Below are positions 1-64,000 of a DNA stretch of 64,000 bases, one piece after another. The notes under the pieces were generated by a model that saw only the letters and a program-made list of their open reading frames with translations, was not told the origin of the DNA and did not search any database. The stretch's first letter is position 1. Each line of letters starts with the position of its first letter. The translations under genes were made by a program, and so were the position numbers. Source of the DNA: Cyanobacteria bacterium SIG28 (GTDB lineage: Bacteria; Cyanobacteriota; Vampirovibrionia; Gastranaerophilales; Gastranaerophilaceae). The DNA lies in NCBI GenBank assembly GCA_015152525.1, contig SUTU01000003.1, positions 1 to 64,000 of the forward strand, read 5' to 3'.

Positions 1-97
1 CCTTTTTTTCTTCTTTGGCTCGCAAATAAAGAAGAAAAAAAGGACATGCATAAAACAAACAAAAATAAATATTAATACAAACACATCAAAATATATA
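1..97. repeat. Dispersed MITE-like repeat, copy 1 (truncated by window start)
   Basis: Positions 1-16 and 28-43 form a perfect 16-bp stem around the 11-nt loop GGCTCGCAAAT. A conserved tail follows and ends in AAACACATCAAAATATATA (79-97). The same loop and stem occur at 14571-14617, and the tail recurs at 14658-14676 and 44386-44404. The outer stem pairs differ between copies (CC/GG here, GTAC/GTAC at 14.57 kb) but still pair, which suggests the structure is maintained. The left end lies outside the window. Confidence 0.7.
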
Positions 98-170
98 AAA
101 TAAAGCTAAGTATTTTGACCAATGAATTAATAATTTAACTCAATATAATAAAATAAAAGGAGTAAATTAT

Positions 171-500
171 ATGATTTTATTAGTCAAATGGTTGGCTTTA
201 GCTCTCGCTATTATGTTTACGGCTTGGATTATTCCTGGGATTTCTATATCAAGTTTCGTAACGGCATTAGTTGCTTCTGTTGTAATCGCTTTAGTAAATG
301 TCGTTATAAAACCGGTTTTGATATTTTTAACTTTACCGATAAATATTTTAACTTTAGGTTTGTTTATTTTAGTTATAAATGCTCTGCTATTTATGTTTGT
401 GGCATATTTGGTTCCGGGTGTTGAGGTTGACGGTTTTTGGAGTGCGTTTCTCGGAGCTTTGGTGCTTTCAATATTATCAATCGGTATTTCTTGGTTGTAA
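171..500 (+). CDS. Small four-helix membrane protein, phage-holin-IV-like family (PF04020 type)
   Basis: This 109-residue, almost wholly hydrophobic protein has four predicted membrane helices and the family pattern of IIPGISISSF near the N-terminus, a central N-x-x-IKP segment (NVVIKPVLIFLTLPINILTLG) and VPGVEVDGFWSAFLGA near the end. This matches the widespread bacterial family annotated as phage holin family protein. Despite the name, members are mostly chromosomal and of unknown function, and nothing here suggests a lysis cassette. The start is set by AAAGGAG just upstream of the ATG. A TATAAT at 144-149 is a plausible -10 element. The gene stands alone before a promoter at 541-569. Confidence 0.8.
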   Translation: MILLVKWLALALAIMFTAWIIPGISISSFVTALVASVVIALVNVVIKPVLIFLTLPINILTLGLFILVINALLFMFVAYLVPGVEVDGFWSAFLGALVLSILSIGISWL

Positions 501-540
501 TTCTTTCTAAACTGCAAATCTTTTGAAAATTATTATTTAA

Positions 541-569
541 TTGCAATAGAGTTAAATATTTGATATAGT
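541..569 (+). promoter_or_regulatory. Sigma70-type promoter for the gene at 588
   Basis: TTGCAA (541-546) is separated by 17 nt from TATAGT (564-569), which carries an extended -10 TG at 561-562. The spacing is ideal, and the ATG with its GAGGAG site follows 18 nt later, giving a very short leader. Confidence 0.7.
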
Positions 570-587
570 TTAACTTGAGGAGCTGTT

Positions 588-1220
588 ATGCGAAGATTTT
601 GCGGTTTGTTACTATTTTTTGTATCTGTTACATTGTCAACAATGGCTGTTGAATTGTCTTATGATGTTGTCTCAGATGGGGTTCAGGTAACTTATTCACC
701 TTCATTAAAAACGTGGTCGCTGGAAAGAGAAACCGACGATTCAATAACATTGACAAAGCGAGCATATGGAGGTGCGGATTCATATTCTCAGTATTATACA
801 TTTGACGGTTCGCTTATAATTACTACATCTTCAGGATTTGAATTTATTAAAAATAATGTACTTGTCGGTGTTGATAATAATTATATAAAATATTATAAAA
901 TAATTTATAATGAAAATAATGAATTTGAAGAAGTTCCATTGGAAATTACTGAACTGCAAGAAATGTTTCCGGAAGCCGAAATTATAAGATTATCACAGAT
1001 TGATAGTGATAATAAAATCTGGATAAATAAACCTTTGTTTCAACAAAAAAAACTAATCTTTGTTAACGATTCTGATGAATTTTATTACAATTTGACAGCA
1101 AAGAATAAAAAAATTCAGGATGAAGATTTTAGACCGTTAATAACGTTATCAAGATTAGGAATATATAATTTTAATCATTATGGAAAAAGAGATGGAAAAT
1201 TAATTTTGTATGTAAGATAG
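588..1220 (+). CDS. Secreted protein of unknown function, paralogue of the protein at 61837-62484
   Basis: I do not recognise a named family. This 210-residue protein begins with a signal peptide (Arg-Arg, hydrophobic stretch, cleavage near S-T-M-A-VEL at about residue 20) and has no other membrane segment. It aligns over most of its length with the product at 61837-62484: shared elements include a central TTSSGFEFIKNNVLVG segment (TATNYEFLNKGSLIG there), an E-x-x-x-MFPEAEIIRLSQ segment (ALFPKYKVIKISD there), a K-L-I-hydrophobic-x-N-D-S/T-D motif, and a C-terminus rich in F/G/K ending in L-x-x-R. Strong promoter at 541-569 and GAGGAG ribosome site. The dxs-like gene starts 9 nt after the stop, so the two are probably co-transcribed. 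An envelope location is inferred; the biochemical role is unknown. Confidence 0.75.
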   Translation: MRRFCGLLLFFVSVTLSTMAVELSYDVVSDGVQVTYSPSLKTWSLERETDDSITLTKRAYGGADSYSQYYTFDGSLIITTSSGFEFIKNNVLVGVDNNYIKYYKIIYNENNEFEEVPLEITELQEMFPEAEIIRLSQIDSDNKIWINKPLFQQKKLIFVNDSDEFYYNLTAKNKKIQDEDFRPLITLSRLGIYNFNHYGKRDGKLILYVR

Positions 1221-1229
1221 GAGAAGAAA

Positions 1230-2984
1230 ATGCCAATTAATAAAATTAATACCCCTAAAGATTTAAAAAATCTTTCAATAGCAGAAATGAAAACCCTTGC
1301 GGAACAAATGCGTTCAGCTATTATTGAAAAAGTGAATACTATTGGCGGTCATATGGCGCCAAATTTAGGAATAGTTGAAGCGACTATTGCGCTTCATTAT
1401 GTATTTAATACACCGGAAGATAAAATTATCTATGATGTATCTCACCAGTGTTATGCGCATAAGATTTTAACCGGAAGAAAAGACGGGTTTGTTGACAGCA
1501 ATAATTACTTAAAATATACGGGTTATACAGCACCGGAAGAATGTGAACACGATTTGTTTAAAATCGGTCATACTTCAACTTCTGTAAGTTTGGCTTGTGG
1601 TGTGGCAAAAGCCCGTGATTTAAAAGGAGAAAACCATAATGTTATTGCAATTATCGGTGATGGTTCTTTAAGTGGCGGTGAGGCTTTAGAAGGTTTGGAT
1701 TTCGGTGCGACTTTAGAGTCTAATTTTATTGTTATAGTAAATGATAACCAAATGTCTATTGCTGAAAATCATGGCGGGCTTTATGAAAATCTTGAATTAC
1801 TTAGAAAAACCGAAGGTAAGGCGGAACTTAATTTCTTTAAAACTTTAGGTTATGATTATTGCTTTATAAAAGACGGAAACGATTTAAGTTCGCTTATTTC
1901 AACTTTTGAAAAAATTAAAGATATTAATCATCCGATTGTTGTTCATATGTGTACAGAAAAAGGTTGTGGTTTAAAACAAGCGGAAGAAAATAAAGAAAAA
2001 TTTCACTGGGTTATGCCGGGAGTATTAGATGAAACAAGTTCAAATACTTCTGATGTCGAAACTTATACTTCTATAACCGCTGAATACTTGTATAACAAAG
2101 CAAAATCCGATTCTTCAGTAATTCTGATTAATGCAGGGACGCCGGGTGTATTTGGCTTTACACCTGAATACAGAGAAAAACTCGGTAAACAATATTCAGA
2201 CGTCGGTATTGCAGAAGAACACGCCGTTGCTTATTCTTCAGCTTTGGCTAAATCCGGTGCAAAACCTGTATTTACCGTTATGAGTTCTTTTGTTCAAAGA
2301 ACTTATGACCAATTATCTCAAGACTTGTGCTTGAACAATTCGCCTATTACTATGCTCGTATATTGGGGCGGAATCTCGGGTGCTGACGCAACTCACTTAT
2401 GTACGTTTGATATTCCGTTAATTTCTAACATTCCTAATATGGTTTATCTTGCTCCGACATCTAAGGAAGAACATTTGAGAATGTTGGAATGGGCTGTTGA
2501 ACAAACCCAATATCCTGTTGCAATAAGAGTTCCTAATGTGCCTCTTGTTTCTTCCGGTATAAAAGATGATACTGATTATTCAATTCTTAATAAATTTAAA
2601 CCGGCTCAAGAAGGTGAACAAATTGCAATTTTAGGGCTTGGTAATTTCTATACTAAAGCTTGTGAGCTTGCTAAAGAAATTCAATTAAAATTAAATATTA
2701 ATTCAACTGTAATTAATCCGATTTATATGACAGGTTTAGATATAGAATTATTGGAAAATCTAAAAGAAAATCATCAAGTGGTTATAACTTTAGAAGACGG
2801 TATCCTAAACGGCGGATTTGGAGAAAAAATCGCACGTTTCTATGGAAATTCTGATATGAAAGTCCTTTGTTACGGCGCTGATAAAGAATTTCCTGATAGA
2901 GTTCCTGTCGATGTTTTATATCAGAAATACAGATTAACTACTAATCAAATACTTGAAGACATTACAAATATACTAAAAAAATAA
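1230..2984 (+). CDS. dxs: 1-deoxy-D-xylulose-5-phosphate synthase, short form
   Basis: DXP synthase joins pyruvate and glyceraldehyde 3-phosphate in a thiamine-diphosphate reaction, the first step of the MEP isoprenoid pathway and a source of thiamine and pyridoxal precursors. The 584-residue protein has the N-terminal GHMAPNLGIVEATIALH segment, GHTSTSVS, the ThDP/Mg motif GDGSLSGG (about residues 141-148) with its Asn in VNDNQMSIAEN, and the catalytic Glu in VGIAEEHAVAYSSALA (about 325-340), followed by a transketolase C-terminal domain. Canonical DXS is about 620 residues; this shorter form is known from Firmicutes and others. A ribosome site (GGAGAAG) lies 8 nt upstream. A relaxed transketolase-like role cannot be excluded from sequence alone. 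Confidence 0.88.
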   Translation: MPINKINTPKDLKNLSIAEMKTLAEQMRSAIIEKVNTIGGHMAPNLGIVEATIALHYVFNTPEDKIIYDVSHQCYAHKILTGRKDGFVDSNNYLKYTGYTAPEECEHDLFKIGHTSTSVSLACGVAKARDLKGENHNVIAIIGDGSLSGGEALEGLDFGATLESNFIVIVNDNQMSIAENHGGLYENLELLRKTEGKAELNFFKTLGYDYCFIKDGNDLSSLISTFEKIKDINHPIVVHMCTEKGCGLKQAEENKEKFHWVMPGVLDETSSNTSDVETYTSITAEYLYNKAKSDSSVILINAGTPGVFGFTPEYREKLGKQYSDVGIAEEHAVAYSSALAKSGAKPVFTVMSSFVQRTYDQLSQDLCLNNSPITMLVYWGGISGADATHLCTFDIPLISNIPNMVYLAPTSKEEHLRMLEWAVEQTQYPVAIRVPNVPLVSSGIKDDTDYSILNKFKPAQEGEQIAILGLGNFYTKACELAKEIQLKLNINSTVINPIYMTGLDIELLENLKENHQVVITLEDGILNGGFGEKIARFYGNSDMKVLCYGADKEFPDRVPVDVLYQKYRLTTNQILEDITNILKK

Positions 2985-3005
2985 TTTTGGGTAGGAAAAT
3001 TTTCA

Positions 3006-3308
3006 TTATTTGATTATACGTGCAGTATTTATAACCCAGCCATCAGAACGAAAATGACCATAGTTATTTTTACCGACGTATTTGTTTGAAATTTTAGATC
3101 CTGATTTTAGCCATTTATCTAAAAGGTAAATGGCTTTTTTAAGTAAATCATAACCATATTTTTCTAATAATGAGCCGTATTGGGTTGGGGTAAGAATTAC
3201 CAAATCAACATCAGGTAATTCGATGCGTATTTTTGAGTCTTGTTTTGGGCGACCTCCCTTTAAACCATTACACTGAGAAGCGTGTTTTCTGTCCATGTAA
3301 TAAATCAT
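3006..3308 (-). CDS. Small basic protein resembling a phage/plasmid replication-protein C-terminal domain
   Basis: This is a 100-residue protein with a conserved-looking core: hydrophobic-LTPTQYGSLLEKYGYDLL, then KAIYLLDKWL, then KYVGKNNYGHFRSDGW with a short tail. I associate this pattern (L-T-x-x-Q-Y-x-x-L, Y-G, L-D-x-W/Y-L, N-N-Y-x-x-x-R-S-D-x-W) with stand-alone or C-terminal helical domains of phage and plasmid replication proteins in gut bacteria; this is recall, not a search. Two starts are possible: ATG at 3308, only about 1 nt after a GGAGG, or ATG at 3296, 13 nt after it; neither spacing is ideal. It is divergent from the S24-type repressor at 3519, an arrangement typical of mobile-element control regions. 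Confidence 0.6.
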   Translation of the reverse strand: MIYYMDRKHASQCNGLKGGRPKQDSKIRIELPDVDLVILTPTQYGSLLEKYGYDLLKKAIYLLDKWLKSGSKISNKYVGKNNYGHFRSDGWVINTARIIK

Positions 3309-3414
3309 ACCTCCTTTTGTGATGTTTCATGTTGTGATACATATATCTAATTGTTATTTTTTATATTGAATTTCAATAGTATTGTTGTAGAATTTGTTGA
3401 AAATTATATTTGAC

Positions 3415-3477
3415 AGATGTTCAGTTGTATGATATTAATAATATTGTAACTGACATCTTGTAATATATTGTAAGATG
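3415..3477. promoter_or_regulatory. Two overlapping inverted repeats, candidate operators of the S24 repressor
   Basis: Site A is an interrupted palindrome, AGATGTTCAGTT (3415-3426) against AACTGACATCT (3448-3458), with one unpaired base. Site B is CATCTTG-N10-TAAGATG (3454-3477), palindromic at 20 of 24 positions. They overlap by five bases and lie between the divergent genes at 3308 and 3519. Confidence 0.5.
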
Positions 3478-3518
3478 ATATGATACAAATGTCAAGCAAA
3501 AAGTTTTTAGGTGAAACG

Positions 3519-4139
3519 ATGAAATTAGAAGAATTATTGTCTTTAATACCGCAATTTACCGGAAATTATATTAATCAGTCCATGCTTGCTGAGAGTTTGG
3601 GTATAACCAGACAGACTGTAAGTAATAGAATAAAGAATGAAAGTCAGGTTACTGTTAGTGAATTAAAGAAAATCGAAGAGTATTTTAATATTTCTTTGTT
3701 TAACAATTCGCAAGAAAATTTTGCAGATTTAGTTAATGTTGATTATTTTACGGATGTTTTTGCAAGTTGCGGTGAAGGGAATATAGTTTTTTCGGAAGAT
3801 AAAATCAAGCTTCCGATCTCGACTTTGCTAATAAACGGTTTTTCAAAACAAAAAAAATATTCAATGATTAATGCCAGTGGAAATAGCATGTCGCCAACAA
3901 TTGAAAATGGTGATAAGCTTATAGTTGAACATTTAGCTGACAATCAAATTCAGGATAATAAAATATATGTATTTTGTTTCAATAATGATTTTTTCGTTAA
4001 AAGATTGTCAAAAAATTTAGATGAAATTATTATAAAATCTGATAATCCGGAATACAGAATTCGCACAATATCCGGTCAAACTATAAATGATTTGATATTG
4101 GTAGGTAAAATTGTAGGAATAATAAAATCTATAGATTAG
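3519..4139 (+). CDS. LexA/CI-like repressor: HTH plus S24 self-cleaving peptidase domain
   Basis: The 206-residue protein has an N-terminal helix-turn-helix (MLAESLGITRQTVSNRIKNE) and a C-terminal S24 domain. The serine is in GNSMSP (about residue 122) and the lysine in FFVKRLS (about 160), so the Ser-Lys dyad is complete. A Cys-Gly pair in DVFASCGEGN (about residue 83) sits where LexA-type proteins are cleaved (Ala-Gly in LexA, Cys-Gly in UmuD). I chose the ATG at 3519 because TTAGGTG precedes it; upstream ATGs at 3480 and 3489 lack a ribosome site and would lie against the operator-like palindromes. Likely a DNA-damage-responsive or prophage-remnant repressor controlling itself and the divergent gene at 3006-3308. 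It converges with the next gene, the two stops overlapping by a few bases. Confidence 0.85.
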   Translation: MKLEELLSLIPQFTGNYINQSMLAESLGITRQTVSNRIKNESQVTVSELKKIEEYFNISLFNNSQENFADLVNVDYFTDVFASCGEGNIVFSEDKIKLPISTLLINGFSKQKKYSMINASGNSMSPTIENGDKLIVEHLADNQIQDNKIYVFCFNNDFFVKRLSKNLDEIIIKSDNPEYRIRTISGQTINDLILVGKIVGIIKSID

Positions 4140-4951
4140 ACTTCAGTATCTATATTTTGCCCAATTTGTGTATTAATAAAGTTTTCATAATAGTAATAAA
4201 ATACACCAACAGATGCGACTGTTATGAAATAGAAATTCATTAGTGTTGTTACAAAATGAATAACAGAATTATTCATAAACAGTGTTGAAATAAAGGATAT
4301 AAAAAAGTTGGTACAAAAGATTAGTATGTAGATACTAAGCGTAATAAAAAATTTCTTATTAATTAAATCTTTTAAGGAATAAAAGAATGCTAAACAAGGA
4401 TTTTTAGATTTATAAAATAATGCAGGGAAATATAGCATTAATACAAAGTACCAAGTTGCCAATATGCTTAATATGAAAAAGTACCAAGAGTTAAGTTTGC
4501 TTAATTGTTCTGTGGTGAGTGATGTAACAAATATTTTTAACGCTTGCGGTGTTTCAAGAGCTTTTGAAAAAGCTTCTGCGCTGACACCTGTATCACCGAT
4601 TAAAGCCATGCCAACATAATATGAACCGATGATAATAAGCAAAGATAGGATTAAAATTTTAGCAAGTGCACCGAGTGTAGATAAAAAATATTCTCCAACG
4701 CCAGGAACAAATTCTTTAATCAATTTGTTTGGTTCATCATAGTATTTTTCGCTGATTGCATGCTTAATCATATTAAACCAACCGGCTAAAAAAACAGCGA
4801 CCATTAATCCGGACAAAAATAAAGCAAAAATAAGATTAATTATTTTACCTGAAGATGTTATTGTTAGGTAAATACTTGAAATCAATGAAAATAGGATTAA
4901 AGGTATTGTAAGAACCATATATTTATTTGCCAAATTAAAAACTTTTTTCAT
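4136..4951 (-). CDS. Polytopic membrane protein, unknown function
   Basis: This 271-residue protein has about six hydrophobic helices (near residues 12-32, 38-60, 90-118, 155-176, 200-222 and 235-258) and polar loops. The overall look is of the DUF4013/YIP1-like membrane proteins, but I cannot assign a family with confidence. The start has a good AAGGAT site. It follows the CpaE-like gene by 11 nt on the same strand and is probably its co-transcribed partner. No catalytic motif is visible. Confidence 0.75.
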   Translation of the reverse strand: MKKVFNLANKYMVLTIPLILFSLISSIYLTITSSGKIINLIFALFLSGLMVAVFLAGWFNMIKHAISEKYYDEPNKLIKEFVPGVGEYFLSTLGALAKILILSLLIIIGSYYVGMALIGDTGVSAEAFSKALETPQALKIFVTSLTTEQLSKLNSWYFFILSILATWYFVLMLYFPALFYKSKNPCLAFFYSLKDLINKKFFITLSIYILIFCTNFFISFISTLFMNNSVIHFVTTLMNFYFITVASVGVFYYYYENFINTQIGQNIDTEV

Positions 4952-4962
4952 AATTTATATCC

Positions 4963-6114
4963 TTATATTTTATATTTAGAGATTGTTTCTAAAGCTATGT
5001 CATCAGATATTTTTGTGGATAAATCTTTAAAACTGTTTGCAATATTTGATCTGGAGTTAATTTCGCTAACGGACATTCCTTTATTAATAGCTTCCATAAT
5101 AGAAAAATAGTTGTTAGGAATTTTCCAATATATTTGTTTTGATATAGCAGATTCGATATCTTTAACCGTAATTTCTTCGTTTTCCATAAATCTGTTTAAA
5201 ATGATTTTAATTTTTTCATCCGGATAATTTCTTGATTCAAATAGATTTAGACATCTTTGGCAATTTCTGATAGCCGGAATATTTACGATTGTTGTAAACA
5301 TAATCCAATCAGATATATCAAGAATTTTCAAAGAGTTTGAATCAAGGTTTGCAGACATATCTATTATTATGTAAGGAAAAATTTGTTTAAGTGTTTTTAA
5401 TAACCCGCTTATTTCTTCCGGTTTAATGGTTTCGGCTTGTTCTATAAAGTTTGGATCAGAAAGTACGTATAGTCCTGTATCTTTATAGTTTTCAAATAGT
5501 GTTAACAAATTTTCCTGTTTTATATCTGTAAGATTTTTTATTACATAATTCAAATCAAAACTTGGAGTAAGATTAAGAAAAGTAGAAACATCGCCCAACT
5601 GTAGATTTAAGTCCAGTAAAGCGACTTTATCTCTGGTACTTTTCGCTAATTCGAGTGCCAAATTAACAGCAATAGTAGTTTTACCAATTCCGCCTTTGTT
5701 GGAAAAAACGGTTATTATTTTGTTACCGGATTCTTCTAATTTTGAATCCAAGTTTAAGAGCATTTTTAAAGTTCTTTCCAAATCATCTTTAATTATTGGT
5801 TTTGTTAAAAACTCTTTTGCGCCCATTCTCATGGCTTTTATTATCAGATTTGTTGAGTAGTCGATTGAAGTAAAAACAATTTTATTTGTGTATAATTTTA
5901 TCGAATTTAGTATTTCTTCTTGTTTGGCTGTGAGGTTGCTAATGTCAGCAAAAACAATAGGTAAATCTTGAGAGGTTTTAATTTCATTTAAGGCGTCAGT
6001 ATAGTTTTCAAAAGTTTTAATTTCGCCCTCAAAACCAAATTCTTGGAAATATATTTTTAATATATCTGATGAATTTTTGTTTGAATCCACAACAAATATT
6101 GATGGATATTTCAT
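4963..6114 (-). CDS. CpaE-like protein: receiver domain fused to ParA/MinD-type ATPase
   Basis: The first ~120 residues form a response-regulator fold: IFVVDSN at strand 1, the phospho-acceptor Asp in VFADIS, a Thr in IVFTS, and the Lys in LTKPIIKDDL. A ParA/MinD-family ATPase follows, with a deviant Walker A (SNKGGIGKTT, about residues 139-148), VALLDLNLQLGDVS, and IIIDMSANLD. This is the CpaE/TadZ architecture, which in other bacteria positions Tad or type IV pilus machinery at the cell pole. I place the start at 6114 because AGAGGTG lies 6 nt before it; longer forms start at 6117 and 6138. It follows the hybrid-cluster homologue in the same direction. No tad genes adjoin it, although a pilin-like gene is at 56.8 kb. 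Confidence 0.82.
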   Translation of the reverse strand: MKYPSIFVVDSNKNSSDILKIYFQEFGFEGEIKTFENYTDALNEIKTSQDLPIVFADISNLTAKQEEILNSIKLYTNKIVFTSIDYSTNLIIKAMRMGAKEFLTKPIIKDDLERTLKMLLNLDSKLEESGNKIITVFSNKGGIGKTTIAVNLALELAKSTRDKVALLDLNLQLGDVSTFLNLTPSFDLNYVIKNLTDIKQENLLTLFENYKDTGLYVLSDPNFIEQAETIKPEEISGLLKTLKQIFPYIIIDMSANLDSNSLKILDISDWIMFTTIVNIPAIRNCQRCLNLFESRNYPDEKIKIILNRFMENEEITVKDIESAISKQIYWKIPNNYFSIMEAINKGMSVSEINSRSNIANSFKDLSTKISDDIALETISKYKI

Positions 6115-6172
6115 CATAAGCACCTCTCTATTAATCATATTTATTTTACATCAAATTAGTCTGATGCACAAA

Positions 6173-7753
6173 TTAATTTTGATTAAGCAGTTCTTTTAGA
6201 TCTTTTTTGGCAGAGGTGGTATTTTTAATATTAAATAGTTTTTGCAGAGTATTCATTAAACTTGGATTAATGATAATTGGCGTACATTTGCCGACATAAA
6301 TTTGAGTGTTTTCGTTCTCGGATAAATATATCATTTCTGCTACAGAATTTCTTTCGCATTTTGGTATAAAAATGTGAATTGGTAGTGAAAAATTTTTAAT
6401 AAATTCGTAAATATTTATTAAACTATAATTATCAAAACAGCTATTAATGTGTAATAGATTTTCTTGTTCTGAGTTGTAAGAGAATGATATTATTAAAACA
6501 TCTTTGGGTGTTAATCTTATTAGTTTTTCAAAATAAGTTTTTTGTTCTAATGAAAATCCGTCAGAACCTATAACAATGATTTTGGTATATTTGTTTTCAG
6601 AAATTCTGTTTTGAATTTCTGAAGTTACATTTTGATAATCGTAACCGATAGTAACAGTTTCGCATTGTTTTCCTGTTTTAAACCCTTTTGCGATTTTGGC
6701 GGAGTTAATGACTTCACTGAAGTCGTCGTTATTGATTTTTATGACACCTTTTGGTGAAATATCGTCAGTTGTAAAAAGTCTGCCTCTGTAGAAGTTTTCG
6801 ATATTGTGCAATGAATGTTTTGTAAGAATGATTGGTCCGGGAAAAGTGGCAAAATCAAGTAAACAATTTTCTAAACCATGACCAAATTGACCTTTTAAAT
6901 GTTCGTATTGTGAAAATTTTGGAAATGTGTGCGCTAACATCATGTCGTCGTGTGTGTAAATGTCAATCGGTTCATTTTTTAAGTTTTCAAGTATTGTTTC
7001 AAGTTCTCTAATATTGGTACCGACTACTAAAACGGCTTTAGAAGGCGTGGTTGAATAAGAAACATTGCTTGTACTTTGCATACCGTAACGTTCTTCTTGG
7101 GCAAGTCTTACTTGTTTAACTATTTGATTACTAATTCTTGCGGAATTGTAGATTTCTTTTTTTAAAATATTTTCGTCTTTTTCTTCCAGATTGATTTTAC
7201 TTAAAAGTTGTAAAATTGTTTTAAACCCGTCTTTGGAATTTTTGTCGAAACTTTCTAAATCTAATAAATCAATGCTGATACTTTTGGCGATAATTAACAT
7301 TATGTTATACAAATCTCTAATTTCTGCAGGAATTTGTTCTTGAGCTCGCATAAATATTTTTTCGCCGTATTTAATAGCTTGTATTATATCAATAGTACCT
7401 AAATACATTTCGTAAGCTTTAGTTTTTTCTTCTTCCATTTTGCTTTCCGGATTGTTTTTGTAGAATTTTTCAATAATGTTTGGTAAAACTTCTTTAAATT
7501 TTTCGACTGCAAAATAGTATTCTCTATCATTAAAATCAGGATTATATAGAGTTATAGAAATTGTATTGAGAATAAAATTCTTTGTTTCTTTGTCTATCGA
7601 ATTTATGTCATCAAGTTCAGAAGCGTATTTTGCGAATAACCTTAAATACAAAACTAAAACTGTTTGTAGGGCTGAATTTCTTGGACTAATAGAGCATATC
7701 CCTCTGGATACGCAACTGTCATATTGGTAATCATCATAAGAATTGTTTAACAT
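6173..7753 (-). CDS. Hybrid-cluster-protein (Hcp/prismane) homologue lacking most metal ligands
   Basis: The 526-residue protein is clearly related to Hcp (hydroxylamine/NO reductase). VLVVGTNIRELETILEN, IDIYTHDDMMLAHTFPKF and FATFPGPIILTKHSL match the Hcp segments GHDLKDL, YTHGEMLPAHGYP and FPGPIVMTSNCI, and similarity runs to the C-terminus (NPSLMNTLQKLFNI). Of the hybrid-cluster ligands, His becomes Thr246, Glu becomes Asp270, and the three cysteines become Ser314, Ser397 and Tyr426. Cys439 and Glu467 are retained, while the following Lys is Asn469. At the N-terminus only CVSRGIC (Cys14, Cys20) remains of the four-cysteine site. A functional 4Fe-2O-2S cluster seems unlikely, so a structural or sensory role is inferred. 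No clear ribosome site precedes the ATG. It is divergent from a DUF1858 gene, a family linked to Hcp. Confidence 0.82.
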   Translation of the reverse strand: MLNNSYDDYQYDSCVSRGICSISPRNSALQTVLVLYLRLFAKYASELDDINSIDKETKNFILNTISITLYNPDFNDREYYFAVEKFKEVLPNIIEKFYKNNPESKMEEEKTKAYEMYLGTIDIIQAIKYGEKIFMRAQEQIPAEIRDLYNIMLIIAKSISIDLLDLESFDKNSKDGFKTILQLLSKINLEEKDENILKKEIYNSARISNQIVKQVRLAQEERYGMQSTSNVSYSTTPSKAVLVVGTNIRELETILENLKNEPIDIYTHDDMMLAHTFPKFSQYEHLKGQFGHGLENCLLDFATFPGPIILTKHSLHNIENFYRGRLFTTDDISPKGVIKINNDDFSEVINSAKIAKGFKTGKQCETVTIGYDYQNVTSEIQNRISENKYTKIIVIGSDGFSLEQKTYFEKLIRLTPKDVLIISFSYNSEQENLLHINSCFDNYSLINIYEFIKNFSLPIHIFIPKCERNSVAEMIYLSENENTQIYVGKCTPIIINPSLMNTLQKLFNIKNTTSAKKDLKELLNQN

Positions 7754-7754
7754 A

Positions 7755-7931
7755 TTGACATATTAAATTATTCTTAAAAAAATTAAATTACCTTAGTGGG
7801 GATTATCCGCAAAAAAACTTGTAAGAAAAATTTTTTCTCACAAGTTCTTCAAAAATATCAACCTCCTTTACCTAACTTTTGTTTACAGGACGCGGAAAAT
7901 TTAAAAAGGGAAAATTTTTCCTGTAAACTTT
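7755..7931. other. Structured intergenic segment with stem-loops
   Basis: Two stem-loops lie between the small gene at 7932-8084 and the Hcp-like gene. One pairs 7816-7830 with 7831-7846 (ends AACTTGT/ACAAGTT, one mismatch). The other pairs TTTACAGGA (7882-7890) with TCCTGTAAA (7919-7927) and has a possible AT-rich inner helix. On the minus strand they would lie in the leader of the Hcp-like gene and could act as an attenuator or processing site. The plus-strand reading frame here (7796-7999) has no homology I recognise and crosses the stems. Confidence 0.45.
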
Positions 7932-8084
7932 TTAAATTAATAAAAAATTTTGATCAGTGTTTACAACAAAAGTTTTTTTGTAACTTTCAGGGATTGTAAC
8001 TTTAACATATTCCTTCCTTTTCCTTAAACCGCTCAAGCCGATTACAGTTTTATCATGATTAAAAAAGTTTTTGATGAATTGCAT
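7932..8084 (-). CDS. Small 50-residue protein, unknown function
   Basis: Reading the minus strand from an ATG at 8084 gives an uninterrupted 50-residue frame: MQFIKNFFNHDKTVIGLSGL, then RKRKEYVKVTIPESYK, then KTFVVNTDQNFLLI and TAA. A strong GGAAGG site lies 6 nt before the ATG. The composition is protein-like: a basic RKRKEYVKV centre, alternating hydrophobics and a Pro in IPESYKK. It is followed after about 180 nt by the Hcp-like gene on the same strand, so it may be the first cistron of that operon. I recognise no family. Its small size makes it easy to miss. Confidence 0.6.
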   Translation of the reverse strand: MQFIKNFFNHDKTVIGLSGLRKRKEYVKVTIPESYKKTFVVNTDQNFLLI

Positions 8085-8105
8085 ATTTTATTCCTTCCGT
8101 TTGTG

Positions 8106-8114
8106 TGATATAAT
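8106..8114 (+). promoter_or_regulatory. Extended -10 promoter element upstream of the DUF1858 gene
   Basis: TGATATAAT is a consensus -10 with the extended TG. No good -35 is visible at the proper distance. The element lies 47 nt upstream of the ATG at 8161, which has AAGGAG at 8147-8152. Confidence 0.5.
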
Positions 8115-8160
8115 TTGTTTAATGTTAATAGTAAATAAGTCAACATAAGGAGTTAGAGAA

Positions 8161-8361
8161 ATGGGAAAAGTAACAAAAGATATGGGAATTTTAGATATTG
8201 TTCAACAATATCCGCAAGCAGTAGAAGTTTTTCAAAGATATGGTATGGGTTGCTTAGGTTGTGCGGCTGCCAGATTTGAAAATCTTGAAGCTGGTGCTAA
8301 AGTTCACGGTTTTGATGTTGATCAAATGGTTGATGATATTAACGAGTTAATAGAAGAATAG
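8161..8361 (+). CDS. DUF1858 / hybrid-cluster-protein-associated redox disulfide protein
   Basis: The 66-residue protein matches the DUF1858 family (TIGR03980, hybrid cluster protein-associated redox disulfide domain). TKDMGILDIVQQYPQAVEVF leads into YGMGCLGCAAARFENLEAGA, where the CxxC would form the redox disulfide, then HGFDVDQMVDDINELI. The family is named for its frequent genomic link to Hcp. Here it is divergent from, and about 400 bp away from, the ligand-poor Hcp homologue, which strengthens that assignment. The partner and the electron route are not known. Confidence 0.85.
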   Translation: MGKVTKDMGILDIVQQYPQAVEVFQRYGMGCLGCAAARFENLEAGAKVHGFDVDQMVDDINELIEE

Positions 8362-8368
8362 TTGAGAG

Positions 8369-8395
8369 TTTGCCGGTAGATTTTCTACCGGCAAA
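8369..8395. other. 12-bp hairpin without U-tract
   Basis: TTTGCCGGTAGA pairs perfectly with TCTACCGGCAAA around a 3-nt loop. No T-run follows on either strand, so it is a poor intrinsic terminator. It could be an mRNA-stability or partial-termination element between the DUF1858 gene and nfeD. Confidence 0.55.
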
Positions 8396-8416
8396 TCGAA
8401 AAAGGGAGTGTTTATT

Positions 8417-8845
8417 ATGGTTGCTTGGGAACTTTGGGGAGTAGTTGGTTTTATATTTTTAATTTTAGAAATTTTTACTCCAAGCATGTTTTTTCTAAAT
8501 TTTGCGGTGTCAGCTTTCATAACAGCTGTTGCTTCGCTGTTTATTGAAACGACTTTTTATTTGATTTTAGTATTTGCAGTTTTTTCTTTGGTTTCGTTTG
8601 TATTTTTACGTCCGATATTGGTAAGAAAATTTTCAAAAGCGAAAGAAACCGGCATGAACAGTAAATATATCGGTCAAATAGCAAAGGTTGAAAAAGAAAT
8701 TAATGCGCATGAGGGTGTGATTACTATTTACGGCGAACGCTGGGAAGCAAGAAGTGAAAATGGGGCAGTTATCTCTCAAGGTAGCGAAGTTAAAATTGTA
8801 AGGAATGAAAGTATAATAATGTATGTAGAAGAATGTAATAATTAG
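8417..8845 (+). CDS. NfeD-family membrane protein, short form
   Basis: The 142-residue protein has two to three N-terminal membrane helices (WGVVGFIFLILEIFTPSMFF, then a long hydrophobic stretch and VFLRPILVRKF) followed by a small OB-fold domain (YIGQIAKVEKEI to GERWEARSENGAVISQGSEVKIV). This is the NfeD-1b type, without the serine-protease domain of long NfeD. It characteristically partners an SPFH protein, and the SPFH gene follows 21 nt downstream. The ATG at 8417 is preferred over the GTG at 8408 because GGGAG is 8 nt upstream. Role inferred: membrane microdomain organisation or quality control. Confidence 0.87.
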   Translation: MVAWELWGVVGFIFLILEIFTPSMFFLNFAVSAFITAVASLFIETTFYLILVFAVFSLVSFVFLRPILVRKFSKAKETGMNSKYIGQIAKVEKEINAHEGVITIYGERWEARSENGAVISQGSEVKIVRNESIIMYVEECNN

Positions 8846-8866
8846 GTTTAAATAAGGAGGTTTTTG

Positions 8867-9835
8867 ATGTTTTCTTTTTCAGTATTTTTAATAGTTTTGT
8901 TATTTGTTTTTATAGCAAAAGGGGTTATAATTGTTCAGCAAGCAGAAGTTGTGATTGTTGAAAAATTGGGTAAGTTTGACAGAGTATTACAATCAGGGTT
9001 CAATTTTATTATACCGATTATTGAAGCACCTCGTGCAATAGATTGGAAAATGACACAAAAAGGTTTTGACGGTATGACTTATTCAGTTATTCAAAAAAGA
9101 ACTCGTATCGATTTAAGAGAAGCTGTTTATGATTTTCCTCGCCAAAACGTAATTACAAAAGATAACGTTTCAATTAGTATTAATGCTCTTTTGTATTTCC
9201 AAATTGTTGATCCAAAATCTGCGGTTTATGAAATTCAGAATTTACCGGAAGCTATAGAAAAATTAACACAAACTAACTTAAGAAACTTAGTTGGTCAACT
9301 TGATTTAGATGAATCTTTAGTTTCAAGAGATAAAATTAACCATGAACTAAGAGCAATTTTAGACGATGCAACTAACAAATGGGGTGTGAAGGTTAACCGT
9401 GTAGAATTGCAAGATATTATTCCGCCAACTGATATTCAATCAGCAATGGAAAAACAAATGAAAGCTGAACGTGATAGACGTGCTGCAATTTTAGAAGCTG
9501 AAGGTTTAAAGAAATCTGCTGTATTGAAAGCGGAAGGTGAAAAAGAAGCTGCAATTAACAGAGCAGAAGGTGATAAACAAGCAAATATTTTAAGAGCAGA
9601 AGGTATTGCACAAGCAAGAATTTTGGAAGCTGATGGTGAAAAAGAAGCTATCGGACGTATTATTGAAGCCTTGGCAAATAAAGGACAACCGGACAAATAC
9701 TTGATTGCCATGAAGTATTTAGAAACAATGAAAACAATTACAAGCGGTCAAGATAACAAAGTTGTTTATATGCCTTATGAAGCAACAGGTATCTTAAGTT
9801 CAATTGACGGTATTAAGGAAATGTTCAATAAGTAA
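8867..9835 (+). CDS. SPFH/Band-7 protein (stomatin/paraslipin type, QmcA-like)
   Basis: The 322-residue protein has one N-terminal membrane helix, then a Band-7 domain (VIVEKLGKFDRVLQSGFNFI, DFPRQNVITKDNVSISINAL, LRNLVGQLDLDE, WGVKVNRVELQDIIPP). A heptad-like coiled coil follows, built on repeated AEGEKEAA/AEGDKQAN units around residues 190-265. Such proteins oligomerise at the membrane and work with NfeD partners, as the preceding gene shows. The ATG at 8867 is favoured because AAGGAGG lies 6 nt upstream. Confidence 0.9.
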   Translation: MFSFSVFLIVLLFVFIAKGVIIVQQAEVVIVEKLGKFDRVLQSGFNFIIPIIEAPRAIDWKMTQKGFDGMTYSVIQKRTRIDLREAVYDFPRQNVITKDNVSISINALLYFQIVDPKSAVYEIQNLPEAIEKLTQTNLRNLVGQLDLDESLVSRDKINHELRAILDDATNKWGVKVNRVELQDIIPPTDIQSAMEKQMKAERDRRAAILEAEGLKKSAVLKAEGEKEAAINRAEGDKQANILRAEGIAQARILEADGEKEAIGRIIEALANKGQPDKYLIAMKYLETMKTITSGQDNKVVYMPYEATGILSSIDGIKEMFNK

Positions 9836-9878
9836 GCATTGTGTTATAATATTTACCATACAAGAGAAAGGGAATGTT

Positions 9879-10235
9879 ATGAAAAAATTTTTAATAACTT
9901 TAGCAATGTTAACAGGTGTTGGAGCAGCTTTTGCATATAGCTATGATACAAATTTACCTTTAGCGGGCGGTTCTATAGCTGACAAACAATTACAAAATAA
10001 AACTTTGTTTACTGCTTATATGTTTGCGCATAGAGTTGCAACACCGGATTGTCAAACTTTTGCAATAACTGATACCAGAGTTGTGGAAGAAAAAGTTGAT
10101 AACAAGTGGCAAGAAATTTGGACAATAGATGCTTGTACAAAGCAAGCAGAAGTTCCGATAACTTTCATTGATAAAGGTGCTGATTCAGTATACGCAATTG
10201 ACCCAATGGGTGTTAAAGTTATAACTAAAGAATAA
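9879..10235 (+). CDS. Small secreted protein, unknown function
   Basis: The 118-residue protein has a clear signal peptide (MKKFLITLAMLTGVGAAFA, cleavage after AFA), and the mature part is about 100 residues. Two cysteines (PDCQTF and DACTKQ) could form one disulfide. The YDTNLPLAGGSIADKQLQNK segment has no motif I recognise. The ATG at 9879 is chosen because it begins the signal peptide and follows AAAGGGA. A TATAAT with extended TG (9842-9850) lies just upstream, so it has its own promoter. A strong terminator ends the unit. Confidence 0.72.
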   Translation: MKKFLITLAMLTGVGAAFAYSYDTNLPLAGGSIADKQLQNKTLFTAYMFAHRVATPDCQTFAITDTRVVEEKVDNKWQEIWTIDACTKQAEVPITFIDKGADSVYAIDPMGVKVITKE

Positions 10236-10238
10236 AAT

Positions 10239-10267
10239 AAAAAACCGAGATTACTTCTCGGTTTTTT
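10239..10267 (+). terminator. Rho-independent terminator
   Basis: AAAAAACCGAGA and TCTCGGTTTTTT pair around a short loop and end in six T. It lies 3 nt after the small secreted protein gene. The symmetrical A/T flanks may let it act in both directions. Confidence 0.9.
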
Positions 10268-10269
10268 AT

Positions 10270-10298
10270 TTGAAAAAAACTTTTATCTCATCTAAAAT
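10270..10298 (+). promoter_or_regulatory. Sigma70-type promoter of the porin-like gene
   Basis: TTGAAA (10270-10275), a 17-nt spacer and TAAAAT (10293-10298). The predicted transcription start is only about 7-9 nt before the ATG at 10313, so the mRNA would be almost leaderless. No Shine-Dalgarno is visible. Confidence 0.7.
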
Positions 10299-10312
10299 AT
10301 TAATCAAAGCTT

Positions 10313-11434
10313 ATGAAAAAGGTTTTATGTATACTAATACTTTTTGTTATTTCTCTGACTTCTAGTTATGCAATTGAAGAGTCTGTTGAATTAGTTGCGC
10401 AAGAGAAAAGTTTTCGTGAAAAACTAAATGATGTTTATTATTTAGAGATTGATAATACTGATAAACCTCATTTTTTATTGAATGAAATTTTAACAAAAAA
10501 TTTTGATAACAAATCTTTTTTTGATAATTTGCAATTTTGGGGCGCATATTATGGTCATACAAATATGAATTTTCAAGACTCAGAGCCTTTTAATGCAAAT
10601 TATGTTTATGATTTTATTAATATAGGTTTGGATGGTAAGTTAAAAAACAACAATGCTGATTTTAGAGTTATGTTAAATTATTTGCCAATATCAAATAGAG
10701 ATATGGTTCATAATTTATTTGCAGATGTTTACGTTGCAACTAATAAAATTCCTCACCATAGGGTTGTTGTCGGAAATACACGACCACCTGTCGGAAAAGA
10801 AGGCGGGCATAGTCCTTTTTTATTGCCATTTGTAACTCGTTCTCAAATTGCAAGAAATTTTGGCACGGTAAGGAAATTAGGTTCAAGAATTTCCGGTGAT
10901 TATAGTTTGGTAGATTATGATTTAGGTGTTTATAGCTCGGATACTTATTTTTATTCCTTTTTCCCCGGAGCAGAATTTGTTGGCTGGATCAATCTTAAAC
11001 CCTTGGGTAAAACTGATGGTAAATATGGTAAACTTACTTTGGGTGGCGGTTTAGAAAATGGTAATCGAGGGGTAAGCTACAATGTTTTAGGTGCATATGC
11101 CGGTTATGAATATAAAAAATGGTTGTTGGATTTTGAATATGCTAATGCAGATGGTTACAATGGTGCAAGCGGAATTGTTTCGAACAATAAAGCAGACGGG
11201 TTTTATACTACCTTGGCTTATAAAATTAGTCCTAAAATTCAAGCCTTGTTAAGGTATGACGAATTTGACCCTAACAAGCAGGTTGCGAAGAACAATAAGA
11301 AAGAATATTCTGCAGGTATTAATTATTTTATGAAAGGTCAAGCTTTAAAGTTTGTTTTGAATTATGTATATTGTGAAAACAAGTCTGCTAAAAATTCTCA
11401 TAGAATTGTTGTTGGAACTCAATTGCTTTTATAA
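10313..11434 (+). CDS. Outer-membrane porin-like beta-barrel (phosphate-selective porin O/P type)
   Basis: The 373-residue protein has a signal peptide (MKKVLCILILFVISLTSSYA) and then alternating amphipathic beta strands rich in Tyr, Asn and Gly. NTRPPVGKEGGHSPFLLPFV, the DYDLGVYSS strand, GFYTTLAYKISPKIQALLRYDEFDP and the closing strands SAGINYFMKGQALKFVLNYV with HRIVVGTQLLL resemble OprO/OprP-family porins, whose last strands have this shape. The terminal residue is Leu rather than the usual aromatic. It implies a diderm envelope; substrate unknown. It has its own promoter (10270-10298) and an unusually short leader. Confidence 0.75.
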   Translation: MKKVLCILILFVISLTSSYAIEESVELVAQEKSFREKLNDVYYLEIDNTDKPHFLLNEILTKNFDNKSFFDNLQFWGAYYGHTNMNFQDSEPFNANYVYDFINIGLDGKLKNNNADFRVMLNYLPISNRDMVHNLFADVYVATNKIPHHRVVVGNTRPPVGKEGGHSPFLLPFVTRSQIARNFGTVRKLGSRISGDYSLVDYDLGVYSSDTYFYSFFPGAEFVGWINLKPLGKTDGKYGKLTLGGGLENGNRGVSYNVLGAYAGYEYKKWLLDFEYANADGYNGASGIVSNNKADGFYTTLAYKISPKIQALLRYDEFDPNKQVAKNNKKEYSAGINYFMKGQALKFVLNYVYCENKSAKNSHRIVVGTQLLL

Positions 11435-11559
11435 AAATGAAATAATTGTAAAATTTTTGTAACATTTTATTACAAACTAGCAAATAATCTTTTTAGGGGT
11501 TATATTACTATGTGAGGATATTTATAATTATTTATGTATTCTTAACATGAGGTCTAAAA

Positions 11560-11919
11560 GTGGTAGATAATAGGTCAGCAGGTTTTTATGGAATAGGTGG
11601 GGCGTTCAATTTCAAAAGTGGCGATCCGTCAGGTACTGCTGCTAAAATGAGCCAAGAAAAATATGGTTCAGAGGCTATGTATTTGCCACCGGTTGAAGGC
11701 GAAGAAGATGGTGAACTTTATAATCAGCCATTTGTTGATAGAAGTGCTTTATTAAGAGCGACTCTTAATTCCTTGGCGATGAATAATGTTGCTTCTGTTT
11801 TGAATTCTAAAAAACACAAAAAGAAAATTGCCGATTTAAAATATAAATCAGAAGATGAAATTAACAGTTTAGAAGAAGTTTTTGCAGAAGATAATGAGGA
11901 AGAAGACTCTAACCTCTGA
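11560..11919 (+). CDS. Hypothetical protein with Gly/Phe N-terminus and acidic tail
   Basis: The 119-residue protein starts at GTG (11560) with GAGGT 7 nt upstream. It begins FYGIGGAFNFKSGDPSGTAA, has a central ALLRATLNSLAMNN helix, a basic KKHKKKIADLK patch and a strongly acidic C-terminus (EEVFAEDNEEEDSNL). There is no signal peptide and no membrane segment. I recognise no family. It converges with the flavodoxin-like gene, overlapping it by 11 nt at the 3' ends. Confidence 0.6.
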   Translation: MVDNRSAGFYGIGGAFNFKSGDPSGTAAKMSQEKYGSEAMYLPPVEGEEDGELYNQPFVDRSALLRATLNSLAMNNVASVLNSKKHKKKIADLKYKSEDEINSLEEVFAEDNEEEDSNL

Positions 11920-12547
11920 TGTAATTAGTATAAATTACTTCTTCTGTTTCAGGCGGTTCAATACCGTTTTTTAATGCTAATTCTTTGCATTTAAGATGCC
12001 AAGCAAGGTTACGGGCAACTATTCGCATGTTTTGCATGCCTTCTAAATCTTTAACAACTTCTTCAGGCGTATTTCCGTGAACCATATTCCAATATCTTCC
12101 TGAAATTAAAGGCATTTGGTTGATTAAGAAATATTTGTTTAATTGATCAAGTGTTGCTGTCGAGCCGGCTCTTCTGCAAGAAGCTATTGCAACTCCCGGT
12201 TTATGTTTAAACGGATTTTTTGCTATTTTTCTGGAACCGGCATAAAACAACCTGTCTAAAAATGGAGAGATTACACCGCTGGCGGAAGCGTAATGCACGG
12301 GTGAACCTATGACAAAAGCATCATATTCATAGATTTTATCTAATAATTCATTGACTTTATCATTTATTATACATTTTTCTAATTTTGCGCAAGCTCTGCA
12401 TCCTCTGCAAGGTGCTATAGCATCTGTTCCTATGTAAAATATTTCTGTATCAATATTTTCATTGTTTAAAACTTTAGCCATTTCATTTAAAGCTGTATAT
12501 GTACAACCTTTTTCATTAGGTGAACCGTTTAATAATAAAACTTTCAT
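11909..12547 (-). CDS. Flavodoxin-fold NAD(P)H reductase / iron-sulfur flavoprotein type
   Basis: The 212-residue protein has a flavodoxin-like fold. MKVLLLNGSPNEKGCTYTAL is the FMN phosphate-binding start, and AFVIGSPVHYASASGVISPF the second FMN loop. CRGCRACAKLEKCIIND carries cysteines spaced as in iron-sulfur flavoproteins, and CRRAGSTATLDQLNKYF follows. Such enzymes pass electrons between NAD(P)H or ferredoxin and FMN in anaerobes; the substrate is not predictable. GGAGAA lies 8 nt before the ATG. A terminator upstream separates it from the gene at 12614. Confidence 0.82.
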   Translation of the reverse strand: MKVLLLNGSPNEKGCTYTALNEMAKVLNNENIDTEIFYIGTDAIAPCRGCRACAKLEKCIINDKVNELLDKIYEYDAFVIGSPVHYASASGVISPFLDRLFYAGSRKIAKNPFKHKPGVAIASCRRAGSTATLDQLNKYFLINQMPLISGRYWNMVHGNTPEEVVKDLEGMQNMRIVARNLAWHLKCKELALKNGIEPPETEEVIYTNYIRG

Positions 12548-12570
12548 AATAATTTCTCCTACAAAAAATA

Positions 12571-12594
12571 AAAAAGGGCTGTTTAAAGCCCTTT
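12571..12594 (-). terminator. Rho-independent terminator
   Basis: On the minus strand AAAGGGCT and AGCCCTTT pair and are followed by TTTTTATTTTTT. It terminates the gene at 12614-13195. Confidence 0.85.
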
Positions 12595-12613
12595 CATATC
12601 TATTTTATAAACA

Positions 12614-13195
12614 CTATTTTGTTGTTTGAATAAACAAACTTATCAAATCATTCAACGCTGAATATTGTTTTTGATAATTTTGTGATTGTTTTTCAAGAGC
12701 TAAAATTTGTTTTTTATATTCTTGAATAGTTCCTTGGCACTCTCTTGCTGAAACTTTTAAATTTTCTTGAACTTGTTGTGCATCTTGTAAAACACTTTTC
12801 ATAGAAATACCAAGAGCTTCCATTGTTTGTTTAATAATTTGTGCGCCGGTATGTCTTGAAACACCACTTGGTAATTGAGAAATAAGCTTTTTCAAAACGG
12901 TTATGTTTGAAGGCATTTCAAAATTATCACCGGAAGTTTCTATAATAGGTGTTTGAACTTTAGGTTCTGCAAATATTGATTCTTTTTCTTCTAAATCGTC
13001 AAAGAATGAAGATTTTGTGCTTGGTGTTTCTGCAAAAAAGTCATCTTCTTGTGATGTTGCAAAATTTTCAGTAGTTTCAACTACCGGTTCTTCTTCTGCA
13101 AAAAGTAATTCAGCATCATTTTCTTGTTTATCCATATTTTCAGCTTGTTTCTTTAAAGCTTCTACGATTTTTTTTCCAACACTCTCGTTATTCAT
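12614..13195 (-). CDS. Hypothetical acidic/coiled-coil protein
   Basis: The protein is 193 residues from an ATG at 13195 that follows GAGGGAGT; a longer reading start at 13255 has no ribosome site. The N-terminal half is acidic and low-complexity (repeated AEEEPV, FAETPS, FAEPKV-type stretches). The C-terminal half is helical: LKKLISQLPSGVSRHTGAQI, IIKQTMEALGISMKSVLQDA, and a coiled coil ending in YSALNDLISLFIQTTK. The arrangement suggests a cytoplasmic scaffold or regulatory protein, but I do not recognise the family. Confidence 0.65.
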   Translation of the reverse strand: MNNESVGKKIVEALKKQAENMDKQENDAELLFAEEEPVVETTENFATSQEDDFFAETPSTKSSFFDDLEEKESIFAEPKVQTPIIETSGDNFEMPSNITVLKKLISQLPSGVSRHTGAQIIKQTMEALGISMKSVLQDAQQVQENLKVSARECQGTIQEYKKQILALEKQSQNYQKQYSALNDLISLFIQTTK

Positions 13196-13322
13196 GTTAT
13201 ACTCCCTCGTATATTTTACTGAATTAATTATAAAAGAAACATTCTTAAAATCCAATCAAAATCATGATTATTGTTATGTTTCGTAATAATTTTATTATAT
13301 AATTACTAACAGAGAGGATTTA

Positions 13323-14357
13323 ATGGAGAAAATTATGACTAAAAATATTGATTGGAGTAACCTAGGCTTCGGATATATCCAAACAGATTTCAGGTATGTA
13401 TCTAATTTTAAAAACGGAAGTTGGGATGATGGAAATATAACAACTGATGCAACTGTTACTCTAAGTGAGAGTGCTGGTGTACTACAATATGCTCAGACAT
13501 GTTTTGAAGGTTTAAAGGCTTATAGAACTGTTGATAATAAAGTGGTTTGTTTCCGTCCTGATATGAATGCAAAAAGAATGATTGATACTTGTAAAAGATT
13601 GGAAATGCCTATTTTTGCAGAAGATAGGTTTGTTGATGCTGTAGTTAAAACAGTAAAAGCAAATCTTGAATCTGTTCCGCCTTATGGTTCTGGTGCAACT
13701 TTGTATTTAAGACCATACATGTTTGCATCAAGTGCTGTAATTGGTGTTAAGCCGGCTGAAGAATATCAATTTAGAATTTTTGCAACTCCTGTTGGTCCTT
13801 ATTTTAAGGGTGGCGCAAAAGCGATAACTTTAAGAGTATCTGATTTTGACCGTGCTGCACCTCGCGGGACCGGTCATATCAAAGCCGGATTGAATTATGC
13901 GATGAGTCTGCACGCAATTGTTGATGCGCACAAACAAGGTTATGACGAAAATATGTACTTGGATTCTGAAACAAGAACAAAAGTTGAAGAAACCGGAGGT
14001 GCAAACTTTATTTTTGTAACTAAAGATAATAAAGTTATTACACCAAAATCAAATACAATTTTGCCTTCAATAACAAGACGTTCATTGATGTATGTTGCAG
14101 AGCATTATTTAGGTTTAAAAACAGAAGAACGAGAAGTTGCTTTAACTGAATTAAACGAATTTAAAGAATGTGCTCTTTGCGGTACGGCAGCAGTTTTGAC
14201 ACCGGTAGGAAAAGTTATTGACCATGGAAAAGAAGCTTTTGTGTCAAAATCTTCTGAACCAATGGGTGAAATTACAAAAAAACTTTATGATACCCTTACA
14301 GGTATTCAAATGGGCAAAATTGAAGCACCTGAAAATTGGATTAAAGTTATTGAATAG
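13323..14357 (+). CDS. ilvE: Branched-chain amino acid aminotransferase
   Basis: This class-IV PLP aminotransferase carries out the final transamination of Val, Leu and Ile synthesis, or their degradation. Seen in the 344 residues: IDWSNLGFGYIQTDF at the N-terminus, typical of the BCAT type-II subfamily; YAQTCFEGLKAYR; YLRPYMFAS; the PLP lysine in GTGHIKAGLNYAMS (about residue 190); and EETGGANFIFVT. The ATG at 13323 has GAGAGGA 5 nt upstream; an internal ATG at 13335 also has GGAG upstream and would remove four residues. A TATAAT lies at 13298-13303. It ends in a terminator. Confidence 0.93.
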   Translation: MEKIMTKNIDWSNLGFGYIQTDFRYVSNFKNGSWDDGNITTDATVTLSESAGVLQYAQTCFEGLKAYRTVDNKVVCFRPDMNAKRMIDTCKRLEMPIFAEDRFVDAVVKTVKANLESVPPYGSGATLYLRPYMFASSAVIGVKPAEEYQFRIFATPVGPYFKGGAKAITLRVSDFDRAAPRGTGHIKAGLNYAMSLHAIVDAHKQGYDENMYLDSETRTKVEETGGANFIFVTKDNKVITPKSNTILPSITRRSLMYVAEHYLGLKTEEREVALTELNEFKECALCGTAAVLTPVGKVIDHGKEAFVSKSSEPMGEITKKLYDTLTGIQMGKIEAPENWIKVIE

Positions 14358-14378
14358 TTTTAATTAAGTAAATATTTT

Positions 14379-14411
14379 AAAACAGCAAGTAGTTTTTCTG
14401 CTTGCTGTTTT
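14379..14411 (+). terminator. Rho-independent terminator of ilvE
   Basis: AAAACAGCAAG pairs with CTTGCTGTTTT around an 11-nt loop, with T at the 3' side. Confidence 0.8.
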
Positions 14412-14422
14412 AGTGGTTTAAG

Positions 14423-14676
14423 TATATATTTTGATGTATTTATATATTCTGTTTATTAGGTACTTTTTTGAGCTGGTTAAAAGAATAAAAGATTGGATGA
14501 AATCCAAAAAGAAAAACAGCCGAACAAAGTGAGGATGTAGAAAACAATTGCGTCTTTTCTTCTTTTTTTGGTACTTTTTTTCTTCTTTGGCTCGCAAATA
14601 AAGAAGAAAAAAAGTACAAGAACAAAAACATTTAAACGAAAAAATAATTATTAATACAAACTCATCAAAATATATA
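14423..14676. repeat. Dispersed MITE-like repeat, copy 2 (most complete)
   Basis: The 254-bp element is bounded by terminal inverted repeats: TATATATTTTGATGTATTT (14423-14441) against AAACTCATCAAAATATATA (14658-14676), 17 of 19 positions complementary. Inside is a perfect 18-bp stem (14571-14588 with 14600-14617) around the loop GGCTCGCAAAT, the same loop as at 17-27. It carries about 110 bp (roughly 14442-14565) absent from the copy at 44.26 kb, including a small stem ATTGGAT/ATCCAAA. No reading frame here looks coding; the frames through it are low-complexity shadows of the stem. This fills most of the 598-bp gap between ilvE and nrdG. Confidence 0.72.
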
Positions 14677-14684
14677 AAAAAAAA

Positions 14685-14709
14685 GACCTTGAGTATTGTA
14701 ATCAAGGCC
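14685..14709 (-). other. Terminator-like hairpin on the minus strand
   Basis: On the minus strand CCTTGA and TCAAGG pair and are followed by TCTTTTTTTTT. No minus-strand gene precedes it, so either a small RNA transcribed from about 14850 towards 14690 ends here or the hairpin is incidental to the adjacent repeat. Confidence 0.35.
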
Positions 14710-14955
14710 TGTCCGTTTAAATAAGAAGAGAGAGCTTTATATATCTATATAAAAAACTCTAAAAAATAAATTTTGCTATTTTCATGCCTACTATTTAACA
14801 AAAGTTTACAAAGTTATCTGGGTTATATTGGATAAATTGTGAAATTGCCCGTCAATACTGATTTTTTTAACTTGGTTAAAATATATAAATATCTTTGTAT
14901 TAATTTGTTATTAATTGTAAAATTAAATAGTGGGTACTTTTTTGAAAGGATTAAT

Positions 14956-15450
14956 ATGAATTATCATAATATTACAAAAGATGATATGTTAAATGGCGAC
15001 GGGTTAAGAGTAGTATTGTGGGTGTCAGGTTGTACACATCACTGTCATAATTGTCAAAACCCTATTACTTGGGATATAGCTGGTGGCTTGCCATTTGATG
15101 AAGCTGCAGAGAACGAGCTTTTTGAAGCGCTAGCTAAACCTTATTGTGATGGTATAACATTCTCTGGCGGTGATCCTTTACATCCGTTTAACAGAGAAGA
15201 AGTTTTTAGACTTATGAAAAAAATTAGACAAGAACTTCCTAATAAAACAATATGGCTTTATACAGGTTTTTTATGGGAAGAAATAAAAGATATTCCTGAA
15301 ATAGCGGATATTGATGTTTTGTGTGAAGGCAAATTTGTAGAAGAACTTTTGGATAATAAACTTCACTGGGTTGGAAGTTCAAATCAAAGAGTTATGAATG
15401 TGAAAAAATCATTGGAAACAGGTGAAGTCGTTTTACACGAAACAGTTTAA
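14956..15450 (+). CDS. nrdG: Anaerobic ribonucleoside-triphosphate reductase activating protein
   Basis: The 164-residue radical SAM activase installs the glycyl radical on NrdD so ribonucleotides can be reduced without oxygen. The [4Fe-4S] motif is CTHHCHNCQN (CxxxCxxC, about residues 29-36), followed by SGGDPLHPFN and TIWLYTGFLWEE, all typical of NrdG. The ATG at 14956 follows AAAGGA by 5 nt; frames extending further upstream cross AT-rich non-coding sequence. NrdD is not in the window. Its presence argues for anaerobic growth. Confidence 0.93.
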   Translation: MNYHNITKDDMLNGDGLRVVLWVSGCTHHCHNCQNPITWDIAGGLPFDEAAENELFEALAKPYCDGITFSGGDPLHPFNREEVFRLMKKIRQELPNKTIWLYTGFLWEEIKDIPEIADIDVLCEGKFVEELLDNKLHWVGSSNQRVMNVKKSLETGEVVLHETV

Positions 15451-15502
15451 TTTTTAGTAGAGTTTTGCTCTTTTATTGTGGCAATATATGAGGATTGTTA
15501 AT

Positions 15503-15799
15503 ATGAATATAGCAAGAATAACAGGTGTAACCAGAAAAGGTAATGGTATAGCAAGACAAATGCACCAAGCAAAAAGGTCAATGACAACCAATGTTGCTAT
15601 AGCAGGCTCAATGGCTGTTAATATGATTGGCTCAGCTATGTCTGCAGATTTAACTACATTAACAACAAGTGCCGGTGTCGGATATTTAACTATTGGTAAT
15701 ATTGTTAAAGCTGATAAAGAAATAACAAAATTGGCACCTGATTACGGAAAAATTGTAGAACGAGCAAAATCAATATATAAAGATAATTTTGTTATGTAA
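15503..15799 (+). CDS. Small hypothetical protein with hydrophobic centre
   Basis: The 98-residue protein begins MNIARITGVTRKGNGIARQM, continues with TTNVAIAGSMAVNMIGSAMS and a Ser/Thr-rich hydrophobic segment (LTTLTTSAGVGYLTIGN) that may be one or two membrane helices, and ends with a charged YGKIVERAKSIYKDNF. No family recognised. The ATG at 15503 has GAGGA 8 nt upstream; an earlier ATG at 15488 has no ribosome site. It follows nrdG by 52 nt and may be co-transcribed. Confidence 0.55.
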   Translation: MNIARITGVTRKGNGIARQMHQAKRSMTTNVAIAGSMAVNMIGSAMSADLTTLTTSAGVGYLTIGNIVKADKEITKLAPDYGKIVERAKSIYKDNFVM

Positions 15800-15810
15800 T
15801 TATAGTTGTG

Positions 15811-15880
15811 ATGTATTTCAAGTTTTGAGTTTATTGTCCTCTTTAGTGGGTACACTTGGGATTGAAAATACCATATATTA
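15811..15880. repeat. Possible decayed copy of the MITE-like repeat
   Basis: ATGTATTTCAAGTTTTGAGT (15811-15830) matches the left part of the copy at 44271-44290 (ATGTATTTCAAGTTTTATGT) nearly base for base. The central hairpin is missing, and only a weak right end (AAATACCATATAT, from about 15867) remains. Confidence 0.4.
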
Positions 15881-15920
15881 ACTATGTTTTATGTTATTGG
15901 ATAATCTAAACTATTTTTAT

Positions 15921-15966
15921 AAAACCGGCGTCGGATTTTGAAAAATCCGACGCCGGTTTTTTATAG
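15921..15966. terminator. Strong bidirectional terminator
   Basis: AAAACCGGCGTCGGATTTT and AAAATCCGACGCCGGTTTT form a near-perfect 19-bp stem with T-runs on both strands. It sits between the converging small gene at 15503 and the phosphorylase-like gene. Confidence 0.92.
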
Positions 15967-15984
15967 CTTAATAAAACTATTTTA

Positions 15985-17676
15985 TTATTTAATGTTTGAA
16001 TATGTCCAAGCATCAAAAGTTGGTGTTTCAGAAATATTCATTTCTTTTTTCTTTTCACCAGCAGAACAATCATCGTGTGCAATTGGTGCATACAATCTGT
16101 TGTAGTATTCGATTACCATTCTGTCAGAGTTGAAGTAAGCTTCAGAAGTTCTGATAGCTTGACGCATCAATCTAGCCCATTCTTGCTTATTGTTGTAATA
16201 AGTAGGAATGATTTGGTTTTCGATAATATCCATTACACATTCATGATCTTTCCAGTGTCTTTCTTCCCAAGGCATATCATCATCAAGTCCTTCATATTCA
16301 ACAGTATAACCGTTAATACCGTTAAATGTACCTTCAACAGTCCAACCGTCAAATATAGACAAGTGTAATGCACCGTTAGCGTTAGCAGACATACCTGAAG
16401 TACCTGAAGCTTCAAATGGTCTTAGTGGTGTGTTCAACCAGATGTCAGAACCACGTTTTAGCATTCCTGATAATTGTAATTCATAACCAGGAAGAACTAC
16501 AACGTTTTTAAGTGTGCGAGATCTGTTCAATAACTTGTTGAACATTTCTTTGCCCATAACATCATCCGGATGGAATTTACCAGCAAAAATGATTTGAACT
16601 TTATTTTCATCAAGTAATCTGTTGATTCTTTCTTTATCCATCAAGATTAACCAAGCACGTTTGTAATCAGCAAATCTTCTTGCCCAAGTGATTGTTAATA
16701 CATCAGGGTTAAATCTTTTACCTGCAACGTTTGCAATGTATTTGAATAACTCTTCTTTCATTTCACGTTTAGCAGATAGTAATTCATCAAACGATTTATC
16801 ACCGTTCATACGTTTATCTTGCCAATAATGTAGGTTTACGGCATTTGTGATTGCTCTGATAGGACAACCGTCTTCAACCCATTCCCACATTTTATTAGCA
16901 ACTAAACCGTGTAGTTGTGATACAGCGTTAGCAATTCTGGACATTCTTAATGCTGCAACTGTAAGTGAGAAGTTTTCTCCGCCCAATTGGATAGCTGTTT
17001 CACGAGAAGCACCTGCAAAGAAGCCACCTTCTAAAAGTGTATCAACCCAGTGAACTTCATTACCTGCAGCAACAGGTGTGTGAGTTGTGAATACAGTTTT
17101 CTTTTTAACTTCTTGCAAGTTTCCGTTATATTGTCTTAAAAGTTCGAATGCAGCAGGAAGAGCATGACCTTCGTTCATGTGTACAACGTCAAAGTTGTAT
17201 CCGGCAGCTTGAAGAACTCTAACACCAGCAATACCAAGAACTGTTTCTTGTGCGATTCTTATTTTTTCATTTCCGTCATATAGTTTGTGAGAAATGCTCT
17301 TAGCCCATTCGCTGTTTCCTTCAATATCAGTTGTTAACAAGTAAACAGGGCAAGTACCGAATAATTCCGGTTCAACTTTGTAAGCTTTAACTTTAATCTT
17401 TTCACCGAATGAATCAACTTCAACCGTAATATTAGGATCAGTAAGATAATCATAATATTTTCTGATATAAGCAACTTCAACATTGCCTGAGTGATCAATT
17501 CGTTGGTCATAATAACCGTAAGACCACAACATTGTTACACCAACCATCGGCATTTGTAAATAGCCTGCTGATAACATGTGTGAGCCGGCAAGGAATCCTA
17601 AACCACCAGAATATGTGCTAAGTGATTGGTCCATTGCAATTTCCATTGAAAAATACGCTACATTTGGTAATGTCAT
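15985..17676 (-). CDS. Alpha-glucan phosphorylase family (GT35-like) protein with PLP lysine replaced
   Basis: The 563-residue protein resembles the short alpha-glucan phosphorylase family (TIGR02094 type). The N-terminus has VAYFSMEIAMDQSLSTYSGG and LGFLAGSHMLSAGY; then come HMNEGHALPAAFEL, VFTTHTPVAAGNE, WARRFADYKRAWL, FAGKFHPDD and WLNTPLRPFEASGTSGM. Glycogen phosphorylases form a Schiff base between PLP and the Lys in GTGNMKF or GTSGMKA. Here the sequence is GTSGMSANANGAL, with Ser430 at that position, read directly from the codon at 16387-16389. The protein may therefore not use PLP and may not be a phosphorylase. It could instead act as a retaining glucosyltransferase or glucan-binding protein. 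AAAGGT precedes the ATG. It stands alone between a terminator and divergent serS. Confidence 0.8.
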   Translation of the reverse strand: MTLPNVAYFSMEIAMDQSLSTYSGGLGFLAGSHMLSAGYLQMPMVGVTMLWSYGYYDQRIDHSGNVEVAYIRKYYDYLTDPNITVEVDSFGEKIKVKAYKVEPELFGTCPVYLLTTDIEGNSEWAKSISHKLYDGNEKIRIAQETVLGIAGVRVLQAAGYNFDVVHMNEGHALPAAFELLRQYNGNLQEVKKKTVFTTHTPVAAGNEVHWVDTLLEGGFFAGASRETAIQLGGENFSLTVAALRMSRIANAVSQLHGLVANKMWEWVEDGCPIRAITNAVNLHYWQDKRMNGDKSFDELLSAKREMKEELFKYIANVAGKRFNPDVLTITWARRFADYKRAWLILMDKERINRLLDENKVQIIFAGKFHPDDVMGKEMFNKLLNRSRTLKNVVVLPGYELQLSGMLKRGSDIWLNTPLRPFEASGTSGMSANANGALHLSIFDGWTVEGTFNGINGYTVEYEGLDDDMPWEERHWKDHECVMDIIENQIIPTYYNNKQEWARLMRQAIRTSEAYFNSDRMVIEYYNRLYAPIAHDDCSAGEKKKEMNISETPTFDAWTYSNIK

Positions 17677-17894
17677 AATTTTTAACCTTTTTTAATGTGT
17701 ACTACTTTTGGATTATAAAATCCACTCTAAAATATAACAATAAAATAAAAATTAGGCAATATTTATATAAAAAATCTAACCCTAAAAAACTATAACTTTT
17801 TTTCTGACTCAATAATAATAAGTGTTTTGAGTTTGTAAAGATTTATTACAATCTAATCCTAAAGTATTAGTTCATAATAATTATATATATTTCT

Positions 17895-17924
17895 TTGCTT
17901 AAGATTGTTTTTTTATGCTAAACT
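17895..17924 (+). promoter_or_regulatory. Probable serS promoter
   Basis: TTGCTT (17895-17900), an 18-nt spacer and TAAACT (17919-17924) with extended TG at 17916-17917. The 283-bp gap between the divergent phosphorylase-like gene and serS shows no T-box features or other gene. Confidence 0.5.
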
Positions 17925-17959
17925 TAATTCATAAACAATAATAACAAGAGGAGAATTAA

Positions 17960-19222
17960 ATGTTAGACATTAAATTAATCAGAGAAAATCCTGAAAAAAT
18001 AAACGAACTTTTAAAAAGAAGAAACCCAGAACTATCAATTGACAGAATTTTAGAAATTGATGCTGAGAGAAGAAAAATTCAAACTCAAGCTGATGAACTT
18101 CGAGCAAAGAGAAAAAATGAATCTCAAAAAATCGGTATGATGAAGAAGAATGGCGAAAATACTGATTCTATTCAAGAGGAAGTTCGCAAACTTGGTGATG
18201 ACATAAAAGAATTAGAAGAAAAGCAAATTGAATTAGACAACACTCAACGTGATTTGCTTTTAAGAACACCTAATACTCCTGATGAAACAACACCGGTTGG
18301 ACAATCAGAAGAGGATAATCCAACTATATCAACTTGGGGAAATCCTACCGAATTTTCATTCACACCAAAAGCGCATTGGGATTTATGTGAAGAAAAAGGG
18401 ATTGTAGATTTTGAACGCGGTGTTAAAATTTCACAGTCAAGATTTACTCTATACAGAGGTAAAGGTGCTAAATTAGAACGTGCTATTATTCAATTTTTCT
18501 TAGATTTACACACGGAAGAACATGGTTATGAAGAAATTTTACCGCCGTTTATGGCAAATGCTGCGACAATGACCGGAACCGGACAACTTCCAAAATTTGC
18601 AGAAGATATGTATAAATGTGTTGATGAAGATTTATATTTAATACCTACAGCAGAAGTTCCTGTTACAAACATTTATGCAGGTGAAATTTTATCAGAGGAA
18701 GATTTACCTAAATATATGACAGCTTACACACCTTGTTTTAGACGTGAAGCAGGTTCAGCCGGTAAAGATACAAGAGGTTTAATCAGAGTTCACCAATTTA
18801 ATAAAGTTGAAATGGTAAAACTTACAACACCGGAAACTTCAGCTGATGAACATGAAAAACTTACTAAAAATGCTGAAAAATGTTTGGAATTATTAGGATT
18901 ACCTTACAGAAGAGTTGCATTATGTACAGCTGATATCGGATTTAGTGCGAATAAATGCTTTGATATAGAAGTTTGGATGCCTTCTTATAATAATTATAAA
19001 GAAATTTCAAGCTGTTCTAATTTTGGTGATTATCAAGCAAGACGTGCAAATATCAGATACAGAAATAAAGACGGAAAAGTTCAATTTGTTCATACTTTGA
19101 ATGGTTCAGGCTTGGCTGTTGGCAGAACTTTTGCAGCTATAGTTGAGAATTTCCAACAAGAAGACGGAACAATTATTATTCCGGAAGTTTTAAGAAAATA
19201 TACCGGATTTGATAGAATATAA
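17960..19222 (+). CDS. serS: Seryl-tRNA synthetase
   Basis: This class-II synthetase charges tRNA-Ser (and tRNA-Sec where present). The 420-residue protein starts [20 protein letters not shown], followed by the long helical arm (residues about 30-105) that contacts the tRNA variable arm. The catalytic core has [11 protein letters not shown], motif 2 in [20 protein letters not shown], and motif 3 in [18 protein letters not shown] with [10 protein letters not shown]. All expected elements are present and the length is normal. GAGGAG precedes the ATG. It ends in a strong terminator. Confidence 0.96.
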
Positions 19223-19238
19223 TTTTTTTTAATGTAAC

Positions 19239-19275
19239 AACGAGGCGCTGAAACTTTAAGTTTCAGCGCCTCGTT
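19239..19275. terminator. Long perfect hairpin between convergent genes
   Basis: AACGAGGCGCTGAAACTT pairs with AAGTTTCAGCGCCTCGTT. It lies between the converging serS and helicase genes and probably terminates both, though the T-runs are short. Confidence 0.8.
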
Positions 19276-19277
19276 TA

Positions 19278-22200
19278 CTATAATAAATTATCAAAAACTA
19301 TGCTCACTTTTTGTTCAGATTCTTTACCAAAAGATTTAACTTTTTGCGGTGCTGTGATATATAATTTCTTTTTAGCTCTTGTGATTGCAACATAGAATAA
19401 TCTCATGGACTCTTCTGCCGAAAATTCTTTTAATTCCAAATCGGATTTGATTTTATAATTAGGATTAAAACCTTTTACCTGTTCCATAAAAGAAGTAGAA
19501 GATTTTATGCTAATTTGATTGACGTCCATGGTTAACCCTTTTTCGCTTAACTCCGGCATGAAAACGTATTCGAACTCATCACCTTTGGATTTATGAAGAG
19601 TCATTATCTGAACTTTTCCTTTAATAGCTGATTCGTCTTCTTCTTCAGAAAAGAATTTAAAACCGCTTAAACTTGGTCGTTTTGCTAAAGCATCAAGTCT
19701 TTCTAATAATTGTTCATAGCTTCCGGTATTGAGTTTTCTAACCAACGTTGCGATTAGATAAACATTTGATTTTTCTATATCAGAAGTATAGTAGAATAAT
19801 CCAATTCTTATAACTAATTCTTCTACCGGTAATGTTGAAGAATTTAACCAGTATTGCATATCCCACAAGAATTGAGATAAGGCATTGGACTCTATATCAT
19901 CGCAATTTTTTTCGATAAATGAGCCTTTTGTATTTCTGATTTCTATTTGTAGTCGAGGTTTATAAAACCCGAGTTCTGAAAGTGTTTCGTAAACAGTAAC
20001 AACTGCTTCGTTATCAAAAGGAGTTTGAAGGTATTTTAATATAGCAAAAATTGTATTAAATACGGATTTTTGTCCTAAAGATTCACTTCTTGTAATACTT
20101 TTAAATCCGGCATCGTTTACAAATTGAGTCCAGTTTGCTACTTGAAAATTATTTCTTAGAAGAATGCCGATAGTTGCATCTTTATTAAAAGTCAGAATGT
20201 TTTTTATCTCTCTTAAAATAAAATTCTTTTCATCAAATTGCTTTTCAAAAACTTTGGACATAATTGCATCAGGTGAAACAGGATTTTTTCCCTCAACACC
20301 TTGCATCATACTTTTGAAAAACGCTTTTGGCAATAATTTTTCGCCCCATAAAACAGTTTTATTAGCCAAATCCATAACATCTTGGGTGCATCTTTGAGAA
20401 TAATTCATTTCAACAAGCTTGTCCGCTGTCTGTATAAATTCTCTAAAACCCTCAACGTCTGCATTAGAAAATGTTGTTGTAATAGCTTGATTTATATCAC
20501 CACACCTTATTAAATTTTTATGTTTACCGCTCAGAAGACCGATTAAACGTTGTTGAATACCGCTGGAATCTTGAGCTTCATCTTCAATAATGTATTCACA
20601 AATATCTTGGTAATGACTTAGAATATCAGGATTTTGTTCTAATAATTTAACTGAAAACAATAAAATATCATCATAGTCAATTAGGTTTGATTCATCAAGC
20701 TTTTGCTGATATTCCCTATAAAAAGTTTTAAATCTTTCAATTTTTTTATCTGAACTTGGTGTATCAATATTACCTTCTTGTAATTTCATTACAGAGATTG
20801 CTCTGTCAAATTCATCAAGTTCCGTTTTTGTCATTTTTCCGGAAATGCTTTTTAAAATTCGCATTCTTTGAGTATCATCGCAAATTTCAAAATCAGTATC
20901 CAGTCCCAATCTTTCATAGTTTGAGTTATCTTTAATTATTCTGAGAGCCAAACCATGAATTGTGCTAATATTCGGAAGCTGGTTAGTATTAGGGCACATG
21001 TTTTTTATGCGTTCTCTAAAGTTTCTTGCAGCAGAGTCCATATAGGTAAGAACAAAAATATTAGAAGGCTTAATATCTTTATTCAATAGTTTTATTATTA
21101 ATGCCAGTAATATTGTCGTTTTACCGGCGCCCGGTACGGCAGAAATTGCCATCGACCCTTTTTCGTAATCCAACACAGGTTTTTGATCTGCACGAGGAGT
21201 TATCTTAAATACAGGTTTGCTGTCAATGGTTTCAGTTGAATTATCTGACACTAAGAATTCCTCGATGCCACCTAAATTTTCGGCGCCGGCAGGATCAAAT
21301 AAACTTGAAAATGCGTATGTTTGAGTTTTAGAAAGTAATAAAAGTTTTCTTAAAATTCTTGCTGTTTTTTGACGAGCTAAGAAAATATCATCCTCAACCG
21401 TGTATTCATCTTTTGTCCAATCTGCCTGAAATACCCAAGAATTATAAAGCGGACCAACGTCATTTTTACTCCAGCTTGAATGAGAAATATCTAACCAGAA
21501 TTGGTATTTAGTTGAGATTTTATTATCAATTATTTTTTGAGGTGTAGCAATTACCAAATCATTTTCTTTAATTTCTAAAGTAGAGCTTGGATTTTCTGCA
21601 ATAATAGAGTTTTCTATTTGATTTATAATATCACCGACTCTATTTTTTACGTTTTTAGCACCAAGAACTTTTTCAAAATCTCTAATTTGCTTGATGAAAA
21701 AATTGAATTTATTAATATTATTTTCATCAACAAAAGTTACGGTTCTGTTAAACATTTCTAAAATTATCAAAGATATTTTTAAATCTTTTAATTTTATTTC
21801 TTCAAAATCGTTATAAAATTTTTCATATTTATCTTTATAATTTTCTATTTCGATTAAAGGCAATAATTTTGTCTGTTTATAAGTTTCTAAAATTTTATGA
21901 CAATATTTTAGCGGAATTCCGATATAGTCCGATAAAATTACCCGTAAATCCATTTCTGAGATTTCAATACCATGCATTAATTTTAAAATATTAATACTTG
22001 CTTTTACTAAAGGATTATCTATGAGCTTTTCACTTCCTGACAAAAAAGAAAGGTTACAAGATTTTAGTTTCTCCTTTAGTGTAAATTTGAGCATGTCATC
22101 TTGAAGCGGAGTTATTATAGAAATATCAGAAGGTTTAATTCCGTTTTTAAATAATTCTTCAATTTTTGCGATACTGAAATCCAAAATTTCAGCTCGTTTT

Positions 22201-23129
22201 GATAGAGATGTCAATTGAAAATTTTTCAATCTTTTTTTAGTTCCGTCAATAACGTTAGAAAAAATTATTTCTCCATTTTTTTGTTGGAAAGTTTCTTCGT
22301 TATCATCAAAGGTTTGGATATCTTCATTGAAAATATTTTTTAATTTGTATTCTATAGAAGTGTCTGCACTCAAATAGCCACATCGACTGGAGCCCATTGA
22401 ATCAAAACAAATAGTCCAATCTTGTAATTGAGGTTTTATGTGCTTGATAAAATCTAAACAAACAGGAGTCATTTCATCAGCATCATCTATGAGAAGATAT
22501 TTTATATTCTTAAAGTAATCCGTATTTTTCAAAATATGATTAAATACCAGAGTTTGCCTCAAGTAATCTAAACTTCTGTTTTTTAAAGTTGTAGATAGCA
22601 ATTTTTTTATAATAGATTCTGCATCATCACCAAATGATTCGCCAAGTATTTTTGAACGTTCACGAACCTCTTCTGTTGATAAATTATTTTGTATTATTAA
22701 AGAATACCTTCTTATAATTTGATGCAATAAAGATTTTTTTGAATTGTATCCTTTTACTTCGTTTTGTTTCAAAATATCTTTTAATAAAAACTGTGAAACT
22801 TCCAAGCCTACAAGATTTGGTAGTATAAAAGTTTTATCAGACGGGATTAAGTTTTCAACAAAACACCAATTATCAACCAGTGTGCTATAAACTAATGAGT
22901 TAAAAGATTGAACATTTAAAGTTTCACAAGATGTTATTTTAATAGAATCTAAAATCTTATCTCTAAAACTTTTTTTTAGATTAGAGTTTAAAACCAACAC
23001 TAATATTTCCGACGAATTAACGCCGGATTTAATGAGTTCGAGGTACTTTTTTACTAAAAAATCCTCGCTAAAATCGACTTTAATAAAATTTAATAACATA
23101 CTCTTTATAGAGTATTTTATCATAAACAC
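19278..23129 (-). CDS. Double UvrD/AddA-like helicase: inactive N-terminal half plus active C-terminal half
   Basis: The C-terminal half of this 1283-residue protein is a UvrD-type SF1A helicase: Walker A AISAVPGAGKTT (about residue 665), VLTYMDSAARNFRERI, Walker B YIIEDEAQDSS, MNYSQRC, HKSKGDEFEYVFMPEL and LFYVAITRAKKKL. The N-terminal half looks like a second, degenerate helicase: VLVLNSNLKKSFRDKI and VQSFNSLVYS, a Walker-B-like LLIDDADEMTP (about residue 213) and ISIITPLQDDMLKF, but no Walker A. This resembles AddB/RecC-plus-AddA logic in one chain, though I see no C-terminal nuclease motif. Role inferred: recombination or repair. The start is uncertain (GTG 23129, ATG 23123 or ATG 23099). 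A perfect inverted repeat, ATACTCT/AGAGTAT, lies among these candidates. Confidence 0.8.
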   Translation of the reverse strand: MFMIKYSIKSMLLNFIKVDFSEDFLVKKYLELIKSGVNSSEILVLVLNSNLKKSFRDKILDSIKITSCETLNVQSFNSLVYSTLVDNWCFVENLIPSDKTFILPNLVGLEVSQFLLKDILKQNEVKGYNSKKSLLHQIIRRYSLIIQNNLSTEEVRERSKILGESFGDDAESIIKKLLSTTLKNRSLDYLRQTLVFNHILKNTDYFKNIKYLLIDDADEMTPVCLDFIKHIKPQLQDWTICFDSMGSSRCGYLSADTSIEYKLKNIFNEDIQTFDDNEETFQQKNGEIIFSNVIDGTKKRLKNFQLTSLSKRAEILDFSIAKIEELFKNGIKPSDISIITPLQDDMLKFTLKEKLKSCNLSFLSGSEKLIDNPLVKASINILKLMHGIEISEMDLRVILSDYIGIPLKYCHKILETYKQTKLLPLIEIENYKDKYEKFYNDFEEIKLKDLKISLIILEMFNRTVTFVDENNINKFNFFIKQIRDFEKVLGAKNVKNRVGDIINQIENSIIAENPSSTLEIKENDLVIATPQKIIDNKISTKYQFWLDISHSSWSKNDVGPLYNSWVFQADWTKDEYTVEDDIFLARQKTARILRKLLLLSKTQTYAFSSLFDPAGAENLGGIEEFLVSDNSTETIDSKPVFKITPRADQKPVLDYEKGSMAISAVPGAGKTTILLALIIKLLNKDIKPSNIFVLTYMDSAARNFRERIKNMCPNTNQLPNISTIHGLALRIIKDNSNYERLGLDTDFEICDDTQRMRILKSISGKMTKTELDEFDRAISVMKLQEGNIDTPSSDKKIERFKTFYREYQQKLDESNLIDYDDILLFSVKLLEQNPDILSHYQDICEYIIEDEAQDSSGIQQRLIGLLSGKHKNLIRCGDINQAITTTFSNADVEGFREFIQTADKLVEMNYSQRCTQDVMDLANKTVLWGEKLLPKAFFKSMMQGVEGKNPVSPDAIMSKVFEKQFDEKNFILREIKNILTFNKDATIGILLRNNFQVANWTQFVNDAGFKSITRSESLGQKSVFNTIFAILKYLQTPFDNEAVVTVYETLSELGFYKPRLQIEIRNTKGSFIEKNCDDIESNALSQFLWDMQYWLNSSTLPVEELVIRIGLFYYTSDIEKSNVYLIATLVRKLNTGSYEQLLERLDALAKRPSLSGFKFFSEEEDESAIKGKVQIMTLHKSKGDEFEYVFMPELSEKGLTMDVNQISIKSSTSFMEQVKGFNPNYKIKSDLELKEFSAEESMRLFYVAITRAKKKLYITAPQKVKSFGKESEQKVSIVFDNLL

Positions 23130-23141
23130 GTTTCAAACCTA

Positions 23142-23170
23142 TTGCAAAATAAAAAAATTTTTTATAAAAT
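23142..23170 (+). promoter_or_regulatory. Sigma70-type promoter of the DUF2582 gene
   Basis: TTGCAA (23142-23147), a 17-nt spacer and TAAAAT (23165-23170), about 50 nt upstream of the ATG. A ribosome site AAAAGGAGA follows. Confidence 0.68.
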
Positions 23171-23219
23171 TAGAAAGTAATCAATTACACAGACACACAC
23201 ATAAAAAGGAGAATTAAAA

Positions 23220-23447
23220 ATGGCTAAGACTAAAGAATTCAAAATGGGTATCCAAGAACAAATTATTGAATCAGCAGGTCAAATTTACAACTATCTTAAC
23301 GCTAAAGGTGAAGTTTCTATCACAAAAATGAAAAAAGACCTTAGCTTAAATGAAAACTTTGCAGAAATGGGTTTAGGCTGGTTATCTAGAGAAGATAAAT
23401 TAGAATACACTCAAAAAGCAAAATCAGTAACTGTAAAATTAAGATAG
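23220..23447 (+). CDS. Winged-helix DUF2582 (PF10771-type) protein
   Basis: The 75-residue protein is a compact winged helix: IQEQIIESAGQIYNYLNAKG forms the first helices, EVSITKMKKDLSLNENFAEM the helix-turn-helix, GLGWLSREDKLEY the third helix and turn, and KAKSVTVKLR the wing. This matches the DUF2582 family of small DNA-binding-like proteins common in anaerobes. The target is unknown. It has its own promoter and terminator, so it is monocistronic and probably well expressed. Confidence 0.83.
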   Translation: MAKTKEFKMGIQEQIIESAGQIYNYLNAKGEVSITKMKKDLSLNENFAEMGLGWLSREDKLEYTQKAKSVTVKLR

Positions 23448-23466
23448 TTGATTGTATAAGTTAAAG

Positions 23467-23497
23467 GAAAGACTGGCAGTTTTGTCAGTCTTTTTTG
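23467..23497 (+). terminator. Rho-independent terminator
   Basis: AAAGACTG pairs with CAGTCTTT around a 10-nt loop, followed by T6. Confidence 0.88.
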
Positions 23498-23593
23498 TTT
23501 TGTTATCTGATGATAATCTGAATTGAAAGAGTAAAACTTTTAAATTTTGCGATAAAATTTAATAAGAAATTACTTAAATTATGTTTAACTGTT

Positions 23594-23806
23594 TTATTGA
23601 CAAATTTTATCGATATTAATTTCTAAAGCTTTACAAATTTTTATTACAACAACTATTGTCGGATTAGATTTGTAATTCTCAATCATATTAAGATATTTTG
23701 TTGAAATTTCAGCCTTTTCAGCAAGCTCTTCTTGAGAAATACGCTTTTTTAATCGTTCAAGTCTAATGTTATCTGCTATTATTTTTAATATTTCATTTTC
23801 TATCAT
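23594..23806 (-). CDS. Small XRE-family (Cro/CI) HTH regulator
   Basis: The 70-residue protein is almost only a helix-turn-helix: ADNIRLERLKKRISQEELAE, then KAEISTKYLNMIENYKSNPT and a C-terminal helix. There is no effector domain. The ATG at 23806 has only a weak ribosome site. It is divergent from the long polysaccharide operon beginning at 24051, with a 235-bp region between them containing a perfect 16-bp palindrome (23862-23877). Control of that operon and of itself is a reasonable inference. Confidence 0.8.
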   Translation of the reverse strand: MIENEILKIIADNIRLERLKKRISQEELAEKAEISTKYLNMIENYKSNPTIVVVIKICKALEINIDKICQ

Positions 23807-23861
23807 TCTACAATTCTATTTGTATTTTAAAAATTAAAACATCCACGATATTCTATAATTA

Positions 23862-23877
23862 ATGAATTATAATTCAT
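23862..23877. promoter_or_regulatory. 16-bp perfect palindrome, candidate XRE operator
   Basis: ATGAATTATAATTCAT equals its own reverse complement. It lies 56 nt from the start of the XRE gene and upstream of the polysaccharide operon, whose likely -10 (TATAAT) is at 23989-23994. It contains a TATAAT itself, so it could also overlap a promoter. Confidence 0.5.
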
Positions 23878-24050
23878 ATTTTAAATAATATTGTTATTTT
23901 TTTAGGAATTATATTTACATTAAATTTTTTTATGTTAATATTTTATACAATTAGGTCGTTTTTCTATTTTAATAAAATATGTTAGTAGTATAATCTTAAT
24001 ATTGGTAACTTTCTAAATATAAAAGTGTAAAAGAAGATAGCTTGGTTGAT

Positions 24051-24998
24051 ATGATACAAGAAGATTTAAATGTAATTTATAACGAAGATTTGATTAAAAC
24101 TTTTTCCTTGAATAAATTGGTTGGACAACCAAAAGTATCAGTTATAGTACCGGCTTATAATACAGAAAAATATATATTTAGATGTTTATTGTCTTTGATA
24201 AAGCAAACATTAAAAGAGATTGAAATAATTGTAGTTGATGACGGTTCAACTGATGATACTGCTAAAATTGTAAATAAATTTGCTGAATATGATTCTCGTG
24301 TCAAAATAATTTTACAGAAAAATTTACGCCAAGGTTGTGCAAGAAATAACGGGACTAAAATTGCAAACGGTGAATTTATCGGTTATGTCGATTCTGATGA
24401 TTGGGTGGATTTAGATTACTTTGAAAAACTTTATAATGCAGCTTCTGAACATAATGCTGACATAGCACTTGCTACTAACGTAAGAATTGGTGGCGGAAAG
24501 ACTAAGAAAAGACTAAATATCACAGAAGAAAAACTTGTTTCAGAACTACAAGACAAAATTGACGTAAACAGACAATGGAAAAATGAATGCCCAACCAATA
24601 AAATTTACAGATTATCAATGCTAAAAGAAAATAATATAGTTTGGCCGGAAGGAACATACTGTGAAGATAAACTCTTTACTATAATGGCAATATATTATGC
24701 TAATGCGGTTGTTACTGTTCCTGATATAAATTATTACTATTACAGAAACCCAACCTCAACCGTTAATACAAGAACAAAAGAACATTACTTGAAATTGATT
24801 GAAGACAGAAATAATGCAAGACGTTCTGTTGTAGAATTTTTAAGAGAGAAGAATGCAAAAATTCGTGATAAGAATTTTTGGGCAATAAAAAAAGAAGTGA
24901 AAATTTTTGGTAAGACATTTTTAAAAATAAAAGAGAGTTTACATACTGAGAAATATTATATATTTTCAGTAGTAAAAATATGGGAAAGAAAAATATGA
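24051..24998 (+). CDS. GT2-family glycosyltransferase
   Basis: The 315-residue protein begins with a GT-A fold: KVSVIVPAYNTEKYIFRCL, IVVDDGSTDDTAKIV, the cluster GCARNNGTKIANGEF, and the metal-binding YVDSDDW. It transfers a sugar from a nucleotide donor to a growing surface glycan; donor and linkage are not predictable. It is the first gene of the operon. The ATG at 24051 is used, but a TTG at 24042 in the same frame, nearer an AGAAG site, is possible. Its stop overlaps the start of glf (ATGA). Confidence 0.88.
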   Translation: MIQEDLNVIYNEDLIKTFSLNKLVGQPKVSVIVPAYNTEKYIFRCLLSLIKQTLKEIEIIVVDDGSTDDTAKIVNKFAEYDSRVKIILQKNLRQGCARNNGTKIANGEFIGYVDSDDWVDLDYFEKLYNAASEHNADIALATNVRIGGGKTKKRLNITEEKLVSELQDKIDVNRQWKNECPTNKIYRLSMLKENNIVWPEGTYCEDKLFTIMAIYYANAVVTVPDINYYYYRNPTSTVNTRTKEHYLKLIEDRNNARRSVVEFLREKNAKIRDKNFWAIKKEVKIFGKTFLKIKESLHTEKYYIFSVVKIWERKI

Positions 24999-26107
24999 AG
25001 AAAAACATAATAGTAGGTGCAGGATTTTCTGGCGCAGTTATTGCGTATTTGATTGCAACAGAGTTGAATGAAAAAGTTTTGGTTATAGACAAGAAAGATC
25101 ATCTTGGTGGCAACTGTTACGATTACCGTGATAAAAACGGGATTATGATACACAAATACGGTTCACATATTTTTCATACTTCAAATGAAAAAGTTTGGAA
25201 TTTTGTACGAAAGTTTGGCGATTTCAATCAGTACATGCATAAAGTTATTGCAATTATTGATGGAATAGAAACTAATATTCCGTTTAATTTTAATACTTTG
25301 TATGATGTTTTTCCAAAAACCTTGGCAAAAAGATTAGAAGAAAAACTTTTAGCAAAATTTGAATATAATAAAAAAGTTCCAATTTTAGAGTTTCAAAAAC
25401 AAGATGATGAAGATTTAAAATTCTTGGCAGAATATGTTTATGAAAAAGTTTTTCTTCACTACACGACAAAACAATGGGGTGTAAGTCCTAAGGATGTTGA
25501 TGGGGCAGTAACTGCAAGAGTGCCTGTTTATTTGAGTATGGATGGCAGATATTTTCAAGATAAATATCAAGGAATTCCTCTTGAGGGTTACACTGAGTTA
25601 GTAAAAAACATGTTAAATCATCCTAATATTGAAATTAAGTTGAATACTGATTTTGCAGAAATTGATACTAAGGATTTTGCAAGAGTATTTTATACCGGCG
25701 CTATTGATGAATATTTCAATTATGAATTTGGTCAATTACCATACAGAAGTGTAAATTTCAAATTTGAAGAGTATGATAGAGAGTTTTATCAATCAAGTTC
25801 GGTTGTAAATTATCCTTGCAACTATGATTTTACGAGAATACATGAGTATAAGTATTATTTGAATGATAAATCAGATAAAACTGTTATTGCAAAAGAATAT
25901 TCAGAATTTTTTGAATTAGGTAAAAATGAAAGATATTATCCAATACCAAAAGATGCTAATACAGAGCTTTATAACAAGTATTTAGAAAAAGCCAAAAAGC
26001 TTAATAATGTATATTTCTTAGGTAGATTGGGTGATTACAAATATTATGATATGGATAAAGCAATATTGAGAGCAATTGAACTTTTTGAGGAGATAGTTAA
26101 TGCCTAA
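24995..26107 (+). CDS. glf: UDP-galactopyranose mutase
   Basis: This flavoenzyme converts UDP-galactopyranose to UDP-galactofuranose, the donor for Galf in O-antigens and capsules. The 370-residue protein has the FAD-binding NIIVGAGFSGAVIAYLIA with KVLVIDKKDHLGGNCYD, HKYGSHIFHTSNEKVW, FLHYTTKQWGVSP and the C-terminal YKYYDMDKAI, all characteristic of Glf. The ATG at 24995 overlaps the previous stop by four bases and follows GGGAAAG. It predicts galactofuranose in the surface polysaccharide. Confidence 0.95.
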   Translation: MKKNIIVGAGFSGAVIAYLIATELNEKVLVIDKKDHLGGNCYDYRDKNGIMIHKYGSHIFHTSNEKVWNFVRKFGDFNQYMHKVIAIIDGIETNIPFNFNTLYDVFPKTLAKRLEEKLLAKFEYNKKVPILEFQKQDDEDLKFLAEYVYEKVFLHYTTKQWGVSPKDVDGAVTARVPVYLSMDGRYFQDKYQGIPLEGYTELVKNMLNHPNIEIKLNTDFAEIDTKDFARVFYTGAIDEYFNYEFGQLPYRSVNFKFEEYDREFYQSSSVVNYPCNYDFTRIHEYKYYLNDKSDKTVIAKEYSEFFELGKNERYYPIPKDANTELYNKYLEKAKKLNNVYFLGRLGDYKYYDMDKAILRAIELFEEIVNA

Positions 26108-27173
26108 AATTTCGGTAATTGTTCCTATTTATAATGTAGAAAAATATTTGAGAGAATGCTTGGAGTCAATTTTAAACCAAACTTTTTCTGATTTTGAGAT
26201 TATATGCGTTAACGACGGCTCTACTGATAGTAGCAGTGAAATTTTAGATGAGTATTCGCAAAAAGATGCTCGTGTAAAAGTTTTGAACAAAGAAAATTCC
26301 GGTTATGGTGATTCCATGAATAAAGGCTTAGAAAAAGCGACCGGAAAATATATAGCAATTGTTGAATCAGATGATTTTATCAAAAACACAATGTTTGAAG
26401 ACTTGCTGAATCTTGCGGAAAAACATGATGCAGATGTTGTTAAATCTGATTATTTTTATTATTTAACAGCGAAAAAACAGTTAAGAAAAGCAGGAAAAAT
26501 TTTGAAAAATTGTGTGATTAATATTAAAGATTATACAAAGCTGTTAAAAATACCTCCTTCTATTTGGAGTGCTATATACAAAAGAGAATTTTTAAATAAA
26601 AATAATATAAGATTTTTACCGACTGCAGGTGCAAGCTATCAAGATACATCTTTTGCTTTTAAAACGTTATCTTTAGCGGAAACTTTAGTTTTAACTAAAA
26701 AAGCTTATTTGCATTATAGAATTGATAATGAAAATTCTTCCGTTCATTCAAAATCAAAAGTTTTTGCAATTTGTGAAGAATACAATGAAATTACTCAATT
26801 TTTGGAAAATAATCCGAAAGTTAAAGATTTTGCAAATACAATAAAGTTAATCAAAGAATATAACGCTTATATGTGGAACTTAAACCGTATTGATGAAGAG
26901 TTTTTGGATGCTTTTATAGAAGTCTTTTCAGCAACTTTCAAGAAATATCATGATAACAATGAGATTAAGAAGGGCTTTTATAATAAAATTTCCGGTAAAG
27001 AGTTAAACCTTTTAATCCATGATAAAGAGAAATTTAGAACTCATATTATAAATTTAAGAAATAAGAATTTGAAAAAAGAGAAACGCAGAAAATTAGTTTC
27101 TATAAGGGCAAATTCTTCCAGAGTTAGTATTGTTTTATTCGGAAAACAAATTGTGGAGATTGGAAAAGAATAA
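26100..27173 (+). CDS. GT2-family glycosyltransferase (paralogue A)
   Basis: The 357-residue protein has KISVIVPIYNVEKYLRECLE, ICVNDGSTDSSSEIL, SGYGDSMNKGLEKATGKY and VESDDF as the GT-A core (residues 1-110), then a helical domain with IKDYTKLLKIPPSIWSAIYK. It is closely similar to the products at 27882 and 28940, which points to tandem duplication. The last ~25 residues (LVSIRANSSRVSIVLFGKQI) form the short beta-rich tail shared with other proteins of the locus. Its start overlaps glf by 8 nt. Confidence 0.9.
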   Translation: MPKISVIVPIYNVEKYLRECLESILNQTFSDFEIICVNDGSTDSSSEILDEYSQKDARVKVLNKENSGYGDSMNKGLEKATGKYIAIVESDDFIKNTMFEDLLNLAEKHDADVVKSDYFYYLTAKKQLRKAGKILKNCVINIKDYTKLLKIPPSIWSAIYKREFLNKNNIRFLPTAGASYQDTSFAFKTLSLAETLVLTKKAYLHYRIDNENSSVHSKSKVFAICEEYNEITQFLENNPKVKDFANTIKLIKEYNAYMWNLNRIDEEFLDAFIEVFSATFKKYHDNNEIKKGFYNKISGKELNLLIHDKEKFRTHIINLRNKNLKKEKRRKLVSIRANSSRVSIVLFGKQIVEIGKE

Positions 27174-27889
27174 TGTTTTTATTTAAAGGAAATACTTTAA
27201 GAATAAGTTTTTGCGGTATAAAAATCTCTTTTAGAATTAACAATTTTTTAAAAAATGAAGTATATTTAGTAAACTTAGAGGGTAAACGCAAACGTATTTA
27301 TTCAGCACCAAAAGGTTTAAAAATAGTTTTGTTAGGTGAAAATGCTAAAATTTATCTTCCTAAAGGAAAATGTTTTAAAAAATCAAAATTAGTATGCTAT
27401 TCTGACTCAGTTGTAAATATTGAAAAACCACATGTAGATGGTTTGAATAATTTGTTTTTAGAAGTTTGTAAAAAATGTAACCTTTATATTCAGTCTGAAA
27501 CGAGTATGATGGGCGGATTTATATCAGTTGGTGGGGAAGGACGACGTATTGAAATAGGTTCTGATTGTATGTTCTCGGATGGAATTTTAATTAGAACTCA
27601 TGACGGTCATGTAATTTATGATAAAACAACAAAAGAACCGATAAATAATCCTAAAGACGTTGTTATTGGAAACCATTGTTGGTTGGCAAAAGAGGCAAAA
27701 ATTTTTAAAGGTGTTAAACTTGCAAACAATATTGTAGTTGCTGCAAACACTTTGGTTACAAAATCAGTAGAAGAAGAAAATGTTATAGTAGCCGGTAGTC
27801 CTGCTAAAATAGTTAAAACGAATATCGATTGGGATAGGAAATTTAACGATGTCTATTTAAACGAAATACAGAGGAGATGCGATGCCTAA
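27173..27889 (+). CDS. Hexapeptide-repeat (left-handed beta-helix) acyltransferase
   Basis: The 238-residue protein opens with a short beta segment (LFKGNTLRISFCGIKISFRI) like the tails on neighbouring enzymes. A left-handed beta-helix follows: IEIGSDCMFSDGILIRTHDG, VVIGNHCWLAKEAKIFKGV, KLANNIVVAANTLVTKSV and IVAGSPAKIVKTNIDWDR. These are marks of acetyl-CoA-dependent sugar O- or N-acetyltransferases; His in THDGH is a likely catalytic base. It starts on the last base of the preceding stop and overlaps the next start by 8 nt. Likely decorates the surface glycan. Confidence 0.87.
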   Translation: MFLFKGNTLRISFCGIKISFRINNFLKNEVYLVNLEGKRKRIYSAPKGLKIVLLGENAKIYLPKGKCFKKSKLVCYSDSVVNIEKPHVDGLNNLFLEVCKKCNLYIQSETSMMGGFISVGGEGRRIEIGSDCMFSDGILIRTHDGHVIYDKTTKEPINNPKDVVIGNHCWLAKEAKIFKGVKLANNIVVAANTLVTKSVEEENVIVAGSPAKIVKTNIDWDRKFNDVYLNEIQRRCDA

Positions 27890-28940
27890 GATTTCAGTGC
27901 TAATTCCGGTTTATGGTGTAGAAAAATATTTAAAAACAGCTTTAGATAGTGTTTTAAAACAAACTTTATCTGATATAGAAATAATTTTGATTGATGATGG
28001 CGGAAGAGATAATTGTCCGCAAATAATAGATGAATATGCTCAAAAAGATTCAAGAATAGTCGCAATTCACAAACAAAATGGCGGCTATGGTCATTCTATG
28101 AATATTGGGTTAAGTAAGGCAACTGGCGAATATATAGCAATTTTAGAGCCGGATGATTATATTGAACCAAATATGTATGAGGATTTATATAATATTGCAC
28201 AAAAATTTAACTCTGATTTGGTTAAATCTTGTTTTTACGATAATTTGGAATCAAAAGAAGAAACCAGAATAAAAAAAACAGAATGGAAAGACTTTATTCC
28301 GGAAGATAAAAGTTTCACAATTAAAGAATATTCTCATTTTTTACATTATCATCCCAGTATTTGGAGTTGCATTTATAAAAAAGATTTCTTGGATAAACAT
28401 TGTATAAAATTTGTTGAAGCTCCAGGGGCAGGTTGGACTGATAATTTATTTCAAGTTCAAACCTTGTGTTTAGCAGAACGAATTAATTACACATCAAATG
28501 CTTATTATTATTGGCGAAGAATTAATTTCAACGAATCTGACGACATAAAAGATTATACAATTCCGTTTAAAAGAAGTGATGAAATTCATCAGTGGTTAGA
28601 TGAAAATAATATTAAAGATGAAAATATTTTAGCAAATCTTTACAATAGAGAATTAGGATATGTAGAACTTGTATTTGGTAAGAAAAATATTTCAGATAAA
28701 GAAGATTGTTTTGAAAAAGTTAGGTTAATGATAGAAAGAATGGATAAAAATATTATTAAAAATTCTGAGCTTATCACGCCAAAGCAACGCAAGTTTTATA
28801 ATAAATTATCTACAAGCATAATTAAGACTTATAGATCAATAAAATTTAAAAACTTCAAAAGAAATATTTTAAGTATAAAATTAAGTAAGAAAGAAAAACG
28901 CATAGTTTTATTTGGGAAAGTTTTGTTGGGAGTAAGATAA
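27882..28940 (+). CDS. GT2-family glycosyltransferase (paralogue B)
   Basis: The 352-residue protein has KISVLIPVYGVEKYLKTALD, ILIDDGGRDNCPQII, GGYGHSMNIGLSKATGEY and LEPDDY (the Asp-Asp metal site), then a helical domain with HYHPSIWSCIYKKDFLDKHC. It belongs to the same subfamily as the proteins at 26100 and 28940. The C-terminus (ILSIKLSKKEKRIVLFGKVL) is another version of the recurring tail. Its start overlaps the acyltransferase by 8 nt and its stop touches the next start. Confidence 0.9.
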   Translation: MPKISVLIPVYGVEKYLKTALDSVLKQTLSDIEIILIDDGGRDNCPQIIDEYAQKDSRIVAIHKQNGGYGHSMNIGLSKATGEYIAILEPDDYIEPNMYEDLYNIAQKFNSDLVKSCFYDNLESKEETRIKKTEWKDFIPEDKSFTIKEYSHFLHYHPSIWSCIYKKDFLDKHCIKFVEAPGAGWTDNLFQVQTLCLAERINYTSNAYYYWRRINFNESDDIKDYTIPFKRSDEIHQWLDENNIKDENILANLYNRELGYVELVFGKKNISDKEDCFEKVRLMIERMDKNIIKNSELITPKQRKFYNKLSTSIIKTYRSIKFKNFKRNILSIKLSKKEKRIVLFGKVLLGVR

Positions 28941-30037
28941 TGAATCCAAAAGTATCAATAATTTTGCCGACGTATAATGTAGAAAAATATTTTAGACAGT
29001 GTTTGGATAGTATTGTTAACCAAACATTGAGTGATATTGAAATTATTCCGGTTGACGACGGTTCTCCTGATAATTGCGGAAAAATAATGGATGAATATGC
29101 TCAAAAGGATTCAAGAATAAAACCTATTCATCAACAAAACGGTGGGTATGGAAAAGCTGTTAATGCAGGACTTAATGCTGCAACAGGTGAATATATTGGG
29201 ATTATTGAAACTGACGACTGGTGTAATCCTGATATGTTTGAAAAGTTATATAATCAAGCGAAAAGCTTGAATGCTGATATTTGTAAAGGTGATTTTAATT
29301 ATTATTTAGGTGATAACAATTTCAAACCTAATAACACTTTGCATTTAGTTTCTGACGAAAATATAGTATTTACAATTAAAGAAAATCCTTTAATAATGCG
29401 TTATCACGCAAGTATTTGGTCAGCAATTTACAGAAGAGATTATCTGAATTGTAATAATATCAGAGTTTTAGAAACAGCTAAAGCCAGTTATCAAGACATG
29501 CCTTTTGCAGCTTTAGTTTATGCTAAAGGCGGTAAAATTACATTGTTGCATGAAGCTTTGTTAAATTATCGATTTGAAGAAGGAATGGATTCTTCTACAA
29601 AAAGAACTGATGAAAGATTGAAACTTATGCCTAGAATGTGTAATCAGGCAAAAACGTATTTTTTAGAAAATAATTGCTGGAATGAAGTCAAAGAAGTTGC
29701 ATATAGACATTTTTGTAATTGTTCTTTAGGAATGTGGTTTGATATTGATGATGAATTTAGAAAACCTTGTTATGAAGAATTAAGAAACTTGTTTAAAAAT
29801 ATTCCTGATGAAAATATAGAGTATAAATATATTAACAATGAACAAAAAAAGATTTTGCAAATGATAATAAATGATGAATACGACAAACTTTTATCATTTA
29901 CTCATAAGAAAAAGAAAAAAATGAAATTAAAAAAACTTAGACAAAATATGTTTAGTATTCATTGCAAAAAGAATGATATTTCTGTTATAATTATGGGAAA
30001 GAAATTCATTTTAAAGAGAGGATTTAATGGAGGATAA
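28940..30037 (+). CDS. GT2-family glycosyltransferase (paralogue C)
   Basis: The 365-residue protein has KVSIILPTYNVEKYFRQCLD, IPVDDGSPDNCGKIM, GGYGKAVNAGLNAATGEY and IETDDW. The helical C-terminal domain contains RYHASIWSAIYRRDYLNCNN. This is the third member of the tandem subfamily. The tail MFSIHCKKNDISVIIMGKKF resembles the IFSV...LG...K segments found at the N-termini of the genes at 36993 and 38173. It overlaps the next gene by 11 nt. Confidence 0.9.
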   Translation: MNPKVSIILPTYNVEKYFRQCLDSIVNQTLSDIEIIPVDDGSPDNCGKIMDEYAQKDSRIKPIHQQNGGYGKAVNAGLNAATGEYIGIIETDDWCNPDMFEKLYNQAKSLNADICKGDFNYYLGDNNFKPNNTLHLVSDENIVFTIKENPLIMRYHASIWSAIYRRDYLNCNNIRVLETAKASYQDMPFAALVYAKGGKITLLHEALLNYRFEEGMDSSTKRTDERLKLMPRMCNQAKTYFLENNCWNEVKEVAYRHFCNCSLGMWFDIDDEFRKPCYEELRNLFKNIPDENIEYKYINNEQKKILQMIINDEYDKLLSFTHKKKKKMKLKKLRQNMFSIHCKKNDISVIIMGKKFILKRGFNGG

Positions 30038-30965
30038 ACCTTTAATATCGGTAGTCTTGCCAACTTATAACGGCAGTGAATTTATTTCTCAAGCAATAAA
30101 TTCTATTATTAACCAAACTTATACAAATTGGGAATTGATTATCGTTAATGATTGTTCAACAGATAATACTGCAGAAATTATTCAAACTTTTGCTCAAAAA
30201 GATTCCAGAATCAGAGTTTTGACAAACGAAGTTAATAAAAAATTACCTGCATCACTAAATGTCGGTTTTAAACAAGCTCAAGGAGAATATTATACTTGGA
30301 CTTCTGATGACAATGAATACTATCCGCAAGCTTTTGAAAAAATGGTTGATTTTTTACAAAACAATGATGATTATGGAATGGTACATGCTATTTGCAGGGT
30401 GGAAGGATGTGTTGAAAAATGTTGTTGGGGATATATAGCAACAACACCAATAACTTTATTGGAGTTTCCTACTGTCGCTGCTTGTTTTTTGTATAAGGCA
30501 TCTATTGCCAAGAGTGTTGGCAACTATGATGAAAGTTGTTTCTATATGGAAGATCATGATTTTTGGTTAAGATTTTTACTCAATGCACCAATCGGAATTA
30601 TACCTGAAGAACTTTATATGTATCGTCGACATGAAGCGAGTTTGACAGTTAAATCCGGTGATATTGCCGCAAAAAAAAGGTTATTATTAACTTTAAAATA
30701 TTTACCAAGTTACAAAGAAAACTTCCCTCAAAGTGAAGATATGTTAAATTATAAATATGGGTTATTGGAAGTTATAAATAACGAAGATGATATAAATTAT
30801 GAAATTTTAAAAAAGCAATTTTCTACAAAAACGGTTTATAAACAACTAAAACAAATATATAAATTAAAAAAATCAAATTGGCAGTTGAAACGTATTAAAT
30901 CTTTAGGCTTTATTTATTTTCTTAAAGCGGTAGAATTAAAATATAAATATGGAGTAGAGAAATAA
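30027..30965 (+). CDS. GT2-family glycosyltransferase, distinct subfamily
   Basis: The 312-residue protein has LISVVLPTYNGSEFISQAIN, LIIVNDCSTDNTAEII, KLPASLNVGFKQAQGEYYTW with TSDDNEY as the metal-binding region, then CRVEGCVEKCCWGY and MEDHDFWLRFLL. The ED-hD pattern of the last motif is typical of rhamnosyl- and galactosyl-transferase-like GT2 enzymes. It lacks the recurring tail and ends in a basic helix. The start lies inside the previous gene, after GAGAGGA. Confidence 0.9.
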   Translation: MEDKPLISVVLPTYNGSEFISQAINSIINQTYTNWELIIVNDCSTDNTAEIIQTFAQKDSRIRVLTNEVNKKLPASLNVGFKQAQGEYYTWTSDDNEYYPQAFEKMVDFLQNNDDYGMVHAICRVEGCVEKCCWGYIATTPITLLEFPTVAACFLYKASIAKSVGNYDESCFYMEDHDFWLRFLLNAPIGIIPEELYMYRRHEASLTVKSGDIAAKKRLLLTLKYLPSYKENFPQSEDMLNYKYGLLEVINNEDDINYEILKKQFSTKTVYKQLKQIYKLKKSNWQLKRIKSLGFIYFLKAVELKYKYGVEK

Positions 30966-32069
30966 ATGAAAAATATTTTATTCGTGTTTGGAACAAGACC
31001 GGAAGTTATAAAGCTTGCGCCTGTTATATTAGAGCTAAAAAAATATCCTGAAATTTTTAATGTTATCGTTTGTAATACAGAGCAACAAAAAGAACTTTCT
31101 AATCAAACATTAAAATATTTTGGATTAACTGCTGATATCAATTTAGACTGTATGCGTCATAACCAATCTTTGTCAGAAGTTCAAACAAGAATTTTAACAG
31201 GTTTAGATAAAGTTTTTAAAGAAAATAAAATTGACGGAACTTTTGTACAAGGTGATACAATGTCAGTTTTTTGCGGTGCTTTGAGTTCTTTTTATAATAA
31301 AGTTCCGGTATATCATGTTGAAGCAGGCTTAAGATCTTATAATTTATTTGAACCGTTTCCGGAAGAAGCTATGCGTCAAATGACTGCAAGAATAACAGAT
31401 ATTCATTTTGCACCTACTGAAAAAAATAAAGAAGCTTTGCTAAAAGAAAATATTTCTGAAGACAAAATCTTTGTTGTTGGAAACACAGTAATTGATGCTT
31501 TGAGTTGCTTAAGTGAAGATACAATTGATGCATCTAAAAAGTTTTTTGAAAACGGAAATATTTCGGTTGATGATAAATTGGTTTTGGTAACAATTCATAG
31601 AAGAGAAAACCATGGTGAAAGAATTGATACTATTTTGAAAGCTATTTCTAAATTGGTTGAAGATTATAAGGATCATACGTTTGTACTTCCTGTTCATCCA
31701 AACCCGAATGTTAAAGAAAAAGTTCATAATGCATTAGGGCAGTTTAAGAATGTTCATTTATTAGCGCCTTTGGACTATCCGAATTTAGTTTATTTGATGA
31801 AACATGCAAAACTTATTTTAACAGATTCTGGAGGAATCCAAGAAGAAGCTCCAACTTTTGGTTGCCCGACTTTGGTAATGAGATACGAAACCGAAAGAAC
31901 AGAAGGAATTGAAGCCGGTGTTTCAGTTTTGGTCGGTGCAGATTATGATAAAATCTTGGATTTGAGTAATGAAATTTTATCAAAAGATTTTAGTCAAACA
32001 CGCCTAAAAACATCAAACCCATACGGTGATGGAAACAGCGCAAAAAGAATTTGTGAAGTATTGAGATAG
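30966..32069 (+). CDS. wecB: UDP-N-acetylglucosamine 2-epimerase (non-hydrolysing)
   Basis: The 367-residue protein interconverts UDP-GlcNAc and UDP-ManNAc, supplying ManNAc-type residues for surface glycans. It has FVFGTRPEVIKLAPVI, VQGDTMSVFCGAL, YHVEAGLRSYNLFEPFPEE, VLVTIHRRENHGERI, LPVHPNPNV and LTDSGGIQEEAPTFG with RYETERTEG, which are the conserved substrate and allosteric sites. It begins directly after the preceding stop. Assignment to WecB rather than hydrolysing NeuC rests on overall similarity; the two share the fold. Confidence 0.93.
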   Translation: MKNILFVFGTRPEVIKLAPVILELKKYPEIFNVIVCNTEQQKELSNQTLKYFGLTADINLDCMRHNQSLSEVQTRILTGLDKVFKENKIDGTFVQGDTMSVFCGALSSFYNKVPVYHVEAGLRSYNLFEPFPEEAMRQMTARITDIHFAPTEKNKEALLKENISEDKIFVVGNTVIDALSCLSEDTIDASKKFFENGNISVDDKLVLVTIHRRENHGERIDTILKAISKLVEDYKDHTFVLPVHPNPNVKEKVHNALGQFKNVHLLAPLDYPNLVYLMKHAKLILTDSGGIQEEAPTFGCPTLVMRYETERTEGIEAGVSVLVGADYDKILDLSNEILSKDFSQTRLKTSNPYGDGNSAKRICEVLR

Positions 32070-32082
32070 CTTAGGAGTTGGA

Positions 32083-33285
32083 ATGAAAAAGACACTATCT
32101 AAATTGTTAACTTTATGGATACCTGTTAAATCGGTTAGAAAAAAAGCTCGTAAAGGTTTAGAGTATTTATTATATGTTAATAGTCCAAAATATAAAAAAG
32201 CTTTAAAGACATTAATAAATGAACTTGAGAATAAAGACAATATTTTTGCGATAGTTTCTATTTCTTGGGGATTCCTTTTTCAAAGGCCTCAACATCTGGC
32301 TATACAAATATCTAATAAAAATTATACATTCCTATATGCTGAGAATTGGGGTTCAGATTTGTCATTAAAAAGGATTGACAATATAATTTTTATTGATTAT
32401 ACAATGTTGGATTTGTTGCCAAATCATATTGCTAAAAAAATAGTAATAATTGAGCCAAGCACGGATGGATTTTATACTTATAAAAATTTGCTAAAATATA
32501 AATCCAAAGGCTATAAAATAATATATGATTATATTGATGATTTTGATGAAAAAATACTAGGTGAAGATAATAGTATTCAATTAAATGTTTTTAAAAACTT
32601 GGAAAAAATTAGCCACGATAAAATCACCGTAACAGCAAAAAGACTATATAATCAGCTTTTACAAAGATTCCCGGAAGAAAAATTAGTGCTTGTACCCAAT
32701 GCTGTTAACATTGAGAATTTTACCAATATACCTTCAGCTGTACCTGATGATATGATTGAAATTGTTAATCAAAATAAACCGATAGTTGGTTATTATGGTG
32801 CAATGGCACCTTGGTTGGATTATGATTTAATAAACGAAGTTACAAGAAGAAAAAAAGATTACAATTTTGTATATATTGGTGTTGATTATCAAGAAGCATT
32901 AAAAAATTTGGAAATTCTGGATAATGTATATTTCTTAGGTCCAAAAAAATATGAAGAATTGCCACAATACGCCCAATTTTTTACTTGTTGTACAATACCT
33001 TTTGAATGTGGTGAGATTGCTAAAGCTACAAATCCTCTAAAATTGCATGAATATATGGCTTTAAAAAAGCCGGTTGTTTGCACAAAAGATTTACTTGAAT
33101 GTTATGGATATGACGGTGTTTATATTGCTGATAGTGTTGATGATTTTTGTGAAAAACTTGATTTAGCAATTGCTGAAGCCAACAATGTTGAAAAACAGGA
33201 TGCTTTGTGGAATTATGCAGCTAACAATACTTGGGAACAAAGAGCAATAGATTTTATTAGTATTGCAAAAAGTTTTAATAAATAA
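32083..33285 (+). CDS. GT4-type glycosyltransferase
   Basis: The 400-residue protein has a basic N-terminal helix (LWIPVKSVRKKARKGLEY) and then a GT-B fold: SWGFLFQRPQHLAIQISNK, YDYIDDFDEKI, LVLVPNAVNIENF, IVGYYGAMAPWLDYDLI, YFLGPKKYEELPQYA and the C-terminal donor site KATNPLKLHEYMALKKPVVC. This matches the family of GT4 enzymes annotated as glycosyltransferase family 1. The C-terminal half of the 33301 product is a clear paralogue with the same QRPQHL, IDDFE and GYYGA landmarks. AGGAG precedes the ATG. Confidence 0.85.
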   Translation: MKKTLSKLLTLWIPVKSVRKKARKGLEYLLYVNSPKYKKALKTLINELENKDNIFAIVSISWGFLFQRPQHLAIQISNKNYTFLYAENWGSDLSLKRIDNIIFIDYTMLDLLPNHIAKKIVIIEPSTDGFYTYKNLLKYKSKGYKIIYDYIDDFDEKILGEDNSIQLNVFKNLEKISHDKITVTAKRLYNQLLQRFPEEKLVLVPNAVNIENFTNIPSAVPDDMIEIVNQNKPIVGYYGAMAPWLDYDLINEVTRRKKDYNFVYIGVDYQEALKNLEILDNVYFLGPKKYEELPQYAQFFTCCTIPFECGEIAKATNPLKLHEYMALKKPVVCTKDLLECYGYDGVYIADSVDDFCEKLDLAIAEANNVEKQDALWNYAANNTWEQRAIDFISIAKSFNK

Positions 33286-33300
33286 TTATAGGAAAATAAA

Positions 33301-35787
33301 ATGGAAAACGAAAAAGATATACTTATTCAAGAATGGATAACGTCTCTTGATAAAAAATTAGTAAAAGAAATCTTGAAACATTGTTCTGCAAAAGAGTTTT
33401 ACAATAAATGTAAAGAGATGTATAGAGTTACTAATAATCCGTTTTATATAAAATGTTTAAGAAAAATTAATTTGTATTATTTTTTCTATTCATTTTATTT
33501 AAAAAAAAGAGAAGTAAAAGTTTATGCTAGTTCTCAAAAGAAAATTCAAGAAGAAGTTAATGCAAAATCAATGGAATTAGATAAAGTTTTATCTAAAATA
33601 TCTGAACCCTTTAAGTCAGTTTATATAATGCAATATTCTTTTTACAATCAGACAGGTGAGCATTACTTTTCCGGTGGTGCAGAAAGATACGTTTGTGATT
33701 TAGCCAATTTAATAAAACAGTTAGGGTATACACCAATACTTATTCAAGGCGGTATTGAAGAAGATTCTCAACCGTGGATTAAACAACACGATAATCTGAC
33801 TGTAGTTGGTGTAAATTCTAATCCTGAAATATATTATCATATTATAAATAATATAACCTCACCAAAATTAACTATTTATTCAGGTTGCGTAGATTGGACA
33901 CAAGGTAAAAAAGGTCATACACCATCAGTTTTGATATCTCATGGTATAACATGGGATTGTCCGATTTTAGATGCTAATATTGAAAAACTTAAAAACTTTC
34001 TGAATATTGCCGATACTTTGGTATCTGTAGATACTAATACTATTTCTTGGTTTAGATCAACTTTTGCAAAAACTGTTAAAACTAATGGTATCCAATTTGA
34101 ATATATTCCAAATTATGTTGATTTGGAAAAATATTCACCTAATTTAAATAAAGATTTAAGTAAACCTATAAAAATTCTATTCCCGAGAAGATGCACTGAT
34201 GAGCGTGGCTTTTGGTTGTTTGCAGATATAATACCTCAACTATTTTCAAATTTTCAAAATATCGAAATTGAATTAGTTGGTTTTGCACATACCGATGAGA
34301 TAAAGGCGCGAATAGAGACTTTAAGCTCTCAATATCCTAATAAAATTAAACACTATGTATGCAATGCTGAAGAAATGAATGATGTCTATAGAAATGCTGA
34401 TATTACATTGATACCGACATTAAATTCAGAAGGAACTTCTTTGAGTTGCATAGAAGCAATGGCTAGCGGGAATGCAGTGATATCAACAAATATTGGTGGT
34501 CTGACTAATTTAATTATAAACGGCTATAATGGCTTACTGATCAATCCGGAACACGACTCGCTATATAAAGCAATCGAAAAATTAATTTTAAATCGGGATT
34601 TAAGAGAATTGCTGGCAAATAATGCAATAAATGTTGCGCAAGTATTTTCTAAACAAAATTGGGTGGCTTCTTGGGAAAATTTATTAAATAGAATTTTTGA
34701 CAATGCGTTTTATTCAGAAATTTTATATTCTCCAAAAACAGATCAAGATTTATACATATATTTAACATCCATGAGTTATTCGTCTTTAATGAAACAGCGT
34801 CCTCAGCATCTATTGAATGAAATATCAAAATTGGGGTATAAAGTTTTGTGGTTTTCACCGGAACACAATAGCTTATCTACCAAAATAAATGATAATTTTT
34901 ATTTATTGAACGATAGGTGTTTAAATGTACTAAACAATTGTAAATTTAACAAAATTATAAATATTTATTCTCATCATTTATTAACATCAGAACAACAACA
35001 ATTTTTAAATGACAATATTAATTGCAAAATAATAATTGAACATATTGATGATTTTGAAATCCATAAAAATAAAAAAGAAAAAAATCGTTTAAAAAAGAAT
35101 TTTAAACGATTATCAAAGTTGAAAAATGTACATTTTGTTACCAGTGCAGATTCATTATATGCTGAAATACAAAAAAACAATGTACCGGAAAGTAGAATTT
35201 TAGCATCTCCGAATGCTGTAAATTTAGAAGATTTCTTAACTGAAAATGTTATTATTCCAAAATCAATGCTTGATGTTAAATCAAAAAACAAACCTATTAT
35301 TGGTTATTATGGCGCATTATGTGATGACTGGTTTGATTATGATTTATGCGAAAATTTAATTGCAAATAGTCCGGATTTAGAGTTTGTTTTTATAGGACCG
35401 GTTTCCGGTTTTGGAATAAAACGTCTTTTGAAATTTAATAATTTTACACATATTCCACAAGTAGACTATAAAGATATCCCTAGCTATGCTAAAAGTTTTA
35501 CGGTTGGTATCATACCTTTTAAAATAAATGATATAACTAAAAGCACTTCGCCAGTAAAACTTTATGAATACTTAGCATTAAATCTGCCTATTGTAACAAC
35601 CCCGATGCCAGAATGTAAAAAAATAAAATTTGTAGAAATTGCTAATAACACAACTGAATTTAAAAATAAAATTTATAATTCTATAAACGAAAGTTCAGTT
35701 AATCAAAAAGAAATTGAAGATTTTTTAAGTCATAATACATGGGCTGCAAGAGCTATTGATATAAAAAATATTATTAATAAGGAGTAA
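33301..35787 (+). CDS. Tandem bifunctional GT4 glycosyltransferase
   Basis: The 828-residue protein contains two GT-B enzymes. The first (about residues 100-465) has EHYFSGGAERYVCDLANLIK, EYIPNYVDLEKYSP, LFPRRCTDERGFWLF and EGTSLSCIEAMASGNAVIST. The second (about 475-828) has MKQRPQHLLNEISKLGYKV, EHIDDFEIH, PNAVNLEDF, IIGYYGALCDDWFDYDL and STSPVKLYEYLALNLPIVTT, and is paralogous to the whole protein encoded at 32083. One polypeptide may thus add two successive sugars. The gene lies in the very AT-rich part of the locus. The N-terminal 100 residues are helical and unassigned. Confidence 0.85.
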   Translation: MENEKDILIQEWITSLDKKLVKEILKHCSAKEFYNKCKEMYRVTNNPFYIKCLRKINLYYFFYSFYLKKREVKVYASSQKKIQEEVNAKSMELDKVLSKISEPFKSVYIMQYSFYNQTGEHYFSGGAERYVCDLANLIKQLGYTPILIQGGIEEDSQPWIKQHDNLTVVGVNSNPEIYYHIINNITSPKLTIYSGCVDWTQGKKGHTPSVLISHGITWDCPILDANIEKLKNFLNIADTLVSVDTNTISWFRSTFAKTVKTNGIQFEYIPNYVDLEKYSPNLNKDLSKPIKILFPRRCTDERGFWLFADIIPQLFSNFQNIEIELVGFAHTDEIKARIETLSSQYPNKIKHYVCNAEEMNDVYRNADITLIPTLNSEGTSLSCIEAMASGNAVISTNIGGLTNLIINGYNGLLINPEHDSLYKAIEKLILNRDLRELLANNAINVAQVFSKQNWVASWENLLNRIFDNAFYSEILYSPKTDQDLYIYLTSMSYSSLMKQRPQHLLNEISKLGYKVLWFSPEHNSLSTKINDNFYLLNDRCLNVLNNCKFNKIINIYSHHLLTSEQQQFLNDNINCKIIIEHIDDFEIHKNKKEKNRLKKNFKRLSKLKNVHFVTSADSLYAEIQKNNVPESRILASPNAVNLEDFLTENVIIPKSMLDVKSKNKPIIGYYGALCDDWFDYDLCENLIANSPDLEFVFIGPVSGFGIKRLLKFNNFTHIPQVDYKDIPSYAKSFTVGIIPFKINDITKSTSPVKLYEYLALNLPIVTTPMPECKKIKFVEIANNTTEFKNKIYNSINESSVNQKEIEDFLSHNTWAARAIDIKNIINKE

Positions 35788-35789
35788 TT

Positions 35790-36977
35790 GTGAACAACAG
35801 GATTATAAAAATAGAAATACAAGAACATAGACTTGTTATTAAGTTTCCTTTTTTTAAATTGAGCTTTAAGATTGACAATGTTCCATATAATAATGTTTTA
35901 AAAGATTTAGAAAGTTATGTTATTGCAAACAATCAGTTAAAAAAGCATATTTGTAATTTAGAAAACGATATTAGTTCTCTAAGAACGCAATATTTTGATT
36001 TTTTATGTGAAGATTTTTTATACAAGCATTTTAATCCTTTAAAAAAAAGAAGATTATTTATTACCACAGGATTGATATCATTAATCAATGCGATGGCTAT
36101 AATTAAAGATCTTGATAATACAAACTACCAAAATTTTTTAATAATAAGTTCGGCCAATATAAGTGAAGATTTTAAGAAATATAATGAACAATTATTATTA
36201 GATAATTATTTTAAATCTTTCGCTTTTGTTGATTATGAAATAATAAATAGCTTATCTAAACATTTTAACCAATTTGAGGAGATTTATACAACAGCTCAAC
36301 CGGTTTATAATTTTTGGAATAATTATAGCAATATAAATCTTATAGAAGAAGGGATTTCTTCTTATTATTCCTATGAAGAAATTAATTATGCAAATGTTCA
36401 AAAGATATATTTATCAAATTATTTTGACAAGATTACTTATTTTGATTCAGATAATATAGATAAAGTTGTTAGATTAGATAAAAATATCATAAAAAATGTT
36501 ATATCAGATATAAGACAAAAAAATAATTTAGATTTCAAATATTTAAAAAAAGAAAATCAAGTATTATTATTATCTCAATATGTATATCAAGATATAATGT
36601 CTGATGATGAAGTTGTGATGTTTTATAAAAAACATATAGATAAATTAATTAAAAATGGATATAGCGTTCTTTTTAAATCACATCCACGAGTTCATGATAC
36701 AATTACAAATAGGCTGGTAGAAATTTATAAAGAAAACAGTATGTTTAGTTTCTTCCCGCCTGAAATAAAATATCCGGTAGAGTTAATAATTGAGGATTTA
36801 GATCTAAAAGCGATTGTAACTTCTGCTTCAGGCGGTGCAATAAATTGTTCTCACCTGTTTGACATACCTTGTTATGGTTTTGGTGCAAATTTAATTCGGC
36901 AAAATCATTCATTTGAAAATGTAAGAAGAAATGCGGAAGTGTTTATAAATAGTGTTCAAAGTATAAAAAATATGTAG
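35790..36977 (+). CDS. Sialyltransferase-like / polysialyltransferase-like GT-B enzyme
   Basis: The 395-residue protein starts at GTG (35790) after AAGGAG. The N-terminus is a short beta segment (IEIQEHRLVIKFPFFKLSFK) followed by a coiled coil. The catalytic part shows three landmarks of bacterial sialyltransferases (GT38/GT52/GT80-related): the E-E-G of LIEEGISSYY (about residue 184), the H-P of LFKSHPRVHD (about 295) and the Ser-rich TSASGGAINCSH (about 343). LFITTGLISLINAMAII opens the fold. I infer transfer of sialic acid or another nonulosonic acid, but no neuB/neuA-type gene lies in the window, so the donor could be different. Confidence 0.65.
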   Translation: MNNRIIKIEIQEHRLVIKFPFFKLSFKIDNVPYNNVLKDLESYVIANNQLKKHICNLENDISSLRTQYFDFLCEDFLYKHFNPLKKRRLFITTGLISLINAMAIIKDLDNTNYQNFLIISSANISEDFKKYNEQLLLDNYFKSFAFVDYEIINSLSKHFNQFEEIYTTAQPVYNFWNNYSNINLIEEGISSYYSYEEINYANVQKIYLSNYFDKITYFDSDNIDKVVRLDKNIIKNVISDIRQKNNLDFKYLKKENQVLLLSQYVYQDIMSDDEVVMFYKKHIDKLIKNGYSVLFKSHPRVHDTITNRLVEIYKENSMFSFFPPEIKYPVELIIEDLDLKAIVTSASGGAINCSHLFDIPCYGFGANLIRQNHSFENVRRNAEVFINSVQSIKNM

Positions 36978-36992
36978 TTAGAGGAATTAACA

Positions 36993-38051
36993 ATGGAAAA
37001 AATAAAGTTTTTGAATAAAATGTTTTCTGTTCAGAATCAGTATTCAAAAGATATTAAATATAAAGTTTTAAAAATTTTAGGTTTCGAGATTAAAATAAAA
37101 ACTAATAAAAAGCAACAAATAGTTCCGAATTTTAGAGAGATTAGATTAGAATTAACAAATATGTGCGGGTGCCATTGTTATATGTGTCCAAGAGATAATA
37201 TGACAAGAAAACAGGGTGTGATTTCTGTATCTAATTTATCAACAATTTTGTCAAAAATTGCTTATATAAATTATCCGTGTTTTATACATTTGCATGGACA
37301 AGGTGAAGCTTTATTGTGTAAAGATTTAGAAGAAATGTTAATGTTGATAAAAAAACAAAATGCAAATTTTATACCACACATTACAACTACGTTAGCTTAT
37401 AAAATTGAAAAAAATAAGCTTGAGAGTATTTTAAAAGCCGGACTTGAAGACATAATCGTATCTTTATACGCTTATGATAAAGATTCTTATAAAATAGTTC
37501 ATGGAAGTGATAATTTTGAGTATGTTCTAGAAAATCTTAAAAATCTTGCAGAATTAAAAAATAATTACAATGTTAAAATACAAATTAATTTAGATGATTT
37601 TGGCGAAAATTACCCTATTAATATTGCTGAAAGTGAGAGAATTGAAAAGCGTGAAAATTTTAAAAATTATTTAAAAACTATGGGATATTTAGATTCTGAG
37701 TTTGGGAAGATGGAATTACATTCATACGGAAATCTAAAAGAACAAGACAAATTCCCGAAATACACTTCAAAAATACCTTGTTCTATAGCTTGGGGAACCA
37801 GAAGAGATATATTACAGATAGATTGGGAAGGAAATGTTATTCCTTGTTGTTTTGACATGAATTCAACATATAAATGGGGAAATATTTTAGAACAATCGCT
37901 TGAAGAAATTTTTTCTTCAAAAGCAAGAAGCACGTTTATAAAAAAGGTTTTAAATTTTGATAAAATAAAATTATGTGAAGGTTGTTTTGAGTATAAAAGG
38001 TATGATAATAACATTGAAAGTGAATATTTCAAAGAACTTAATAATAGGTAG
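36993..38051 (+). CDS. Radical SAM/SPASM protein in the polysaccharide operon
   Basis: The 352-residue protein has the radical SAM cluster motif MCGCHCYMCPRDNMTRKQG (CxxxCxxC, about residues 57-64), HLHGQGEALLCKDLEEML as the downstream core, and a C-terminal SPASM-like domain with Cys in IPCSIAWG, GNVIPCCFDM and KLCEGCFEYKR. Such enzymes perform radical modifications of sugars or peptides using auxiliary Fe-S clusters. The first ~40 residues (MFSVQNQYS, then KYKVLKILGFEIKIK) are the recurring locus segment, here placed before the catalytic domain. Its place among glycosyltransferases suggests a nucleotide-sugar or glycan-linked substrate. AGAGGA precedes the ATG. Confidence 0.85.
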   Translation: MEKIKFLNKMFSVQNQYSKDIKYKVLKILGFEIKIKTNKKQQIVPNFREIRLELTNMCGCHCYMCPRDNMTRKQGVISVSNLSTILSKIAYINYPCFIHLHGQGEALLCKDLEEMLMLIKKQNANFIPHITTTLAYKIEKNKLESILKAGLEDIIVSLYAYDKDSYKIVHGSDNFEYVLENLKNLAELKNNYNVKIQINLDDFGENYPINIAESERIEKRENFKNYLKTMGYLDSEFGKMELHSYGNLKEQDKFPKYTSKIPCSIAWGTRRDILQIDWEGNVIPCCFDMNSTYKWGNILEQSLEEIFSSKARSTFIKKVLNFDKIKLCEGCFEYKRYDNNIESEYFKELNNR

Positions 38052-38053
38052 TA

Positions 38054-38143
38054 ATGATGAATAAAACGATTAATGTAGTGTATGTCCCAATACATTTTAA
38101 TATTGAATCAAAATTTAAAATTTTATGGATATGTAAAATATGA
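38054..38143 (+). pseudogene. Possible remnant of a glycosyltransferase gene start
   Basis: A 29-codon frame (MMNKTINVVYVPIHFNIESK then FKILWICKI, stop) follows AGGTAG. NKTINVVYVP resembles the first strand of GT8 or other GT-A enzymes and the rest looks out of frame or deleted. The 121-bp space between the radical SAM gene and the next acyltransferase is otherwise empty. It could equally be a non-functional chance frame. Confidence 0.3.
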
Positions 38144-38172
38144 AACGTTGGTAAAAGAAAAAAGGTTAAAAT

Positions 38173-38862
38173 ATGAAACTATTAAGAATTATATTTTCTG
38201 TTAAAAACTCTAATAATCACAAAATTTTAACAATTCTAGGATTTAAATTTAAATTTAAATTTAATAATAATAAAGTTTTATTGTATAAAAATAATGGTAA
38301 AATAGTAAAAAACCCAAAAATTAAAGGCTTAAAAGTTATTTTTAATGGGGAAAATGCTTGTGTAAAAATACATGAACCATGTAAATTTATTAATTCAAAA
38401 ATTTGCTTGTATGATAATGCTAGTGTAACAATTCAAAAAACAAAATATCAATATAATGAATTGTATGTAAATGCTGATTACTCGACAGGATTTAATCTTA
38501 ATATTGGTGAAAATACTTCTTGTGGTGGATTACTTATAAGAAGTGCTGCTGGTAGCGATATTAGCATAAGTATTGGAAAAGAATGTGCATTTTCTACTGA
38601 CACGGTAGTTCAACCAATAGATGGTCATTGGATATTGGATGCCAAAAGTGGTGAAATCTTAAATAAAAAAGTTCTACCATTAATAATTGGTGATCATGTT
38701 TGGCTTGGTCGTTTTGTAAAAATTTGTAAAAATGTACAGATTCCGGCAAATTCTATTATTGGCATGGGCGCTATTATAACAAAAAGTTTTTGTGAAGAAA
38801 ATGTCGTTATTGCAGGGGTTCCTGCAACAGTTGTAAAAAGAGGTGTTAATTGGCAAAGGTAG
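38173..38862 (+). CDS. Hexapeptide-repeat acyltransferase
   Basis: The 229-residue protein begins with the clearest version of the recurring segment (IIFSVKNSNNHKILTILGFK then FKFKF). A left-handed beta-helix follows: LNIGENTSCGGLLIRSAAGS, ISIGKECAFSTDTVVQPIDG, LIIGDHVWLGRFVKICKNV and IPANSIIGMGAIITKSF. The usual catalytic His-Asp region reads IDGHW. It is related to, and adjacent to, the acyltransferase at 38850. The coding sequence is extremely AT-rich (row 38221-38280 has 5 G+C in 60). AAAGG precedes the ATG. Confidence 0.85.
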   Translation: MKLLRIIFSVKNSNNHKILTILGFKFKFKFNNNKVLLYKNNGKIVKNPKIKGLKVIFNGENACVKIHEPCKFINSKICLYDNASVTIQKTKYQYNELYVNADYSTGFNLNIGENTSCGGLLIRSAAGSDISISIGKECAFSTDTVVQPIDGHWILDAKSGEILNKKVLPLIIGDHVWLGRFVKICKNVQIPANSIIGMGAIITKSFCEENVVIAGVPATVVKRGVNWQR

Positions 38863-39647
38863 CTTTTTTTAATTTTTCATATACTGATACTCATAAAATA
38901 TTTTCGGTCGGTAAAAATAGTTTTATAAGACTTAAGTTTAAATTAAATACTAAGGAATTAAAAAAAAGAAGAATATTAAATTTAAAAGAAAATAATAATA
39001 TTATTTCTTTAGTAAAAGAAAACGGCGAAATTGAGTATTATCCGGATTTATTAAATATACAAATAGAATTTTATGGTAAAAATAATGTAGTTGAATTGCA
39101 CGAGCCTTTATCAACTTTTTCTAATTGTAGAATAATTTTACAAGATAATTCAAGTGTTAAAATTTTAAAACAACAAGAACATCAAATAGCTAATTTATAT
39201 ATTTTTGCTAGATATTCTACGGGTATTAATATTAGTATAGGGGAGAATTGTTCTATTAATCAATTAAATATAGAAGCTACACGTTCAAAAGATTTAATAT
39301 GTCAGATTGGAAATAATTGTATGATTTCGTCAGATACAATGCTACGGTTGCATGATGCTCACACAATTTATGATGTGAACACTAAATTACCTCTAAATAA
39401 ACCTAGTAAAGGAATAGTTATTGGTGATAATTGTTGGATTTCTCAATTTGTAAAAATTTTAAAAGATGTTGAGATTCCTGCAAGTTCTATAATAGGTATC
39501 GGTTCGATTGTAACTAAGTCTTTTGAAAAAGAAAATACAATCATTGCCGGAATACCAGCTAAAATTGTCCGTGAAAATATTGCCTGGGATAGATTAAATG
39601 TGTTTTCCTATGAAGAGAATCTAATGAGGAATGAATTAAATGTCTAA
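38850..39647 (+). CDS. Hexapeptide-repeat acyltransferase, probable TTG start
   Basis: The 265-residue protein shares the domain plan of its neighbour: HKIFSVGKNSFIRLKFKLN at the N-terminus, then beta-helix turns ISIGENCSINQLNIEATRSK, CQIGNNCMISSDTMLRLHDA, IVIGDNCWISQFVKILKDV and IPASSIIGIGSIVTKSF. The His-Asp site is LHDAH. No ATG lies near the start of the homologous region; the TTG at 38850 is preceded by AGAGGTG at good spacing inside the preceding gene, so I use it. The 3' end overlaps the fusion gene by 8 nt. Confidence 0.8.
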   Translation: MAKVAFFNFSYTDTHKIFSVGKNSFIRLKFKLNTKELKKRRILNLKENNNIISLVKENGEIEYYPDLLNIQIEFYGKNNVVELHEPLSTFSNCRIILQDNSSVKILKQQEHQIANLYIFARYSTGINISIGENCSINQLNIEATRSKDLICQIGNNCMISSDTMLRLHDAHTIYDVNTKLPLNKPSKGIVIGDNCWISQFVKILKDVEIPASSIIGIGSIVTKSFEKENTIIAGIPAKIVRENIAWDRLNVFSYEENLMRNELNV

Positions 39648-42318
39648 TAAAATGAATATTGTATATACATTTTCTGGTGAAGAAATAAAAATGCTTATGG
39701 TGTCTATCCAAAGTGTTTTAGAAAACAATAAAGATTCATTGATAACTTTTTATGTTGCCACAAGTGATAATAATATTGATGAAAAATACCTAAAAATATT
39801 AAATAATTTCGAACAATATGAAAATTGTTGTAAAATTGAAGTTATAAAAATTGATAAAAATAAATATTATGTTCTGAAACCTCAAATTGTTAACTATCAT
39901 TTTTCATATGTTTATGAATTATCTGAAATATTAAATGTTGATAAGTTTTTGTATTTAAATTTTTTTTGTATTGTAAAAGAAAATATTAGAAATTTATATG
40001 ATTCTTTAGGAAATTATGATCTCACTCTTTGTGAACATGTTTTTAATAATTTAAATCAAAGATTAAAGAACACAGTTTTAAGCAATCTTGTCATGGTTGT
40101 AAATTCAAAAAAATGGAAAGAAAAACAGTATTTAAAAAAATTCTTATCCAAAAACTATCTTCCACAGTTAGATGAAGATGAAGTTTTATACGATTGTGAC
40201 TGTTTTAATTTAATTATTGAAAATGCTAAGATATTAGATTTGAAATATAATTATTGCGAAAATTGGTATTTAAAAGATGTTAAATTGCAAGTTGCATCAG
40301 ATGTAAAAAGTAAATACCAAAAATTCAAATCTCACATTGAAACACCGGCGATTATTACTTTTATCGGACCGAAGCCTATTGGTGATGAGCCTTGCAAAAA
40401 CAGCTATACCTCTCTCTGGTGGTCGTATGCTGAAAAAACACCTATTTATAATGAAATAAAAGAGTACAGACAATTAAATAAGTATAAACTTGCCTCTACT
40501 TCTGCTCAAAACTCTTTTAAATATACATGGCTTTTATCCAGAATTTATCCATACATAAAACCTTATTGGTTTAGAATCCTATTAGGTTTTGCTATTGCAA
40601 TTCCTTTAGGTTTGCTGGACGGCGTTACAGCTTTTGCACTTAAGCCTTATATGGATTATGTTATTGGCGGTAAAGCGTTTGAATATTCTTATAATGGAAT
40701 TAATATAAGTATTTCAAGCTTACAAATGGCGTATGTTATTCCTATTGGAGTTATTTTGTTTGCAGCTGTTCAAGGTGTTTTGAGATACTTAAACGGATAT
40801 TTTTCAAGCTGGGTTAGTGCAAGAATTACTAATGATGTAAAATTTGACCTATTTGAACGTTTAATCCACATGCATCCGCAATTCTTTGATGATAACTCTT
40901 CAGGTATTGTAATTTCTCGTTATATGAATGATCCGACAACTGCATCAGCAGGTATTGTTGAAAATATTAAAACAATTACAACATCTTTATGTGGTGCGCT
41001 GGGTTTAATTGCGGTTATGTTATATAGTTCTTGGAAGCTTGCGTTTATCGGCGTATTAGTCCTTTGCATTGCTTTTATACCTGTTTTTTTAATCAGAAAA
41101 AGGCTGAAAGATGCTTCTAACAAAAACATGGTTATCGGTGGTAAAATAACCACAAATATAAACGAAACATATTCCGGTAATAAAGTGATGACAGCTTACG
41201 GTTTGCAAGATAGGCAGAATGCATATTTCCAAGAACAAGTATGGAATAGTTATCATATCGGGATGGCTTTATACAAACGTGCAGGTTGGATGTCGCCGAT
41301 GATGTATTTAATAGCATCTTGTGGTATAGCAACTGTTCTAGGTGTCGGTACTTATTTAATCAATTCCGGTCAAATGACAGCAGGTGCGTTTGCATCATTT
41401 GTAACTTCGCTGTTATTACTGTATAAACCGGTTAAAACTTTAGGAAATACTTTGACAGGTATTCAAAACACATTTGTTGCTATGGGCAGGGTTTTTGAAT
41501 TGTTTGATTTAACATCAGCAATAACAGATTGCGAAAATCCTAAGGAATTAAACGGTTTGAATAATTCAATTACATTTGAAAATGTTATGTTTGAATATGT
41601 TCCGAACAAACCTGTGCTTAAAAATTTAAACTTAAACGTTAAGAAAAATGAAACTCTTGCTGTTGTCGGAAACTCCGGCGGTGGAAAATCGACTTTAGTA
41701 AATTTGATACCACGTTTTTATGACATCAAATCCGGTTCTTTAAAATTTGACGGTATTGATATAAAAGAACTCTCTTTAAAATCCTTAAGACAAAATATTT
41801 CTATGGTATTCCAAGATAATTTCTTATTTACCGGAACTATTAAAGAAAATATTATGATGGGAAAACCTGATGCTACAGCTGAAGAATTAATGACAGCAAT
41901 TAAGGCTGCTCATTTAGAAGATATGATAGCTCAGCTTCCGGACGGGGTGGATACTGAACTTGGTGAAAGGGGTTTAACTCTATCCGGCGGACAAAGACAA
42001 AGAGTCGCTATTGCACGTGCAATGCTTAGAAATGCGCCAATAGTAATTTTAGATGAAGCTACATCCGCATTGGATAATGAATCAGAAGCGATTGTTCAAA
42101 AAGCAATGGATAATTTGATGCAAAATAGAACAGTGTTTATTATTGCACACAGATTATCAACAATTAAGAATGCAGATAGGATTGCAGTAATCAATGAAGG
42201 CGAGCTGGTAGAGCTTGGAAGCCATGACGAATTGATGAAAATTGAGCATGGTCAGTATAAAGCTTTATATGAAATGCAGTTCAGAAAACAAGATGTTTTA
42301 GAAGGTGTTGGTTTGTAA
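39640..42318 (+). CDS. Degenerate GT8 domain fused to MsbA-type ABC exporter
   Basis: Residues 1 to about 270 resemble GT8 (LgtC-like) enzymes: MNIVYTFSGEEIKMLMVSIQ, VNYHFSYVYELSEILNVDKF, LSNLVMVVNSKKWKEKQYL and a late TFIGPKPIG standing for HFxGxxKPW. The metal-binding DxD after the conserved F-L-Y-L is Asn-Phe-Phe (FLYLNFFCIV), so catalysis is doubtful. Residues about 300-590 are the six-helix ABC exporter domain (LGFAIAIPLGLLDGVTAFAL onward). The ATPase has GNSGGGKSTL (about 676), LSGGQRQRVAIARAM (about 780), IVILDEATSALD (about 800) and AHRLST. As last gene of the operon it should flip the lipid-linked glycan; the GT8-like part may recognise the glycan. G+C changes sharply near 40,320-40,380, inside the GT8 region. 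Confidence 0.87.
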   Translation: MSNKMNIVYTFSGEEIKMLMVSIQSVLENNKDSLITFYVATSDNNIDEKYLKILNNFEQYENCCKIEVIKIDKNKYYVLKPQIVNYHFSYVYELSEILNVDKFLYLNFFCIVKENIRNLYDSLGNYDLTLCEHVFNNLNQRLKNTVLSNLVMVVNSKKWKEKQYLKKFLSKNYLPQLDEDEVLYDCDCFNLIIENAKILDLKYNYCENWYLKDVKLQVASDVKSKYQKFKSHIETPAIITFIGPKPIGDEPCKNSYTSLWWSYAEKTPIYNEIKEYRQLNKYKLASTSAQNSFKYTWLLSRIYPYIKPYWFRILLGFAIAIPLGLLDGVTAFALKPYMDYVIGGKAFEYSYNGINISISSLQMAYVIPIGVILFAAVQGVLRYLNGYFSSWVSARITNDVKFDLFERLIHMHPQFFDDNSSGIVISRYMNDPTTASAGIVENIKTITTSLCGALGLIAVMLYSSWKLAFIGVLVLCIAFIPVFLIRKRLKDASNKNMVIGGKITTNINETYSGNKVMTAYGLQDRQNAYFQEQVWNSYHIGMALYKRAGWMSPMMYLIASCGIATVLGVGTYLINSGQMTAGAFASFVTSLLLLYKPVKTLGNTLTGIQNTFVAMGRVFELFDLTSAITDCENPKELNGLNNSITFENVMFEYVPNKPVLKNLNLNVKKNETLAVVGNSGGGKSTLVNLIPRFYDIKSGSLKFDGIDIKELSLKSLRQNISMVFQDNFLFTGTIKENIMMGKPDATAEELMTAIKAAHLEDMIAQLPDGVDTELGERGLTLSGGQRQRVAIARAMLRNAPIVILDEATSALDNESEAIVQKAMDNLMQNRTVFIIAHRLSTIKNADRIAVINEGELVELGSHDELMKIEHGQYKALYEMQFRKQDVLEGVGL

Positions 42319-42402
42319 ACTCTTGTGTTGAGCTGGTTTTGAGGGTTTAAAGCCTGTACAAACTTGGTATAAAAGAGTTTACAAAAATTATAAAAAATAA
42401 CA

Positions 42403-42431
42403 TTTACAAAAATTCAATTTATAGTTATAAT
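42403..42431 (+). promoter_or_regulatory. Sigma70-type promoter of the HU gene
   Basis: TTTACA (42403-42408), a 17-nt spacer and TATAAT (42426-42431). This is the best promoter match in the window, as expected for an abundant protein. Confidence 0.78.
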
Positions 42432-42437
42432 ATGAAT

Positions 42438-42458
42438 ATGTTCTGAAGGGCAGAACAT
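42438..42458 (+). promoter_or_regulatory. 5'-leader hairpin / inverted repeat of the HU gene
   Basis: ATGTTCTG and CAGAACAT are perfect inverted repeats around AAGGG, beginning at about the predicted transcription start. It could stabilise the mRNA 5' end, or serve as an operator. Confidence 0.6.
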
Positions 42459-42478
42459 AGAAAGAAAGGGAGATTATT

Positions 42479-42751
42479 ATGAACAAAGAAGAATTAATTG
42501 CAGAAATTTCAAAAACAGCAAAAGTTACTAAAAAAACTGCATCTGATGTATTAGCAGCTACACTTGAATCAATTCAAACAGCTGTTAAAAAAGGTAACAA
42601 AGTTACTTTAGTTGGTTTTGGTACTTTTGAATCAAGAAAAAGAGCTGCTAGAACTGGTAGAAACCCTCAAACTGGTAAAGAAATCAAAATTGCAGCTAAA
42701 AAAGTTCCTGCATTCTCAGCTGGTAAGAAATTTAAAGAAATTGTTAAATAG
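42479..42751 (+). CDS. hup: HU-family DNA-binding protein
   Basis: The 90-residue histone-like protein bends and compacts DNA as a dimer. MNKEELIAEISKTAKVTKKT and the helical body are followed by the beta arm: VTLVGFGTFESRKRAARTGR then NPQTGKEIKIAAKKVPAFSA. The NPQTG motif at the arm tip intercalates between DNA bases. Length and sequence are canonical. Strong promoter, leader hairpin and GGGAG ribosome site. Its own terminator follows. Confidence 0.96.
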   Translation: MNKEELIAEISKTAKVTKKTASDVLAATLESIQTAVKKGNKVTLVGFGTFESRKRAARTGRNPQTGKEIKIAAKKVPAFSAGKKFKEIVK

Positions 42752-42769
42752 TTTCTTTGTAAAAATTTC

Positions 42770-42802
42770 AGGTCGGAATGAATTTTCATTCCGACCTTTT
42801 TT
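42770..42802 (+). terminator. Rho-independent terminator of the HU gene
   Basis: AGGTCGGAATGA pairs with TCATTCCGACCT and is followed by T6. Confidence 0.92.
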
Positions 42803-42827
42803 GTTGTAAAATTTTTAATATTTTTAT

Positions 42828-42864
42828 AATAAACGCCAAGCTTTCAGAGAAACATGGCGTTTAT
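42828..42864 (-). terminator. Probable terminator of mscL
   Basis: AATAAACGCCA and TGGCGTTTATT pair. On the minus strand an AT-rich tail follows. It lies 22 nt after the mscL stop. Confidence 0.6.
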
Positions 42865-42885
42865 TAATTTAATGAAATTTAGTGT

Positions 42886-43347
42886 TTATAACTCAGATGT
42901 ACAATTTGGGCATTTTTTAGCATTTATTGCAATTGTAGAACAGCAGAATGGGCATTCTTTTGTTGTTGCCTCAACTTCTATAACTTCTTCTTTGCAAACT
43001 TTGTTTTTTAATGTGTTGATAGCTTTTATAAGTGCAAATACGGCACAAGCAACGATTAAGAAACTTATTACATTATTAATAAAAGCACCGTAATTTACTG
43101 TTACGGCACCTGCTGTTTTTGCAGCTTCTAATGAAGGGTAAGTTACGTCAAGCGGTGCAACTTGCCAATACAAGTTAGAAAAATCAACTTTACCCAAAAT
43201 CATCCCGATTGGAGGCATTATTATATCGTTAACAAGTGAATCAACAATACTTTTGAAAGATGCACCAATAATGATACCTACAGCCATGTCTAATACGTTT
43301 CCACGTAAAATAAATTCCTTTAATTCTTTTGATAAATTTTTGAACAT
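42886..43347 (-). CDS. mscL: Large-conductance mechanosensitive channel with C-terminal zinc ribbon
   Basis: The channel opens under membrane tension to release osmolytes on hypo-osmotic shock. The 153-residue protein has the N-terminal helix LKEFILRGNVLDMAVGIIIG with the gate segment, FKSIVDSLVNDIIMPPIGMI, the periplasmic loop, NYGAFINNVISFLIVACAVF as the second helix, and ALIKAINTLKNK. After the usual end comes KECPFCCSTIAINAKKCPNC, a CxxC...CxxC zinc ribbon seen on some bacterial MscL proteins. AGGAG precedes the ATG. Confidence 0.93.
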   Translation of the reverse strand: MFKNLSKELKEFILRGNVLDMAVGIIIGASFKSIVDSLVNDIIMPPIGMILGKVDFSNLYWQVAPLDVTYPSLEAAKTAGAVTVNYGAFINNVISFLIVACAVFALIKAINTLKNKVCKEEVIEVEATTKECPFCCSTIAINAKKCPNCTSEL

Positions 43348-43440
43348 ATAAATCTCCTTTTCAAGATGATTATAACATGGGTTATTATCTTAGCAAATAT
43401 TAAAATAGCAAAAAAATTTTTTAGGTGTATTTCAACTAAT

Positions 43441-44214
43441 ATGCAAGTATATAATGTACAAAATAATATTTATCAAAACAGAAATTTCAAAGGCTGGCAA
43501 AGAGAAGTTACACAAAAAGCCGACTCACCTTTAAAAGCTATTCTTCACAGAAATGATACTTGGTTTGCTCGAGATGATTTCTTAAATCGAGCAGGACTGG
43601 ATTTTATTGTAAACAAGTTTAAAAATGTAAAAGAAGTTAATACATATTGTTATGGCTGTTCTGATTGTGCAGAAGTCTGGACTTTATTATCTTTATTAAA
43701 GGCGAATTATTCACCTAAAATTTTTGAAAAATTTCGAAAAGTCTTGGCTTTTGATTATGATCCGGTTGCGGTTCAAAAGGCAAAAGCGTACAAAATTTCT
43801 ATTGGTTCGATGGAAGAAAGAAATTTTTACAAAGTTTCCGATGCACCTTTAGAAGCCTCTTTTAAAGTTCTTTCTTCAGAGTTAACAAATAAAAAACTTA
43901 TAATGCCTAAAAAAGAATTAAAGGATAAAGTCAGTATTTTAAATAAAGATATAAGAAAAGATTATAAACGGATTATGCCGGAAAACAGTTTAGTAATGGC
44001 AAGGAATTTTATGCTTTATCTGGAAAATCAAGAATCAGGTAGTATTATGAGCTTGATAAATAAATTGAGTGAACAAATGCAGAAGAATTCTATCTTAATG
44101 GTAGGAAACCACGAAATACGCCATGGTTGGGTGTATGGAATAAGTGTTCAGGATTTGTTAATCCATTACGGTTTCAAACCTATTGAAAATCAACCTTTTA
44201 TGTATGAAAAATAG
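43441..44214 (+). CDS. CheR-like SAM-dependent methyltransferase, orphan
   Basis: The 257-residue protein has the CheR pattern: EVNTYCYGCSDCAEVWTLLS (motif I, compare SAGCSSGEEPYS), KVLAFDYDPVAVQKAKAYK for the adenine-binding Asp, and MPENSLVMARNFMLYLE for the late catalytic RN motif. CheR methylates glutamates of chemoreceptors, but no receptor or chemotaxis gene adjoins, so the target may differ. The opening MQVYNVQNNIYQNRNFKGW is an Asn-rich leader. The ATG at 43441 is chosen because the upstream extension is AT-rich and hydrophobic; AGGTG lies 13 nt before it, which is far. Confidence 0.7.
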   Translation: MQVYNVQNNIYQNRNFKGWQREVTQKADSPLKAILHRNDTWFARDDFLNRAGLDFIVNKFKNVKEVNTYCYGCSDCAEVWTLLSLLKANYSPKIFEKFRKVLAFDYDPVAVQKAKAYKISIGSMEERNFYKVSDAPLEASFKVLSSELTNKKLIMPKKELKDKVSILNKDIRKDYKRIMPENSLVMARNFMLYLENQESGSIMSLINKLSEQMQKNSILMVGNHEIRHGWVYGISVQDLLIHYGFKPIENQPFMYEK

Positions 44215-44259
44215 GTTATTAGCAAATAAGATAATATTTTAAAAATATTTACAACATTT

Positions 44260-44404
44260 TATATGTTTTTATGTATTTCAAGTTTTATGTTTTTATTCTT
44301 CCACTTTCTTTCTTTTTAGTTACGAGGCAACGAAGAAAAAAAGTACAAATGCAGAAACTTTTAAATAAAAAATAATTATTGATACAAATACATCAAAACA
44401 TATA
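44260..44404. repeat. Dispersed MITE-like repeat, copy 3
   Basis: The 145-bp element is bounded by TATATGTTTTTATGTATTT (44260-44278) and AAATACATCAAAACATATA (44386-44404), inverted repeats with a single mismatch. The internal stem is imperfect (about 44311-44324 with 44332-44345) and its loop differs from the other copies. The tail AATAATTATTGATACAAATA matches copy 2. It fills the 340-bp gap before aroE together with a C-rich stretch near 44494-44504. Confidence 0.68.
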
Positions 44405-44504
44405 TTTTGTTGCATTTATATAAGTAATTGAAATTTTATATCAAAATATAATCTCTAACCGGTAAATATATTTTTAGATAGAAAGTATATTTACCCTCCC
44501 CCCG

Positions 44505-44533
44505 TTCACATTTTTAATAAACTCTTGTATAAT
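44505..44533 (+). promoter_or_regulatory. Sigma70-type promoter of aroE
   Basis: TTCACA (44505-44510), a 17-nt spacer and TATAAT (44528-44533). The GAGAGGG ribosome site and ATG follow at once, giving a leader of about 15 nt. Confidence 0.75.
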
Positions 44534-44554
44534 ATTATAAGAGAGAGGGTATTT

Positions 44555-45397
44555 ATGTATAAACTGGGAATTATAGGTTATCCGCTAACACACTCAATAT
44601 CAGCTGCTATCCAAAAAGCCGGCTTTGAAAGCTTGGGTTTGGAAGGCTCATACGATGTTATGGAAACTTCACCAGAAGATTTGATTCAACGGATTAAGTT
44701 TCTAAAAACGAATGGATATAACGGTTTTAATGTAACAATTCCTTTAAAAGTTCCGATGTCGTTATTTTTGGATGACATAGATGACTATGCAAATATTGCC
44801 GGCTGTGTTAACACCGTAAAAATTTTGGAAGACAGGAGTTTTATGGGTTATAATACAGATATTTACGGGTTTAAGAAAGCTATACCGACAGACATTGACT
44901 TGCAAGGAAAACTTGTAAGTATTTTGGGAACCGGTGGTGCTTCAAGAGCTGCTGTAGTGGGTTTGGCTGAAAAAGGTGTAACAGATATTGATTTTTATAC
45001 AAGAAATATAATAAATTCAAGACAAACACTTGATTATTTGCGAGCAAAGTTTCCTGAAATAAAATTCAATGTATATCAAATCCAGAATATAAGAAGCTTG
45101 GTTGATTCAGCAATGATTGTAAATGCAACTCCTATCGGAATGCGTAGTTTTATGGCTGATCAAATGCCGTTAGAACCTAAAGACTTGGATGTCTTAAAAC
45201 CGGATACCGTAATATACGATATTGTGTATAACCCGATGAAAACAATATTGCTGAAAGAAGCTCAACAAAGAGGTTTGCGAGTGATAGGCGGATTGGATAT
45301 GCTTCTTTATCAAGCACAGAGAGCTATTGAAATATGGACCGGAAAACAACCTGATGTTAATGTAATGCGTATTGCTGCAATGGAAACGCTTAATTAA
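44555..45397 (+). CDS. aroE: Shikimate dehydrogenase
   Basis: This NADPH enzyme reduces 3-dehydroshikimate to shikimate for aromatic amino acid synthesis. The 280-residue protein has MYKLGIIGYPLTHSISAAIQ (substrate Ser), GFNVTIPLKVPM with the catalytic Lys, IAGCVNTVK, GYNTDIYGFKKA, the nucleotide loop SILGTGGASRAAVVGLAEKG, NATPIGMRSF, YDIVYNPMKT and GGLDMLLYQAQRAIEIWTG. All core motifs are present. The ATG at 44555 follows GAGAGGG. Confidence 0.95.
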   Translation: MYKLGIIGYPLTHSISAAIQKAGFESLGLEGSYDVMETSPEDLIQRIKFLKTNGYNGFNVTIPLKVPMSLFLDDIDDYANIAGCVNTVKILEDRSFMGYNTDIYGFKKAIPTDIDLQGKLVSILGTGGASRAAVVGLAEKGVTDIDFYTRNIINSRQTLDYLRAKFPEIKFNVYQIQNIRSLVDSAMIVNATPIGMRSFMADQMPLEPKDLDVLKPDTVIYDIVYNPMKTILLKEAQQRGLRVIGGLDMLLYQAQRAIEIWTGKQPDVNVMRIAAMETLN

Positions 45398-45439
45398 TAA
45401 ATAAAAGATTGCCGTTTAAAATAATGGAGAGATTTAAGA

Positions 45440-47035
45440 ATGAATAAAATACAGATAAAAGCAGAGATTTTAGCAACTTTAAGAGTTTTAGCGAGTTCTT
45501 CTATTCCTGATGCTTCTTTGTTGACGGATTTAAAACTTATTGAGGATAAAGCTACAGTTTGTGATATTCTCATAAGGGAGATTGCACATGCTGATGAGCA
45601 TCGTGTTCTTTTAATTTGTTGGCTTTTGACTGAATTGATAGAAAAAGAACGTTTAAATGATGAATTATGGAACGTGATAAAGAGTCCTGATTATAGCGAT
45701 CACATAAAAATGATTGCATTCAATTTGTTGAAGGATTTAGGCAATAAAATTGATTACGAAGTTATCAGCGGATATTTTGAAAAATTTGATGAGCTAATAA
45801 ATAAGGAAACTCGAGAACTTTTGGATACTGCAATAATGAATCCTGAAGCTCAAATCGATTTTATGGATTTTATGAACGCATTAAACGATAATGACAAGAT
45901 TTTGTTAATACGTTCATTGGAAGAAGATTATGCAAATGATGCTTTGGCAAATATTTTAATTCCGGTTTTCTTGTACTATAAAGATACAGAAATAGGTGAT
46001 GTGGCATTAGAAATTTTATCAAATACCAAATCTCAATTGGCATATCATGCTTTAGAAAACACTTTAAAATATATTGATGAATCTGCAAAAGGGAAAATTA
46101 ATAAAGCATTATCAACTTTAAAACTGTCAGGTGTAAGAATCGATAATACAGTTGATTTCTATAAAGAAATTTTATGTGAATCAAAACCTTACAAATCTTA
46201 TATTTCATTCCCTGACGGTCATGGAAACTTGGCGATTATATTTTCAAGAATCAGAGCTGATAAAACTCTACAATTTTTGGCATTAGTTGTTAATCCTAGA
46301 TATGGAATTTTGGATTCATTCGGATTTAATGAAATGAAAGAAGATGATTTCTATAAAATTATCGATAAATTTTATAATTATCAAGAAAGATACGAAATCC
46401 CTTGCGGTGTTGTTAAATATTTATTGAATAATGCGATAGATACATCTTTTAAAAACGGTGAACCTATTCCTTATGAATATATCTGCTGGGAAAGCATTTT
46501 ATTAGATATAGACGAAGAAAAACCGATAGTTGAATTGGATAAAAAAGAACTTAACCAAAAAGAAATTGATAAGCTTTGTTTGAGCGAATTTGTTCAAAAC
46601 TGGTTTTTTGATGAAGTTACAAACCCTCAATTTAAACTTTTTGTTGAAAAATTGTCTGAAGAGTTAAAAGCTCATAATTACTTAATAGATTTGGATAAAT
46701 TTGTGGCTGATAATTATGATGGCATATTTGACACAAAAGAGTTAACATATCAAATGCTAACGTTCAATGTAGCTGCTTATTTAAGACTTTTAAAAGGTGA
46801 TAAAGAGTATGCTCAGTTATTCTATTCATTAGGAACAAACTATGCATTTTTAACCAATATACTAAGAAAAAGTATTTATGAGTACTATGTTGGAAAGAGA
46901 TTTTTGTTAAAGAACCAAAAAAATGCTGCCAATATGTTTGAAAGAAAATTACAATCCGGATTTGAAGATTTTGAGCTCTTGCAACTGGATATGATCATCT
47001 CAAGTATTGAGGCAAGGTGGGTTGATAATGCATAA
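45440..47035 (+). CDS. Large hypothetical protein with HEAT-like helical repeats
   Basis: The 531-residue soluble protein has an N-terminal half of paired amphipathic helices resembling HEAT repeats (for example EHRVLLICWLLTELIEKERL, IKMIAFNLLKDLGNKIDYEV, GDVALEILSNTKSQLAYHAL). The middle is mixed alpha/beta (SYISFPDGHGNLAIIFSRIR). The C-terminal helical region ends ILRKSIYEYYVGKRFLLKNQ. I recognise no named family. GGAGAG precedes the ATG. The stop overlaps ruvX by 8 nt, so they form an operon aroE-this-ruvX-DUF1292. Confidence 0.7.
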   Translation: MNKIQIKAEILATLRVLASSSIPDASLLTDLKLIEDKATVCDILIREIAHADEHRVLLICWLLTELIEKERLNDELWNVIKSPDYSDHIKMIAFNLLKDLGNKIDYEVISGYFEKFDELINKETRELLDTAIMNPEAQIDFMDFMNALNDNDKILLIRSLEEDYANDALANILIPVFLYYKDTEIGDVALEILSNTKSQLAYHALENTLKYIDESAKGKINKALSTLKLSGVRIDNTVDFYKEILCESKPYKSYISFPDGHGNLAIIFSRIRADKTLQFLALVVNPRYGILDSFGFNEMKEDDFYKIIDKFYNYQERYEIPCGVVKYLLNNAIDTSFKNGEPIPYEYICWESILLDIDEEKPIVELDKKELNQKEIDKLCLSEFVQNWFFDEVTNPQFKLFVEKLSEELKAHNYLIDLDKFVADNYDGIFDTKELTYQMLTFNVAAYLRLLKGDKEYAQLFYSLGTNYAFLTNILRKSIYEYYVGKRFLLKNQKNAANMFERKLQSGFEDFELLQLDMIISSIEARWVDNA

Positions 47036-47426
47036 AATAATGGCATTGGATATTGGTACAAAACGTATTGGTATTGCATTAAGTGATTATCTTCAAGTGA
47101 TTGCAACACCACATTCGTTTATATCAAGAACACCGGAAAATGTTGCGATTGAAGAAATTACCAAAATAGCTAAAGAAAACCGAGTTGAGAAAATTGTTGT
47201 AGGTGTTCCTATAAATATGGATGGAACTACAGGATTTCAAGCTCAAGATTGTATAGATTTTTCGCAAAAAATTCTTGGTTTTGATATAATATACGAAGAT
47301 GAACGTTTAACTTCCGAAGAAGCGGAAGAACGACTTCGAAAAAGAAAAATAGATTTCCGTAAAAACAAAGGTTTAGTTGATATGGAAAGCGCATGTGTGA
47401 TACTAGAACAATATTTAGGAAAGTGA
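47028..47426 (+). CDS. ruvX: Holliday-junction resolvase-like / pre-16S rRNA nuclease (YqgF)
   Basis: The 132-residue RNase-H-fold protein has MALDIGTKRIGIALSDYLQV (first catalytic Asp), KIVVGVPINMDGTTGFQAQD, IIYEDERLTSEEAEERLRKR (second acid) and GLVDMESACVILEQYL (third acid). E. coli YqgF matures the 5' end of 16S rRNA; a resolvase role has been proposed. The ATG at 47028 starts inside the preceding gene. Confidence 0.93.
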   Translation: MHKIMALDIGTKRIGIALSDYLQVIATPHSFISRTPENVAIEEITKIAKENRVEKIVVGVPINMDGTTGFQAQDCIDFSQKILGFDIIYEDERLTSEEAEERLRKRKIDFRKNKGLVDMESACVILEQYLGK

Positions 47427-47432
47427 ATTGTT

Positions 47433-47702
47433 ATGACAAATGAAGAACAAAATTTTGTAGAAATTACCGATGAAGAAGGTAATGTAACTCAGTGTGAAGT
47501 GTATGATATTGTAGAGTTTGAAGAAAAAACTTATGCTTTATTATTACCTGTTGACGATGAATCAGAAGAAGAACCTGAATTAATAGTTCTTGAATATATT
47601 GAAGAAGGCGAAGAATGCTTCTTCCAAAATATCGAAGACGATGAAGAATTTGACAGAGTTTGTGAATATATCGAAACACTTGCAGAAGAAGTTGAAGAAT
47701 AA
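47433..47702 (+). CDS. DUF1292-family acidic protein
   Basis: The 89-residue, highly acidic protein has NFVEITDEEGNVTQCEVYDI, VEFEEKTYALLLPVDDESEE, LIVLEYIEEGEECFFQNIED and a final EEFDRVCEYIETLAEEVEE. This is the DUF1292 pattern (YrzB of Bacillus), which typically follows ruvX as here. Function unknown. It starts 6 nt after ruvX. Confidence 0.9.
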   Translation: MTNEEQNFVEITDEEGNVTQCEVYDIVEFEEKTYALLLPVDDESEEEPELIVLEYIEEGEECFFQNIEDDEEFDRVCEYIETLAEEVEE

Positions 47703-47717
47703 TTTTAAAGAGGTTTT

Positions 47718-49061
47718 ATGTTTGAACGTTTTACAGAAAAAGCTATAAATGCGGTTAGTGAAGCTCAGAGATTTGCGAAAGAATACAAATGCTCTGAAGT
47801 TACGCCGGAACATCTTTTGTTGGCTCTCGTAAGCGAAGCAAAAGGTGTGTCATTGAAGCTTTTTCGTATGTATAACGTAACATTTGATTCTGTAAATACA
47901 GAAATTACAAAATATGTGATATCCGGTGCTAAAACACCGGAATACATTCCGTTCAGTCATACTGTTAAAGATATTCTTAAACGTACTTTGGATTTGGCTT
48001 CAAAATCCGGTAACCAAAATATACTGTTTGAACACTTATTTTTGTCTGTTATAACTGATAAAAACTCTAATATTCAGACAATTTTGGATACTTTTAATTT
48101 TGATATTAATACAGCGAGAGAAATTCTTACAAAGTTGGTGCAACGCAAGATTAAAAGGTTAGAGCATCCTGAAGTTGAAGAAGATGATGAAAAACAAAAC
48201 GGGTTTGAATCATTGTATGAGGGTGAAGCTCTTTCTGAAGTTTTGGACGGCGCAGTATCAAAACTTTCAGCAGCCGGATATGAAATATTAGGAACAGAAC
48301 AAATTTTGGCTTCGATTTTAGAATCAGGAAATTCAACTCTTGTTTCAACTTTGCAAGCAAATGGAATTGATGCACAACTTTTTGAAGAAAAATTAAAAAG
48401 TGGTGTCGGTTCAAGAAAATCTGAGTATGAAGATAAAAAAATAATTTTTACACCTAATGCTTTTATGATGATGAATTTAGCGATGCAAATAGCAAAAGAG
48501 TTGGGTTCATCGGTGATAACTCCTGAGCATATCGTTTTGAGCATTTTAAAAAATAAAAAAGGACTGGCATATGAAATTTTGAAAGTCTTGAATATAAATG
48601 AAGAAAAGCTTTCTGAAGAAATTATACGTCCTATTGAAAAACAAATGCCTGAAACTCTTTTAATAATGAAGCTTGCTAAAGAAGAAGCTCGCAGATTAGG
48701 CAGAAATGTTGTCGGTACGGAAATGTTTTTGCTTGGAATTATCGGTGAAGGTGCAAGCGTTGCTTCTGAAGTTTTGAGTAATTTAGAAATTACGATGAAG
48801 GATGCAAGATTTGTAGTAGAAAGCCTTGTAGGATATGGTAACGAATATTTTGAAAAGGAAATTGTTTTTACCAAACGTGCTAAGAGAGTTCTCGAAAAAG
48901 CTTGGATTTCAGCTAAAAAATCTAATAAGCAAAGAATTGAAGCTGTAGACTTATTGCTTGCGTTAATAGATGAGCCGGATTCTTTAGCTATGAAAGTGCT
49001 GGACAGTTTGGGTGTTGATGCTGTGGAAATTAAGCACGGTATTCAAGGTATAACTAAATAA
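47718..49061 (+). CDS. Stand-alone triple Clp N-domain (Clp_N/R-domain) protein without ATPase
   Basis: The 447-residue protein consists of about six helical Clp repeats, that is three Clp_N domains (roughly residues 1-150, 165-305 and 308-447). The first is closest to ClpC: MFERFTEKAINAVSEAQRFA, CSEVTPEHLLLALVSEAKGV, then FSHTVKDILKRTLDLA with ILFEHLFLSVITD. The others keep the plan: GYEILGTEQILASILESGNS, SSVITPEHIVLSILKNKKGL, RNVVGTEMFLLGIIGEGASV and QRIEAVDLLLALIDEPDSLA. No Walker A, Walker B or M-domain is present. It may be an adaptor for a ClpC/ClpP system or a substrate-binding decoy. AGAGG precedes the ATG, 15 nt after DUF1292. Confidence 0.88.
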   Translation: MFERFTEKAINAVSEAQRFAKEYKCSEVTPEHLLLALVSEAKGVSLKLFRMYNVTFDSVNTEITKYVISGAKTPEYIPFSHTVKDILKRTLDLASKSGNQNILFEHLFLSVITDKNSNIQTILDTFNFDINTAREILTKLVQRKIKRLEHPEVEEDDEKQNGFESLYEGEALSEVLDGAVSKLSAAGYEILGTEQILASILESGNSTLVSTLQANGIDAQLFEEKLKSGVGSRKSEYEDKKIIFTPNAFMMMNLAMQIAKELGSSVITPEHIVLSILKNKKGLAYEILKVLNINEEKLSEEIIRPIEKQMPETLLIMKLAKEEARRLGRNVVGTEMFLLGIIGEGASVASEVLSNLEITMKDARFVVESLVGYGNEYFEKEIVFTKRAKRVLEKAWISAKKSNKQRIEAVDLLLALIDEPDSLAMKVLDSLGVDAVEIKHGIQGITK

Positions 49062-49095
49062 TTTAATTGATTAATAATTTTGATTTGGGGGATTA

Positions 49096-50448
49096 ATGCC
49101 TGATATACAGGATAAGGTAGCTGAGTTTTTGATAGAAAATAATTTGCAAGATAAGACAATTATTCTTGGATTTTCAGGTGGGTATGATTCAATGTGTCTT
49201 TTAGATGTTTTATCAAAACTAAGACAAAAAGCACCTTTTTTTGAGTTGAGTGTAATAGCTGCACACTTCAATCATAATTGGCGAGGCGAAGAATCTTTAA
49301 AAGAACAGGAAGTTTGCAGGCTTTTTGCTGCAAGTAGAGGGTTTGAGTTTTATACAAAAATGGCACCTGTAGGTTTGAAGAAAACCGAAAACGAAGCCAG
49401 AATAGCACGATATGAATTTTTTGAAGATACATTGGAGTATTTCGATGCTGATGTTGTCTTTACGGCGCATAACAGAGATGATAATGCCGAAACGGTTTTA
49501 TATAGAGTAATTAAGGGAACCGGTGTTGTAGGGTTAAAAGGAATAAGTCAAAAACGTGGTTGTTTTTATAGGCCGTTATTAACTTCAAGACGTTCTGAAA
49601 TTGTTGATTATTGCGAAAAGAATAATTTATTACCAAATAATGATTCATCAAATGCGGATATAAAGTATTTTAGGAATTATATAAGGCTGAACATAATTCC
49701 TATGTTGGAAAAAATAAATCCACAAGTTAAAGATTCGCTTAACACTTTAGCTGAAGTTGCCAAAAGTGATGATTTGATAATTGAAGAATATATTTCAACT
49801 TTAAGAGGTAAAGTTCTTGAGGGTGATAGAATAATCTCTAAAAATTATCTTGAATTGTCTGAACCGGTGAAAAAAAGGATTATTCACGAGTATATTCAAC
49901 AATTTGATTTGGATTATGATTTCAAAAAAATCAATGAATTATATGATTTTATAGAAAAAAATATAACAAAACGCAACGGTAGTACAATTTCTTTGGCAAC
50001 AGCATTGTGGCTGTATGTAGATGAAAGATATATTGAAACAATTCCGAGAAAAGAAGAAACTGCAATTCCTACTAACAAAGAAATTTTAATAGAGGCAGAA
50101 GGTGAATATAAAATAGGTGATAAAATTTTATTAATTAAGCCTTATGTTTCGCAAGAAGTTTTTGTATTTCCTGAAGCAACAGCTAATTTTGTTTATGTAG
50201 ATTTATCGAAAATAAAAACACCTATTGTTGCCAGAACAAGACGAGATGGCGATATTATAAATCCTTTCGGAATGCAGGGAAGTATGAAGTTAAAGAAATA
50301 CTTAAATTCAAAAGGTGTCAACAGACATCGTCGTGATGAAATTTTGTTATTGGCTAAAGATGATGAAATTTTATGGGTGGCAGGTGTTGGACTAAGTAAT
50401 AAAATAGCGGTAGATAAAACACCGACGCATGTGATAGAAGTATTATAG
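49096..50448 (+). CDS. tilS: tRNA(Ile)-lysidine synthetase
   Basis: TilS attaches lysine to C34 of the CAU anticodon tRNA-Ile so it decodes AUA. The 450-residue protein has the PP-loop ILGFSGGYDSMCLLDVLSKL, HFNHNWRGEESLKEQEVC, TENEARIARYEFFE, VFTAHNRDDNAETVLYRVIK and NDSSNADIKYFRNYIRLNII. The C-terminal domain has RRDGDIINPFGMQGSMKLKK and VAGVGLSNKIAVDKTPTHVI. It is the full-length, two-domain form. The following hpt forms the common tilS-hpt pair. Confidence 0.94.
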   Translation: MPDIQDKVAEFLIENNLQDKTIILGFSGGYDSMCLLDVLSKLRQKAPFFELSVIAAHFNHNWRGEESLKEQEVCRLFAASRGFEFYTKMAPVGLKKTENEARIARYEFFEDTLEYFDADVVFTAHNRDDNAETVLYRVIKGTGVVGLKGISQKRGCFYRPLLTSRRSEIVDYCEKNNLLPNNDSSNADIKYFRNYIRLNIIPMLEKINPQVKDSLNTLAEVAKSDDLIIEEYISTLRGKVLEGDRIISKNYLELSEPVKKRIIHEYIQQFDLDYDFKKINELYDFIEKNITKRNGSTISLATALWLYVDERYIETIPRKEETAIPTNKEILIEAEGEYKIGDKILLIKPYVSQEVFVFPEATANFVYVDLSKIKTPIVARTRRDGDIINPFGMQGSMKLKKYLNSKGVNRHRRDEILLLAKDDEILWVAGVGLSNKIAVDKTPTHVIEVL

Positions 50449-50470
50449 GATTGTAGAAGGAGAATTCTTG

Positions 50471-51001
50471 ATGGAAATGATAAAAGAAAGTGATTTGAAA
50501 ATCTTGTATTCATCAGAACAAATCCAAGAAAAAATAAGTGAGCTTGCAAAAAACCTTAATAGAGAATATAAAGACGAAGAGCTCTATTTAATATGTGTTT
50601 TAAAAGGTTCTGTAATGTTTATGACTGATTTGGCAAAGCATTTAAACATGCCTTTAAAAATGGAATTCATAAGGCTTTCAAGTTATGGTTCGAATTTTAC
50701 TTCAAGCGGTAAGGTTAATGCTGTAGACATATCTTTACCGGATTTAAACAACAAAAATGTTTTGATAATCGAGGACATTATTGATACAGGACACACAGCT
50801 AAATTTCTTGTTGATTTTATAAATTTTAATTTTCAGGTTAAGAATTTGAAATTTTGTTCTTTGTTAGACAAGAAAATAAAACGCCAAGTTGATATAAATG
50901 CGGATTATTACTGTTTCGAAGTTGATGATAAATTCTTGGTTGGTTATGGACTGGATTATGACGGATACTACAGAAATCTTCCTTATATAGGGTATGTGTA
51001 A
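50471..51001 (+). CDS. hpt: Hypoxanthine phosphoribosyltransferase
   Basis: This purine salvage enzyme makes IMP/GMP from hypoxanthine or guanine and PRPP. The 176-residue protein has LICVLKGSVMFMTDLAKHLN, MEFIRLSSYGSNFTSSGKVN, the PRPP loop VLIIEDIIDTGHTAKFLVDF, CSLLDKKIKRQVDINADYYC and VDDKFLVGYGLDYDGYYRNL. The ATG at 50471 follows AAGGAG; an in-frame TTG at 50468 is less likely. Confidence 0.94.
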   Translation: MEMIKESDLKILYSSEQIQEKISELAKNLNREYKDEELYLICVLKGSVMFMTDLAKHLNMPLKMEFIRLSSYGSNFTSSGKVNAVDISLPDLNNKNVLIIEDIIDTGHTAKFLVDFINFNFQVKNLKFCSLLDKKIKRQVDINADYYCFEVDDKFLVGYGLDYDGYYRNLPYIGYV

Positions 51002-51069
51002 AAACGAAAAATCCATGCTATAATATATGTAATCCCATTAGGAATATTTAATCTCATCCATTTTCATTA

Positions 51070-51097
51070 TTGAGAAAAAATACTTATAATGTATAAT
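51070..51097 (+). promoter_or_regulatory. Probable clpP promoter
   Basis: TTGAGA (51070-51075), a 16-nt spacer and TATAAT (51092-51097), 38 nt upstream of the clpP ATG. Confidence 0.65.
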
Positions 51098-51109
51098 TAA
51101 GAGGTTAAG

Positions 51110-51133
51110 ATGTATAATAAGAAAGGAATTTGA
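51110..51133 (+). other. Possible 7-codon leader frame before clpP
   Basis: ATG at 51110, preceded by GAGG, reads MYNKKGI and stops at 51133, two bases before the clpP ATG at 51136. It covers the clpP ribosome site (AAAGGA). Translation through it could couple to, or occlude, clpP initiation. It may also be chance. Confidence 0.3.
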
Positions 51134-51135
51134 AG

Positions 51136-51720
51136 ATGAGTTTTGTACCTGTAGTAATAGAACAATCAAGCAAAGGTGAAAGATCTTTTGATATTTTTTC
51201 AAGATTATTGAGAGAACGTATTATATTCTTAGGCACACCGGTTGACGATATGGTTGCAAATTTAATCGTTGCACAAATGTTGTTGCTTGATAGTGAAAAT
51301 CCGGAAAAAGATATTATGCTATACATCAATTCACCGGGTGGTAGTGTTACAGCAGGTTTAGCAATATATGATACAATGCAACATATCAGAGCAGATGTTC
51401 AAACAATATGTTTAGGTCAAGCTGCTTCAATGGGTGCATTTTTATTATGTTCAGGTGCAAAAGGTAAGAGAATGGCTTTACCTCATTCCAGAGTGTTAAT
51501 TCACCAACCTCTTGGTGGCGCACAAGGTCAAGCAACTGATATTGAAATTCAAGCTCAAGAAATCTTGAGAATTAAAAAGACTTTAAATGAAATTATGGCT
51601 TCAAACACAGGTCAATCAATTAAGAAAATTGAAAAAGATACTGATCGTGATTATATCATGACACCTCAAGAAGCTTTAGAATACGGTATGATTGATAAAG
51701 TCATCACTAAAGATGTATAA
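51136..51720 (+). CDS. clpP: ATP-dependent Clp protease proteolytic subunit
   Basis: ClpP forms the 14-mer serine protease chamber fed by ClpX or ClpC. The 194-residue protein has [40 protein letters not shown], the catalytic Ser in [13 protein letters not shown], His in [14 protein letters not shown] and Asp in [18 protein letters not shown]. The catalytic triad is complete. The ATG at 51136 follows AAAGGA. It precedes clpX by 114 nt. Confidence 0.96.
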
Positions 51721-51834
51721 GGGTTAAAGAAGATTAGTTAATAAGTAACCTGATGTGTTAAAGTAATTTGCAGATTAGGTTTATCGATTAACTTACAACC
51801 CGTTCCAGACGACAACAAATTAGGAGAATGGTAA

Positions 51835-53163
51835 ATGTCTAACGACAGGTTAAAATGTTCATTTTGCGGAAAGACACAAGATCAAGTGAAAAAATTGATT
51901 GCGGGTCCTGACGTATTTATATGCGACGAGTGCGTAGAATTGTGTAATGAAATTCTTGATGAAGAATTTTTTGAAGGTAAAGAAAAAAATTCTTCCTTGA
52001 AAGAGGGTGAAACATCTTCTGAAGAGTCAGAAAAAGCAATTCCAAAGCCTCATGAGATAAAAGCATATTTAGATGAACATATAGTTGGTCAAGATGATGC
52101 GAAAAAAGTTCTGTCTGTAGCTGTTTATAACCATTATAAAAGACTTAAACATAATAAAAAAGACAATACTAATGGTGTTGAGATTCAAAAATCTAACATT
52201 TTGTTAGTGGGTCCTACCGGTAGCGGAAAAACTCTTTTAGCTCAAACTTTGGCAAAAATGCTTGATGTACCATTCGCAGTTGCAGATGCTACAACATTGA
52301 CAGAAGCAGGTTATGTTGGCGATGATGTTGAAAATATTTTATTAAGACTTTATCAAAATGCCGATTTTGATCCTAAAAAGGCTGAAAGAGGTATAATTTA
52401 TATCGACGAGATTGATAAAATTGCACGTAAGTCTGAAAATACTTCTATCACAAGAGATGTTTCTGGTGAAGGTGTTCAACAAGCTTTATTAAAACTTATC
52501 GAAGGTACGGTAGCAAATGTACCGCCGCAAGGTGGCAGAAAACATCCGCAAGCTGAGATGATACAAATTGATACAAGTAATATTCTGTTCATCGTTGGCG
52601 GTGCATTCGTTGATTTAGATAAAATTATAGGGCATCGTGTTAAAGATGGATCATCAATCGGGTTTGGTAAATCTGCACCGACACAAGCTGAAAAAGAACA
52701 GGCAGCTGCTAAGATGTTGAAGAAATTGCAACCTGAAGATTTGCTTAAATTTGGTTTGATACCGGAATTTATTGGACGTATTCCTGTTTATGCAGTGTTA
52801 GATGCGTTGGATGAAGCAACGTTGAAGATGATTTTAACAGAACCGAAGAATGCTGTTTTAAAACAATATAAATGCTTGCTTGAAATGGACGGTGTTGAGC
52901 TTGATTTTGAGCAAGAAGCTGTTGACTTGATAGCTCAAAAAGCTATTAAACGTAAAACCGGTGCAAGAGCATTGCGTTCTATCGTTGAAGAATTAATGCT
53001 TGATGTAATGTATGATATTCCTTCCGATGATTCTATAACCAAATTTACAATAACAAAAGAAATGGTTGAAAAGGAAGAAGAACGAACAGAAACTAAATCA
53101 GAGTTAGGAGAGTCGGCTGAACTAATTCAGCTACCAAAAAAGTCTAAAGCTGAAAGTGCATAA
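51835..53163 (+). CDS. clpX: ATP-dependent unfoldase ClpX
   Basis: ClpX recognises tagged substrates, unfolds them and passes them to ClpP. The 442-residue protein has the N-terminal zinc domain [20 protein letters not shown] then ICDECVELC, Walker [38 protein letters not shown], Walker [18 protein letters not shown], the pore loop [26 protein letters not shown] and the C-terminal [20 protein letters not shown]. All core motifs are intact. TAGGAG precedes the ATG. It ends in a clear terminator. Confidence 0.97.
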
Positions 53164-53170
53164 TTTGAAT

Positions 53171-53200
53171 AAAAATCCACCTTAATCAGGTGGATTTTTT
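53171..53200 (+). terminator. Rho-independent terminator of clpX
   Basis: AAAATCCACCT pairs with AGGTGGATTTT and is followed by further T. Confidence 0.92.
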
Positions 53201-53402
53201 AGTAAGAAAAACAATGTAAAATAATCGTTATATTTGTATACAAAATCGGCATTATATGATATGATAATAGCATAGTATTAGATAAAAATTTTTGAGGATA
53301 TATGCGATAGCAAGACTAAAATTTTAATAATAGTTGTCGGGTAGGTTATATGTGCCCGAATGTCGTGTATATATAAAAAAATAGAAAGAGAAAAGGTGCT
53401 AT

Positions 53403-54938
53403 ATGAATAGTGCATTATTAACTGTTGCTGTAGTAATAGCAGTTATTATCACAGTTGTGCTTGCAGCAATTATTGTTGTGCAAAGAATCAAATATAAAGA
53501 TCTTTTGCAAAAAACAAATCAAAGCATGAAAGAGCTTCAAGATAAAGAAGCAATTATGCAGAAAGAAGCTATGATTAAAGCTAAGGAAGCTTTACAAGAA
53601 GAAAGAGAACAACTTAACGAAGACGAACGTGAAAGACGTAGAGAATTTGCGCAAATTGAAACAAAACTTTCTAAAAGAGAAGATTTAATTGAAACTAAAT
53701 TGCAAGAAGTTACTGATAAAGAAGTTGAACTTGATAAAATGAAAGACCAGCTTATTGAAAAAGAAGACTTGCTTGATGAAATAATAGGTAAAAGTACCGC
53801 TGAATTAGAACGAATTGCAGGAATGTCAGCAGAAGAAGCTAAAAGAATGCTTTTGGAACAATTAAAAAGCGATTTGGCTCAAGAACAATTGCAATTAATT
53901 CGTGAAAATGAGGCTAAAATTAGAGAAACAGCTCAAGAAAAAGCAAAAGAAATTCTATCAACAACAATGCAAAGATGTATGATGGAGCAAGTTGTTGAAT
54001 CAACTGTTTCTGTTGTTTCATTACCAAGCGATGAAATGAAAGGACGTATTATTGGTAGAGAAGGTAGAAATATAAGAACTTTAGAAACTTTGACAGGTGT
54101 AGATTTAATCATTGATGATACTCCTGAAGCAGTAGTTCTTTCCGCTTTTGATCCGGTAAGACGTGAAATAGCAAAAATAGCGCTAGAAAAACTTATTCAA
54201 GACGGTCGTATTCACCCTGTAAGAATAGAAGAAACTGTTGAAAAATCAAGAGAAGAAGTTGAACAAAAAATCTTAAAAGAAGGTGAAAATGCCGCTGTAG
54301 ATATGGGTATTATGGGTTTAAACAAAGAGCTTATTAAAAACCTTGGAAGATTGTATTACAGAACCAGTTATGGTCAAAATGTTTTAAAACATTCACTTGA
54401 AGTAGGGCATATTGCAGGAATGTTAGCAGCTGAATTAGGTGCTAATGTTTATATTGCAAAACGAGCAGGCTTGTTGCACGACATAGGCAAAGCTGTAGAC
54501 CAAACTCAAGAGGGAACACATATTCAGTTGGGCGTGGAATTAGCTTCAAGATATGGAGAAAAACAAGAAGTTATTCACGCAATTGAAGCGCACCATGACG
54601 ACGTTACCGCTAATACTATTGAGGCGGTTTTGGTTAAATTAGCCGATGCAATTTCTGCAGGCAGACCAGGGGCAAGACGTGATACTCTGGAAATATATAT
54701 TAAACGTTTACAAAAAATTGAAGAAATTGTTAATAGCTATGAAGGTATAAAACAATCTTTTGCAGTTCAAGCAGGACGTGAAGTTAGAGTAATTGTTCAA
54801 TCAGAAATGTTTGACGATTTAGCATCACAAAAATTAGCAAGAGATGTTGCTAAGAAAATTGAGGATGAGCTTGATTATCCGGGACAAATAAAAGTAACCG
54901 TTGTAAGAGAGTTTAGAACAACAGAGATAGCAAAATAG
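53403..54938 (+). CDS. rny: Ribonuclease Y
   Basis: This membrane-anchored endoribonuclease starts bulk mRNA decay. The 511-residue protein has an N-terminal membrane helix ([20 protein letters not shown]), a long charged coiled coil (about residues 30-185), a KH domain ([20 protein letters not shown]) and an HD domain with [13 protein letters not shown] and [36 protein letters not shown]-type and C-terminal [14 protein letters not shown] regions are canonical. The 239-bp gap before it has an extended -10 (TGATATGAT, 53257-53265), a small CGGG/CCCG hairpin (about 53339-53359) and no gene. GAAAAGG precedes the ATG. Confidence 0.96.
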
Positions 54939-54995
54939 GTGCAAAAGTAATTAACATTAATTGTTATTACAAACCTTATAGGATCTCATAAAAAC

Positions 54996-55862
54996 ATGGA
55001 ACAAAGTCAGTTAAAAATATTATTTTTTGGAGATATAACAGGAAGACAAGGTCGCAATGCGATCAAGTCTTACCTGCAATCTCTTGAAATAGAGAGCGAT
55101 AATAATATACCGACTTTTGTAATTGCTAATATTGAAAATGCTTCGCATGGTTTTGGATTAACTAAAAAAAATTATGCGGATTTAGCACAATCTGGTGTTA
55201 ATTGTTTTACTTCTGGTAACCATATCTGGGATAAAAAAGATATTTATGAATACATAAATGATGCTGAGAATTTGGTAAGACCTATTAATTATCCTAATGG
55301 AACTCCGGGAAAAGGTTCGCAAGTTTTTGTGTTTTGTGGTCATAAAATTGCTGTAATAAATGTTTTAGGACGTGTTTTTATGCCGCCGATGGATTCACCT
55401 TGGCAAATAGTTGTTGAAGAAATTAAACGATTAAAAAACGAAGGTATAGAACACGTATTTGTAGATTTTCATGCAGAAGCAACAGCAGAAAAAGTTTGTT
55501 TTTCAAAATTTTTAGCTCAGGAATTTAATAACGAAGAGAATGCTTTGATAAAAGGTTTCTTTGGAACACATACTCATGTTCAGACTGCTGATGAACAAAT
55601 TATTAACGGTATGGCTTACATAACTGATGCAGGTTTTTGCGGTTCAGCCGAAGGTGTTATTGGCATGGAATACGCAACTTCTTTAAAACGTTTATCGACA
55701 AGCTTACCTGAGCGTTATGAAATTGCTCAAAGCAATATTGCACAAGTCAATGGTGTTGAGGTTCTTATTGATAGAACTAAGGCAACACATATAAAAAGAA
55801 TTAATTTTTTAGTAGATAATAATGAAGAACAGAAGGAGGTTAACCTTGATTCAGGGGGTTGA
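54996..55862 (+). CDS. ymdB: YmdB-family metallophosphoesterase
   Basis: The 288-residue protein matches the family TIGR00282 (2',3'-cyclic-nucleotide 2'-phosphodiesterase). It has ILFFGDITGRQGRNAIKSYL (metal Asp), NIENASHGFGLTKKN, FTSGNHIWDKKDIYEYI, INYPNGTPGKGSQVFVF, VDFHAEATAEKVCFSKFLAQ, GTHTHVQTADEQIINGMAYI and TDAGFCGSAEGVIGMEY. The gene directly follows rny, a pairing conserved in Firmicutes and others, where it affects biofilm and motility genes. AGGAT is the ribosome site. Confidence 0.94.
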   Translation: MEQSQLKILFFGDITGRQGRNAIKSYLQSLEIESDNNIPTFVIANIENASHGFGLTKKNYADLAQSGVNCFTSGNHIWDKKDIYEYINDAENLVRPINYPNGTPGKGSQVFVFCGHKIAVINVLGRVFMPPMDSPWQIVVEEIKRLKNEGIEHVFVDFHAEATAEKVCFSKFLAQEFNNEENALIKGFFGTHTHVQTADEQIINGMAYITDAGFCGSAEGVIGMEYATSLKRLSTSLPERYEIAQSNIAQVNGVEVLIDRTKATHIKRINFLVDNNEEQKEVNLDSGG

Positions 55863-55888
55863 TATTAAGGTAAATTTTTCACAAAAAT

Positions 55889-55916
55889 CACACTTCCGAA
55901 TAGTAAAGGAGGTGTG
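55889..55916 (+). promoter_or_regulatory. Hairpin sequestering the ribosome-binding site of the PHP gene
   Basis: CACACTTCC (55889-55897) pairs with GGAGGTGTG (55908-55916) through nine pairs (one G-U), with the loop GAATAGTAAA. The Shine-Dalgarno GGAGG (55908-55912) lies inside the 3' arm, 6 nt before the ATG at 55919. Confidence 0.6.
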
Positions 55917-55918
55917 TT

Positions 55919-56767
55919 ATGAAGGGTGATTATCATATTCACACGAATTATTCTGACGGCGTTTTCTCGCCGGAAAAGATTGTAGATTTAGCTTTGGAAG
56001 CGGGTTTGCAAGCAATATCATTAACAGATCACGATAATATTTTGTCATATAATGTTGCAAAAGAGTATTTAAAGACAAAAGATGTTGAACTTAATTTAAT
56101 ACAAGGTATTGAAGTAAATACTTTGTATAAAGATTATGAAGTCCACATTTTGGGATATTTTCCTGATGTAACAAAGAGTGATTTTAAAAATTTATTAAAA
56201 GTTCAACAACAGGCTCGTACTAAGCAAACAAAAGAGATTTTAGCTCTTTTAGCTAAAAAAGAAGGTATAAAAATCAAGTACGAAAATGTTAAAAATATGG
56301 TTGCAGAAGGTGGCAGTATCGGACGTCCTCATATTGCAAAAGCGATAACTAATGCGGGTGGCACAAGCAATATTATGGAAGCTTATAGTAAATACATCCA
56401 TCGTTCATCATCTGTTTACGTGGAAAGAAAAACAGTTTCACCTTTTGATGCGGTAGAAGTAATATATGATGCCGGTGGTATTCCTGTAATTGCTCATCCA
56501 TATGATATTGATATTGCAGAAAAATTGATTAAAAATCTTATGAATTGTGGCTTGCGAGGTATCGAAGCTTATCACAGAAAACATTCTCCGGCAATTGTAG
56601 AATATTTTTCTTCAATGGCTGAAAGTCTGGGTTTGATTGTAACCGGCGGTTCAGATTTCCATGCACCAAATATTATGAACGGTCAAATTATTTTGGGTAA
56701 AAATTTTGTACCGGAATGGATTTATGATAAATTAATTCAAGAAAAGAAGCGTTTGGATTTAGCGTAA
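55919..56767 (+). CDS. PHP-domain phosphoesterase (YciV/RNase AM type)
   Basis: The 282-residue protein has the PHP metal motifs GDYHIHTNYSDGVFSPEKIV, AISLTDHDNILSYNVAKEYL, LIQGIEVNTLYKDYEVHILG, IGRPHIAKAITNAGG, IPVIAHPYDIDIAE, IEAYHRKHSPAIVEYFSSMA and VTGGSDFHAP. This fits the family of E. coli YciV (RNase AM, trimming 5' ends of rRNA) and nucleoside 3',5'-bisphosphate phosphatases. It follows rny-ymdB, so an RNA-related role is attractive. Its very strong ribosome site is caught in a hairpin. Confidence 0.9.
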   Translation: MKGDYHIHTNYSDGVFSPEKIVDLALEAGLQAISLTDHDNILSYNVAKEYLKTKDVELNLIQGIEVNTLYKDYEVHILGYFPDVTKSDFKNLLKVQQQARTKQTKEILALLAKKEGIKIKYENVKNMVAEGGSIGRPHIAKAITNAGGTSNIMEAYSKYIHRSSSVYVERKTVSPFDAVEVIYDAGGIPVIAHPYDIDIAEKLIKNLMNCGLRGIEAYHRKHSPAIVEYFSSMAESLGLIVTGGSDFHAPNIMNGQIILGKNFVPEWIYDKLIQEKKRLDLA

Positions 56768-56777
56768 AGGGTTTTAT

Positions 56778-57356
56778 ATGAAAAAAGGGTTTACCATAAT
56801 AGAAGTTTCAATATTATTTGTAATCTTTTTGATAGTTGCGTTTTTAGTGGCACCATTATCATTAGATGATACAATGCAGGCTAAAAATACTTCTACTTGG
56901 CGAAGTGTTCAAGAAGATTTTTCGAATATTTTTTATTCAATTAATACTCAAAAAGAAGAAAATAATATGGAATTTAGCGAAGCTCTTGAAGCTATTTTAT
57001 CAAATGAAATTAAAGAAGATGCTAAAAGTTATAAGATAAAATATCTTGACGGAACATTCCCTGGTAATACTTATCGTTTTAAAGATTTTAAAACAACTTA
57101 TTCAAACGCAACTTTGGCTGTTAAACTCTTTGAGCAACCAGAAGATGAACAGTTAGGACTCTTGATGTATGACGTAAATGGTCAAGTAGGTCCTAATGCT
57201 TGGGGTAAAGACGTTTTTGGTTTGAAAATTTATACAGGAAAGTTTGAACCGTTGTGTAAAGATGAACCACTTAGTAAGCAGAAACAAGATTGTTCTAAAA
57301 ATGGAACCGGATTGTGTTGTTCAAATTACTACTTGATTGGAGGCAGTATTGATTAG
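56778..57356 (+). CDS. Type IV pilin/pseudopilin-like protein
   Basis: The 192-residue protein begins MKKGFTIIEVSILFVIFLIV: a short leader, the prepilin peptidase site G/F, Glu5 of the mature protein, and a hydrophobic helix. The rest is a globular domain with several cysteines at the end (PLCKDEPLSKQKQDCSKNGT and GLCCSNYYL), possibly forming the D-loop. It is a pilin or type II-like pseudopilin. No other pilus gene adjoins it; the CpaE-like protein at 5-6 kb is the only related candidate in the window. AAAGGG precedes the ATG. Confidence 0.85.
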   Translation: MKKGFTIIEVSILFVIFLIVAFLVAPLSLDDTMQAKNTSTWRSVQEDFSNIFYSINTQKEENNMEFSEALEAILSNEIKEDAKSYKIKYLDGTFPGNTYRFKDFKTTYSNATLAVKLFEQPEDEQLGLLMYDVNGQVGPNAWGKDVFGLKIYTGKFEPLCKDEPLSKQKQDCSKNGTGLCCSNYYLIGGSID

Positions 57357-57942
57357 TGAAATAAAAAATATTTGTGTTTTTGCTTCTTCTTCAGACTTTT
57401 TAGATAAAGTATATTATGAAACTGCTCGAGAGTTAGGTTTATTAATTGGAGAGTACGGATATAATATAGTTTACGGTGGTAGCCAAAAAGGTTTAATGTT
57501 TGCTTGCGCCGGTGCTGTAAAAGAACGTGGTGGAAAAATTTGTGGAATAATGCCAAAGAGAATTGCAGATTTTGGTTGTGCTAATCCGGATGACTGTGAT
57601 GAATTTATTTTGACAGAAGGAATGCGTGAACGTAAAGCATTATTAGATGATAAATCAGATGCTGTAATTGCTTTAGCAGGTGGATTTGGAACTTTAGAAG
57701 AACTTTCTGAAATGATAGTTCAAAAACAATTGGGTTATTGCAAAAAACCTATTATAATACTGAATACCAACGGTTTTTATGACAAGTTAATAGAGTTTTT
57801 TGAAGTAATGATTTCAAATAATTTTGCAAGCAAAAATTCCAGAGATTTATATTTTGTCGCAGAAACACCCTTAAAAGCGTTAGAGTTTCTCAAAAATTAT
57901 AAAGCCGTAGAATTTGGATCTAAGTATTTAATACAAAATTAG
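57349..57942 (+). CDS. LOG-family (TIGR00730) protein, YvdD-like
   Basis: The 197-residue protein has VFASSSDFLDKVYYETAREL, GYNIVYGGSQKGLMFACAGA, GIMPKRIADFG, MRERKALLDDKSDAVIALAG and GGFGTLEELSEMIVQKQLGY. PGGxGTxxE (here AGGFGTLEE) is the signature of LONELY GUY phosphoribohydrolases, which release bases from nucleotide 5'-monophosphates; many are misannotated as lysine decarboxylases. I favour the TTG at 57349, 5 nt after GGAGG, over the TTG at 57337. It overlaps the pilin gene by 8 nt. Confidence 0.88.
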   Translation: MISEIKNICVFASSSDFLDKVYYETARELGLLIGEYGYNIVYGGSQKGLMFACAGAVKERGGKICGIMPKRIADFGCANPDDCDEFILTEGMRERKALLDDKSDAVIALAGGFGTLEELSEMIVQKQLGYCKKPIIILNTNGFYDKLIEFFEVMISNNFASKNSRDLYFVAETPLKALEFLKNYKAVEFGSKYLIQN

Positions 57943-57943
57943 A

Positions 57944-58600
57944 TTATGTATTATAAATTCTATCTCCGGCATCACCCATTCCCGGAACGATATAACCACG
58001 TTCATTTAAGTGAGAATCAACCGCTGCAACTATAATTGTAACTAATGGAAACTCATTGAACACGTTTTCAATACCTTGTGGTGAAGATATCATGCAAACA
58101 CAACAAATATTTGTTTCCGGAATCCCTTTATCAACGTACAGCCTGATTGCTTCTATTAAAGAATTTCCGGTAGCCAGCATCGGATCTGTAATATATATGT
58201 AATAATCTTCAGGTTTGTCAACCGGCATAGGAACTTTGTTATAATACCAAACCGGTTTTAAAGTCTTTTCATCTCGATACATACCAATATGTCGAATTGT
58301 AGCTTGCGGTAATATATCAACAGCTTCATCCGTAAATATTAATCCGGCTCTGAGTATTGGCGAAATAATTATATTTATATCAGGGTTAATTGTCTGTGTT
58401 ATGAACTTTGTTAAAGGAGTTTCTATTTCAATCTCAGTTTGCGGAAGATGTTTTGTCGCTTCGTATAACAATATACGTGTAAGTTTTCTTGCTGCAAGTC
58501 TAACACCTTGAGTATCAGTATCTTTAGCTCTCATTGTGCAAAGACTTTGATTAACAATAGGATTTGAAACAATTTTTAAATTTGAAAACTTACTTATCAT
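57944..58600 (-). CDS. upp: Uracil phosphoribosyltransferase
   Basis: This enzyme salvages uracil to UMP with PRPP. The 218-residue protein has NPIVNQSLCTMRAKDTDTQG, LSP-type ISPILRAGLIFTDEAVDILP, HIGMYRDEKTLKPVWYYNKV, the PRPP loop YITDPMLATGNSLIEAIRLY, ICCVCMISSPQGIENVF and VPGMGDAGDRIYNT. It overlaps the upstream MCE gene by 11 nt and converges on the LOG gene. GAGGAG precedes the ATG. Confidence 0.94.
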   Translation of the reverse strand: MISKFSNLKIVSNPIVNQSLCTMRAKDTDTQGVRLAARKLTRILLYEATKHLPQTEIEIETPLTKFITQTINPDINIIISPILRAGLIFTDEAVDILPQATIRHIGMYRDEKTLKPVWYYNKVPMPVDKPEDYYIYITDPMLATGNSLIEAIRLYVDKGIPETNICCVCMISSPQGIENVFNEFPLVTIIVAAVDSHLNERGYIVPGMGDAGDRIYNT

Positions 58601-59255
58601 GTTTTTTTAACTCCTCTATTGATTGTCGCATTTTTGCAGTATTTGTATCCGATTTTTCTAAAAATGTATCTGAAAATTTTATAAAATCTTTAAATTGCGG
58701 TGTGCTGTTTTTTAAAGTTTCTTTTGTTTCAATTGTTATCTCGTTAATTTGTGTGCCAAAAGAGGATGCAGTATAAATAATTGAAGTAAGTTTTTTATAC
58801 ATTTCATTTAGTAAACCTAAGGCATCGTGTAGGCGTTTAGGTGGTAATATCGTAATTAATGGAACTGTATTATCGATATAAGTATTCTTATCGGGTAAAT
58901 ATAATTCTAAAGACTTGGAACCTGCCATACCACTAAATTCTACAGTTAATTCTGTTCCTTGCGGAATGTGTATGTTCGGATTTGTTATAATGAACTTGAC
59001 ATAAACTTCTTCACCGGTAGGTTGGATTTTTGTAACATGTCCAACTTGTAATCCCATCATACGAACCGGTGAACCGACAATTAAGCCGTCTACATCTTGA
59101 AGATAAACTCTATAATCGTTGTGAGAATTGTTTTCTTTATAAAACCCTGTCAAAGAAAAAAATGAAACAACAATCAAGATAATAACAAGCCAAATTAGTA
59201 ATTCACCACTATGGCTTATATATATAACTTTTTCTTTTTTGTTCTCTTCGCTCAT
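58590..59255 (-). CDS. MCE/MlaD-family lipid-transport protein
   Basis: The 221-residue protein has one N-terminal membrane helix (LLIWLVIILIVVSFFSLTGF) and an MCE domain: YRVYLQDVDGLIVGSPVRMM then GLQVGHVTKIQPTGEEVYVK and LTVEFSGMAGSKSLELYLPD. A short helical tail follows. MlaD-type proteins form hexameric rings that carry phospholipids between the inner and outer membranes, so this supports a diderm envelope. Partner MlaE/MlaF genes are not in the window. The ATG at 59255 has no ribosome site; a TATAAT lies 7 bases upstream, so the mRNA may be leaderless. Confidence 0.87.
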   Translation of the reverse strand: MSEENKKEKVIYISHSGELLIWLVIILIVVSFFSLTGFYKENNSHNDYRVYLQDVDGLIVGSPVRMMGLQVGHVTKIQPTGEEVYVKFIITNPNIHIPQGTELTVEFSGMAGSKSLELYLPDKNTYIDNTVPLITILPPKRLHDALGLLNEMYKKLTSIIYTASSFGTQINEITIETKETLKNSTPQFKDFIKFSDTFLEKSDTNTAKMRQSIEELKKHDK

Positions 59256-59315
59256 AAACAAATTATATCTCAAATTACAAAATAAAAAAACTTGTAAATA
59301 TTGGTAAAGACTTCA

Positions 59316-59346
59316 AAAAAAACAACCCTCATGTTGAGGGCTGCTC
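59316..59346 (-). terminator. Rho-independent terminator
   Basis: On the minus strand GCCCTC and GAGGGT(T) pair around AACAT and are followed by GTTTTTTTT. It ends the GGGtGRT gene. Confidence 0.85.
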
Positions 59347-59368
59347 TTTTATAAGCTTTAGCAATTGT

Positions 59369-60370
59369 CTACTTTGAAGCATTTTCGATAGCAACAGCAA
59401 CAGCAACAGTTGCACCAACCATTGGGTTGTTGCCCATACCGATAACACCCATCATTTCAACGTGAGCAGGAACTGAAGAAGAGCCTGCAAACTGAGCATC
59501 ACCATGCATTCTTCCCATAGTATCTGTCATACCGTAAGAAGCAGGACCTGCTGCAACGTTATCTGGGTGAAGTGTTCTTCCTGTACCACCACCTGATGCT
59601 ACTGAGAAGTATTTTTTATTGTTTTCATAGCACCATTTTTTGTAAGTACCAGCTACAGGGTGTTGGAAACGAGTTGGGTTAGTTGAGTTACCTGTGATAG
59701 ATACGTCAACACCTTCTTTAATCATAATAGCAACACCTTCAGAAACATCGTCAGCACCATAGCAACGAACTTTAGCTCTTTCACCGTCAGAGAATGCTGT
59801 TTCCTTAACGATTTTTAATTCACCGGTTTTGAAATCATATTGAGTTTCAACAGCAGTAAAACCGTTAATTCTTGCAATAATATAAGCAGCATCTTTACCA
59901 AGACCGTTTAAGATAACTCTTAAAGGTGATTTTCTTACTTTGTTAGCATTTCTTGCAATACCGATAGCACCTTCTGCTGCTGCAAAAGATTCGTGTCCGG
60001 CTAAGAAACAGAAACAGTCAGTTTCTTCTCTAAGCAACATTGCCGCTAAGTTACCGTGTCCGATACCAACTTGACGTCTGTCGCCAACTGAACCAGGGAT
60101 TGCAAAAGCTTGTAAACCTAGCCCGATTGCTTCAGCAGCATCTGCAGCGTTAGTAATACCTTTTTTAATTGCAATAGCAGCACCTAAAGTGTATGCCCAA
60201 GATGCGTTATCGAACGCAATTGGCTGAATGCCTTTAACAATTGCATCAACATCGATGCCTTTTGATAGACATAAATCACGAGCTTCTTCTAAGTTTTTGA
60301 AACCATATTCAGGTAAAACTTTTTTAAGAGTAGCTTCGCGTCTATCTTGTCCTTCAAATTTTACTGTCAT
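59369..60370 (-). CDS. GGGtGRT protein
   Basis: The 333-residue protein contains the namesake SVASGGGTGRTLHPDNVAAG (about residues 260-280) together with NASWAYTLGAAIAIKKGITN, PGSVGDRRQVGIGHGNLAAM, CFCFLAGHESFAAAEGAIGI and GNNPMVGATVAVAVA. This family is widespread in anaerobes and nearly always neighbours a NifU-like protein, as here. Its biochemical function is unknown; cytoplasmic location is inferred from the lack of a signal or membrane helix. AGGAAAAT precedes the ATG. The preceding gene ends 115 nt upstream. Confidence 0.93.
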   Translation of the reverse strand: MTVKFEGQDRREATLKKVLPEYGFKNLEEARDLCLSKGIDVDAIVKGIQPIAFDNASWAYTLGAAIAIKKGITNAADAAEAIGLGLQAFAIPGSVGDRRQVGIGHGNLAAMLLREETDCFCFLAGHESFAAAEGAIGIARNANKVRKSPLRVILNGLGKDAAYIIARINGFTAVETQYDFKTGELKIVKETAFSDGERAKVRCYGADDVSEGVAIMIKEGVDVSITGNSTNPTRFQHPVAGTYKKWCYENNKKYFSVASGGGTGRTLHPDNVAAGPASYGMTDTMGRMHGDAQFAGSSSVPAHVEMMGVIGMGNNPMVGATVAVAVAIENASK

Positions 60371-60485
60371 AATTTATTTTCCTTTACTTTATTTTTTGTA
60401 ATCTCTGCATTGAGACGGAGTTTGTAGGAATTAATAAAGTTTTTTAGTTCCTATTGAAGCCGACCCAATATTTACACACGTAGTA

Positions 60486-61187
60486 CTATTCTTCTCTAGG
60501 ATCGATGTATTTAACAGCATCAGCAAATCTGCCGTAAGTACCGATATTTTTTTCGTAAGCTTCTTTAGGATCAACACCTTTTTTGATTGCATCCATAAGT
60601 TTTCCTAAATGTACAAATTGGTAACCGATAACTTCATCATTTTTGTCTAAACCAAGTTTAAGGATATAACCTTCAGTAAGTGAAAGATATCTAACACCTT
60701 TTTGTTTAGTTGAGTGAATAGTACCTGTCATAGAGCATAGACCTTTACCTAAGTCTTCAAGACCGGCACCGATTGGCAGACCATTTTCAGAGAATGCTGA
60801 TTGAGTTCTTCCGTAAACGATTTGTAAGAATAATTCTCTCATCGCAACGTTAATAGCATCGCAAACTAAGTCTGTATTAAGTGCTTCAAGGATAGTTTTA
60901 CCAGGAAGAATTTCTCCAGCCATAGCAGCAGAGTGAGTCATACCTGAACATCCGATAGTTTCAACAAGAGCTTCTTGAATAACACCTTCTTTAACGTTAA
61001 GAGTTAATTTACAAGTACCTTGTTGAGGTGCGCAACATCCGCAACCGTGAGTAAGACCGGAAATGTCTTTAATTTCTTTACATTTTGTCCATTCACCTTC
61101 TTGAGGGATTGGAGCCGGAACACCTTTAACACCACGACGTACGCAGCATTGGTTTTCGATTTCATGTGTAATTTCTATTTTGCCCAT
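60486..61187 (-). CDS. NifU/IscU-like iron-sulfur scaffold protein
   Basis: The 233-residue protein resembles IscU-type scaffolds fused to extra cysteine motifs. It has an N-terminal NQCCVRRGVKGVPAPIPQEG, LTHGCGCCAPQQGTCKLTLN, the scaffold core ALVETIGCSGMTHSAAMAGE and LNTDLVCDAINVAMRELFLQ, then GLCSMTGTIHSTKQKGVRYL. The Cys-rich N-terminus differs from housekeeping IscU. It is upstream of the GGGtGRT gene on the same strand, the typical pairing. A very good AAGGAGG site is 4 nt from the ATG. Confidence 0.88.
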   Translation of the reverse strand: MGKIEITHEIENQCCVRRGVKGVPAPIPQEGEWTKCKEIKDISGLTHGCGCCAPQQGTCKLTLNVKEGVIQEALVETIGCSGMTHSAAMAGEILPGKTILEALNTDLVCDAINVAMRELFLQIVYGRTQSAFSENGLPIGAGLEDLGKGLCSMTGTIHSTKQKGVRYLSLTEGYILKLGLDKNDEVIGYQFVHLGKLMDAIKKGVDPKEAYEKNIGTYGRFADAVKYIDPREE

Positions 61188-61274
61188 TTGACCTCCTTAT
61201 AAATCAAAAAATAAGCTATCTTCGTGTATGCTTATTATATTACAAACAAAAAAAGGAGTCATGCAAAATAAAAT

Positions 61275-61745
61275 TTATAAATTCGATGCAATATCTTGTG
61301 CAAATTCTGTAATGTCAGTAACAAAGCTTTTTGCAAAGTTGCCGTAAGTATTTGAAGCATGCTTTCTTGCAAAATTCATTAAATCAGATTTTTCAGAATC
61401 AGAAGTTCTTAATAGATTGGAAAAATAATCACCCATGTCGACATCTTTCATTTCAAAAGCATCAATAATTTTGGATTCGTTGGTTAAATTTTTTTCTCCG
61501 GATGCTTCAAGCTGATCCATTAATGTATCAGAAAATTCAACTCCGTCAAACGGCTCAATTACTAAACCGGCAGGCATTCCCATTTGTCCGATAGTATTTT
61601 GTTGGACTTCACTCAAAGAGGATTCTCGCTGTTTTTCTAAGAGTTTGGCAAAAGTGTCATCGTCCAAATCAAAATTTTGGGGTGATGTTATTCCGCTCAA
61701 CCCTTGTGTTGATATTTGATTTAAAATATTTTCAACCAGACTCAT
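61275..61745 (-). CDS. Hypothetical acidic helical protein
   Basis: The 156-residue, acidic protein lacks a signal peptide and membrane helix. It starts MSLVENILNQISTQGLSGIT, has a central QQNTIGQMGMPAGLVIEPFD and ends with helices (LMNFARKHASNTYGNFAKSF then VTDITEFAQDIASNL). No family recognised. No good ribosome site precedes the ATG at 61745. It is divergent from the secreted paralogue at 61837. Confidence 0.6.
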   Translation of the reverse strand: MSLVENILNQISTQGLSGITSPQNFDLDDDTFAKLLEKQRESSLSEVQQNTIGQMGMPAGLVIEPFDGVEFSDTLMDQLEASGEKNLTNESKIIDAFEMKDVDMGDYFSNLLRTSDSEKSDLMNFARKHASNTYGNFAKSFVTDITEFAQDIASNL

Positions 61746-61836
61746 ATCTTGATTTTATTACATTATTGTACTTGTTTTAATCCTCTTAAAAGAGTATTAT
61801 AATACGTAAGAAGTGAATAATAAGAGTTGAGTGAGT

Positions 61837-62484
61837 ATGATAAATTTTAAAAAATTAACTTTTTTGTTTGTAAGCTTATCCTTATGCTTATCCGCATACG
61901 CTATAGAAGAAATTGAATATAAAAATTTGAAAGACGGTGCAAAACTACTATATGACGGCGTTAACTGGAGTGATAAAGTTAGTAGAAAAGCAACTGATTA
62001 TTATATAAAAAAAATCTCTGACGGAATAACCGGATTTTCTGAGTTTTATAATCCGGAAGGAATTTTTTTGTTTTCAACTGCCACTAATTATGAATTTTTA
62101 AATAAAGGTTCTCTTATCGGGTATTCAAATAATGACTTAAAATTTTACGATATTTTTATTAGAGATGGAATAGTTGAAACAAGAGAACTTTTGGCAGATG
62201 AAGTTCAAGCGTTGTTTCCAAAATATAAAGTTATAAAAATAAGTGATTTTTCAAAGGCTACAAATTCTTTAAAAATAAAGAAGAAACGTGGTGATATGAA
62301 ACTTATCTTACTAAATGACACTGATAGAAGTTTTGATAATTACGGATTTACTTCAAATAATGCCAAGTATAATTTTTATAACCTAAAAGGTTTTTTAGAA
62401 ATAACCGAAAAGGGAATGATACAGTTTTCTAAATTTGGTGATAATACAAAAAATTCGCCGTGGTTTATTTTGCTATTGCGCTAG
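61837..62484 (+). CDS. Secreted protein of unknown function, paralogue of the protein at 588-1220
   Basis: The protein is 215 residues from the ATG at 61837 (an in-frame GTG at 61831 is also possible). The signal peptide is KKLTFLFVSLSLCLSAYA, then a mature part of about 195 residues. Segments parallel to the 588 protein include LFSTATNYEFLNKGSLIGYS, DEVQALFPKYKVIKISDFS, KLILLNDTDRS and the closing QFSKFGDN to FILLLR. It shares no named domain that I recognise. The 3' end overlaps the flavoprotein gene on the other strand by 20 nt. Confidence 0.72.
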   Translation: MINFKKLTFLFVSLSLCLSAYAIEEIEYKNLKDGAKLLYDGVNWSDKVSRKATDYYIKKISDGITGFSEFYNPEGIFLFSTATNYEFLNKGSLIGYSNNDLKFYDIFIRDGIVETRELLADEVQALFPKYKVIKISDFSKATNSLKIKKKRGDMKLILLNDTDRSFDNYGFTSNNAKYNFYNLKGFLEITEKGMIQFSKFGDNTKNSPWFILLLR

Positions 62485-63643
62485 AGCAAACATATGCAGT
62501 AGACCAAGCGTTCTGTAAGTTAAATCCGCCGCAAAAGCCGTCGATATTCAAAACTTCGCCAATTGCATAAATATTGGCAATCTTTTTAACTTCCATTGTT
62601 TTAGGATTGATTTCGTCTAAATCAATTCCGCCGGCAGTAACTGTTTCTTCACCTTTATTAGTGCCTGTGATATTTATTTTGAAATTATGTATTTTTTCTA
62701 GAATTAAATCTCGAGTTTTACCGTCTATTTTGTGTGCTTTTTGGGTTTCATCAAAATCTTTTAAAATTAGCTTAACGACTTTTTGCGGTAAAAAATCTGT
62801 TAAAATATTTTTAATCTCTTTGTGTGGAAAAGTGTTTAGTTTATCTTGCAGGTTATCTAAATCCGCACAAAGGTCAAATGTTAATTCATATGGCACTTTA
62901 TCAAAAGCTTTAATTGAAGATATTGTGTATGTAAGCGGACCGGAAATCCCAAAATGGGTGAATAATAAATCGTCAGTAATTCCATTAGATTTTACATTTT
63001 TTATAACAGTTCCTGATAGTTCTTTGAAGCTTTCTTCTGTATTCAGCCCTACAAGGGAAGGTTTTGGATTAATAATTTTTATTCCCAAATCTTGAGCCAA
63101 TTTGTAGCCGGAATGTCCGCCTGTTGCAATAATAACTTTTGAAAAAAAGTAAGAAGATTTTCCTTTTTTTTCTGTAGTATTTGAGGAATATTTTTCTGTA
63201 ATTAATTTAAAACCGTTATCAATAACGCTTATTTCAATAACATTTTCTTGTAGAATTTGGGCTTTTGAAATTTGTTTTAAAATGGTTTCTCTAACTTCCT
63301 TTGCACTGTTTGAGTTTGGAAAAATTCTGCCGTTTTCTTGAACGTAAGTTTCTATACCCATTTCTTCAAATAATTCAAGGGTGTCAGCTGTTGAAAATTT
63401 GGAAAAAATTGAGTATAAGAATTTTTCACCACGAGGATAATTATGTGCTAATTCTTTAAAATCGTATTCGGCATGTGCTAAATTGCATCTTCCGCCACCT
63501 GTTGGTAAAAGAGTCCTTAATGGTGAACCTTTGTCGAATAATGTAACCTCAAAACCTTTTTTTAACAAGTAATATGCGCAAATACAACCACTTGCACCTG
63601 CTCCGATTATTGCAATAGGGTTATTGTTAAATTCTTGTGCCAT
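62465..63643 (-). CDS. HI0933/BaiN-family NAD(P)/FAD-dependent oxidoreductase
   Basis: The 392-residue flavoprotein has the dinucleotide fold PIAIIGAGASGCICAYYLLK, the LPTGGGRCNLAHA motif, EMGIETYVQENGRIFPNSNS, VIIATGGHSGYKLAQDLGI, DLLFTHFGISGPLTYTISSI and the C-terminal FAD site YAIGEVLNIDGFCGGFNLQN with AWSTAYVCSSAIA. Family members include BaiN of bile-acid dehydroxylating bacteria, but most have unknown substrates. The ATG at 63643 begins the conserved fold and overlaps folK by 17 nt, suggesting coupling; the longer in-frame start at 63730 runs across folK. Confidence 0.88.
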   Translation of the reverse strand: MAQEFNNNPIAIIGAGASGCICAYYLLKKGFEVTLFDKGSPLRTLLPTGGGRCNLAHAEYDFKELAHNYPRGEKFLYSIFSKFSTADTLELFEEMGIETYVQENGRIFPNSNSAKEVRETILKQISKAQILQENVIEISVIDNGFKLITEKYSSNTTEKKGKSSYFFSKVIIATGGHSGYKLAQDLGIKIINPKPSLVGLNTEESFKELSGTVIKNVKSNGITDDLLFTHFGISGPLTYTISSIKAFDKVPYELTFDLCADLDNLQDKLNTFPHKEIKNILTDFLPQKVVKLILKDFDETQKAHKIDGKTRDLILEKIHNFKINITGTNKGEETVTAGGIDLDEINPKTMEVKKIANIYAIGEVLNIDGFCGGFNLQNAWSTAYVCSSAIAK

Positions 63644-64000
63644 ATAAGCAAACCATTTCTGGATTTTCGATTTCTTCATAAAGGCTTTCGACGGTTTTTC
63701 CAAAAAAAGGATGTACAAAATCTTCAGCAATTTCCAGCATCGGAACTAACATAAAAGCTCTTTTGTGAAAGTATTTGTGAGGCAAGGTCAAGCGTTCATT
63801 GTTTAAAACCAAATTATCATAAAAAACAATATCTATATCAATTGTTCTATCTGAATATTCATTAGTTCTGTCTTTTGGACGACCTAATTGGCATTCTATT
63901 CTTTGGCATTCATCTAAAAGTAATTCCGGCGTTAATGATGTTGTTATCTGCACAATAGCATTAACAAACCAATTATCAGAATCCATTTTCCAAGGTTCAG
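63627..64000 (-). CDS. folK: 6-hydroxymethyl-7,8-dihydropterin pyrophosphokinase, N-terminus cut by window end
   Basis: HPPK transfers pyrophosphate from ATP to the pterin in folate synthesis. The visible 124 residues begin with EPWKMDSDNWFVNAIVQITT, matching the usual EPWG...dqpxFxNAV segment near residue 40 of HPPK, and continue LLLDECQRIECQLGRPKDRT, then RTIDIDIVFYDNLVL (the Mg-binding D-x-D) and LPHKYFHKRAFMLVPMLEIA. The frame is open through position 64000, so the true start lies beyond the window; the ATG at 63986 is internal. The 3' end overlaps the flavoprotein gene. Confidence 0.92.
   Translation of the reverse strand, partial: EPWKMDSDNWFVNAIVQITTSLTPELLLDECQRIECQLGRPKDRTNEYSDRTIDIDIVFYDNLVLNNERLTLPHKYFHKRAFMLVPMLEIAEDFVHPFFGKTVESLYEEIENPEMVCLYGTRI

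Follow-up and report, generated by a model that had tools for sequence, protein, structure and literature searches.

To our knowledge, the way in which ClpC is directed to its targets has been worked out in only a few model bacteria. A locus from Cyanobacteria bacterium SIG28, of the order Candidatus Gastranaerophilales, raises a related question: what is the function of a protein that has three Clp N-domains in series and no motor? The gene, here named ClpN6, lies in a 64,000-nucleotide stretch of contig SUTU01000003.1 (the window), with the following parts and neighbors.

45440..47035, + strand: 531-aa helical-repeat (HEAT-like) protein, a conserved member of the operon that belongs to no named family
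47433..47702, + strand: DUF1292 protein, 15 bp upstream of ClpN6; same operon in most family loci
47718..49061, + strand: ClpN6 ORF, 447 aa, ATG start; three tandem Clp N-domains, no AAA+ module
47718..48158, + strand: N-domain 1 (aa 1-147, repeats 1 and 2), with the start MFERFTEKAI as in ClpC
47763..47915, + strand: Clp_N repeat 1, 46.5 bits
47991..48137, + strand: Clp_N repeat 2, 33.2 bits
48165..48173, + strand: linker motif His-Pro-Glu (aa 150-152), identical in 79/79 orthologs
48219..48644, + strand: N-domain 2 (aa 168-309, repeats 3 and 4)
48270..48401, + strand: Clp_N repeat 3, 22.9 bits, the weakest of the six
48414..48425, + strand: R233..E236, a conserved segment that separates repeats 3 and 4 (79/79 and 77/79)
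48480..48626, + strand: Clp_N repeat 4, 46.5 bits
48630..48656, + strand: PIEKQMPET segment (aa 305-313), highly conserved, preceding domain 3
48645..49052, + strand: N-domain 3 (aa 310-445, repeats 5 and 6), the nearest to ClpC
48675..48833, + strand: Clp_N repeat 5, 35.2 bits
48912..49046, + strand: Clp_N repeat 6, 29.9 bits
49096..50448, + strand: tilS, directly downstream of ClpN6

Pfam placed Clp_N (PF02861) on six stretches of ClpN6 (E value, 1.3e-56) with 189 bits, above the gathering score of 20.7 for membership in this domain family, and all six repeats exceeded Pfam's cut-off in a six-frame search. The repeats pair into three N-domains. No AAA+ family was found by Pfam at an E value of ≤0.1, and ClpN6 lacks the AAA+ modules with Walker motifs that characterize the ClpC, ClpA, and ClpB unfoldases. 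The original prediction of six Clp repeats in 447 residues with no ATPase was therefore correct. The remaining Pfam matches, TFIID-18kDa and Med2, were both below their own cut-offs. PADLOC gave no defense-system match for ClpN6, and phrog_35667 (function unknown) in PHROGs matched domain 3 (E value, 7e-42), which we take as Clp_N likeness. An open full-length frame of 443 to 470 aa was present at all 79 ortholog loci examined. Hence, the ORF is real and is neither a chance frame nor an artifact.

Each third of ClpN6 separately matched ClpC N-domains in a phmmer search of PDB sequences, with E values of 5.4e-14 for domain 1, 1.1e-13 for domain 2 (B. subtilis ClpC), and 1.6e-31 for domain 3 (Arabidopsis ClpC1). 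Domain 3 is 44 to 46% identical to the N-domain of the same genome's ClpC. An AlphaFold2 model built from a 63-row alignment (pLDDT, 84; pTM, 0.58) has helical repeats in the expected order, with low-confidence linkers at residues 144-147, 156-165, and 237-242, and its best Foldseek match was the Arabidopsis ClpC1 N-domain. Superposition with VIA-align covered domains 1 and 3 and barely probed the domain 2 part. Modeled domain 3 superposed on ClpC N-domains with a Z score of 22 to 23 and on plant ClpT1/T2 with a Z score of 19, and modeled domain 1 superposed on ClpD and Hsp104 N-domains with a Z score of ~18. Domain 2 appears to be kin to Clp N-domains, an assignment that rests on sequence.

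As the original prediction had proposed, the three domains were compared with ClpC in a tree (84 domains, 146 columns, midpoint roots). Domain 2 formed one group (100/99), as did domain 3 (100/100), which adjoined ClpC with support of 97/84. With ClpB included, three long-branched ClpB rows fell among the domain 1 rows; once ClpB was omitted, domain 1 was also a single group (100/97), and support on the ClpC side was only 78/82. Two points are firm: the three domains were already separate when the sampled families of the order diverged, and domain 3 is the nearest of the three to ClpC.

The first ten residues of ClpN6, MFERFTEKAI, are identical to the start of ClpC, as might be seen if ClpN6 were a split, frameshifted, or decaying clpC. 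In the genome of the window (1.89 Mb in 26 contigs; completeness, 99.94%), the ten Clp_N matches fall within three proteins, namely, ClpN6, ClpC on contig 19, and ClpB on contig 15. The ClpC protein is complete, with 879 aa that include an N-domain, two AAA modules, a D2-small domain, and a UVR motif, which we take to mark the M-domain. Directly downstream of ClpN6 lies tilS and not an ATPase part, all 79 orthologs are intact, and the three diverged domains each form their own group in the tree without ClpB. We concluded that the original prediction, which had suggested looking for a clpC elsewhere, was right to dismiss a broken gene; with clpC and clpB intact elsewhere and every ortholog open, that explanation is ruled out to the point of being negligible. 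ClpS was not found in this genome, and the controls were matched in 5 of 14 cases; a usual adaptor thus appears to be missing. With regard to an arginine-phosphate reading, PF00217 (arginine kinase McsB) had no match in the genome, nor in any control genome.

In one draw, 128 of the 131 order genomes had a full-length ortholog, indicating a stable function. The gene is in two pieces on two contigs in G396 and was not found in G245 and G398. Elsewhere in the phylum, no full-length match was found in any of 161 genomes; among the matches listed, those outside the order covered only the domain 3 positions of the model and were in ClpC-length frames. In a second sample, full-length copies were present in all 34 genomes of the genus, including that of the window, and 19 of the 22 genomes that represented the order's other families had one as well. 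No full-length copy was found in the other three of these 22 (G039, G046, and G052) or in one genome of another order. Since 2 of 131 and 3 of 22 order genomes have no full-length copy, ClpN6 would not be essential, provided that those assemblies are complete there. A large-genome relative of the same class (G056) encodes ATPase-free Clp_N proteins of 248, 254, 316, 434, and 829 aa, the 829-aa and 434-aa arrays lying close together (L090:15801-18290 and 13153-14457, both − strand). The same genome, from a different family of the class, also encodes a 482-aa protein (L092:2900-4348, − strand) that combines a Clp N-domain with a protein kinase domain. Two viral contigs (L221 and L222) have partial Clp_N-like matches to the profile.

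The gene order that recurs in 100 ortholog loci is HEAT-like, YqgF, DUF1292, ClpN6, TilS, and Hpt; in other, distant lineages of the order, ClpN6 has different neighbors. We assigned the names YqgF, AroE, Rny, and YmdB from sequence; DUF1292, TilS, the phosphoribosyltransferase called Hpt here, ClpP, and ClpX were named from Pfam. In the 74 ortholog loci flanked by 4.5 kb or more on each side, the genes near ClpN6 were those for YqgF (56 loci), the HEAT-like protein (56), DUF1292 (54), TilS (53), and Hpt (50). Where DUF1292 is present (65 loci), its gap to ClpN6 was −1 to 19 bp, and the gap between ClpN6 and TilS was mostly −19 to 20 bp. These small gaps indicate an operon. In the window, clpP (51130) and clpX (51835) start 2.07 kb and 2.77 kb downstream of ClpN6, respectively, a nearness on which the original prediction had drawn. 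However, ClpP was near ClpN6 in only 14 of the 74 loci and ClpX in only 5. We therefore retain the nearness as a fact of the window and reject it as a general functional clue. The 531-aa protein has no Pfam, NCBIfam, PHROG, or PADLOC family; its AlphaFold model (pLDDT, 86) consists of helical repeats, a beta sheet, and more helices, and Foldseek found no PDB match at an E value of ≤0.001. Farther upstream in the window, a single 892-aa ORF (39640-42318, + strand) combines a part resembling family 8 glycosyltransferases (26.1 bits versus 24.3) with an ABC exporter.

A zinc finger is the recognition domain of ClpX, the other Clp unfoldase. Of the 89 ortholog loci with at least 3.2 kb upstream, 48 encode a zinc-finger protein of ~91 aa that lies farther upstream than the HEAT-like gene, in every case on the same strand and as part of the same operon. 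One of these proteins was identified by Pfam as zf-C4_ClpX (49 bits versus 27), and the four cysteines in 14 of them align with those of the window's ClpX. An example of a stand-alone ClpX-type C4 zinc-finger protein is at L137:5451-5723 (+ strand). Two PF06689 matches were present in 93 of 97 family genomes; among the matches listed, one was in a ClpX-length frame (one of 217 aa) and the other was in a frame of 80 to 122 aa. The genomes with a single match (G000, G222, G231, and G020) are all of the window's genus, of which another member, G234, has two. In the window's own genome, PF06689 matched ClpX only; the stand-alone protein is absent there and hence cannot be needed. We concluded that the ClpX N-domain-only protein is a family trait mostly lost in the window's genus.

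As described in two papers, the ClpC N-domain has pArg pockets (E32/E106) and anchors (T7 and K85) (PMC12583610), and F2, F80, and E89 of the ClpC1 N-domain contact cyclomarin (PMC10030653). Conservation was counted in 79 orthologs from loci L009-L087. Domain 1 is the least conserved of the three domains, and it keeps counterparts F2 (70/79), T6 (79/79), E31 (75/79), F79 (79/79), K84 (72/79), and E105 (75/79). Only 27 of 147 domain 1 columns reach 70/79, so finding six of six landmarks at that level is unlikely by chance (P = 2e-5 against the other domain 1 columns, with the E89 counterpart left out of the count). The E89 counterpart is K88 in 66/79 and, if counted, makes one landmark of seven lost. 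Domain 2 keeps two glutamates (76/79 and 77/79) and F244 (75/79), with F249 replacing K85. Domain 3 keeps E335 (79/79), K389 (78/79), and F384 (68/79), but it carries I306 and M310, and its residue 410 varies (E in 20/79); it retains only three of six landmarks at the same threshold. The same sites were invariant in the 18 ClpC N-domains compared, and the shared fold may explain part of the conservation. The residues invariant among the orthologs include H150-P151-E152 in the first linker. By register, in an alignment made by eye, the PIEKQMPET segment may be the counterpart of MFERFTEKA in ClpC.

One study describes the ClpC N-domain as reading substrates and adaptors and as contacting the M-domain and the first ATPase ring, which locks the resting state (PMC12583610). 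ClpN6 keeps just the reading part, in triplicate and without the motor. We propose that it acts in trans as a recognition array for ClpC and, as an adaptor or a decoy, feeds or regulates that machine, and we give this proposal an even chance of being right. Its N-domains would bind ligands of the ClpC N-domain type, i.e., adaptors and unfolded or tagged segments. Because ClpC's own N-domain holds the enzyme inactive, free N-domains that contact ClpC could present clients to it or compete with the locking contacts. The activity of ClpCP would thereby be tuned, by help or by hindrance. In either case, ClpN6 probably steers or competes for ClpC's targets.

The proposal is built on observations: six Clp_N repeats with no ATPase, a model in which domains 1 and 3 superpose on Clp N-domains, conservation across the order (128/131), the kinship of domain 3 with ClpC (46% identity and grouping at 97/84), a complete ClpC in a genome where ClpS was not found, and domain 1 residues that match pArg-pocket, groove, and anchoring residues of ClpC named in the literature (PMC12583610, PMC10030653). 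The ClpX-type zinc-finger-only protein on the same strand upstream (48/89 loci) also favors it and is a better clue than the nearness to clpP and clpX. Conversely, landmark residues can be conserved for fold alone, the E89 counterpart is lost, and domain 3 keeps only half of the landmarks. The nearness to clpP and clpX is not conserved, the window's own genome has no copy of the zinc-finger protein, and the gene is missing from 2 of 131 genomes, with no full-length copy in 3 of 22 more distant ones. The adaptor or receptor role of the original prediction agrees with conservation across the order and with the retention of ligand-site residues; its argument from clpP and clpX did not hold up, and the role is one of several readings. 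A pure decoy or sponge would soak up ClpC N-domain ligands (toxic peptides, phage inhibitors, or excess adaptors) and so protect ClpC while delivering nothing. We consider this unlikely overall but a serious possibility, since ClpC2, which is N-domain-like and ATPase-free, does so for cyclomarin (PMC10030653), three domains would raise the capacity, and domain 1 keeps F2 and F79. However, the third ClpC1 contact, E89, is Lys in domain 1, so the cyclomarin contacts are not all present. DUF1292 lies −1 to 19 bp upstream in 65 loci, making ClpN6 operon-internal and leaving no room for an operator or promoter of its own at which ClpC2-type repression could act, and the housekeeping neighbors do not suggest an inducible gene.

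Two other readings place ClpN6 farther from ClpC. It might be a holdase or sensor module of a housekeeping (translation or tRNA) operon, acting apart from Clp. The steady neighbors YqgF, DUF1292, TilS, and Hpt would fit such a role, as would the kinase fusion of the Clp_N module seen in a related family of the class and the ClpN repeats fused to vWA proteins in conflict systems (PMC7159879). This is improbable given the ClpC-type ligand-site residues, the ClpX-type zinc-finger partner in many loci, and the different neighbors in distant lineages of the order. ClpN6 might also be an accessory subunit that docks on the ClpP ring and affects its assembly, as plant ClpT does; ClpT1/T2 are N-domain-only and superpose on domain 3, and clpP is near in 14 of 74 loci. 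That closeness is a minority state, however, the sequence match to ClpT is weak, and ClpT, with its single N-domain, is described as restricted to algae and plants (PMC7966870), making this reading very improbable. Returning to the ClpC recognition array, a broader and rather unlikely speculation is that Gastranaerophilales freed their Clp recognition domains, in the form of a triple ClpC N-domain in nearly all of the order and, in the window's family, a separate ClpX zinc finger, often in one operon, as an order-specific layer that allocates clients or adaptors between ClpCP and ClpXP.

This order of common gut bacteria, with no ClpS in the genome examined, thus has a conserved protein in which ClpC recognition domains are arrayed without a motor. 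ClpN6 is a naturally occurring case in which to ask whether N-domains on their own can control ClpC in trans, a question relevant to the N-domain as a drug target. The proposal is also a first testable role for a widespread gene of gut Gastranaerophilales. In the open-access literature (titles and abstract starts), we found no description of a tandem N-domain-only protein in Gastranaerophilales, and no open-access publication was found that joins Gastranaerophilales and clpC. With respect to that literature, the order-wide, three-domain, ATPase-free protein, accompanied in many genera by a free ClpX zinc finger, therefore appears new.

N-domain-only Clp proteins as such are already known, namely, ClpT, ClpC2, and perhaps a plastid clpN. 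Plant ClpT1 and ClpT2 are N-domain-only and share the fold of ClpN6, but they have a single domain against the three of ClpN6, are plastid proteins that bind the ClpP/R core, and have low sequence similarity to ClpN6 (PMC4243950, PMC7966870). ClpT1 also sets a precedent for an N-domain-only protein that associates with Hsp100 partners and alters the ATPase activity of one of them (PMC4243950). The Nannochloropsis plastid clpN is likewise a proposed free Clp N-domain, but it is single, has 149 aa, and has weak identity to ClpN6; the Nannochloropsis ClpC homologues apparently have no N-domain, whereas the ClpC in the window's genome keeps its own (PMC3999925). The vWA proteins resemble ClpN6 in having repeated Clp N-domains outside a Clp ATPase, but their repeats are fused and part of a multigene conflict system (PMC7159879), whereas PADLOC assigned ClpN6 to none. 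Mycobacterial ClpC2 is an ATPase-free partial ClpC homologue with the N-domain fold and counterparts of F2/F80; its one N-domain follows a nonhomologous dimerizing N-terminal part, and it acts as a repressor at its own promoter (PMC10030653). In contrast, ClpN6 starts directly with an N-domain, has three of them and no dimerizing part, and is an operon-internal gene. The ClpC N-domain itself (B. subtilis, M. tuberculosis ClpC1, and Arabidopsis ClpC1) is like ClpN6 in its fold, its two-repeat domain, the identity of domain 3 to the genome's own ClpC, and, for domain 1, the shared start and most of the ligand-site residues. Unlike ClpC, ClpN6 has three such domains in series, with no AAA+ rings and no M-domain.
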